Below are positions 1 to 33,140 of a stretch of DNA of 33,140 nucleotides, in pieces. The notes under the pieces are model-generated. The model had not been told where the DNA came from. It saw only the letters and a program-made list of their open reading frames with translations, and ran no database searches. Position 1 is the first letter of the stretch, and each line of letters begins with the position of its first letter. A program made the position numbers and the translations under genes. The stretch is taken from the NCBI GenBank assembly GCA_040752595.1, contig JBFMGX010000027.1, positions 1 to 33,140 of the forward strand, written 5' to 3'. The DNA comes from Candidatus Zixiibacteriota bacterium (GTDB lineage Bacteria; Zixibacteria; MSB-5A5; WJJR01).

Positions 1-92
1 ATCGACGGGCATCGCCAGATGGCAGAACTCGTCAACCAGAAATGGCATCTCGCCGCGTAACAATGCCGGATGCCTGAAGCCGAAAGGATACG

Positions 93-1066
93 TCAGGAGA
101 TTTTCAACAAGAAGCGGGACGCCGCCTGTTGCACAATTGGGAGAGCAACTCCCGACTTGGCGAGTAAGCTGCCGAAGGTGTGACGCAACGCGTGAATCGA
201 AGTCATATCTTTCACGTGAGCCCTCTTCGCGATTCGCATTAATCGTCTTCGGATATCGCTCGTGAGAGCCGGTTTGCCATCAATTGTGAAGACGTAGGGA
301 ACTCCCGGCTTGCGCGTGGCACGAAGGTGCAGGAGAAGGTCTTTCATGTCCGAGTTCATCGGGATATCACGTTCCCCGGTCTTGGGCCTCCAGTCCGCCT
401 TATGACGGATCCGAATCATCCCGGGTCAAAATCAATGTCGTCCCAGACCAGATGCTCAAGTTCTCCACGACGCATTCCCGTGAGGAGGAAGCCAAGGATG
501 ATTGAGCGCATGTCCCGGGGGCTGCTTTCGAGCAAAGCCATAGCCTCCTCCCTGGAAAGGAACCGAAGTGGCTTGGCGTCCGTGACCTTCTGGGATTTCA
601 CACCGTCCGTGGGGTTCTTTGAGGTCAGCTCCCACTTGATTCCGTAATTGAAGATGGTCCGTAGCGCTTTGATCTCGAAGTTCATGCTCTTCGTCTTTGG
701 TGGACGTGATCCCGCCAATCGGAATTGACGAAACTCCTCGATCACTCCTGTGGTGACGTGTGAGCACAGCTGTATCAAGCGCTTTGATCGCAGGAATTCA
801 GTGAAGCGGTCGACGACATCTTGGTACCGGCGCGCGGATCTGGGTGCAATGTTGGCTCGCGCATAGTCGCCAAAACGCGATAGGAGCACTTCGACCGTCA
901 CGTCTTTGCGGTCCAAGCCGTACTCCCCCCTGACCAGCTTACCTTCAAGGTCCCTGAGGATCTCAGTGGCTAGCCGCTTGCTGCTTCCAACGATCTGGCG
1001 GACCCGCACACCGTGTCGAGTGGCGTCAACCTGCCAGTTCTTCCCGATTTTTCTGATTGAACCCAT
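93..1066 (-). pseudogene. Tyrosine recombinase (phage/island integrase), frameshifted and 3'-truncated
   Basis: The first reading frame (1066 down to 416) holds an N-terminal SAM-like core-binding domain and the start of the catalytic domain, including the first catalytic arginine in TGMRRGELEHL. It stops at a TGA after IDFDPG. A second frame overlapping by 4 bases (419 down to 93) continues without loss of homology with MIRIRHKADWRPKTGERDIP and then HALRHTFGSLL, the conserved HxxR box. One indel at the CCCGGG run therefore splits the gene. After GVALPIVQ the sequence leaves the family pattern and stops, so the late His/Trp box and the nucleophilic tyrosine are missing. The start ATG at 1066 has a GGAG 5 bases upstream. 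The gene begins about 100 bp from the 3' end of tRNA-Asp, which fits an integrated element using that tRNA as its attachment site. A sequencing error could explain the frameshift but not the lost C-terminus. Confidence 0.85.
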
Positions 1067-1169
1067 ATCGACTCCGCGGCCTGTAAGTCAAATCCGCGTC
1101 AAATCGATATGGAAAAATGAGGGGCTTATCAATAACTTATTGTGGTTCTTTACGTTAATTTCGTCAAAA

Positions 1170-1247
1170 TGGCGGGGCCGACGAGACTCGAACTCGCGAC
1201 CTCCTGCGTGACAGGCAGGCGTTCTAACCAAACTGAACTACGACCCC
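1170..1247 (-). tRNA. tRNA-Asp (anticodon GTC)
   Basis: The minus strand folds as a standard cloverleaf. The acceptor GGGGTCG pairs with CGGCCCC, the D arm carries GTTC...GAAC, the anticodon stem CCTGC/GCAGG holds the loop CTGTCAC (anticodon GTC), and the T arm is GCGAG-TTCGAGT-CTCGT. Discriminator G and an encoded CCA follow (1170-1172). It closely matches the E. coli tRNA-Asp layout. Its 3' end faces the decayed integrase and is the likely attachment site. Confidence 0.97.
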
Positions 1248-1324
1248 GCGCTTCCTTTGTCCTGATGTGCCACTCTGCAGATCACGTCGCCGGCATTTCC
1301 CTGTCGTCCTTCCGGACCCTTCTC

Positions 1325-1402
1325 TGGTGGGCGGTACCGGATTCGAACCAGTGACCCCCTGCTTGTAAGGCAGGTGCTCTGAACCAACTGAGCTAACCGC
1401 CC
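1325..1402 (-). tRNA. tRNA-Val (anticodon TAC)
   Basis: The minus strand gives acceptor GGGCGGT paired with ACCGCCC, anticodon stem CCTGC/GCAGG with loop CTTACAA (anticodon TAC), T arm ACTGG-TTCGAAT-CCGGT, discriminator A and encoded CCA. It lies 77 bp upstream of tRNA-Asp on the same strand, so the two are probably one transcript. Confidence 0.97.
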
Positions 1403-1460
1403 TGCCGGGATCAAACCCTGTTCTGTCCGACGGCCGCAGACCTACCGCTGCATCGGCAGC

Positions 1461-1727
1461 TCAACCTTCCGGTTTCGACGCCGTGCCCGGAGTCTCATCC
1501 TTGCCGCGATAGAGGATCGCCACCGGCAGGATGACGCAATACCCCACGACCAGCAGGATCGGAGCCAGCGTGATCGACCCCTGCGACAAGGCCAGATACC
1601 CGAGCACGATCACCGCCAAACCGGCCAGAAAGATGTAGTAGTTCCTCTTCGTGAACGGGAGCCCCCCGGGCTTCTTTTTCTGCGCCGTGCGACCACGGCC
1701 CGGCGATTTGGTATCCGATTGTGCCAT
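1461..1727 (-). CDS. Small two-helix inner-membrane protein (DUF3098-like)
   Basis: This is an 88-residue protein. A basic, Lys/Arg-rich N-terminus (about 25 residues) precedes two hydrophobic segments, YYIFLAGLAVIVLGYLAL and ITLAPILLVVGYCVILPVAIL, and a short polar tail. The pattern 'LPF-K-NY' followed by two helices resembles the small membrane proteins grouped as DUF3098 in FCB bacteria, whose function is unknown. I chose the ATG at 1727; an in-frame TTG lies two codons upstream and no strong ribosome site separates them. The gene sits directly upstream of the tRNA-Val/tRNA-Asp pair on the same strand and may share their transcript. Confidence 0.65.
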   Translation of the reverse strand: MAQSDTKSPGRGRTAQKKKPGGLPFTKRNYYIFLAGLAVIVLGYLALSQGSITLAPILLVVGYCVILPVAILYRGKDETPGTASKPEG

Positions 1728-1733
1728 CGTCAA

Positions 1734-2070
1734 GCCCCGTCAAGGAATGCAAAACGCCCTCAAAGTCAAGCGCTATCCCCCTCCACCAATGATACCCCCC
1801 TCACCCCGAGTCACCGACGGTTCCATCGGCAGAGTTGTGCGTGAGCATGATCAGGAAGCACAGCGTCTGTCCATAGAATCACTTGGCATGCGCACAATGT
1901 GCCTCTGAAGATCCCCGTGTGCGCTCCGATCGGTACATGCCTGACCCGCAACGTGCAAATCGACCCAAGCCGCAAATGGTAATCACTTGACAGTCAATGT
2001 GTTAGGTCTTGGCATTGGCCATGCTTTGTCTGACGGTGGAGTCCGTATGCGCGCAAACAAGGGAGGAAGA
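1734..2070. other. Non-coding stretch between divergent genes
   Basis: No convincing gene is visible. A TTGACA at 1987-1992 inside the short palindrome TTGACAGTCAA could be a -35 element for the gene at 2071, but no good -10 box follows at the usual distance. The remainder shows nothing recognisable. Confidence 0.4.
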
Positions 2071-2508
2071 ATGACAAGACGAATCATCATCACCATGACC
2101 GTGATCATGCTCGCAGTCGGTGTTCTCTCCGCCACGGCGGAGGCCCATCGCGGGTTTTGGGGTGGCAGATCCAAAGGTATGACCATGAGGGCCGGACGGC
2201 ACATCACCCTGTCCAAGTACAGAGTCATGCCTGGTTCCCGTCTCGGTCCGCGGAACTGCGTCGGATTCAATCGCACCGAACGTATGGCATTCCACAAGGT
2301 CGGTCCGCTTGGTCGCGCCGCCGAGAGAGCTTGGGCGCCACACCGTGGCTTCAATCGCGCCGAACGTATTGCAGTTCACCGGTTCGGCCCACGCGACGGC
2401 ACGGGATACCGTGCAAGAGCCCTTGGTCGCGGCAACTTCGGACCCGGCGTCTGTGATGGCACCGGGCCGAGAGGTTTCCGGCCGCACGGTCTGCGCCGGA
2501 GTTGGTGA
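2071..2508 (+). CDS. Secreted, very basic protein with an internal duplication; function unknown
   Basis: This 145-residue protein starts with a clear Sec signal peptide (MTRRIIITMTVIMLAVGVLS then ATAEA, predicted cleavage before HRGFW). The mature part is rich in Arg, Gly and His. Two copies of a unit of about 14 residues occur, FNRTERMAFHKVGP and FNRAERIAVHRFGP, also recognisable at DNA level. The start is set by GGGAGGAAG at 2061-2069, just before the ATG at 2071; the frame stays open further upstream, but that part covers a TTGACA box and lacks a ribosome site. A hairpin terminator follows the stop. No family is recognised. It could be a periplasmic or surface protein that binds polyanions, but that rests only on charge. 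Confidence 0.6.
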   Translation: MTRRIIITMTVIMLAVGVLSATAEAHRGFWGGRSKGMTMRAGRHITLSKYRVMPGSRLGPRNCVGFNRTERMAFHKVGPLGRAAERAWAPHRGFNRAERIAVHRFGPRDGTGYRARALGRGNFGPGVCDGTGPRGFRPHGLRRSW

Positions 2509-2541
2509 CCATCGGGTATCAGAAGCAGAATGAGCAAACAG

Positions 2542-2575
2542 GAGACCCTCCCGTTCACGGGCGGGTCTCTTCTTT
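2542..2575 (+). terminator. Rho-independent terminator
   Basis: GAGACCC (2542-2548) pairs with GGGTCTC (2563-2569), and CCCG/CGGG extends the stem inside after one mismatch. The hairpin is followed by TTCTTTC. It ends the transcript of the basic secreted protein and lies between that gene and the convergent gmhA. Confidence 0.8.
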
Positions 2576-2617
2576 CATGGCGGTCTCCGCAGTGCCTGGG
2601 CTGTCGACGGGTCCAGG

Positions 2618-3214
2618 TCAACCGAAGGCGTCCTCCAGCCACTCGCACCACAGATGCAGGCATAATCCATGCACTTCCTGAATGCGCTGCGTGTTGGCGG
2701 AGGGGACAACGATGGCACAGTCAACCAAGGGCTGCAACTGACCGCCGCCTTTGCCGAGAAGGGCGACAGTACCGGCCAGCATCTTACGTGCTGCGGCTGC
2801 CGCAGCGAGGAGATTGGGCGAATTACCGGATGTTGACAACATCAGGACGAGGTCGCCACTCTGAGCCCGCGCCTCAACCTGACGCGCGAAGATCTGCTCG
2901 AACCCGAAGTCATTGGCTGCCGCCGTGAGCGTGGAGGTATCGGTCGTCAACGCGGTCGCCGGCAACGGTCGACGGCGTGAGTGCGCATCCAGCCGCACGA
3001 CCAGTTCGGTGACGAAATGCTGCGCATCGGCGGCCGAACCGCCATTGCCGCACACATGGATCTGGCGCCCGCGCTGAAACGTATCACGCAGCATCTCATA
3101 CCCGCGCCACAGATCGGCAAACGACTCGGCGATCAGACGTTCCGCGGCCTGTTGCAAGTCGCGAACGGCCGACTGCGCCATCCGCAAGGCAGTATCACGG
3201 TCGAGGGATTCCAT
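2618..3214 (-). CDS. gmhA: Phosphoheptose (sedoheptulose 7-phosphate) isomerase
   Basis: GmhA converts sedoheptulose 7-phosphate to D-glycero-manno-heptose 7-phosphate, the first step of ADP-heptose synthesis for the LPS inner core, in the cytosol. The 198-residue length is typical. Visible motifs are the phosphate loop CGNGGSAADAQH (55-66), TTDTSTLTAAANDFGFEQIF, the SIS-domain loop LSTSGNSPN, and TQRIQEVH near the end. By alignment with the E. coli enzyme the zinc ligands correspond to H66, E70, Q169 and H177, all present. It is the last gene of the minus-strand series after alaS and the GGGP-synthase-like gene, and it supports a heptose-containing outer membrane. The region upstream of the start carries a REP-like palindrome and no strong ribosome site. 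Confidence 0.93.
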   Translation of the reverse strand: MESLDRDTALRMAQSAVRDLQQAAERLIAESFADLWRGYEMLRDTFQRGRQIHVCGNGGSAADAQHFVTELVVRLDAHSRRRPLPATALTTDTSTLTAAANDFGFEQIFARQVEARAQSGDLVLMLSTSGNSPNLLAAAAAARKMLAGTVALLGKGGGQLQPLVDCAIVVPSANTQRIQEVHGLCLHLWCEWLEDAFG

Positions 3215-3238
3215 CAGTTACCCATAGGGACAATCAAA

Positions 3239-3264
3239 CATGGGTCTGAAGACCCATGGCACCA
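3239..3264 (+). repeat. REP-like palindrome, GGGTCT family (variant CATGGGTCT)
   Basis: CATGGGTCT-GA-AGACCCATG (3239-3258) is a perfect 9-bp inverted repeat followed by the family tail GCACCA. It differs from the other copies by a compensated change (CAC to CAT and GTG to ATG), so the pairing is kept. It lies between gmhA and the GGGP-synthase-like gene. A degenerate half of the other palindrome family (GCCATACGCCCCTAC, 3284-3299) follows immediately. Confidence 0.85.
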
Positions 3265-3295
3265 AGAGAATGGTGGAGTGTATTGCCATACGCCC

Positions 3296-4066
3296 CTACG
3301 TTTCCGCTTCGACAACGATTGCCGTCCTGTGCGCCGCGTTCACAAGAGCGCGCAACAACTCAACCGAGCGGTCGCGTTCCAAGGCGGTACCCACGACCAC
3401 GAAATCCGCCCCGGCCTCGACGGCGTCGCGACAGGCCGCCGGTGTCTTGATCCCACCGCCGACGATCAACGGAATGGCGATCTGTGCGCGCACCGCAGCG
3501 ATGACATCGGGCGCAATCGATCGCGCGGCGCCGGACCCCGCTTCGAGATAGACAAACGCCTGCCCCATATACTGTGCACACAGCGCATGATCGCAGATCG
3601 CGTCGAGTCCGCACTCCGGCAATGGCTCGGTGTTGCTGTGGTGTGCCACCGATGTCCGGGAGCCGGTGTCCACCAGGATGTACCCGGTGGGAATCGGCTC
3701 GATCCCATGGGCGCGAACCAACGGCGTTCCCCGGACCTGCTCCCCGACCAGATAGTCGGGATTCCGCCCGGAGAGCAAAGTCAAGAACAGAACGGCATCG
3801 ACATGCGGCGACACCTGCGCCGCCGAGCCGGGGAATAGTATCAACGGTAGTTGCGTCTGCCGACGCACACGCGCCACAATAGCATCGAAATCGGGATTTC
3901 CATCCTGCGAAGTGCCGATCAGGATCGCAGCGACACCATAGTCCTCGGCTTGCTCCCAACGGGGGTCCGGATGCGCCGGGTCGATCTTGTCAGGATCGAG
4001 CAGCCACAGAAGCCGCTGGCCTCGATGTCGAGCGGCAAGGAAACGCTGATGGACAGGACCGATCAT
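3296..4066 (-). CDS. Geranylgeranylglyceryl/heptaprenylglyceryl phosphate synthase family protein
   Basis: Family members join a polyprenyl diphosphate to sn-glycerol-1-phosphate, the first committed step of archaeal-type ether lipid synthesis; bacterial homologues occur in Bacillus (PcrB) and in FCB-group bacteria. The 256-residue TIM barrel shows the family motifs in order: LLDPDK (22-27), GTSQDG, LFPGS (77-81), SGRNPDY (99-105), PTGYIL (126-131), YLEAGSGA (173-180) and VGGGIK (202-207). These are the phosphate and G1P binding loops. I chose ATG 4066; an upstream GTG at 4099 falls inside a palindrome. The TAG stop is supplied by a TAGGGGCG repeat. The gene sits between alaS and gmhA on the same strand. 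Family assignment is strong; which prenyl chain is used cannot be told. Confidence 0.9.
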   Translation of the reverse strand: MIGPVHQRFLAARHRGQRLLWLLDPDKIDPAHPDPRWEQAEDYGVAAILIGTSQDGNPDFDAIVARVRRQTQLPLILFPGSAAQVSPHVDAVLFLTLLSGRNPDYLVGEQVRGTPLVRAHGIEPIPTGYILVDTGSRTSVAHHSNTEPLPECGLDAICDHALCAQYMGQAFVYLEAGSGAARSIAPDVIAAVRAQIAIPLIVGGGIKTPAACRDAVEAGADFVVVGTALERDRSVELLRALVNAAHRTAIVVEAET

Positions 4067-4080
4067 GGAGATGGTAGACG

Positions 4081-4106
4081 GTGCGTGCAAAGCACGCACC
4101 CTACGG
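4081..4106. repeat. Palindrome of the TAGGG-ended family
   Basis: GTGCGTGC-AAA-GCACGCAC (4081-4099) is a perfect 8-bp inverted repeat followed by CCTACGG. Read on the minus strand it begins TAGGGTGCGTGC, and that TAG is the stop codon of alaS. It fills most of the gap between alaS and the GGGP-synthase-like gene. Confidence 0.8.
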
Positions 4107-6680
4107 CTTGATCAGGGAACGGATGTGTTCGATGACCACTGACTTCAATCGCTCCGGATCGCCAAGCGTGATCTTTCCCTGAGCGAAGTCCGGTCTTCCT
4201 CCGCCCTTGCCACCCAGATCCCTGGCGACAGCATTGAGAAGCTTGTTAGCGTGGAGCCCTGCCGAAGTGGCGGGCGCGCTGCTGGATGTGACTGCTTCCC
4301 CAGTTCCAGTATATATGAAGGTCACACGTGGATCAGCCCACCCCTTGGCTTCATCGGCAATGGCCTTGGCATCGGCGAGCGAACCGTTTTCTACAAAATG
4401 GACAAGAAGCTCAACGTTGAGACCAGGCACCTTCTCGTACGTCAGCGTCGAACCCGCGCCACTGGCGAGCCGGCGTCGTGCCTGTTCCAGTTCGCTCTTC
4501 AGGGTGCGAATCTCACTCAATGCGGATTCGATGCGATCCAGCACTCGATCCGGCGATGTCTTCAACAACTCGGCGGCGCGACCGATGGTTGCGCCGTCGG
4601 TTTGTGCTTTCTCATAAGCCGCCTCGCCGGTGATGGCCTCGATGCGACGTATTCCCGCCGCAACGCCGGTCTCGGCCGTGATACGGAACTGCCCGATCTC
4701 TCCCGTTGTCGCTACGTGTGTCCCGCCGCACAGTTCCGCCGAGTAGTCGCCGATCTTCACCACGCGCACGATGTCGCCGTACTTCTCGCCAAACAACGCG
4801 GTCACACCGTCGGCCAGCGCCTTCTGGTGCTCGGTGTGATAGGGTGAAAGCGGCGTGTTGGCCAGAATCTCCCGGTTGACGATCGCTTCAACTTGTTCAT
4901 TCTGTTCCGATGTCATCGGCCCAGTGTGGGCAAAGTCGAAGCGCAAACGATCCGGTGCCACCAGCGACCCGGCCTGATGAACATGATCGCCAAGAACGAT
5001 CCGCAGTGCCTTGTGCAGGAGATGCGTGGCAGTATGATTCCGCTGGATCATCCGGCGGCGCGACGCATCGACCGTGGCGGTGACCGTCTGGCCAACCGAG
5101 CCACGCGCCTTCCCCCGCACGACCCGTCCATGATGCACGATTGCCCGATCGACCTTCTCCATGCTCTCGACTTGGAAGGCGAAGTCATCGCCGCGCGTGA
5201 TCTCGCCTGTGTCGTCGATCTGCCCGCCGGCTTCGGCATAGAACGGCGTCCGGTCCAGGATGATCGCCGTCTCATCATCGGCAACCCAGAGCAGAGTCGC
5301 GTCGAGCGCGAGGGCCTCGTAGACAAACTGCGATTCATAATGCAGCCCGCCCGCCTTGGAGACCGTCTGGTCCTTGAACGCCGCCTCGGCACGCGAACGG
5401 GCACGTTGATCCGCCAGCGCCTTCTCGAAGCCGTTTACATCAACGGTCAGACCCGCCTCGCGGGCCAGAAGCTCGGTCAGATCGAGCGGAAAACCGAAAG
5501 TGTCATACAGACGGAAGGCCTCGTCGCCCGGAATCACGCCATTGGACGCCTGGGCCTTCGCCGATGCGAACCGCGCCAGCCCGGCATCGAGCGTCTGATC
5601 GAACCGCGCTTCTTCCGCTTCGATGACGTGCACGACATGATCGCGGCGGGTCCTGATCTCGGGATACGCGTCGCCCATCAGATCGATCGCGCGATCGACG
5701 AACCGGTGCAGAAACGGCTCATGGTAGCCGAGCGTGGCGCCGTGGCGTGCGGCGCGACGCAGGATACGCCGCAGCACATACCCGGCGCCGTCATTGCCGG
5801 GCATCCCGCCATCGGCAATGGTGAAGACCAACCCGCGCAGATGATCGGCGCAGACCCGATGCGGAACTCCATTCGGACCCGGGTCGTAGGCGACACCCGA
5901 ATCCTGAGCGAGCGCCTGGACAATCGGCTGAAACAGATCGGTGTCGTAGTTGGTGTGTTTCCCCTGCACCACCGATACCAACCGCTCGAATCCCATCCCG
6001 GTGTCGACCGACGGCTTGGGCAACGGTAGCAGTGATCCGTCCGGCTGCCGGTTGAATTGCATGAAGACCAGATTCCAGATTTCGAGATAGCGGTCGCAGT
6101 CGCAGTTGACCGTGCAGGTCGGTTGCCCACACCCATACTCTGGACCGAAGTCGTAATGGACCTCGGAGCACGGTCCGCACGGGCCGACGTCCCCCATCGA
6201 CCAGTAGTTGTACTGTTCGCCGAAGCGCCGCACGCGATGTCCCAACTCCGGTGCGGTCTTGCGCCACAGCGCCTCGGCCTCGTCATCGTCGGTGTAGACC
6301 GTCGCCCACAAACGCTCGACGTCGAGTCCCATGACCTTCGTCAGGAATTCCCACGCGTATGCGATCGCGTCCTTCTTAAAGTAGTCGCCAAAGGAGAAAT
6401 TCCCGAGCATCTCAAAGAACGTGTGGTGACGCGGTGTGACGCCGACGTTCTCCAGATCGTTGTGCTTGCCGGAGACGCGAAAGCACTTCTGCGAGGAGCA
6501 GGCGGTCGTGTAGGGGCGCTTCTCCTGACCGAGAAAGACCAGCTTGAATTGGTTCATCCCCGCATTGGTGAACAACAGCGAGGGATCATCGCGAATCAGG
6601 AGCGACGATGACGGCACCACGGCATGGCCGCGGGCCGCGAAGTAGTCGAGGAATGTTCTGCGGATGTTGGCAGCGGTCAT
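4101..6680 (-). CDS. alaS: Alanyl-tRNA synthetase
   Basis: AlaS charges tRNA-Ala with alanine and edits mischarged Ser/Gly. The 859-residue protein has the full bacterial layout: N-terminal class II catalytic domain (RVSGKHNDLENVG, HHTFFEMLGNFSFGDYFK), tRNA-recognition region, editing domain with zinc-site motifs HTATHLLH (H549, H553) and CGGTH (C651, H655), and a C-terminal C-Ala/oligomerisation region with GGKGGGRPDFAQG. I chose the ATG at 6680 (MTAANIRRTFLDYF), which matches the family N-terminus; 28 further in-frame codons upstream are probably untranslated. recX ends 96 bp upstream on the same strand, giving the recX-alaS order known from E. coli. The stop codon lies in a palindromic repeat. 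Confidence 0.98.
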   Translation of the reverse strand: MTAANIRRTFLDYFAARGHAVVPSSSLLIRDDPSLLFTNAGMNQFKLVFLGQEKRPYTTACSSQKCFRVSGKHNDLENVGVTPRHHTFFEMLGNFSFGDYFKKDAIAYAWEFLTKVMGLDVERLWATVYTDDDEAEALWRKTAPELGHRVRRFGEQYNYWSMGDVGPCGPCSEVHYDFGPEYGCGQPTCTVNCDCDRYLEIWNLVFMQFNRQPDGSLLPLPKPSVDTGMGFERLVSVVQGKHTNYDTDLFQPIVQALAQDSGVAYDPGPNGVPHRVCADHLRGLVFTIADGGMPGNDGAGYVLRRILRRAARHGATLGYHEPFLHRFVDRAIDLMGDAYPEIRTRRDHVVHVIEAEEARFDQTLDAGLARFASAKAQASNGVIPGDEAFRLYDTFGFPLDLTELLAREAGLTVDVNGFEKALADQRARSRAEAAFKDQTVSKAGGLHYESQFVYEALALDATLLWVADDETAIILDRTPFYAEAGGQIDDTGEITRGDDFAFQVESMEKVDRAIVHHGRVVRGKARGSVGQTVTATVDASRRRMIQRNHTATHLLHKALRIVLGDHVHQAGSLVAPDRLRFDFAHTGPMTSEQNEQVEAIVNREILANTPLSPYHTEHQKALADGVTALFGEKYGDIVRVVKIGDYSAELCGGTHVATTGEIGQFRITAETGVAAGIRRIEAITGEAAYEKAQTDGATIGRAAELLKTSPDRVLDRIESALSEIRTLKSELEQARRRLASGAGSTLTYEKVPGLNVELLVHFVENGSLADAKAIADEAKGWADPRVTFIYTGTGEAVTSSSAPATSAGLHANKLLNAVARDLGGKGGGRPDFAQGKITLGDPERLKSVVIEHIRSLIKP

Positions 6681-6776
6681 GACGTGTCCCGGGAATTCCC
6701 AAAACGCACAAATAACGCTCCGGGAGAAGAGAACGCAAGATTCCCGCTCTGGTTTCCCGTTCACAGAGCGCCACGC

Positions 6777-7409
6777 TCAGAGCCACTCGGGGAAATGCGC
6801 CGCCAGCACGGCGCGGACGTCATCATAGGCGAAACCGCGCCGGGCCAGAAAACTGAGGAGACGGTGCTTGACCTTCTCCTTGTTGCCACCGGAGGCAGTC
6901 AGGCGGGGCAGCCGGGCGGCGATCAACTCGCGCAATGCCTCGCGTTCGTCCGTCGGCGTGTACTGTCCTATCGCCCGACCAATCTCGGATTCACCGATTC
7001 CCCTCTGTTTCAATTCATATACAAGGGCCAAACGCCCACGGGGAGAGAGCCGTCGCCGCGTCCCGACCCAGGCATCGGCGAACCGCGCATCACTCTGCAG
7101 ACCATCGGCTTCGATCTTCCCCAACACCGCGTCGATCAAGGCCGGGGAAAACCGCTTGCGTCGCAACCCGGCCGCCAACTCGGCGCGCGACCGCTCACGC
7201 CGGGCCAGAAGCGCAATCGCCGCCTCGCGAATGGCTATCATCTCCAATTCCCGACGCCGCTCCGCCGAGAGAACCTCTCCCTCGGTCACGTCCTGCGCGA
7301 GAATGACCTTGCGCGACAATTCGAACGCGTACATTCCGTCGATGTACACACGTACGCGTCCCGGCCGGGCAGGATGGGTTGAAAGGGCGGTGATGGTGGA
7401 TTCATGCAT
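6777..7409 (-). CDS. recX: Regulatory protein RecX
   Basis: RecX binds RecA filaments and limits recombinase activity. The 210-residue protein is made of the helical repeats of the family: an N-terminal beta-rich segment (VRVYIDGMYAFELSRKVI), then AIREAAIALLARRERSRAELAAGL, IDAVLGKIEADGLQSDARFADAWV and KHRLLSFLARRGFAYDDVRAVL. Start ATG 7409 is chosen because the frame upstream of it is made of REP-like repeat sequence. recX lies between recA and alaS, as in proteobacteria, but about 2 kb of palindrome-flanked DNA separates it from recA, so it is no longer directly downstream of recA. Confidence 0.9.
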   Translation of the reverse strand: MHESTITALSTHPARPGRVRVYIDGMYAFELSRKVILAQDVTEGEVLSAERRRELEMIAIREAAIALLARRERSRAELAAGLRRKRFSPALIDAVLGKIEADGLQSDARFADAWVGTRRRLSPRGRLALVYELKQRGIGESEIGRAIGQYTPTDEREALRELIAARLPRLTASGGNKEKVKHRLLSFLARRGFAYDDVRAVLAAHFPEWL

Positions 7410-7425
7410 GAGAAGCTCTTTGTGC

Positions 7426-7498
7426 CACGGGTCTTCAGACCCGTGTCTGGCAGTCCTCCATGGTGGAAAACACGGGTCCAAAAGAGACCCGTGGCACC
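7426..7498. repeat. Inverted pair of REP-like palindromes (BIME-like)
   Basis: Copy one is CACGGGTCT-TC-AGACCCGTG at 7426-7445, preceded by GTGC, so it points to the minus strand. Copy two is CACGGGTC-CAAAAGA-GACCCGTG at 7471-7493, followed by GCACC, so it points to the plus strand. The two face away from each other with 25 bp between them, the arrangement seen in bacterial interspersed mosaic elements. They sit between recX and the REP-associated transposase. Confidence 0.9.
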
Positions 7499-7508
7499 AG
7501 ATTGGGGA

Positions 7509-8027
7509 TCAGCTGATCTCATCCATCGCCAAATCGTAGTCTGGCCATCCGGCCCAGAAATGCGCGCTCGACCAGCGCCATTCAGTTGCCTCGGCAACAA
7601 GTCCCCTTCTCACCGGGTTGTTGTGAATGTAGGCCGCCAGTTCAGTGGCTCTGCCCGGGTCAGAGACGTTTTGATCAAACCCCGGTCCTGCCTGCCAGAA
7701 TGACAGCGCGGAGTAGCCCGTTTCCTGGAGGCGATTCAACGCATGAAAGCCCACGTTCCGTTTCAGTGCACGAAGAAACTCCGAAATGGAGTGATCGTCC
7801 TTCCGCGGACGAACCAATAGATGAACATGGTCGGGCATGATGACATAGGCCCACAGATCGTATTCGAGCGTGTCGCGGGTCGTCGCGAGTTGTCGTACGA
7901 ATAGAAGCCGGATCACGTCGTCGACAAGCAGCGGGCGCCGCTGATAACAGGAGAATGTCAGGAAGTGCGCGTGACCGGGGACATTGTAGTGCCGGATCGT
8001 CTTCCTGTGTGCTGGTTGCGTGTCCAT
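7509..8027 (-). CDS. REP-associated tyrosine transposase (RAYT), IS200/IS605-like Y1 family
   Basis: The 172-residue single-domain protein is a Y1-type HUH enzyme that cuts and joins single-stranded DNA at hairpins. It shows the N-terminal RRHYNVPGHAHFLTFSCY-type start (here IRHYNVPGHAHFLTFSC), the HUH motif in MPDHVHLLVRP (H67, H69) and the catalytic-tyrosine helix AAYIHNNPVRRGLV (Y133), followed by WRWSSAHFW, a typical RAYT tail. All catalytic residues are present, so it may be active. It lies among multiple copies of a GGGTCT palindrome inside the recA-recX gap. Family members are thought to spread or maintain REP sequences, which makes these palindromes its probable substrate; that link is inferred from position. 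Confidence 0.93.
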   Translation of the reverse strand: MDTQPAHRKTIRHYNVPGHAHFLTFSCYQRRPLLVDDVIRLLFVRQLATTRDTLEYDLWAYVIMPDHVHLLVRPRKDDHSISEFLRALKRNVGFHALNRLQETGYSALSFWQAGPGFDQNVSDPGRATELAAYIHNNPVRRGLVAEATEWRWSSAHFWAGWPDYDLAMDEIS

Positions 8028-8040
8028 TGCGAGGTCCGGA

Positions 8041-8065
8041 CACGGGTCTAAAGACCCGTGGCACC
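8041..8065 (+). repeat. REP-like palindrome, GGGTCT family
   Basis: CACGGGTCT-AA-AGACCCGTG (8041-8060) is a perfect 9-bp inverted repeat with the tail GCACC. It lies between the RAYT start and the upstream gene, whose TAG stop (8048-8050) is inside the stem-loop. Confidence 0.92.
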
Positions 8066-8662
8066 AGGGATGTCCGAAAGGCGCAGCATGTTGATGATCT
8101 GTTGATCCGTGTACTCGCCCGTTAGGAAAAGTTCGTAGACCTGATCACCTTTCGAGTTCGGCTCCTTCAAGTAGCCGCGGTTCGACTTCCACATGGCCAG
8201 CAGTTTCGTTCGGACTGTATCTACGCAGGTCTCGAATTGCCCTACCCATTCGGGATTGCTCACGGTCGAATCTGGGTCTTTCTGGTGATGTAGATAGGTG
8301 TTGATGCGATCCCAAGAACTGCAGACCCACTCGAAATCAAAGGGAACATTCGAGCGTGTCAGACCGTTGGCCTGAAGCAGGAGCCTCGTGAAACGCAGCC
8401 GTTTCTCAAAGTCAGGGTCGACGCGGCGGATCATCCGAAGAACGACCTTCGGCTGATAGTCGCTTCTCCTAAGGTAGAGGTCGGGCTTCTTGGGATTCAG
8501 AACGAGCACCAGAAAATCTACAAGCGTTCGTTCCAAAGCACAACGCACCTCGAACGCAGCGTAGAATAGGTTCTGCAAGGTGTCCGTCTCTCGGAGCTTC
8601 TCGGCGCGCGTCAGGTAGCCGGTCGTCGTTACTTGGTAATCATCCGGTGCGTGAATGTACAC
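8048..8662 (-). CDS. Hypothetical helical protein in the recA-recX gap
   Basis: No family is recognised. With a GTG start at 8662 the product is about 204 residues, mostly helical and charged, without signal peptide or membrane segments. Notable stretches are LQNLFYAAFEVRCALERTLVDFL near the N-terminus, which has the look of a HEPN-like helix pair, and MLRLSDIPGATGL at the end. The open frame continues upstream of 8662, but that part is encoded by another REP palindrome (8689-8708) and lacks a start with a ribosome site; a GGGAG lies upstream of the GTG. The last residues and stop codon come from the palindrome at 8041-8060. Palindromes on both sides suggest it arrived or was fixed together with the repeats. 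Confidence 0.6.
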   Translation of the reverse strand: MYIHAPDDYQVTTTGYLTRAEKLRETDTLQNLFYAAFEVRCALERTLVDFLVLVLNPKKPDLYLRRSDYQPKVVLRMIRRVDPDFEKRLRFTRLLLQANGLTRSNVPFDFEWVCSSWDRINTYLHHQKDPDSTVSNPEWVGQFETCVDTVRTKLLAMWKSNRGYLKEPNSKGDQVYELFLTGEYTDQQIINMLRLSDIPGATGL

Positions 8663-8684
8663 CCCCTGCCACGTCTCCCGTCTC

Positions 8685-8708
8685 GTGCCACGGGTCTTCA
8701 GACCCGTG
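8685..8708 (-). repeat. REP-like palindrome, GGGTCT family
   Basis: CACGGGTCT-TC-AGACCCGTG (8689-8708) is a perfect 9-bp inverted repeat preceded by GTGC, so it is oriented to the minus strand. It separates the unknown gene from the lipoprotein gene. Confidence 0.92.
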
Positions 8709-8808
8709 CGCCTACATGGTGGACCGTGCCTTTGCAGTTGCATCCGAGGCGACGACTGACACGGTGTGTTCGTTCATCGCGCTCCGACCAGCCGCACTCG
8801 AAACGCTG

Positions 8809-9243
8809 TCAACGAAAACGGATCTCATATCGAGTGATCGACTCCTGCAAGAAGCTGTGGCCCCATCCCAGCAGCCGGCCCTCCTTGAAGACAAGCGGAA
8901 CGAGTTCATCATCCGAAATGGCACCGTCTTGCCGCTTGAGCTCAGCGTAGTAGTAGAAGACGTCGAGCGTATCCCGCGCGCCAGCATATATTTCGGTCTT
9001 GTACGGATTGCTCAGCACCTGTGTCTGTCTCCGGGGGTTGAGGGGCCCGACCTCCCACTTGTTGCTGATCTCAACAACCTCACTTCCCATTGCTGCCAGA
9101 GCCGAGTCTTGCGACATTCCCACTTTGAGCGACTGGAGGCGTATCCGGTTCCTGGCCCGAAACCGCTCCATCTGAGCTCCCATCCCGGCGCATCCCAGCA
9201 GAGCCGTCAGTATAAGTAGCAAGGCCATCGTGTTCTTCATCAT
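8809..9243 (-). CDS. Small lipoprotein with BamE/SmpA-like domain
   Basis: The 144-residue protein starts with a lipoprotein signal, MMKNTMALLLILTALLGC, with the lipidated cysteine at residue 18. The segment RLQSLKVGMSQDSALAAMG fits the 'LkvGMskdevlalmG' signature of the BamE/SmpA-OmlA and DUF3192 families, outer-membrane-associated small lipoproteins. A tyrosine-rich strand pair (DVFYYYAELK) and a GWGHSFLQE segment follow. GGAGGGTGG lies just upstream of the tandem ATGs at 9243 and 9240; the second has better spacing. Role in outer-membrane assembly is only suggested by the fold signature. The gene lies in the palindrome-bounded segment between recA and recX. Confidence 0.7.
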   Translation of the reverse strand: MMKNTMALLLILTALLGCAGMGAQMERFRARNRIRLQSLKVGMSQDSALAAMGSEVVEISNKWEVGPLNPRRQTQVLSNPYKTEIYAGARDTLDVFYYYAELKRQDGAISDDELVPLVFKEGRLLGWGHSFLQESITRYEIRFR

Positions 9244-9285
9244 CCACCCTCCAACTCACTCTGCCCCTTTGCCATAGAGATGCTG

Positions 9286-9358
9286 GCGCCACGGGTCTTT
9301 CCGATCCGTGATTCTCACTCCGATCTTCTCCGACACGGGTCTAAAGACCCGTGGCACA
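9286..9358. repeat. Inverted pair of REP-like palindromes downstream of recA
   Basis: A degenerate minus-oriented copy (CACGGGTC...GATCCGTG, 9290-9310) is followed after 23 bp by a perfect plus-oriented copy (CACGGGTCT-AA-AGACCCGTG, 9334-9353, tail GCACA). The arrangement repeats that at 7426-7498. Together the two pairs bound the insertion between recA and recX. Confidence 0.85.
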
Positions 9359-9371
9359 CATGCGAAACGTG

Positions 9372-10436
9372 CTATTTCCCCTTTACGCCTTCCACCTCCA
9401 CCACCGGCGCCGCCTTGATCATTCCCAACTGTGTGCGCACCTTGCGGTCGATTTCGGTGAAGAGCTCAGGATTGCCGGAGAGAAAGGTGATCGCTTGCTC
9501 GCGTCCCTGGCCGATCCGCTGATCGCCATACGAATACCACGAGCCGGACTTCTCCAGAATATTCTCCTTCGCCGCCAGATCGAGCAGGTCGCCGCACTTT
9601 GAGATCCCTTCGCCGTAGATGATGTCGAACTCCGCCTCGCGGAACGGCGGGGCGACTTTGTTTTTCACGACGCGCACACGCGTGCGGGCGCCCCTGACCA
9701 GATCGCCATCCTTGATCGAGGCGATCTTGCGGATGTCCATGCGCACCGTGGCGTAGAACTTCAGCGCGTTGCCGCCGGTCGTGGTCTCGGGATTGCCAAA
9801 CATCACGCCGATCTTCATGCGGATTTGATTGATGAAGACGACCGAAGTCTTGGACTTGGCGATGGTGGCGGTGAGCTTGCGCAGCGCCTGCGACATCAAC
9901 CGTGCCTGCAACCCCATCTGGGGGTCGCCCATCTCGCCTTCAATCTCGGCGCGCGGCACAAGTGCCGCCACGGAGTCGATCACGATCACATCGATGGCGC
10001 CGGAACGGACCAATGTCTCGGTGATCTCCAACGCCTGCTCGCCGGTGTCGGGTTGGGAGATGAGCAGATTGTCGAGGTCGACCCCGAGCTTGCGGGCATA
10101 GGTGACATCGAGCGCGTGCTCGGCATCGATGAACGCCGCATTCCCACTCGACAGTTGCGCCGCCGCGATAATCTGCAGCGCCAGCGTCGTCTTGCCCGAT
10201 GACTCCGGACCATAGATCTCGATCACCCGTCCGCGCGGCACGCCGCCGACGCCGAGAGCGTGGTCCAGTGAGATCGAGCCGGTGGAAATCGTCTCGACCG
10301 TGGGGTCGGCAGTCTCGCCGCCGAGACGCATGATCGATCCCTTGCCGAACTGCCGTTCAATCTGCATCACCGCCGACTCGAGGGCGCGCTTCTTACCGTT
10401 GTCGGACGGCGGCGGCTGCACCGGTGTCTTTGCCAT
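9372..10436 (-). CDS. recA: Recombinase A
   Basis: RecA forms filaments on single-stranded DNA, performs strand exchange and triggers LexA cleavage. The 354-residue protein has the Walker A motif GPESSGKTT (76-84), the Walker B region [16 protein letters not shown], the L1 region [24 protein letters not shown], and the L2 region with [22 protein letters not shown]. The ATG at 10436 has AAAGGA about 9 bases upstream and matches family starts; a TTG at 10520 would add 28 residues and is less likely. A promoter and an SOS-box palindrome lie upstream. Gene order pgsA-pgpA-cinA-thpR-recA on the same strand is conserved-looking. Repeats follow immediately after the stop. Confidence 0.98.
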
Positions 10437-10537
10437 GGCTTCGTCCTTTGCCCCAGCCGTCGCCTGCGACGGGCCGGTCTCTATGGGTTCGGATTCGCTC
10501 TGTTTCCAACCGACAATCAAATCGCTGTCGCCCGGTC

Positions 10538-10566
10538 AGTATACCAGCGGAAAAAGCCGCTGGCAA
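10538..10566 (-). promoter_or_regulatory. Sigma70-type promoter of recA
   Basis: On the minus strand TTGCCA (10566-10561) and TATACT (10543-10538) are separated by exactly 17 bp. Transcription would start near 10531, about 95 bases before the recA ATG. The spacer holds a perfect inverted repeat, CCAGCGG-N6-CCGCTGG (10544-10563), overlapping the -35 box by three bases. Confidence 0.8.
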
Positions 10567-10570
10567 GCGG

Positions 10571-10592
10571 AATCTGAACATTTGTTCAGATT
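10571..10592. promoter_or_regulatory. Probable LexA/SOS box upstream of recA
   Basis: A perfect 22-bp palindrome contains GAACATTTGTTC (10576-10587), matching the GAAC-N4-GTTC core of the Bacillus-type LexA operator. It begins 4 bp upstream of the recA -35 hexamer, a position consistent with repression by LexA. Position, symmetry and gene identity agree; the repressor gene is not in the window. Confidence 0.75.
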
Positions 10593-10622
10593 TCCCCAAA
10601 TGGCAGCCGGGCTTAATGGCAA

Positions 10623-10636
10623 GGGGCTAAAGCCCC
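10623..10636. repeat. Short palindrome at the thpR stop codon
   Basis: GGGGCTAAAGCCCC is a perfect 6-bp stem with a 2-base loop. On the minus strand it reads GGGGCTTTAGCCCC, and its central TAG is the thpR stop codon. Confidence 0.75.
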
Positions 10637-11202
10637 ATGTCTGCCGGTTCTTGCAGCGCAACGCTTGAAAGGACCGAATATGCAGCGCCTTTGGGGGAGA
10701 GAATCGAGCGCATAAGATCGATCTCACGGACGGGGATGGGGTCGGAACGATAGCTCATGTGAGAGGCGGCCTTGACCAGGCGATCGGCCGGGCCGGGTTC
10801 ACGCAGGCGTGCCAGAGTGATATGGGCGGAGAACGGACGCGCCTCGCGGGCGAATCCCAACGGCGCCAGTTGATCGTCCATCGCCGTGGCCAGCGGCTTG
10901 AGAATATCGAAGCCCGACTCGATCGCGATCCAAAAGACACGTGCCTTGCGTTCGTTGGGGAAGACACCGAAACCACCGAGCCGAATCTCGAATGGCCTCG
11001 CCCCGGCCGTGGCACGCGCGATGGCATCGGTGATCGGTTGCACCTGATCTTCGCGGATTTCATCGAGGAATTTCAGGGTCAGATGCAGATTGGTCGCCGG
11101 TACCCAACGGGCCGGTGGCCCGGCAGGTCGCAAACGATCAATGATGGCATCGATCTCGGCCTTGACATCATCCGGGAGATTGATGGCGATGAAAGAACGC
11201 AT
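10627..11202 (-). CDS. thpR: RNA 2',3'-cyclic phosphodiesterase (2H superfamily, LigT/ThpR)
   Basis: ThpR opens 2',3'-cyclic phosphate ends of RNA and was first described as a 2'-5' RNA ligase. The 191-residue protein has the two catalytic HxTx motifs of the 2H fold, HLTLKFL (H40, T42) and HITLAR (H127, T129), with the conserved FIAINLP start and FGVFPNERKARVFWIAI in between. It lies between cinA and recA on the same strand, a common location for this gene. The intergenic space to cinA is filled by one compound palindromic repeat. The final residues (DMGL) and stop come from a palindrome, so the C-terminus may have been reshaped. Confidence 0.93.
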   Translation of the reverse strand: MRSFIAINLPDDVKAEIDAIIDRLRPAGPPARWVPATNLHLTLKFLDEIREDQVQPITDAIARATAGARPFEIRLGGFGVFPNERKARVFWIAIESGFDILKPLATAMDDQLAPLGFAREARPFSAHITLARLREPGPADRLVKAASHMSYRSDPIPVREIDLMRSILSPKGAAYSVLSSVALQEPADMGL

Positions 11203-11211
11203 ATGTCATCC

Positions 11212-11262
11212 GTAGGGGCACGGCGTGCCGTGCCCAAGGGCGACCCAACGGGTCGCCCCTAC
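11212..11262. repeat. Compound palindromic element with GTAGGGGC ends
   Basis: The 51-bp unit starts GTAGGGGC and ends GCCCCTAC, an 8-bp inverted repeat. Inside are two perfect hairpins, GGGCACGGC-GT-GCCGTGCCC and GGGCGACCC-AAC-GGGTCGCCC. It occupies nearly the whole cinA-thpR intergenic gap, and its right end supplies the TAG stop of cinA. Confidence 0.9.
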
Positions 11263-12485
11263 ACAATCAGGCGCAACCGCAACATGTTCAACGCCGCCTG
11301 CGCGGCACGGGCCCGGATCATTTCACGATTGCCGAGGAAACGGAACTCCTCCGCCGTAGTGGTCGCGCCACGCATCGACAGGGCGATCCACACGAGGCCG
11401 ACCGGCTTCTCCGCTGTTCCACCATCCGGACCGGCAATGCCGGTGATACTGAGGGCGCAAGCGGCACCGGTGCGGGCACGCGCGCCTTCGGCCATGGCCC
11501 GAGCCACCGGCTCAGACACCGCGCCGTGCGCGTCGATCAACCCCGCGTCGACACCAAGCAGATCAATCTTCGCGCGGTTGGCATAGGTGACAAACGCGGC
11601 GAGCATATAGGCCGACGATCCGGGAATATCGGTCATCCGCTTGGCCGCCAACCCGCCGGTGCATGACTCGGCCAGCGCCAAAGTGAGTCCCCGCTCCCGC
11701 AGTAACCTGGCCAGCACGTCCTCCAGACCGATATCCTCCTCCGCATAGATCGCCGGCCCAATCAGCGGCCGGATCTCGTCGGCGAAACTCGCCAATCTCA
11801 GCGACGCATCCAAGCCGACCGCCGTGACCCGCAAGCGGACGCCGAGCTCCGACGGGAGAAAGGCGACCTCCAGATCGGCGTGCTTCTTGATCGCCGCTTC
11901 AAGGGTCTCATAGAGCCGCGATTCTGGCCACCCGGTGGTGGACCAGACAAACGAGGCGGCTGTCGATTTGGCCTGCGCGGCGATGCGTGGAACAATGTAA
12001 TCGGCGACCATCGGACGCATCTCGCGCGGCACGCCGGGTACCGCGACCAACGTTGACGTGCCGGTGGTTAGGAGAATTCCCACCGCGGTGCCGACCGGAT
12101 TGGGGAGTGTCTCGACGTCGCGCGGCAGGAGTGCCTGTGCTTCAATGAGCGGTGTCAATGGACGACCGACCCGCGCCAGACGCTCCCTCAATTCCACCAG
12201 AATTTCATCGCGGAGAACCAACGGCCTGTCGAAGACCCGGGAAATCGCGTTCTTGGTGACATCGTCATGGGTCGGTCCGAGACCGCCGGAGACAATCACC
12301 CACTCGGCATGGGCCAGCGACTCGCGCACTGTCGCGACAATCGTCTCGAGATCGTCGGGGATGGAGATCTGCCGCGCCAGACGCAGACCGGCGCGCGCCA
12401 GTTGATCGCCGATGAACGCCGCATTGGTGTTCAGCGTCACCCCGGACAGCAGCTCAGAACCGATGGTGATGAGGTCGATGGTCAT
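11259..12485 (-). CDS. cinA: CinA-like protein (molybdopterin-binding-like domain plus PncC nicotinamide-nucleotide amidase)
   Basis: The 408-residue protein has the two-domain CinA layout. The N-terminal MoaB/COG1058 domain shows MTIDLITIGSELLSG and VIVSGGLGPTHDDVT and acts on ADP-ribose-type substrates in pyridine-nucleotide salvage. The C-terminal PncC domain shows ALAESCTGGLAAKRMTDIPG, AFVTYANRAKIDLLGV and SITGIAGPDGGTAEKPVGLVWIA and deamidates NMN. cinA upstream of recA is a well-known arrangement in Gram-positive bacteria, where cinA is competence- or damage-induced with recA. It follows a lipoprotein gene by 28 bp. The TAG stop is the first three bases of a GGGGC-type palindrome on the minus strand. 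Confidence 0.96.
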   Translation of the reverse strand: MTIDLITIGSELLSGVTLNTNAAFIGDQLARAGLRLARQISIPDDLETIVATVRESLAHAEWVIVSGGLGPTHDDVTKNAISRVFDRPLVLRDEILVELRERLARVGRPLTPLIEAQALLPRDVETLPNPVGTAVGILLTTGTSTLVAVPGVPREMRPMVADYIVPRIAAQAKSTAASFVWSTTGWPESRLYETLEAAIKKHADLEVAFLPSELGVRLRVTAVGLDASLRLASFADEIRPLIGPAIYAEEDIGLEDVLARLLRERGLTLALAESCTGGLAAKRMTDIPGSSAYMLAAFVTYANRAKIDLLGVDAGLIDAHGAVSEPVARAMAEGARARTGAACALSITGIAGPDGGTAEKPVGLVWIALSMRGATTTAEEFRFLGNREMIRARAAQAALNMLRLRLIV

Positions 12486-12513
12486 GGGGTATCAGGTGCG
12501 CAGAAGACGGCAG

Positions 12514-12903
12514 TCATTTCCACGCGATTGCCAAAGCTTGGATGACGTCTTTGTTAGAAGTACTGATGCTCCCTTTTCCCTCGTAGACGCCACCGGAAAC
12601 AACAGTCTCAGTTGTCAGACCCTGAACGATGATGGCGTCGGCTCCAGCTTCCCGCGCCTTCTGCTTAAGCAACGACATCATTTTCTCGGGGGAAGAGGCG
12701 ATCTTAGAGCGGGCTCGGACCTTTATGATCCCTACTTCAACAAAGGGCTTCTCGGGACGTTCAGACAGTACTTCTATGCGATCGGCAAGCTGCATGTCGG
12801 GTGGGTCATTCATGGGGAAGAACTTGACGCTTGGACCGCATGAGCCCAAGAAGGCTACGCCCAGCAAAAACCCGAGTAGGCTTGTGCGTCTTCTGTTCGT
12901 CAC
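12514..12903 (-). CDS. Small lipoprotein of unknown function
   Basis: The GTG start at 12903 is preceded by GGGAGGA at ideal distance and gives 129 residues. The N-terminus is a lipoprotein signal (basic NRRRTS, hydrophobic LLGFLLGVAFLGSC, cysteine at residue 22). The mature part has one compact domain with FVEVGIIKVRAR and LLKQKAREAGADAIIVQGL, a strand-helix-strand pattern common in small bacterial lipoproteins whose roles are unknown. The frame remains open upstream, but that part is encoded by palindromic repeats. It lies between pgpA and cinA on the same strand, 28 bp before cinA, and is probably co-transcribed with it. Confidence 0.75.
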   Translation of the reverse strand: MTNRRRTSLLGFLLGVAFLGSCGPSVKFFPMNDPPDMQLADRIEVLSERPEKPFVEVGIIKVRARSKIASSPEKMMSLLKQKAREAGADAIIVQGLTTETVVSGGVYEGKGSISTSNKDVIQALAIAWK

Positions 12904-12925
12904 AGCATTCCTCCCATCGCAGTGC

Positions 12926-12977
12926 CCCACCCGAAGGGTGGGAATCCATCGACGGGCACGGCACGCCGTGCCCCTAC
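12926..12977. repeat. Two adjacent palindromes between pgpA and the lipoprotein gene
   Basis: CCCACCC-GAA-GGGTGGG (12926-12942) is followed by GGGCACGGC-AC-GCCGTGCCC (12954-12973) and CTAC. The second has the same arms as the left hairpin of the compound element at 11212-11262. Read on the minus strand it begins TAGGGGCACGGC, and that TAG is the pgpA stop. Confidence 0.88.
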
Positions 12978-13510
12978 AGACCAAACCACGCCGGCCATAT
13001 CAATATCAGAATCCGCACGGCAACATTCGTGTACACCGCCGCCATCAGATCATCGGCGGTGACGCCCCAGCCGCCGGGGAGATTCTCGAGACGGCGGGTC
13101 GGAAACGGTTTCCAGACATCGAAGATGCGGAACAGCACAAAGACCGGGACAATCGTGTGCCAGCGCGACGGCAGACCCAGAAAGCAGACGAAGACGCCCG
13201 CCCACTCGTCGATGACGATGCGCCCCGAGTCGTGACCAAAGATGTCCTCCGCCGCACCCGAGGCCCAGATCGACAGCATGATCACCGCGACGGTGCTGGC
13301 GGTGTAGACAATATCGTTGCCGGTCTGAAGAAGCCACCACGCCAGAAACGTAGCGGGAATCGTTCCCCACGTCCCAGAGTAGGGACGAATCAAGCCGAAA
13401 CCAAAGCCGGAGGCCAAGAGCGCGATAAGCGGACGCTCTCGCCAGCGCTCCCTGGGAGGCATCGTGGTGTCGGCGCCTTTGCGCCAGCCGGTCTGTGTGC
13501 CGATGGACAT
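12974..13510 (-). CDS. pgpA: Phosphatidylglycerophosphatase A
   Basis: PgpA removes the phosphate of phosphatidylglycerol phosphate to give phosphatidylglycerol, acting at the inner membrane directly after PgsA. The 178-residue protein shows the family segments GFGFGLIRPYSGTWGTIPA, RIVIDEWAGVFVCFLGLP, FRIFDVWKPFP and GGWGVTADDLMAAVYTN, with several hydrophobic helices. The start could be ATG 13510 or the ATG 16 codons further in; neither has a strong ribosome site. pgsA ends 26 bp upstream on the same strand, so the two consecutive phospholipid steps are adjacent. The stop codon is in a palindrome. Confidence 0.94.
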   Translation of the reverse strand: MSIGTQTGWRKGADTTMPPRERWRERPLIALLASGFGFGLIRPYSGTWGTIPATFLAWWLLQTGNDIVYTASTVAVIMLSIWASGAAEDIFGHDSGRIVIDEWAGVFVCFLGLPSRWHTIVPVFVLFRIFDVWKPFPTRRLENLPGGWGVTADDLMAAVYTNVAVRILILIWPAWFGL

Positions 13511-13536
13511 GGTTTGCTCAGAGAATCAAGCGATCA

Positions 13537-14124
13537 TCACCGCATCACGTTTTTGAACAGCGCCGCGTGCTTTCTGATGTAGTCGACGCCGGTGGCGACC
13601 GTCACGAACATCGTCAGACCCATCATCCAATCGAACACCGTGATCGTCGTGTGGCTCTCGAAAATCCTCCAATTGTACCCCAGGGGGACCAGCATCGCCT
13701 TGAGGTAGACAAACAGCAGGATCACACTGATCGTGAGCATCTGCAAGACGGTTTTCAGACGCGCCCCCGGCGTGGGGACAATCAGCATACCGCGGTAGGC
13801 AGCCAGCGAACGAAAGCCGGTGATGAAGAACTCGCGGCCGACGATCACGGTGACCATCCAGCCGCGCAGATACCCAAGTGCCACCAGTGAGATCATGGCG
13901 GTCGAGGCCAGGATCTTGTCGGCGAGTGGATCCATGAACTTGCCGAAGCCGGTCGTCAGCCCCCGGCGGCGGGCGAAATACCCGTCGCCGAGATCGGTGA
14001 GCGCCGCCACGACGAACACGATCAGCGAGGCGAGCTTGGCGCGGGTGTCGTCGATCAGAATCAACGCCATGAACACCGGCGACAGGGCGATCCGCGCGAG
14101 CGTGAGTTTGTTGGGGAGGTTCAT
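13537..14124 (-). CDS. pgsA: CDP-diacylglycerol-glycerol-3-phosphate 3-phosphatidyltransferase
   Basis: PgsA makes phosphatidylglycerol phosphate from CDP-diacylglycerol and glycerol-3-phosphate in the inner membrane. The CDP-alcohol phosphatidyltransferase signature D-x2-D-G-x2-A-R-x8-G-x3-D-x3-D is complete (D44 to D69, in TDLGDGYFARRRG and GKFMDPLADK). The start ATG 14124 gives MNLPNKLTLARI, the usual family N-terminus, and a length of 195 residues; an upstream ATG at 14166 would add 14 residues. It is the first gene of the long minus-strand series and is divergent from the AAA+ regulator. Its acceptor is G3P, whereas the GGGP-synthase-like enzyme downstream would need the opposite isomer, G1P. 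Confidence 0.94.
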   Translation of the reverse strand: MNLPNKLTLARIALSPVFMALILIDDTRAKLASLIVFVVAALTDLGDGYFARRRGLTTGFGKFMDPLADKILASTAMISLVALGYLRGWMVTVIVGREFFITGFRSLAAYRGMLIVPTPGARLKTVLQMLTISVILLFVYLKAMLVPLGYNWRIFESHTTITVFDWMMGLTMFVTVATGVDYIRKHAALFKNVMR

Positions 14125-14242
14125 GGCGGCACCACGTCCACCAGGACTGCGTTGACGGATGGACATCTTACCACGACGTGCCGGTACATGTCAATGAAGA
14201 CCGGGAATCGCGACCGGGTCTCGCGCCGTGACGCCAATCGTC

Positions 14243-14271
14243 TTGACAGCGTCGCCTCTGTGATTCACACT
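14243..14271 (+). promoter_or_regulatory. Candidate promoter of the AAA+ regulator gene
   Basis: A perfect TTGACA (14243-14248) is followed after 17 bp by CACACT (14266-14271), a weak -10 match. It lies 20 bp upstream of the ATG at 14292, which would give a very short leader. Confidence 0.3.
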
Positions 14272-14291
14272 CACAACAGCGGAGTCATCAT

Positions 14292-16142
14292 ATGGACCAG
14301 CGGACGACCACGACACCGGACTTCGACTGGCACGCGGAGCAGAATGCCCAGAAACGCGATCAGTCGCGCTTCACGGCGGAATTGGGCCGTGTGCTGTCGT
14401 TGCGCGGCGGCTCACCGACGGCGCGGGAGGCGGCGGCGCGTCTGCGGGAACGCTGGGACCATCTCGTGCGTCGGCTGGAGGGGCGCTGGGCGAGGGGCGG
14501 CGATGTCTGGGACCGCCAAGTGGAAGCCATCGAGCGTCTGAAGAGCGATCGCACCGTGCTCGAGGCGCTGGTGGAATATGATGAGCAACTGGCCCAGGGC
14601 GATCTCGATTCGTTGTTGCGGGCGACCCTGCGCGTGATCGAACACTCCCTGGCGGCCACCGGCGCGATGATCGTTCTCGCCGACATCGGCGGTCAACCGC
14701 GCGCCGCGGCCAGCGAGCGCCGTCGCGGACGATTCTGGCCGCCGGCCGCCGATCGGGAACTCGCCGAGTTGGTGGCCGCGGCGGCTCGCGAGGGACGACG
14801 TACCACGATCGAAGGGCGCCCGGTGAAAAGCGGCCTGCGCGATCCCCATCGCGTCGCCCAGTGGCTCGGTGTGGCCATCGCCCGGGAGGGCGAAAGCTAT
14901 GGTGCGATCGTCATCGGCCGGTCTGCCGCCGAAGAAGCCTTCACGGAGGACAATGCCGAAGTCCTGGAGCGCATCGGTCGTCACATGGCCGGTGCCCTGG
15001 CGGCGCGCGTCGGTGTCGGCGTACGCCCAACGTTGGGATCAGGTCCCAAACCCGAGGGTTTTGAGCATCTGTGGGGCGAATGCCCCGCGCTGCGCCGTGC
15101 CATCGCACTGGCGAACCGCTATTCCCTCGCCGACTCCCCCGTGGTCCTCGAGGGTGAGATGGGAACCGGGCGGGAGACGCTGGCCCGCGCCATACATCTT
15201 CGCTCGCGGCGTGCCGCGTCACCGTTCGTCGTTTTTCGCGGCGGCGATCTTCCCGAAGAGGTCGTGGCCCGCGGCCTGTTCGGTGCCACGACGACGGGAG
15301 CCGATGCCCGCCTCATCGAGCAACCCGGGGATCTGGAGGTGGCCCATGGCGGAACCCTCTTCATCGACGATCTGCGGTCTCTGTACCTGTTGCTGCAGGT
15401 ACGATTGCTGCGGTTCCTACGCGAGCAAACCTATGAACGTGTCGGCGACCGCACGGCGCGGCAGGCGGATGTGCGCATCATGATCGCGTCGACGGAAGAC
15501 CTGGAAAGCGCCGTGGCCCGGGGGCAGTTGCGCTCCGATCTCTACTATGAAATCACGGCCGCCCGCGTCACTCTCCCCCCATTGCGCGAACGCGGCGGCG
15601 ACATCGTGGAGCTGGCCCGTCGCTTCGCGGCTGCGGCCGGCACCGCCACCGGCAAGCGAATCGACGGCATCGATGCCGAAGCGGCACGCCTGTTGGCGGC
15701 CTCGCCGTTCCCCGGCAATGTGCGCCAGTTGGAGCAGGTGATCGAACGGGCCGTCTTCCTCGCCTCGGGACCGCTCATCGGCGCGGCCGATCTGCCGCGG
15801 GAGATCGCCGCCCATGTCGTGGCACCGACCTTCGAGGGTACCGCATGGGGGGACCAAGCACTGCGCGCCGCCCGGTTGGCGCAGGAGGCGGGGCAGTCGG
15901 GCGATTGGCGCCAATTCGGCCGCGCCCGCCAGATGGCCGATGGCGCCCTCGCCGCCGCCTTCGTCCAAGCCGTCACCAAGACCGTCGGTCGCCATGCCGC
16001 CCGCGCCGCCCGCCATTGCGGCATCCACCGGGCGCAATGGTGGCGTCTGTCACGACAGGTTCAGCCCGCCGCTCCGGGAGCCACCCGCGACACGCCGGAC
16101 ACAGCGGGGCATGACAAGAACCGCACCAAGGAGAGAGCTTAG
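14292..16142 (+). CDS. GAF-AAA+ transcriptional regulator resembling sigma54 activators, with degenerate motifs
   Basis: The 616-residue protein has an N-terminal helical region, a probable GAF sensor domain (about 95-235), an AAA+ domain (about 260-500) and a C-terminal Fis-like helix-turn-helix (RAARHCGIHRAQWWRLSRQ, near 580-600). The AAA+ part clearly comes from NtrC-type activators: RSDLYYEITAARVTLPPLRER and FPGNVRQLEQVIERAVFL. Key residues differ. Walker A is GEMGTGRE with Arg294 for the usual lysine, Walker B is GGTLFIDDL with Asp360 for glutamate, and the GAFTGA loop that contacts sigma54 is replaced by ATTTGA after a shortened LFG segment (329-337). It may therefore have lost sigma54 activation or ATPase function and act by DNA binding alone. 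The ATG at 14292 has GCGGAG upstream. Confidence 0.85.
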   Translation: MDQRTTTTPDFDWHAEQNAQKRDQSRFTAELGRVLSLRGGSPTAREAAARLRERWDHLVRRLEGRWARGGDVWDRQVEAIERLKSDRTVLEALVEYDEQLAQGDLDSLLRATLRVIEHSLAATGAMIVLADIGGQPRAAASERRRGRFWPPAADRELAELVAAAAREGRRTTIEGRPVKSGLRDPHRVAQWLGVAIAREGESYGAIVIGRSAAEEAFTEDNAEVLERIGRHMAGALAARVGVGVRPTLGSGPKPEGFEHLWGECPALRRAIALANRYSLADSPVVLEGEMGTGRETLARAIHLRSRRAASPFVVFRGGDLPEEVVARGLFGATTTGADARLIEQPGDLEVAHGGTLFIDDLRSLYLLLQVRLLRFLREQTYERVGDRTARQADVRIMIASTEDLESAVARGQLRSDLYYEITAARVTLPPLRERGGDIVELARRFAAAAGTATGKRIDGIDAEAARLLAASPFPGNVRQLEQVIERAVFLASGPLIGAADLPREIAAHVVAPTFEGTAWGDQALRAARLAQEAGQSGDWRQFGRARQMADGALAAAFVQAVTKTVGRHAARAARHCGIHRAQWWRLSRQVQPAAPGATRDTPDTAGHDKNRTKERA

Positions 16143-16395
16143 GTTGCAATCATGTTACTTTCCATATGTCCTATTATATCACTGCTACTTGGGCCGCTTG
16201 GACACGACATGTAACAAAACCGTTACAAAAACTTCACTCCCACTATCAAAAACCGGGAAAAATCTTGCCCGGATGTGCCGATCCCGGTATTGAAATAGCA
16301 GCGCCGGGTTAAGTTGCCATCCGGCAAGGAGATTGACGGGCACTTTCGCGTGCCAACGGGGATTCACGAAGGTCTGGATCCGTCTCGGCCCCAGA

Positions 16396-16716
16396 ATGAG
16401 CCAAAGCACTCCCGCCGACCCGATTTACCGTGCCGCCATCCTGGCGGGCGGGGATTTGGAGAAAGACACCCCCCCGTCCCGTCGCGATGCGCTTCGCGTC
16501 CTCACAGCCGCGCTGGAACGGATGGGTTTGACGGTGCAGGTGACCGAAGAACGGGGCATCTGCGTGATCGGGGGCAGCGACGGCATTCTCATCGGCGGCG
16601 TCGGGGAGGAACGCGCCACGGAGGCGGCCGCCCTGTTGCGGGAACAGCACTGGTCGCGTGCTCATGTGGTGACGTTCACGGCGCGCGCGCTGTCCATCAA
16701 GACAATTGCCGCCTGA
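16396..16716 (+). CDS. Small protein of unknown function
   Basis: The frame encodes about 106 residues from ATG 16396; an upstream TTG at 16333 would give 127 residues and has AAGGAG only 2 bases before it. The sequence alternates helices and strands: YRAAILAGGDLE, RRDALRVLTAALERMGLTVQV, ERGICVIGGSDGILIGGVGEERATEAAALL and HVVTFTARALSIKTI. No family is recognised. Codon use matches the neighbouring genes, so it is probably real. The 250 bp upstream are AT-rich for this window and hold small inverted repeats such as TGTAAC-N6-GTTACA (16210-16227), possibly the control region. Confidence 0.55.
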   Translation: MSQSTPADPIYRAAILAGGDLEKDTPPSRRDALRVLTAALERMGLTVQVTEERGICVIGGSDGILIGGVGEERATEAAALLREQHWSRAHVVTFTARALSIKTIAA

Positions 16717-16811
16717 GCGCAGCACGATTGACGGAGAAAAGTCCAGTAGTGGTTTTAAGTTTTCCAACCGGGAACCGAAAGAACACACAGGCAGCCAAGG
16801 AGGTGAATGCC

Positions 16812-16895
16812 ATGCCAGTCGCCAAGAAGAAAACCGCAAAGAAGAAAGCCAAGAAGACCACGAAGAAGAAAGCCACCAAGAAGGCGAAGAGGTAA
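16812..16895 (+). CDS. Lysine-rich histone-H1-like micro-protein, copy 1 of 3
   Basis: A 27-residue peptide beginning MPVAKKKTAKKKAKKTTKKK, almost entirely Lys, Ala and Thr. AAGGAGGTGA (16798-16807) is a near-perfect ribosome site 4 bases before the ATG, which argues that it is translated. It resembles the C-terminal tails of histone-H1-like bacterial proteins such as chlamydial Hc2 and AlgP, which bind DNA or RNA by charge. It is followed after 5 bases by copy 2 in another frame. Confidence 0.7.
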   Translation: MPVAKKKTAKKKAKKTTKKKATKKAKR

Positions 16896-16900
16896 TCGTC

Positions 16901-16978
16901 ATGCCGGTCGCAAAGAAGAAGACGGCGAAGAAGAAAGCCGCCAAGAAGAAGACCACCAAGAAGGCGAAGAGGTGTTGA
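16901..16978 (+). CDS. Lysine-rich histone-H1-like micro-protein, copy 2 of 3
   Basis: A 25-residue peptide with the same MPVAKKKTAKKKA start and the ending TKKAKRC. The GAAGAGG at the end of copy 1 serves as ribosome site, suggesting coupled translation. The near-identity with copy 1 at DNA level shows a recent tandem duplication in which each copy landed in a new frame. Confidence 0.65.
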   Translation: MPVAKKKTAKKKAAKKKTTKKAKRC

Positions 16979-16980
16979 TC

Positions 16981-17190
16981 ATGCCGGTCGCCAAAAAGAA
17001 GGCCAAGAAGCCTGCCAAGAAGAAAGCGACCAAGAAGGTCAAGAAGGCTGCGGGGCGGACCACCACGCGCCGTACGGCGCGCAAGGCCACCTCACGGACG
17101 AAGACCACGCGTGTCGCCGGCGGACGCAAGGTCGCGCGTCGCAAGACCGCGAAGCGTCGCACCACCAAGAAGACCACGATGATGTGGTAG
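16981..17190 (+). CDS. Lysine/arginine-rich histone-H1-like protein, copy 3 (full length)
   Basis: A 69-residue protein with the same MPVAKKK start, then (K/A/P) repeats up to about residue 28, then an Arg/Thr-rich half (GRTTTRRTARKATSRTKTTR, KVARRKTAKRRTTKKTTMMW). It starts 2 bases after the stop of copy 2, with AGAGGTG upstream in that gene. It is probably a nucleoid-binding protein like other histone-H1-like tails; there is no folded domain. Strong hairpins follow the stop codon. The ending MMW departs from the otherwise uniform composition. Confidence 0.75.
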   Translation: MPVAKKKAKKPAKKKATKKVKKAAGRTTTRRTARKATSRTKTTRVAGGRKVARRKTAKRRTTKKTTMMW

Positions 17191-17196
17191 TTCGAG

Positions 17197-17265
17197 ATCC
17201 CGCCCCCAGCGGGATTACTGCCTCTCCCACCCCGTGACGCTCCCCGCGTCACGGGGTGGTGTGTT
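17197..17265 (+). terminator. Double hairpin terminator after the lysine-rich genes
   Basis: ATCCCGC-CCCCA-GCGGGAT (17197-17215) is followed by a perfect 13-bp stem, CACCCCGTGACGC-TCCCC-GCGTCACGGGGTG (17228-17258), then GTGTGTTT. The T run is weak, but the hairpin is very strong and well placed. Confidence 0.65.
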
Positions 17266-17385
17266 TGCCCCGGACGGGGGGAGGAATCTCAGGAAGATCC
17301 CGTACGCTCACCTCACGTCGCCGCTGCCTCCGATCTTGTCCCGGTGAGGAGCGACGGTCACGCCCTGACGGAGCATCACACGCCA

Positions 17386-17418
17386 AGAAAAACCCCCGCG
17401 CCGTCGCCGGCACGGGGG
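17386..17418 (-). terminator. Rho-independent terminator of the cold-shock gene
   Basis: On the minus strand CCCCCGTGCCG pairs with CGGCGCGGGGG (11 bp with one G-T pair, 4-base loop) and is followed by TTTTTCTT. It lies about 67 bases past the cold-shock gene stop. Confidence 0.85.
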
Positions 17419-17484
17419 TCGGTTTCCCCGCCTCCGAGTCTGGAGCACTCCCTGTGTCCAGACCCTCCTTGCCGTGATCAATGA

Positions 17485-17685
17485 TCAGATTTTGCGCACG
17501 TTGGCGGCCTGTGGTCCCTTTGGCCCTTGGACGACCTCAAACTGCACGCGATCGCCCTCTGCCAGGCTGCGGAACCCCTCGGCCTGAATGGCCTGATGGT
17601 GCACGAAGACGTCTTTGCCGCCTTCCTGCGAGATAAATCCGTAGCCCTTGCTGTCGTTGAACCACTTGACGGTCCCTTCCGGCAT
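17485..17685 (-). CDS. Cold-shock domain protein (CspA family)
   Basis: A 66-residue single cold-shock domain that binds single-stranded RNA and DNA as an RNA chaperone. RNP1 is KGYGFI (13-18) and RNP2 is VFVHH (26-30); the start [11 protein letters not shown] and the end [13 protein letters not shown] are typical. ATG 17685 has AAGGAAGTG at good distance. A candidate -10 box about 100 bases upstream would give a long 5' leader, as is usual for cold-shock genes. A clear terminator follows, so it is monocistronic. Confidence 0.95.
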
Positions 17686-17785
17686 GTTGCACTTCCTTTT
17701 CTTACCGGGACAATGAAGGTGTCCCACGTCCTTTGGCCCCTATGGCCGGTGAAACGAGTCGAGCTTTTTTCAGGTTGTCCTTGAG

Positions 17786-17791
17786 AGTATA
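17786..17791 (-). promoter_or_regulatory. Candidate -10 box for the cold-shock gene
   Basis: TATACT on the minus strand (17791-17786), the same -10 hexamer as recA. No good -35 box lies at 16-18 bp; TTGACG is only 13 bp upstream. The leader to the ATG would be about 95 bases. Confidence 0.35.
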
Positions 17792-17947
17792 GCGTGGGGG
17801 TGGCCGTCAAAAAGTCTACTGTTTCGCTTTCTCACTTTCAGTATCGACAAAACCGAGCGGAAGTCAAGTGGAATCAGTGCGCCCGATTCCTCCGCCAGGG
17901 ACTTCGTTGTTTGTGCACAGATGGCGCCCGGAAAGCGCCCGGCGAGA

Positions 17948-17960
17948 GGTCTAAAGACTC
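17948..17960. repeat. Degenerate GGGTCT-family palindrome at the RRM stop codon
   Basis: AGGTCTAAAGACTC matches 12 of 14 bases of the family core GGGTCTAAAGACCC. Its central CTTTAG on the minus strand contains the TAG stop of the RRM gene, exactly as in the gene ending at 8048. Confidence 0.6.
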
Positions 17961-18331
17961 CGCTTACGCCCCCGCAGGCCCTTGCGGCTGCCCTTGCTCT
18001 TGAACGGTCGGCCGCCGCCGAACCCACCCCCCGGTCCAGGAGGGGGATTGTGAGAGAACGAGCGCGAACCGGACGGACGTGCCGGACGATCCTCGGCGGC
18101 ATTGACGTTCAGCTTGCGACCGTTCACTTCCCGGCCGTTGAACAACTCAATCGCCTTCGCCGCTTCCTCATCGCTGGCGAACTCGACGAACGCGAACCCC
18201 CGCGGCCGTCCGGTGCGATGATCACTGGGAAGGTAGACATCCACAACCTGCCCGGCTTCCGACAGGAGGTTCATCAGATCGTCCGCGGACGTCTGGAAAT
18301 CGAGGTTGCCGACAAAGATCTTTGCGGAAAT
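17951..18331 (-). CDS. RRM-domain RNA-binding protein, probable AUU start
   Basis: A single RNA-recognition motif with RNP2 IFVGNL (5-10) and RNP1 RGFAFVEF (44-51), followed by a Gly/Pro/Arg/Lys-rich tail (GPGGGFGGGRPFKSKG, RKGLRGRKRSL). It belongs to the small bacterial RRM proteins related to eukaryotic glycine-rich proteins. No ATG, GTG or TTG exists in frame near the expected start. An ATT at 18331 sits where homologues have their initiator (initiator then SAKIFVGNL), 7 bases after GGGAG within GGAGGGAG. The nearest in-frame ATG (18469) lies inside the esterase gene. The length would be 126 residues. The stop is inside a palindrome. It neighbours the cold-shock gene, another RNA chaperone, on the same strand. 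Confidence 0.85.
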   Translation of the reverse strand: MSAKIFVGNLDFQTSADDLMNLLSEAGQVVDVYLPSDHRTGRPRGFAFVEFASDEEAAKAIELFNGREVNGRKLNVNAAEDRPARPSGSRSFSHNPPPGPGGGFGGGRPFKSKGSRKGLRGRKRSL

Positions 18332-18362
18332 AGTGTCACTCCCTCCGGTTGATGGTGCCTTG

Positions 18363-19652
18363 TCAGTTGTCCCCGCTGTCGAGGACCACGCCGCGATCGC
18401 CCGGTTCCAGTACGTCGGACAAAAACGGCAGCATATACTCCTGCATGCGTTCTCCCAGGTGATCCTCATGCCCGCCCGCGAAGGTCACGGACTGATGCGC
18501 AATCCCGGCCGCATCCAGCAGACGTGAGAAATACTCACATCCTTTGGGAATCCAGGGATATTCGTCCTGTGTGCCGTAATCGATGACAATCGCCTTCATA
18601 CGCCGCCAGTCCCCGCGGTGCTTCTCAATCCGGCCCGGAAGCCCGCCGAAGCCCTGCTCCCATTTCGCCCAGATCTCGGGAATGCGGACCGCCTGTCCGT
18701 CCACCCGACGGTACGGATACGCCAGATGGGGGAGCCGGTTCTTCGGCGCCGGGGCGAACGCGGCACCATAGGCACAGGTGAAGATGAACGTCCAGTCACG
18801 GCGCGCCGACGCCTCACGCATCGCCTCGCCGAAGGCGCGGGGCACCTCCGCGTCCGGAACCGACGCCAACGCAGACTGAAAGGTCAGAAACGAGTCGATC
18901 GCCCCCGGCGATCCGAACATCTGCGACTGCGTCAGACCATCCTCCGCAAACAGCCCCGGACTGAGACTGTAGACCGCACCAAACAGATCCGGATGCCGCA
19001 TCGCCAGATTCAACGCACCCGATCCACCCATGGAATGACCGCAGATTCCCCGCGAGCGGGCATGAGTCAGTGTGCGGTAGTGCCTATCGACATACGGCAC
19101 GATGTCCTTGACGACGAAATCCTCCCAACGACCGGTCACCGGCGAGTTGACATAGAAACTCCCGCCCAGAGAATTCCGCCCGCTGACGACGACGAAGATC
19201 ATCTCGCGGATGCGCTGCCGCTTGATCAGGCTGTCCAATGACAACGGCATGGCGAAGCCGTGGGCTCCGGAGATGAAATCGGTCACCTGATCGCCGAAGC
19301 CGGTCAGGAAATAGACGACCGGGTACCGCATCTGGGAATGCCCGTAGCTCGGGGGCAGATAGATTGCCAGGGACCGTTCGATCGGGTCGCCGAGAAGATT
19401 GCCTGTCAGTGACGTGGCCGACAGTGTGACGACTTCCAGGCGCCCGACGGTGTCCGAAACGACGGCGGCCTCTACGGTCGGCGAGGGTGCCGTTAAACGC
19501 GGTGCCGGAGCCGCCGCGACGGCCGGAGCGGCTGTCGGCGTGGGGGCAACGGCATCCGGCGTCGGTGTAGGCGGAGCAAAGGCACATCCACCGCTCAGCG
19601 CGACAGCCAGGATCACGATCCACAGCACGGCCAGCCGGCAATCCTGTAACAT
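18363..19652 (-). CDS. Esterase (PF00756-type) lipoprotein
   Basis: An alpha/beta-hydrolase of the putative-esterase family (esterase D, enterochelin esterase type), attached to a membrane. The protein has 429 residues from ATG 19652, chosen because GGAGG lies 9 bases upstream; ATG 19658 is too close to it. The signal sequence is VLWIVILAVALSGGC with cysteine 23. A Pro/Thr/Ala-rich linker follows (PPTPTPDAVAPTPTAAPAV). The catalytic domain has the nucleophile elbow GHSMGGS (Ser207), a probable acid in DYGTQDEYPWIP and a probable histidine in FAGGHEDHLGERM. The substrate cannot be named. It ends 31 bp before the RRM start on the same strand, so the two are likely co-transcribed. Confidence 0.88.
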   Translation of the reverse strand: MLQDCRLAVLWIVILAVALSGGCAFAPPTPTPDAVAPTPTAAPAVAAAPAPRLTAPSPTVEAAVVSDTVGRLEVVTLSATSLTGNLLGDPIERSLAIYLPPSYGHSQMRYPVVYFLTGFGDQVTDFISGAHGFAMPLSLDSLIKRQRIREMIFVVVSGRNSLGGSFYVNSPVTGRWEDFVVKDIVPYVDRHYRTLTHARSRGICGHSMGGSGALNLAMRHPDLFGAVYSLSPGLFAEDGLTQSQMFGSPGAIDSFLTFQSALASVPDAEVPRAFGEAMREASARRDWTFIFTCAYGAAFAPAPKNRLPHLAYPYRRVDGQAVRIPEIWAKWEQGFGGLPGRIEKHRGDWRRMKAIVIDYGTQDEYPWIPKGCEYFSRLLDAAGIAHQSVTFAGGHEDHLGERMQEYMLPFLSDVLEPGDRGVVLDSGDN

Positions 19653-19710
19653 CGCCATCACCCTCCAATGTGTCACGAACAGACCTCTGGGTTGCGCCGT
19701 TCGACTTCAG

Positions 19711-19879
19711 CAGAGAGACCGGGATTCGTTCATCCCGAGCCCGCCGAGGGAAACCCGACCCTGTCCTCCATCCCTCGACTCATCTCCGCCGGAGGCGGAG
19801 ATTCACTCGGGATAAACGGAGAGACCGGGATTCGTTCATCCCGAGCCCGCCGAGGGAAACCCGACCCTGTCCTCCATCC
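19711..19879. repeat. Two direct 63-bp repeats that begin with a copy of the tRNA-Ser 3' end
   Basis: Positions 19711-19773 and 19817-19879 match over 63 bp with one mismatch. The first 18 bases of each (CGGAGAGACCGGGATTCG in the second) equal the 3' end of the adjacent tRNA-Ser (19887-19904, as written on the plus strand). The remaining 45 bases are not tRNA sequence. Between them lies an inverted CTCCGCC-GGA-GGCGGAG segment. Confidence 0.85.
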
Positions 19880-19886
19880 TGATCAG

Positions 19887-19974
19887 CGGAGAGACCGGGA
19901 TTCGAACCCGGGAGGCGGTATAAGCGCCTACACGCTCTCCAGGCGTGCTCCTTAAACCGCTCGGACATCTCTCC
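19887..19974 (-). tRNA. tRNA-Ser (anticodon GGA)
   Basis: The minus strand has acceptor GGAGAGA paired with TCTCTCC, anticodon loop CTGGAGA (anticodon GGA) in stem ACGC.../GCGT, a long variable arm of class II type (TAGGCGC...), T arm CCGGG-TTCGAAT-CCCGG and discriminator G. The CCA end is not encoded, unlike the other two tRNAs in the window. Length is 88 bases. Confidence 0.95.
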
Positions 19975-19980
19975 AGTGCC

Positions 19981-20009
19981 AAAATACCCGGGTCGCCTGC
20001 AGGGATCAA
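19981..20009 (-). promoter_or_regulatory. Promoter of tRNA-Ser
   Basis: On the minus strand TTGATC (20009-20004) and TATTTT (19986-19981) are 17 bp apart, and the tRNA begins 7 bases after the -10 box. Position and spacing are ideal for direct initiation close to the tRNA. Confidence 0.65.
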
Positions 20010-20073
20010 GCCCCTTTCCCGGTGACGATTGGCCGTTTCCAGTGAGATACCCCCGGATTGTCATTCTGGGCGA

Positions 20074-20179
20074 GCGTCCCGCTCGGGGAGCGGGACGCAA
20101 GGCGAAGAACGTGCTGTTCTCACACGGAAGAGCAACCGCAGATGCTTCGTTTCATCCCGCCCGCCGCAGCGGGCGGGAT
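20074..20179. repeat. Two long perfect hairpins between tRNA-Ser and the glycosyltransferase
   Basis: GCGTCCCGCTC-GGG-GAGCGGGACGC (20074-20098) and ATCCCGCCCGC-CGCA-GCGGGCGGGAT (20154-20179) each have 11-bp perfect stems. The flanks differ, TCATTCTGGGCGA before the first and TTCGCTCAGCATGAC after the second, the latter a flank often seen with dispersed repeats in environmental genomes. No gene lies here. Confidence 0.8.
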
Positions 20180-20320
20180 TCGCTCAGCATGACAACGCAG
20201 CTCTTCCCATACAACCGGTCTCTCGCGATCCCCGTTAGAGCCCGCTGATCGGCACGCCGATAACAATCCCAGTGGGGTCAACCGAGAGCACGGACCGGTC
20301 GACTCCCGGAGACGAATGCC

Positions 20321-21472
20321 ATGCCCGATCGCTATCACCTCCTGCTTCTGGTCGATTCATTCCCCGTTCCCGAGGCCCCGGCGGGGCTCCTCTCGGATCG
20401 TCTTCCGTGGCGGCTCGATCCCGAGTTGTTCGCAACCGAGCTCGCCGTCGTCCATGACTCGCCTCCTCTGACGGCAACTGCGGTTCCGGCGCTGCCGGTT
20501 CACACCCTGGGATTGAGGCACGGTGCATGGACCCCGGCGGTGATCCAGCGACTCGCCGTCCGCCGTTTGCTCCGACGGTTGCAGCCGGATTACCTTTGTA
20601 CCGTGGGAGCATCGGCGCGACTCCTGGGACTTCCGGCCGCCCACGCCCTGGACATCCCGTTGCGCCTGTCCCTCATCGACAATCTGGGAGAGGATTTGAC
20701 GCCGGCGTCTCTGACGGCACTTCGGATGGCCGGCCGCCACGCCACGCGCTTCGTCGTCGATTCGTACGCCGCCGCGCGCCGATTGATGCGACAGGAGCGG
20801 GTCGACCGCGCCCGGATCGACATCATTCCGCCCGGCGTGGATTACTCCCGGTTTCCCCATCGCACGGTTGAGAGTGTCATCGAAGCCAAGCACGCGCTCG
20901 GGTTGTCGCGTCAGCAGCCGCTCGTCGTTATGGCGATATCATCGGGGCAACACCAGGACTGTGTGCGGTTCGTTCATGTCGCCGCGCAGTTGATCCGTCA
21001 CCAACCTGATGCGCGCTTCGTCCTGATCGGCACCATGTCGCGCGAGCACATCACCGCCACCAAACGCGAGATCCAAACCCGGCATCTGTCCGAACGCCTC
21101 CAACTGATCGACTCCCCGGAATCGCTGCCGCTCTGGTTGCAGGCCGCCGATGTCGGCGTGTCGACCTCCCATCTGGAAAGCGCGTCGCGACCCCTGCTTC
21201 TGTACATGGCCACCGGGCTGCCGATTGTCGCCGTCGACGCCGGCGGCAACCGTGAGTTGATCACGCACGGCGAGTCCGGATATCTCTGCGATCTGGCCGA
21301 CCTCGATCAACTGGCCATGTACATCATGGTGTTCTTGCTGTCGCCGGAACAATCGGCGCGTATCGGCGCGACCGCCCGTCACCGTGCCGAGACCGAGTTT
21401 CCCCTTTCCCGCGCCACAGGGGCGTATGAGGATTATTTCCGCACCCTCGCCTACGCTGTGTTGTCACGGTGA
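20321..21472 (+). CDS. Glycosyltransferase, GT-B fold, family 4-like
   Basis: The 383-residue cytosolic or membrane-associated enzyme transfers a sugar from a nucleotide donor. The N-terminal acceptor half begins YHLLLLVDSFPVPEAPAG; the C-terminal donor half has RIDIIPPGVDYSRFP, FVLIGTMSREH and the signature region ESASRPLLLYMATGLPIVAVDAGGNRELITHGESGYL. The EX7E motif of family 4 is incomplete: Glu286 is present but the second glutamate position is Leu294, a change also found in some active GT-B enzymes. GGAG lies 9 bases before the ATG. It stands alone rather than in a polysaccharide cluster, so acceptor and product are unknown. Confidence 0.85.
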   Translation: MPDRYHLLLLVDSFPVPEAPAGLLSDRLPWRLDPELFATELAVVHDSPPLTATAVPALPVHTLGLRHGAWTPAVIQRLAVRRLLRRLQPDYLCTVGASARLLGLPAAHALDIPLRLSLIDNLGEDLTPASLTALRMAGRHATRFVVDSYAAARRLMRQERVDRARIDIIPPGVDYSRFPHRTVESVIEAKHALGLSRQQPLVVMAISSGQHQDCVRFVHVAAQLIRHQPDARFVLIGTMSREHITATKREIQTRHLSERLQLIDSPESLPLWLQAADVGVSTSHLESASRPLLLYMATGLPIVAVDAGGNRELITHGESGYLCDLADLDQLAMYIMVFLLSPEQSARIGATARHRAETEFPLSRATGAYEDYFRTLAYAVLSR

Positions 21473-21479
21473 GTCTCGT

Positions 21480-21543
21480 AGGTCGGGAGCCCTGTGCTCC
21501 TGACACCCGAGGTATCACTGCCTCGGGAGCCTCCGACGGAGGC
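21480..21543. repeat. Three consecutive short inverted repeats before the helicase gene
   Basis: GTCGGGAGC...GCTCCTGAC (21482-21504), CCCGAGG...CCTCGGG (21506-21527) and GCCTCC-GAC-GGAGGC (21529-21543) follow the glycosyltransferase stop. The first starts GTAGG like the other intergenic palindromes. There is no T run, so they are not clear terminators. Confidence 0.65.
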
Positions 21544-21633
21544 CATTATTGATCCGCAGTCCCATTCTACCGTATCATTCCCCGCATGGCTGACGCATGA
21601 GATGACATCGCCGCAAGCCACCGAGTCCGACCA

Positions 21634-23904
21634 TTGACTTCATCCCGTCCCTCCCATCCGGAAACCGACCCTCTCCTGGCCGAGTTGAATCCGCCGCAGC
21701 GCGAGGCGGTCACCCACGGCTCCGGGCCATTGTTGATCCTGGCCGGGGCCGGATCGGGGAAGACGCGCGTCATCACCTACCGGATCGCCCACCTCTTGCG
21801 GCTGGGCGTGCCGCCCTGGTCGATTCTCGCCGTGACCTTCACCAACAAGGCCGCCGGGGAGATGAAGGGACGTGTTCGCGAGCTTGTTGGCGACACCGCG
21901 CAGGCGGTCTGGGTGTCAACCTTCCATTCGTTCGCGGCGCGATTCCTGCGCCAGGAGTACCAGGCCGCCGGGCTCCCGCGCGGTTTCACGATCTATGATG
22001 ACGACGATAAGACGCGACTGCTCAAGCGCACGATCGAGGAGCTGAATCTCCCCATCCGTACCTTCGTGCCGGGGATGGTCAAGTCACTCATCTCGGCAGC
22101 CAAGGACAAGCTGCAGGATGCGACGGCCGTCGCCCGACTGGCGCGCGATGACTTTGACCGGCGGATCGCCGAGATCTATGCCGCCTACCAGCGTCAACTG
22201 GCCGATGCCGGCGCCGTGGACTTCGATGACCTGATCGTGCGGACGGTGAATCTCCTGAAGGAGAGAGAAGACGTCCGCCGCCGCTGGCAGGGGCGTTTCC
22301 ACCATGTCCTTGTCGACGAATATCAGGACACCAACATTGCGCAGGGGCAACTGGTCTCAATCCTAGCCGAGCCGGAACGCAACATCTGCGTGGTCGGTGA
22401 CGACGACCAATCGATCTATGCCTGGCGCGGGGCCACGATCGAGAACATCCTCGGTTTCGCCCGGCATTACCCCGATGTCATCACCGTGCGTCTGGAGCAA
22501 AACTACCGCTCCCGTCCCAACATCCTCGAAGCGGCGCACGCCGTGGTCGCTGCCAATCTCAATCGCCACCCCAAAAAGCTGTGGACCGACAAGCGTCCGG
22601 GACGGAAGATCACATTGATCCTGACACCCGATGACTGGTCCGAGGCGGATTTGGTGATCGGCCGCATTCGCTTGTTGTGTCGGCGCGATGGATTGGCACC
22701 GAGCGACTGTGTCGTGCTCTATCGCACCAACGCCCAGTCGCGCGTCTTCGAAGAGGCCTGCCGGCGCAGCAGTCTGCCGTATGTACTGGTCGGCGGCGTC
22801 AAGTTCTATCAGCGCGCCGAGATCAAGGATGTCCTCGCCTATGCGCAACTGATGGTCAATGGCAACGACAGTGTCGCCCTCCTGCGCATCATCAACCGGC
22901 CGTCGCGCGGCATCGGCGAGACCTCGCAGGAGAAGCTCGCCGCCGCACGGAAAATTGACGGACGCCCCTGGCTCGACTTCCTCGCCGACAAGACCGCGGT
23001 GACCGCCACTGTCGGCGCCCGTGCCGCCGGAGCCGTCGCGTCGTTTTCCCGACTTCTGAGTGACTTGCACGAGGCCCGCACCCGTTTGGGGATCGCCGAC
23101 TGGTGCCGCCACCTGCTCGACACCGTCGATTTCAAGACCGCATGGCGCGACGATGATCCCCTGATCGCCGAGGGACGCGAGGAAAACGTCGAGGAACTCG
23201 TCGCCGCCATCGCCGAGTATGAGGCCACAGCCGAAGCTCCGTCCTTATCGGGTTTCCTCGAACAGGCCGCGCTCGTGACCGACGTCGACAACTACGAGAC
23301 ACGCGCCGAAGCAGTGACGCTGATGACGCTGCATGCCGCCAAGGGACTGGAATTCCCGGCGGTGTTCATCACCGGCTTGGAGGAGGGTCTCTTTCCGCTC
23401 CTGCGCTCGATGGAGAAGCCGGAGACTCTGGAGGAGGAACGGCGCTTGTTCTATGTCGGCGCCACGCGGGCCAAGGAGCAACTCTATCTGAGTTACGCGC
23501 GCACGCGCCGTCGCCTCGGCCCGGTCGCTTCGCTCAAATCCCGCTTCATCGAAGAGATACCGCGAGAATACCTCGACGTGGAGAACTTCATCCCCGAGAC
23601 CGAGCTGGACGCGGGGGGACTCGGATACGATGCGCCCGGGCGCACTTGGCGCACCGGTTTCCAGGACCCGCAACGCCGTGCCCGCGCCGTCGCACGCCGT
23701 GATGCCGAGCCCCAGCCCAACCGCGCCGGGATCGCCCAATCATTGCAGGCCGGGACGATCATCCGTCACCCCAAGTTCGGTGAGGGGGAGGTCCTTGCGA
23801 TTCACGGCATGGGCGACGGCACGACCTGCGAGATCGCGTTCCGCGCCGGATTCACCAAGACATTGATGGTTCGCTTCGCGCCCTTGGAGATTCTGCGAAA
23901 CTGA
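21634..23904 (+). CDS. pcrA: ATP-dependent 3'-5' DNA helicase, PcrA/UvrD type
   Basis: A superfamily 1A helicase of 756 residues for excision repair, mismatch repair and removal of proteins or RecA from DNA. Motifs in order: Q-motif LNPPQREAV, Walker A AGAGSGKT (37-44), motif Ia VTFTNKAAGEM, Walker B VDEYQDTN, motif III QSIYAWRGA, motif IV QNYRSR, motif V VTLMTLHAAKGLEFPAVFITG with EEGLFP, and motif VI EEERRLFYVGATRAKEQLYL. The C-terminal ...HPKFGEGEVLAIHG module is the Tudor-like end that binds RNA polymerase in PcrA/UvrD. The start is TTG at 21634 and has no strong ribosome site; no better start lies nearby. Assignment to PcrA rather than UvrD is nominal. Confidence 0.95.
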   Translation: MTSSRPSHPETDPLLAELNPPQREAVTHGSGPLLILAGAGSGKTRVITYRIAHLLRLGVPPWSILAVTFTNKAAGEMKGRVRELVGDTAQAVWVSTFHSFAARFLRQEYQAAGLPRGFTIYDDDDKTRLLKRTIEELNLPIRTFVPGMVKSLISAAKDKLQDATAVARLARDDFDRRIAEIYAAYQRQLADAGAVDFDDLIVRTVNLLKEREDVRRRWQGRFHHVLVDEYQDTNIAQGQLVSILAEPERNICVVGDDDQSIYAWRGATIENILGFARHYPDVITVRLEQNYRSRPNILEAAHAVVAANLNRHPKKLWTDKRPGRKITLILTPDDWSEADLVIGRIRLLCRRDGLAPSDCVVLYRTNAQSRVFEEACRRSSLPYVLVGGVKFYQRAEIKDVLAYAQLMVNGNDSVALLRIINRPSRGIGETSQEKLAAARKIDGRPWLDFLADKTAVTATVGARAAGAVASFSRLLSDLHEARTRLGIADWCRHLLDTVDFKTAWRDDDPLIAEGREENVEELVAAIAEYEATAEAPSLSGFLEQAALVTDVDNYETRAEAVTLMTLHAAKGLEFPAVFITGLEEGLFPLLRSMEKPETLEEERRLFYVGATRAKEQLYLSYARTRRRLGPVASLKSRFIEEIPREYLDVENFIPETELDAGGLGYDAPGRTWRTGFQDPQRRARAVARRDAEPQPNRAGIAQSLQAGTIIRHPKFGEGEVLAIHGMGDGTTCEIAFRAGFTKTLMVRFAPLEILRN

Positions 23905-23925
23905 GAGGGAATCGTAGTGACCCAA

Positions 23926-24097
23926 GGGTAGGGGCGTATGGCCATACGCCCTACGGTTGATTCGCAACGGGTTGGTAGGGGCGAAGCTTGTCTTCGCCCG
24001 GCCATTTCAACACGTCCCTGTGATCGCAGCGGGAATCATCCGTTGGGGCGCGGTTTCCGCGCCCTCGATGGGACAAGGGCGGGGAGACCCCGCCCCT
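23926..24097. repeat. Cluster of four different palindromes of the GGGGC-ended family
   Basis: GGGCGTATGG-CCATACGCCC (23932-23951, flanked by GTAG and CTAC), GGGCGAAG-N5-CTTCGCCC (23979-23999), GGGCGCGG-TTT-CCGCGCCC (24046-24064) and GGGCGGGG-AGA-CCCCGCCC (24077-24095) follow each other downstream of the helicase. All share GGGC/GCCC outer arms but have different inner arms. Confidence 0.88.
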
Positions 24098-24499
24098 TCA
24101 TCTCACACGGCGCGCAAAACTCTGCCGCCGGATCGGCGCCCCGGAAGGCGACGTCAGACGTGCGGTCGCGTGCCCACACGCGACCGTTCATCCATTCTCG
24201 CATGCGCCGGGCGCGGGCACCCGGCGCCGTGGAGTTGCGATGTCCGTATCCCATTTGACAACAACGCAATCCGACGGATCGGCAGCGGGCGGAAATCCCT
24301 TGATCTTGCCACCGCATCCGGTTTCGTTCAACCGTGCGCTGATTGGTACGTATTAGCAAGCGACCGGACTGCGCCCACGAGGATTCCCGGCATCGGCGGG
24401 TCATCAGTCGGTACGTGGACAAACGGGGTGCAGGAGCCGGAAGGAAGTTGAACAGATCGAGGGCCGCATGAGGCGGCGCCTCAGAGGAGGTTGAACGAC
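24098..24499. other. Intergenic region upstream of htpX
   Basis: No convincing gene. A 38-codon frame at 24240-24356 has a GGAG upstream but no family resemblance. The region presumably holds the htpX promoter; I could not pick one with confidence. Confidence 0.4.
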
Positions 24500-25351
24500 G
24501 TGAACCATGTGAAAACACTGCTGCTGTTGACCGTGCTGACCGTGATCCTGTTGATCATCGGCCAACTGGTCGGCGGGCAGCAGGGGATGATCATCGCCTT
24601 TGTCTTTGCGATGGCGATGAACTTCTTCTCGTATTGGTTTTCCGACAAGATCGTGCTGTCGATGTACCGCGCCCAGGAAGTAACCGAGGCCGATGCGCCG
24701 CGTCTGGTGCAGTTGGTGCGCTACAACGCCCAACGGGCGGGATTGCCGATGCCCCGGGTGTATATCATCCCGACATCGTCGCCGAATGCCTTTGCCACCG
24801 GACGCGATCCCTCGCATGCGGCGGTCGCCTTCACGCAGGGAATCCTGGACACGCTATCCGAGGATGAGCTCGAAGGCGTGCTGTCGCACGAGTTGGCGCA
24901 TGTGAAGAACCGCGACATCTTGACACAGACGATCGCTGCCACGATCGCCGGGGCGATCTCGATGCTCGCTTACATGGCCCAGTGGGGTGCGATGTTCGGC
25001 GGCGGCGGCAGCCGCGACGACCGCGACTCCGGCGGCGGCATCATCGGCCTTCTGGTCATGGCGATTGTCGCCCCCTTGGCGGCGATGCTGGTGCAGATGG
25101 CGATTTCGCGCTCCCGCGAGTATGCCGCCGATCAGACCGGCGCCGGCATCTGCGGCAAACCGCTCTCTCTGGCCAATGCCCTGCGCAAGTTGCAGAAGGG
25201 TGTCGAGCGCCGCCCGTTGCAGGCCAACCCCGCCACGGCGCACATGTTCATTGTCAACCCGCTGTCGGGCCGCTCCTTCGCCCATCTGTTCTCCACACAT
25301 CCGCCGCTGGAGGAACGGATTGCGCGCCTGGAGCAGTTGGCGTATTCTTGA
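24500..25351 (+). CDS. htpX: Membrane zinc metalloprotease HtpX
   Basis: HtpX is an inner-membrane M48 protease that degrades misfolded membrane proteins together with FtsH. The 283-residue protein has two N-terminal helices ([36 protein letters not shown]), the zinc motif HELAH (H130, E131, H134), two further hydrophobic segments around a Gly-rich loop ([15 protein letters not shown]), and the third zinc ligand in SREYAADQ (E207). It ends with the family's [18 protein letters not shown] chose GTG 24500 because AGGAGG is 9 bases upstream; a TTG at 24491 directly abuts that site and is too close. All catalytic residues are intact. Confidence 0.96.
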
Positions 25352-25511
25352 TGCGTCCCGTCTGAGGTGACCCGCCGGGGCTCACCGCCACAGGCGGCGA
25401 ACTTGCGGTGATGTCACCTGACGACCCCGATAGTCCTTCCCGCTGTCATGTCACCGGCCCGCAAACGCCGGTGGGGACGGCGGTTTTCTCTGCCGCTCCG
25501 GGGACCGGGCC

Positions 25512-26807
25512 ATGACCGGCTCCATAGCCGTGGAAGTTGCTCTCATTGCGGCGCTGATCCTGCTCAATGGGTTTTTCGCCGGCGCCGAGGCCGCACTGAT
25601 CGCGGTGCGGCGCTCCCGAGTAAGCGAACTCGCCGCACGCGGCGGTGCCGCGGCACGGGCCCTGAAAAGACTCAAGGATGCGCCCGACCGATTCCTCGCC
25701 ACGGTGCAGGTGGGCGTGACGGTGGTGGGGACACTCGCATCGGTGGTCTCTGGGGCCACCGTGGTCGATGCCCTGGCGCCACGCATCGCCCTGTGGCCGT
25801 GGGAACCGGCGCAGCGCTGGGCCGAGCAGATCGCCATCGGCATCGTCGTCGTGATCATCGCCCTCGCCACGCTCGTATTCGGGGAGTTGGTCCCCAAGTA
25901 TCTCGCTTTGGCCCGTCCCGAACGGGTGGCGCTGTTTGCCTCCGGTCCGATCACCTGGTTGTCCCGCCTCGGCTATCCGGTTGTCACGCTGTTGTCGAGC
26001 GTGTCGCGCGGGGTCACTCGGCTGCTGGGCGTCCATCCCTCCGAGCAGCATCGGCCGGTATCGGATCAGGAGATCCGTTTGCTGGCGCTGGAGGGCTCAT
26101 TGCACGGCTCCATCGATGACGTCGAACGCGAGCTCATCCATCAGGCGCTCGACTTCTCCGACACCACCGCGCGACAGGTGATGACCCCACGCCCCGACAT
26201 TGCCGCCGTCAATCTCGCCGATGACGTCGAAACCGTGCTGCAGACGATTCGCGAAGAAGGGTATTCCCGCTTCCCGGTCTACGAGGAGACAATCGACCGC
26301 ATCAAGGGCGTGATCTACACCAAGGACATCATCCACATTCTCAGCGAACGCTCGCCGGTCATCCTGCGCGATCTGGTGCGCCCGGTTCTTTTTGTCCCCG
26401 ACTCGATGCCGATTCCGACCGTGCTGGCGCGCTTCAAGGCCGAGCGCCGTCATCTGGCCGTCGTCCTCGATGAATTCGGCGGCACCGCGGGGCTCCTGAC
26501 GCTGGAGGATATTCTCGAAGAGATTGTCGGTGATATTCAGGATGAATATGATACCGAGCCGGAGGCCTTCCGCCTTCTCGAAGACGGCACGGCGCTCGCG
26601 CTCGGCGGCATGGCGATTATCGACTTCAACGAGCGCTTCGGCGCGCAATTGCCGACCGATCGCGGCGACACGCTCGCCGGCCTGATCTCCTCCACCCTTG
26701 ATCGTCTCCCCCGCAAGGGCGACCACATTGAGCTGGCCGATGTCCGCCTCGATGTCGCCACCCTCGATGGCCGCCGCATTCAGCTCGTCCGCGCCCTGCG
26801 GATCTGA
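25512..26807 (+). CDS. CNNM-domain/CBS-pair membrane protein (HlyC/CorC family)
   Basis: A 431-residue inner-membrane protein of the family implicated in magnesium/cobalt transport or resistance. Order: CNNM (DUF21) membrane domain with LILLNGFFAGAEAALIAVR and ELVPKYLALARPE (1-about 190), two CBS domains (QVMTPRPDIAAVN to YTKDIIHIL, then VRPVLFVPDSMPIPTVL to LEDILEEIVGDIQDEYD), and the C-terminal CorC_HlyC domain (GMAIIDFNERFGAQLP to RRIQLVRALRI). All parts are intact. The E(x)GS and LDEFGG signatures are typical. The transported ion cannot be told from sequence. It follows htpX after 160 bp. Confidence 0.92.
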   Translation: MTGSIAVEVALIAALILLNGFFAGAEAALIAVRRSRVSELAARGGAAARALKRLKDAPDRFLATVQVGVTVVGTLASVVSGATVVDALAPRIALWPWEPAQRWAEQIAIGIVVVIIALATLVFGELVPKYLALARPERVALFASGPITWLSRLGYPVVTLLSSVSRGVTRLLGVHPSEQHRPVSDQEIRLLALEGSLHGSIDDVERELIHQALDFSDTTARQVMTPRPDIAAVNLADDVETVLQTIREEGYSRFPVYEETIDRIKGVIYTKDIIHILSERSPVILRDLVRPVLFVPDSMPIPTVLARFKAERRHLAVVLDEFGGTAGLLTLEDILEEIVGDIQDEYDTEPEAFRLLEDGTALALGGMAIIDFNERFGAQLPTDRGDTLAGLISSTLDRLPRKGDHIELADVRLDVATLDGRRIQLVRALRI

Positions 26808-26816
26808 GAATTGTGC

Positions 26817-26847
26817 TTGACAAGGCTGGTCGACGGATGTTGACTAT
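26817..26847 (+). promoter_or_regulatory. Candidate promoter for the secreted-protein genes
   Basis: TTGACA (26817-26822) and GACTAT (26842-26847) are 19 bp apart, somewhat long. They lie in the 70-bp gap before the lipoprotein gene at 26878. Confidence 0.3.
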
Positions 26848-26877
26848 GGGCAGAACTGAATAGCCGCGGGGGGACCG

Positions 26878-28002
26878 ATGCCGCGATCGTGGTCCAAAGG
26901 GATTCTGGGTGCTCTGCTTCTGGCAGGGGCGGTGGCCTTGGCCTGTTCCGACAAGGGGACCGAGCCGAAGCCGGCCGGATTCAACATCTATATCGCCGGC
27001 ACATACTGGACGGACCCCTATGATGTGCAATCCAGAGTGGATCAGGTGTACGTCGTGAACGGTGACGGTTTTGGAATGGTCGATTCCATTCGATTCCCGT
27101 CGCCGCCGCTTGAGGCCGTGCCTTCTCCAGATGGGCGGTGGCTCTACACTTGGCGGCTGGGATGGGGAGTTGGCTCCGCGGCCGCTCTCTCCAAGATCGA
27201 CCTTGGAAGCAACCAAATCGTTTGGACTGTCGAAGGCACGGGCGGAGGGACGACCTTACTGAAGGACGGGGACCTCTTAGTTGTCAGGGCATTCCAAGGC
27301 ACTGTGTCCCATGCCGAGGTTCTCAACACAAAGGACGGAACGGTAGTGCGCCGTCTTCCGGACAGTCTGGTCCTTTGGTATGGCCCGACATCGGGGACCA
27401 AAGTGGCGGCCGTGGCGGCCGGGGATTCTAACCGCATTCGCGTCGTTGATGTGGAGAGCGCGGAGATGTACGGGAGCTACGTTCCCCGACTGCGGTCAGG
27501 TGGATACATCAGTTCCTATTACGCTGTACTGCACAACGACAAAAGAAGAGTATTGCTCATCGGACCGCGCACTGTCCTCCAGGATTCATGGTTTGTGGTT
27601 GGTGATGTCTTGACCGGCGAGACGCTGCTGGAACATGAGCTTGTCTACCCCTTTGGCGAGATCGCCATCAGCGGCAACGGCACGACGGCGGTTGTTACCG
27701 ATCCAAGTCGGCCCCTTGTCTGGGATTCTGATCCAACGCTTGACGTGTTCAACTTGCGACAAATGAGCCACGTGTGGAGACCCGACTCTCGCCAATTCAG
27801 GGGCTTTCCTGGCCAGATCCGGTTCCTTCCCGGCGATCAGCGCGTTGTTACGGCGATGCCAGCGATGATGGGAACTGAACCACTTCACATCATTGATGTG
27901 ACACAGAAGGAGGTTGTAGGGGCCATCTACCTGTCCGGCAGCGACACAACCGTTGAGGCTGGTACATGGACCGGTGCGTTGGGCGTTGGCCCGCACTTGT
28001 GA
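26878..28002 (+). CDS. Lipoprotein with beta-propeller-like repeats
   Basis: The 374-residue product has a lipoprotein signal (KGILGALLLAGAVALAC, cysteine 23) followed by SDKGTEPKP. The body is built of short beta-rich units typical of YVTN/WD-like propellers: QVYVVNGDGFGMVDSIRFP, EAVPSPDGRWLYTW, LSKIDLGSNQIVWTV, NRIRVVDVESAEMYGSYV, IAISGNGTTAVVTDPSRP and LHIIDVTQKEVVGAIYLSG. It has no catalytic signature and probably is a surface binding or scaffold protein. GGGGGG precedes the ATG. The S8 protease gene starts 54 bp downstream, and the two may form an operon. Confidence 0.75.
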   Translation: MPRSWSKGILGALLLAGAVALACSDKGTEPKPAGFNIYIAGTYWTDPYDVQSRVDQVYVVNGDGFGMVDSIRFPSPPLEAVPSPDGRWLYTWRLGWGVGSAAALSKIDLGSNQIVWTVEGTGGGTTLLKDGDLLVVRAFQGTVSHAEVLNTKDGTVVRRLPDSLVLWYGPTSGTKVAAVAAGDSNRIRVVDVESAEMYGSYVPRLRSGGYISSYYAVLHNDKRRVLLIGPRTVLQDSWFVVGDVLTGETLLEHELVYPFGEIAISGNGTTAVVTDPSRPLVWDSDPTLDVFNLRQMSHVWRPDSRQFRGFPGQIRFLPGDQRVVTAMPAMMGTEPLHIIDVTQKEVVGAIYLSGSDTTVEAGTWTGALGVGPHL

Positions 28003-28056
28003 CCACATGGATAGGGCGTGAGGAGTCAGATCCCGATCAGGAAGAGGAGGGGAATC

Positions 28057-29940
28057 ATGACGAGAGAGGGCAGCGTTCTGCTGAGTGCCGCCGTGGCGGT
28101 GGCTGTCTGCGCCGCACCAGATGTCGCAGCTCAGGAGTTCTACTTTGATCTGGACTCTACCTACGCCATCGCACATTCCGACAGCAAGATCGCCGTGCAG
28201 TTCGACACGACCATAACACATCTTGAGCAGGCCGAGTTCTTGGCGACTCACCCATGCCTGGACGACACGATTCCGGCGGAGTATCTCGCGCGGGGCTTCT
28301 GGACCTACGGTCTGCAACCACCGTGGGATTACGACAGTGCGTCAGCCGGTCTTCTGGCGGATCCTGCCGTCCATCGCGTTGTGCCGGTGTACATGACCCT
28401 CTTGGATTCGGCGGAGTTCAAAGTCACGGATATGGTGTCAGTGCAGTATGATGCGGATCTACCGACGGACTCAGCCCTCGCCATCCTGGACGCTTTCGGA
28501 TTGAGCTTTCTTGATTCCAGTGAATTCGTGCACAACCTGTGGCATGCGGCACTACACGACACGATCCGTGGCAGTCCTCTGAATATCGGCAACGAGTTGC
28601 ACCTGCTCCCCGAGACCGAATGGGCCAGTGCGACCATGTTTGCCAGACCAGTTCTGATGGCAGACACGGCCCCGTCGGACGATCCGTATTTTCAGTATCA
28701 GTACTACCTCAAGAATACAGGCCAGAACGGGGGCACACCCGACGCCGACATCGACGCCGACCTGGCCTGGCAGTTGAGATTGGCGGACTCTCTTGTGCGT
28801 GTGGCGGTGATCGATGACGGCCTTATTGCGCACAAGGACTTGCGCCCCCCGCGACTGCTGCCGGGGCGTGACTTCGCTGGTGTTCATTGGTGGGCGCCCT
28901 CGTACGACAACGATCCCAGCCCAGGGGATCGCGAGAATCACGGCATGGCCTGCGCCGGAATCCTGGCTGCCTCCGACAACGACACCGGCGTCGTCGGTGT
29001 CCTCCCCAGTTGCCTGATAGTCCCTGTCAAGATACTTGATGACAGTGGAAATGCTATGCCCTACCCCAACCGTGTCGCGGAGGCAATCTACTACGCATGG
29101 TCACAGAACGTGGAGGTGATCTCCAATAGCTGGGGCTACATCACGACCACTCCGAACACAGACGTGGCCAACGCCATCAGGTACGTGACGAACGGCTGCG
29201 GCGGCGGCCAGAAGGATCCACAGACACAACATGGCTGTGTCATGGTTTTCTCCGCCGGCAACAACGCACATTTGGGGTACACGGTTCAGTTTCCCGCAAA
29301 CATGCCCGAGGTCATCGCAGTGGGTGCCGTAGACAAGTCTGATGACGTCTGGTACTACAGCCAGCCCGGACCTGCACTTGACCTGATGGCACCCAGCGGC
29401 GACAAGTATATCGGGGACATGTGGACAACTGATCAGGAGGCGTATTGGGGTTGGAATCCCTACGTTACCGGGTTCGGCGATGCCGGCGGTGACGTCGACT
29501 ACACTTCAAAGATGGGCGGCACCTCGGGTGCTTGCCCGCAGGTGGCAGGGGTCGCTGCGCTGATCTTGGCGAGGCGTCTTGACTTTCGCGGCTGCTCTCC
29601 CCACGCCATTGTATACGACGTACTCACGAAGTCGGCGGAGGACTTGGGTCAGGTCGGCCACGACAATTGGTACGGTTTCGGTCGTGTCAATGCCTACCGC
29701 GCGCTGTGCTCCGTGATACACGGCGACATGGACGTCGATGGGAACTACGATATGACAGATGTCGTCACACTCATCGGTATGGTATTCCGCGGCCAGCCCT
29801 TCCCGTCTTGGTACTGGGGTCTCGCCGACGTCAATTGTGACGAGACATTCACCGTTCAGGATATTGTCTTGCTGATCAACACGGCCTTCCGAGGCGGGTC
29901 ACCGTCGCAACCCTGCTACAAGTGGCTCAGTGACCTCTGA
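28057..29940 (+). CDS. Secreted subtilisin-like (S8) protease with C-terminal dockerin-like domain
   Basis: The 627-residue protein starts at ATG 28057, with AGGAGGGG upstream, and has a signal peptide ending near AAQEF (residue 26). Residues about 27-205 look like a propeptide and have no known motif. The S8 domain has Asp253 in VAVIDDG, His295 in NHGMACAGILAA, the oxyanion Asn402 in FSAGNNA and Ser490 in GGTSGACPQVAGVAAL, so the catalytic triad is complete. The His and Ser motifs deviate from the usual HGTHVAGI and GTSMAAPHVAG. The last 70 residues contain two calcium-loop repeats, GDMDVDGNYDMTDVVTLIGMVFRG and ADVNCDETFTVQDIVLLINTAFRG (each under 25 residues), like type I dockerins. It likely acts outside the cell or on its surface. 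Confidence 0.9.
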   Translation: MTREGSVLLSAAVAVAVCAAPDVAAQEFYFDLDSTYAIAHSDSKIAVQFDTTITHLEQAEFLATHPCLDDTIPAEYLARGFWTYGLQPPWDYDSASAGLLADPAVHRVVPVYMTLLDSAEFKVTDMVSVQYDADLPTDSALAILDAFGLSFLDSSEFVHNLWHAALHDTIRGSPLNIGNELHLLPETEWASATMFARPVLMADTAPSDDPYFQYQYYLKNTGQNGGTPDADIDADLAWQLRLADSLVRVAVIDDGLIAHKDLRPPRLLPGRDFAGVHWWAPSYDNDPSPGDRENHGMACAGILAASDNDTGVVGVLPSCLIVPVKILDDSGNAMPYPNRVAEAIYYAWSQNVEVISNSWGYITTTPNTDVANAIRYVTNGCGGGQKDPQTQHGCVMVFSAGNNAHLGYTVQFPANMPEVIAVGAVDKSDDVWYYSQPGPALDLMAPSGDKYIGDMWTTDQEAYWGWNPYVTGFGDAGGDVDYTSKMGGTSGACPQVAGVAALILARRLDFRGCSPHAIVYDVLTKSAEDLGQVGHDNWYGFGRVNAYRALCSVIHGDMDVDGNYDMTDVVTLIGMVFRGQPFPSWYWGLADVNCDETFTVQDIVLLINTAFRGGSPSQPCYKWLSDL

Positions 29941-30052
29941 AGTGAAACGAGCAAGAAACGCTACGTCGGCTGTTCTATATCGCAACGCTTGTTGTACCGG
30001 AAAGAGCGAATCCCAATCGTATCCAATGGGCGTGTCATGCAAGGAGTTGAAG

Positions 30053-30916
30053 ATGAAGCGGTTCACCTGTCTTGCAATGGGGATCTTGGCGACGGCTGTG
30101 AGCGCTGGTTGGGCTGCCAATTCGGTGGTCATCGAATCGAAGGCGGCGCCCCGTGGGGCCAGGGTCCAACTCGGCATTTACGTGACCAATGACGTTCCGT
30201 TGAGCGGAATCGTCCTTCCGCTGGAGATCCGTTCCGTCACCCCGGGAAGCTACATCGCCGACACGTTCTGTCTGGAAGCGGCACACCGGCTGGACTCGTT
30301 CCTGACCGGATTCGTCGTTGTCGATTATCTTCCCTCGCCCGACAACACTGCCTCCTGGATGTGTCAGGGGCGGGGATACGCGGGTCGCGGGGCTATCGAC
30401 TTCAACAGCCCAGATGCCGTCATTTATGCCGGAATGCTCTCGGGCGACGATGACGTCTTGCCGCCTGGTACCGACGGGGCACCGCCGGGCAGCACTCCGT
30501 CGGTGGAGCTTACGTTCAACGTGACCGCCACCGACGGCACTTTCGAGATTGATACTACTTGCATTACCTACAACAACCATATCCAATTCGCTGATGACAG
30601 CGAGCCCGGCACTGTAGTTGGAATTGTTCCCGCCTTCACCAAGGGCGTCGTGACCATCGGCTGCGCCTGCGACTGCCACGGCGATCCCGTTTGCGATCAT
30701 GTCCACACGATCTTGGATCTGAACAAAGTCATCGGCGTGGCCTTCCGGGGCGATCCGCCGGTGATCGATCCGAATCCGATGTGCCCGTACACGGACACCG
30801 GTGTGAATTGCGACGGCGTGACGACCGTCATCGACGTCGGCAAGATGCGCAACGTCGTCTTTATGGGCGCCAACCCGGAAACGGAGTTCTGCGAGCCCTG
30901 CGCATCAGCACCGTGA
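30053..30916 (+). CDS. Secreted cohesin-like protein with Cys-rich dockerin-like tail
   Basis: The 287-residue protein starts at ATG 30053, with AAGGAG 6 bases upstream, and has a signal peptide (CLAMGILATAVSAGWAA). Residues about 24-190 form a beta-rich domain with the flavour of cohesins: RGARVQLGIYVTNDVPLSGIV near the start, ending SVELTFNVTATDGTFEI and TKGVVTIG. From about 194 to 285 the tail is cysteine-rich and has two dockerin-like helices, VHTILDLNKVIGVAFRG and GVTTVIDVGKMRNVVFMGA. It lies 112 bp after the dockerin-bearing protease. Cohesin plus dockerin on neighbouring secreted proteins suggests that they assemble; cohesin identity is a judgement from pattern, not certain. Confidence 0.7.
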   Translation: MKRFTCLAMGILATAVSAGWAANSVVIESKAAPRGARVQLGIYVTNDVPLSGIVLPLEIRSVTPGSYIADTFCLEAAHRLDSFLTGFVVVDYLPSPDNTASWMCQGRGYAGRGAIDFNSPDAVIYAGMLSGDDDVLPPGTDGAPPGSTPSVELTFNVTATDGTFEIDTTCITYNNHIQFADDSEPGTVVGIVPAFTKGVVTIGCACDCHGDPVCDHVHTILDLNKVIGVAFRGDPPVIDPNPMCPYTDTGVNCDGVTTVIDVGKMRNVVFMGANPETEFCEPCASAP

Positions 30917-30939
30917 GCATGCGCGACCGTCTGCGCCTG

Positions 30940-31091
30940 CTAGTGTCGTGTCCCAGAAATTCCTTTGCGCAGAAAACGGACTTCTGCTCGGGGATTGCCC
31001 GCGCAATCCTCGGCTATGCAACGGGTTATGGTCGAGGCGCATAAACGAAAGCCTGAAACTTATGCGTGGGACTTGCGGGACACGACACTAG
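30940..31091. mobile_element. MITE-like element, 150 bp with 15-bp perfect terminal inverted repeats
   Basis: CTAGTGTCGTGTCCC (30940-30954) and GGGACACGACACTAG (31077-31091) are perfect inverted repeats, and similarity continues weakly inwards. If the ends are GTGTCGTG..., the element is flanked by TA on both sides, the target preference of IS630/Tc1-mariner elements. The inside has no gene but has further inverted repeats (GGATTGC-CCGC-GCAATCC; GCATAA...TTATGC). It lies just after the cohesin-like gene. Confidence 0.75.
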
Positions 31092-31213
31092 AGGCCTGGC
31101 CTCCCGTCCGCGCCTGGCGACTCTAAGCTGTTGACCCCCAGAGGATCTGCCCGCGCCCAATCCCATCGGGTCGAAAACCGGAGAAAAGTAGTGCTCTTTG
31201 CTCCGTCTTCCTG

Positions 31214-31219
31214 TATAAT
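31214..31219 (+). promoter_or_regulatory. Candidate -10 box upstream of the CMD-family gene
   Basis: A perfect TATAAT lies 68 bp before the ATG at 31288. No clear -35 hexamer is at the right distance. Confidence 0.4.
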
Positions 31220-31287
31220 GCCCAGATGAAACGCCGCCCATGCGGGCGGACTGAGCGATCAACGGTCTCCAAACAGGAAGGTGCGTT

Positions 31288-31698
31288 ATGGACATGACCC
31301 GCCAGGAAGTCTACAAAGAAATCGAACAGACCTTCGGCGTCGTGCCGGGATTCATCAAGCAGATCCCCGACGACAAGCTGGAACTGGAGTGGAAGCTGTT
31401 CCTCCAGGTGCAGTTCGCCGAGGGACCGATCCCGAACAAGTACCGCGAGTTGATCGGGGTGGCGGTCGCCGCCGTCACCAGGTGCCGCTACTGCGCCTAC
31501 TTCCACACCGAGGCGGCCAAGCTCAACGGCGCCACGAAGGAAGAAATCGAGGATGCCGTCCACTTCGCCAAGTCGCAGACGGGCTGGAGCACCTACATCA
31601 ACGGACTGCAGATGGACTACAAGCAGTTCTGCTCCGAGGTCGACTCGGTCTGTGCCCATGTTCGCGCCACGACCTCGAAGTCCGGCGCCAAAAAGTGA
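31288..31698 (+). CDS. Carboxymuconolactone decarboxylase family protein (AhpD-like)
   Basis: A 136-residue all-helical protein of the CMD/AhpD superfamily. The redox motif C-x2-C-x3-H is present as RCRYCAYFH (C66, C69, H73), preceded by NKYRELIGVAVAAVT, the typical entry helix. Members with this motif act as alkylhydroperoxidase-like thiol enzymes; the true substrate is not known. The C-terminal tail is unusual in having further cysteines (FCSEVDSVCAHV) and a Lys-rich end. AGGAAGGTG precedes the ATG. A palindrome follows the stop. It is probably a single-gene transcript. Confidence 0.9.
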   Translation: MDMTRQEVYKEIEQTFGVVPGFIKQIPDDKLELEWKLFLQVQFAEGPIPNKYRELIGVAVAAVTRCRYCAYFHTEAAKLNGATKEEIEDAVHFAKSQTGWSTYINGLQMDYKQFCSEVDSVCAHVRATTSKSGAKK

Positions 31699-31737
31699 GG
31701 CCAGTTGCGGGTCCATCCCATGTTGCTCCAACAATGA

Positions 31738-31762
31738 GACAGGGGGCTCGAAGCCCCCTGTC
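31738..31762. repeat. Palindrome after the CMD-family gene
   Basis: GACAGGGGGCT-CGA-AGCCCCCTGTC is an 11-bp perfect stem. The following bases (CCGATTCCTTCCCTCC) lack a T run, so it is more like the dispersed GGGGC palindromes than a classic terminator, although it may end transcription. Confidence 0.75.
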
Positions 31763-32076
31763 CCGATTCCTTCCCTCCGGTTACATGTCAGTCCAGTTCC
31801 CCCCGGGATCTCACTGGGCTTCGTGCGACGCCGCAGGATTGCTTGCACTCTATGTGATCGTCTGATCCCAATCTCGCTTCCTCCCGGCACAGAATTCTGC
31901 CGCACGCCATCATTTTTCTATTGCGGCCCGCAGTCGTCCGTATAATTTGGCGCCATCCGACCGGGCTGTCCGGCGGGACGAAGCGCCATTCTGGTTTGAA
32001 GTTGGCAGGAACCGTGAAACAGATACGTCAATGTGCGGATTGGCGTGTCGAAAGCCGGTAGTTATAGGGGGGTCTC
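31763..32076. other. Non-coding stretch
   Basis: No gene is supported. A perfect TATAAT at 31941-31946 with TTGCGG 14 bp upstream (short spacing) might drive the small membrane-peptide gene at 32077. Confidence 0.35.
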
Positions 32077-32193
32077 ATGCCGTTCTGGACTGCTTTCTGG
32101 GCTGTTGTGCCACCTGTTGGCTTGTTGGTGTTGGCGTTTGCGCAATTTTTCCGGCGGGACTTCAACCAGCGGCTGACGGACGAACGCCACTGA
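32077..32193 (+). CDS. Candidate 38-residue single-helix membrane protein
   Basis: The frame starts at ATG 32077 with AGGGGGG 4-5 bases upstream. It encodes one hydrophobic helix (WTAFWAVVPPVGLLVLAFAQFF) followed by a basic tail (RRDFNQRLTDERH), a positive-inside arrangement normal for small membrane proteins. It is too short for homology judgement, so its reality depends on the ribosome site and the topology. Neighbours give no functional hint. Confidence 0.45.
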   Translation: MPFWTAFWAVVPPVGLLVLAFAQFFRRDFNQRLTDERH

Positions 32194-32530
32194 GAGCAGA
32201 TCCGGCGCGGGCAATACCTCCAAAGTAATCTCGTTTCGCGGCGGTCGGGCGGTCACTTTGACTGGCCCGATTGCGTGCGTCAACGACCAGGCGGGGATCG
32301 AGACCGCGCGCGTCGGCACCCTAACGCATTTGCGGACAATGAATTGGCGGCACGGTGTCAGAAATCTCTTTCCGACAAACTGTGGAACGACTCAAACGGT
32401 ATTATTAGTACACGGAGGCGTCAACGATTTGATGACAGTTCTTCCCGCCATATTCGAGCCCCTTCCGAGGCCGGTTTTTGGGGACGGCGCTCGGAGTTTC
32501 ACTATAGATGCACCCCGCAAGGAGGGAACC
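32194..32530. other. Non-coding stretch before the zinc-ribbon gene
   Basis: No convincing gene, tRNA or repeat. CACTATAGAT near 32501-32510 could be part of a promoter for the gene at 32531, without a clear -35 box. Confidence 0.35.
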
Positions 32531-32782
32531 ATGAACACTAGCCCCCGGTGCGCGGCGTGCGGCATGCCGATGAGTCAGCCCTCTCAACATGGCAATGCCG
32601 ACCCCACCAACGCGTACTGCATCTACTGCACCGATCTGGCTGGTAACCTCAAACCCCGGAATGAAATCCGGGAAGGCATGATCCAATACACCATGAAGCT
32701 GGAGAACTGGTCGCGCCAACAGGCCGAGGTCGAAGTCGACAGGCAGATGTCCCGCCTCCCGGCCTGGCTTGGCGTTGTATGA
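32531..32782 (+). CDS. Zinc-ribbon protein (putative zinc ribbon domain, PF12674-like)
   Basis: An 83-residue protein. CAACGMPM (C7, C10) and YCIYC (C30, C33) form a four-cysteine zinc ribbon, and the 'CxxCGMP ... YCtyC' wording is characteristic of the small zinc-ribbon family PF12674. A helical C-terminus follows (REGMIQYTMKLENWSRQQAEVEVDRQMSRLPAW). AAGGAGGG sits 4-5 bases before the ATG, so the long open frame upstream of 32531 is not used. The function of the family is unknown. A strong terminator follows. Confidence 0.88.
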   Translation: MNTSPRCAACGMPMSQPSQHGNADPTNAYCIYCTDLAGNLKPRNEIREGMIQYTMKLENWSRQQAEVEVDRQMSRLPAWLGVV

Positions 32783-32816
32783 TCGGTCACGTACCTCGCC
32801 AGCTTCCTCTCAATCG

Positions 32817-32853
32817 CCCCCCTGCCCGAATCGGTCAGGGGGGTTCTTCTTTG
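32817..32853 (+). terminator. Rho-independent terminator
   Basis: CCCCCCTG (32817-32824) pairs with CAGGGGGG (32836-32843), with CCGA/TCGG in the loop, followed by TTCTTCTTTG. It lies 35 bases after the zinc-ribbon gene stop. Confidence 0.88.
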
Positions 32854-33140
32854 TTGCCCGCCGTAGGTTCTTGTGCTCCCCCACCCGAAGGGAGAGTCGA
32901 TCGGGCGGCCATCACTAAACATGGCGAGAGTATCTGTCTTCGGGAGGGCGAGCGTCCCGGCGAGCCGTCTTGCTCTCCAAAGAGATGCGGCTCAGAGTGA
33001 TTGGTGGGCAGAGCCCACCCTTGTATCTCATACCGTATGCGTGCGTCCTTGTCCACTGAGATGAGTTTGGCGGTGATGAGATCGTCCCACCCTGGGGCCG
33101 TGAGAGCCCGTCATGTAGCTGGATCCGTCACCGCTTCCAT
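32854..33140. other. Repeat-bearing right edge without a recognisable gene
   Basis: GGTGGGC-AGA-GCCCACC (33003-33019) is a perfect hairpin, and GGCGAGCGTCCC (32948-32959) is shared with the hairpin region near 20070. An incomplete CCCACCCGAAGGG (32880-32892) repeats part of the palindrome at 12926. No gene with a family match is visible up to the window edge. Confidence 0.5.

Follow-up and report, generated by a model that had tools for sequence, protein, structure and literature searches.

A RAYT transposase gene and its likely REP palindromes between recA and recX of a Zixiibacteriota genome

Genes and palindromes of the recA-recX interval

The stretch of DNA analysed here, called the window, is 33,140 nucleotides long and represents contig 27 of a 2.94-Mb genome of Candidatus Zixiibacteriota in 50 contigs (G000). 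The interval between its recA and recX genes holds a RAYT, or TnpA_REP, transposase gene and two passenger reading frames, with REPINs at both ends. The REP unit of this genome is GTGC followed by CACGGGTCT-NN-AGACCCGTG, which amounts to 24 nt with a 9-bp stem. The features are given below, the REP coordinates including the GTGC tag.

3239-3262, minus strand: outlying REP, GTGC-CATGGGTCT-TC-AGACCCATG, between a SIS-domain gene and a PcrB-like gene
6777-7409, minus strand: recX (RecX_HTH1/2/3), one boundary of the REP/RAYT insertion
7422-7445, plus strand: REP, GTGC-CACGGGTCT-TC-AGACCCGTG, a perfect copy
7471-7497, minus strand: inverted REP with an enlarged loop, GTGC-CACGGGTC-TCTTTTG-GACCCGTG
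7509-8027, minus strand: RAYT / TnpA_REP gene, 172 aa (NF047646, Pfam Y1_Tnp)
8041-8064, minus strand: single REP upstream of the RAYT start codon (single-stranded hairpin, z=-5.0)
8048-8743, minus strand: 231-aa reading frame between REPs, a passenger without a Pfam family
8685-8708, plus strand: single REP, upstream of where the 231-aa frame probably starts
8809-9243, minus strand: putative lipoprotein, a passenger (Pfam DUF3192, E=1.2e-11)
9286-9310, plus strand: degenerate REP with the tag GCGC and a damaged 3' arm
9334-9357, minus strand: REP that pairs with the copy at 9286
9372-10520, minus strand: recA, the other boundary (recA of relatives is 78-90% identical)

The first-pass annotation had placed an intact Y1 transposase amid the palindromes, and the frame is indeed open and matches Pfam Y1_Tnp. 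Against NF047646, the NCBI model for REP-associated tyrosine transposases, the protein scores 98.3 bits, above the cut-off of 80. It carries the HUH motif MPDHVH (residues 64-69), the pair W111-Q112 and a catalytic-type tyrosine in YIHNNP (133-138), and its best solved relative is the E. coli TnpA_REP 4er8 (E=3.6e-6). The two REPs nearest to the gene, 14 nt ahead of the start codon and 15 nt past the stop codon, are in direct orientation, which is reminiscent of the ends of an insertion sequence. Together with the common HUH Y1 superfamily, this arrangement might suggest an autonomous IS200/IS605-type element made up of the gene and these two REPs, with the scattered palindromes as its ends or remnants. 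Such an element is very unlikely here, as the score for transpos_IS200 is below the cut-off of that model and REP_Tyr_transpos scores better. Furthermore, the gene is present in a single copy instead of several, no second near-identical gene exists (the next paralogue is 49% identical), and the fact that another genus has it at this recA-recX locus as well points to inheritance as a resident gene. REPINs also exist elsewhere in the genome with no RAYT gene alongside.

Seven copies of the palindrome had been reported in the window, at 3239, 7426, 7471, 8041, 8689, 9290 and 9334, and all of them were found at these places. As copies of one and the same sequence they hold in part, those at 7426, 8041, 8689 and 9334 being perfect, but those at 7471 and 9290 being altered in the loop or an arm. 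The copy at 7471 has a 7-nt loop and a stem of 8 bp (CACGGGTC-CAAAAGA-GACCCGTG), and the damaged 3' arm of the copy at 9290 reads CACGGGTCTTTCCGATCCGTG. Five copies in the window lie within 3 mismatches of CACGGGTCTNNAGACCCGTG, compared with 0.03 expected from shuffles. The GCACC tail that had been assigned to the palindrome is real; read on the opposite strand it is (G)GTGC, a tag at the hairpin's 5' foot. This foot is present on one side of the hairpin only, and is intact in six of the seven window copies, with GCGC at 9290. Two pairs, 7426/7471 and 9290/9334, are inverted with their tags outward, as was expected of BIME-like units. The former makes a 76-bp REPIN directly downstream of the RAYT stop codon (z=-6.5 for the single-stranded fold), and the latter a 72-bp REPIN adjoining the recA stop codon.

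The outlying copy at 3239 was said to be changed on both arms, and its two changes do compensate each other across the stem, with the caveat that both changed positions are CpG sites, where a pair of independent transitions is less unlikely than at other sites. Covariation across copies and relatives agrees with the wider claim made from this copy. Four of the nine stem base pairs are changed on both sides among variants from four genomes, and the covariation score exceeds that of all 500 of 500 shuffles, indicating that the hairpin is conserved more than its letters.

The stop codon of the 231-aa frame lies inside the REP at 8041 and the REP at 8689 falls within its first part; since that part reads through a REP, the real start is probably further in. 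The DUF3192 protein has a signal peptide with an LLGC lipobox, as read from its sequence. About four insertion sites fall in the 1.96-kb recA-recX gap, for which the Poisson probability is ~1.7e-8 under random placement with 38 sites assumed. Outside the gap, positions 10620-10639 of the window hold CAAGGGGCTAAAGCCCCATG, akin to a AAGGGGCT palindrome family that is also found near three other RAYTs (L007, L009 and L011).

The palindrome across the genome and in relatives

The palindrome was mapped over the whole genome, as the first-pass annotation had proposed, by counting places within 2 mismatches and using the reversed palindrome as a control, which gave 51 copies and 0, respectively. The GTGC foot is present in nearly all genome copies fetched by a search that did not require it; the 38 perfect copies were searched with GTGC included, and the constancy of the tag is therefore judged on the tag-free retrieval. 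Outside the tag and hairpin the flanks are nearly unconserved, and a search there for a cleavage or target motif gave weak preferences only (T/G at -1, C at -4). Most copies are intergenic, with 6 of the 38 perfect copies in coding-like frames compared with a background of 71% (P=4e-12, by a crude composition-based gene call). At 24 nt and 51 copies, the unit agrees with the published description of a REP as a mostly intergenic palindrome of 20-40 bp in many copies, but its GTGC foot departs from the published GT[AG]G.

Inverted orientation with outward tags and a length of 68-76 bp characterise 15 of the 16 close pairs. As single-stranded DNA these units fold into one long hairpin (z from -6.3 to -8.6), which is what defines a REPIN in the sense of Bertels and Rainey, i.e., two inverted REPs in a unit that folds as a single long hairpin. 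A half-REPIN variant was also seen (L076, L089 and L094), with an odd end, ...GGGTCTAAAGACCCTGTTGAAAAAG, in place of the second hairpin; this end recurs at several unrelated sites.

Hairpins that are GC-rich, stable and largely intergenic could also be ordinary intrinsic terminators or mRNA stabilisers whose clustering at a transposase is incidental. This is hardly credible for the present palindrome, as no T run occurs in the 3' flanks, and the reading leaves unexplained the one-sided GTGC foot, the fixed length of the inverted pairs and the concentration of copies at a single RAYT out of ten. The near-absence of the palindrome from congeners would likewise be odd for a general terminator. 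A secondary, exapted role of the REPs in mRNA ends could nevertheless exist.

The genome carries about ten RAYT genes, and the question of whether another of them is clearly the partner was answered in the negative: only the RAYT at 7509-8027 has CACGGGTCT within 1.5 kb. It is thus flanked by a dispersed REP family specific to it, and most of the other RAYTs are flanked by different palindromes, as follows.

Beside the C3 RAYT: GTGG-CCCTGACC-TT-GGTCAGGG, in its whole form GTGG-CCCTGACCTTGGTCAGGG
Beside the C18 RAYT: GTGC/GTGG-CCGCGATC
Beside the C34 RAYT: GTGG-GGCAGGCA
Under C16, two entries: GTGC-GGGTCAGCCC and GTAG-GGGCGGTTC
Beside the C11 RAYT: GTAG-GGTGGGC

The C3 family (L138; G000:C3:49775-50411) is itself dispersed, with about 20 places within 2 mismatches, many with compensated stems, and its GTGG-CCCTGAC foot and stem are retained with related RAYTs of G002, G004, G005 and G006.

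Relatives without the transposase do not have the palindrome in equal number, another possibility raised at the outset; the 51 copies here compare with 0 to about 5, and the same-genus species without the RAYT gene have 0-5 tagged copies. In G001, of the same genus, the intact 3.4-kb recA-recX interval holds an AAA/OLD-like gene and a SnoaL gene and no RAYT, and the genome lacks GTGC-tagged copies, its only near matches being two with GTGG at the head. In G002, also of the same genus, the cognate RAYT was not found and about 5 copies are present; a weak match downstream of recA proved to be another Y1 transposase, with YIARQEEHH, and not a decayed RAYT orthologue. G005-G008 have 0-1 copies, with a recA-recX gap of 0.4 kb and at most one near match in G005 and G006. 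RAYT homologues occur in 55 of the 58 genomes of the class, and in the 49 other genomes the palindrome is essentially absent, though nearly all of these carry other RAYTs.

The strongest support, which the first-pass annotation had not foreseen, comes from G004, from another genus of the same family, which has an orthologous RAYT of 54% identity at the same recA-recX site, in the order recA, REP, small frame, REP, RAYT, REP, frame, recX. The two proteins (L008 in the window, L117 in G004) are sisters with a support of 100/100. The REP stem at the G004 gene is CACGGGCCT/AGGCCCGTG, changed on both arms and compensated, so that RAYT and stem have changed in parallel at one orthologous locus. With the stem changing along with the RAYT and not with recA, the idea that a perfect dyad beside recA is the operator of a regulator, such as an SOS-type site, deserves practically no weight, as the copies lie downstream of recA, and a dimer operator misfits an asymmetric GTGC foot, one-sided tags, 51 copies and inverted pairs of fixed length.

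The suggestion that copy number would follow the presence of this RAYT was borne out in part. It fits the near-absence of the palindrome from G001 and G002, but G004 and G003 depart from it. G004 has the RAYT yet only about 6 copies, of which three are at the locus and the others, lying elsewhere, are weak; having the RAYT thus need not entail amplification. In G003 about 25 CACGGGCCT copies are present, and the cognate RAYT was not found in its 88%-complete assembly, from which the recA-recX locus is missing, including recX and the C-terminal half of recA. Orthologous REP positions in congeners were sought to date the insertions, but the REP flanks in relatives did not align with the genome's own copies. 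A Paludisphaera RAYT of 44% identity (L149) was considered as sharing the REP and rejected, as the stem shares CACGGGT and then diverges (CACGGGTTC..GAACCCGTG).

The content of the recA-recX interval differs from one relative to the next (L117, L131-L134). The RAYT with its REPs occupies it in G000 and G004, the Y1 transposase with YIARQEEHH lies among tandem palindromic repeats in G002, and the interval is empty of genes in G005 and G006. It looks like an insertion hotspot.

The proposed REPtron

The locus is very probably a REPtron, in which a single-copy, vertically kept Y1/HUH RAYT is accompanied by the non-autonomous palindromes on which it acts. The original description of a RAYT among its likely REPs is supported by the family match, by the gene being the only RAYT flanked by CACGGGTCT and by the co-change in G004. 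The RAYT, in effect domesticated, probably recognises and spreads the palindrome. From its homology to TnpA_REP, it should bind a tagged single-stranded hairpin and cut next to it; such action on the tagged hairpin has been established in vitro for the TnpA_REP of E. coli and for group 3 proteins (PMC8266576). Here the element recognised would be the GTGC tag with its 9-bp stem, the candidate single-stranded target being GTGC-CACGGGTCTTCAGACCCGTG, and the cut would be made through the tyrosine. Cutting would then mobilise REPIN units of about 70 bp, each with two inverted tagged hairpins, to intergenic sites, and the single-stranded DNA of replication forks is the likeliest setting for this.

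Tags, stems and known systems

Among 124 related RAYTs for which both flanks were available, 57 are flanked on either side by palindromes with the same stem, compared with 0.0 in shuffled flanks. With no tag assumed, the shared foot was GTGC in 19, GTGG in 10, GTAG in 3 and GTCG in 2, of 45. Over 65 related RAYTs, protein identity is correlated with stem similarity (Mantel r 0.67, 0/500 permutations), and all 21 pairs of at least 60% identity have identical 7-nt stems. In one member (L027, in G044), the RAYT is flanked on both sides by tandem GTGC-CCGTGACC palindromes at a spacing of about 51 bp, and a 22-bp double hairpin lies next to its stop codon.

The W-Q-x-G-x-G-x-D branch comprises 104 proteins, mostly from Planctomycetota and Zixiibacteriota. 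Only 4 of them have Arg at the site equivalent to E. coli Arg104, and no called foot is GTAG; in other RAYT groups Arg104 is kept in 27 of 30 and GTAG feet occur. The loss of Arg104 and the GTGC/GTGG feet thus appear to go together, as an association along the phylogeny. A one-residue code for the tag was tried and rejected: P115 of the W-Q-x-G-[P/G]-G loop was seen with GTGC alone (8/8), but G115 is found with both GTGC and GTGG, and R119, present in the branch wherever the tag is purely GTGG, is also present with many GTGC tags. On the RAYT tree, 6 changes are required to account for the GTGC/GTGG label, and no alignment column separates GTGC from GTGG RAYTs independently of phylogeny. Whether this large branch (WQxGxGxDxN, with Arg104 mostly lost) is as a whole one of GTGC/GTGG REPs, in which tag and stem were re-specified repeatedly with the protein to give up to ten mutually specific REPtrons per genome, is a proposition as apt to hold as to fail. 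If true, the branch-wide re-specification would offer a natural library of orthogonal single-strand hairpin nucleases along with a recognition code.

Knowledge of RAYT-REP recognition and co-evolution rests mainly on GTAG/GTGG cases from enterobacteria and pseudomonads. A genome with about ten RAYTs, most with their own palindrome, and an orthologous recA-recX pair with a stem change on both arms make up a clean natural experiment. As the branch is mostly without the GTAG-contacting Arg and has tags with C or G as the last letter, the code of tag recognition can be tested by comparing or swapping proteins. In the literature, REP feet read GTAG or GT[AG]G, with CGTC in a group that is unrelated (PMC3733652, PMC2817692, PMC6006769), and the degeneracy of the GTAG tag is at positions 2-3 (GYAG, GYRG, GTRG, GTMG, GTGG), with none reported at position 4 (PMC3733652). 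A GTGC foot is not mentioned in PMC3733652, PMC2817692 or PMC6006769, subscription papers and preprints being outside this scope. Provisionally, the GTGC tag in place of GT[AG]G is new for the RAYT branch of Zixiibacteriota and Planctomycetota.

Of the known systems, the group 3 REPtrons of Pseudomonas, Stenotrophomonas and Marinomonas (subclass 2.5 TnpA_REP; Corneloup et al. 2021, PMC8266576; Bertels and Rainey 2011, PMC3116915) share with the present one a short perfect hairpin, a 4-nt foot starting with GT, REP/iREP pairs, a single-copy RAYT flanked by cognate REPs and several specific REPtrons per genome. They differ in the foot (GTAG/GTGG, against GTGC here) and in having hundreds of copies, against about 50 here in a host of another phylum, and the RAYT branch here has the WQxGxGxDxN signature, mostly without an equivalent of Arg104. 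That each tnpA_REP has its own REP family, and that several REPtrons per genome are possible, is already established (PMC6006769). The E. coli REPtron (subclass/group 2.2, TnpA_REP 4ER8) is alike in its HUH-Y1 protein with W-Q and Y..NP motifs, its tagged hairpins and its BIME-like pairs, but here the stem has no bulge and the tag is GTGC. The Arg104 region makes contact with the GTAG motif in E. coli, and R104 is described as well conserved in the REP-associated subclasses (PMC6006769, PMC8266576); by motif alignment, Q119 and S122 take the place of the tag-contacting H101 and R104 in the window RAYT. The GTAG- and CGTC-tagged REP superfamilies (Di Nocera et al. 2013, PMC3733652) are likewise intergenic tagged palindromes of 20-40 bp with dimers in opposite orientation, the GTAG families also being linked to RAYTs, but the GTGC tag belongs to neither superfamily. 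Set beside these systems, the REPtron is ordinary in kind, with a variant tag and an unusually clear co-change of RAYT and REP.
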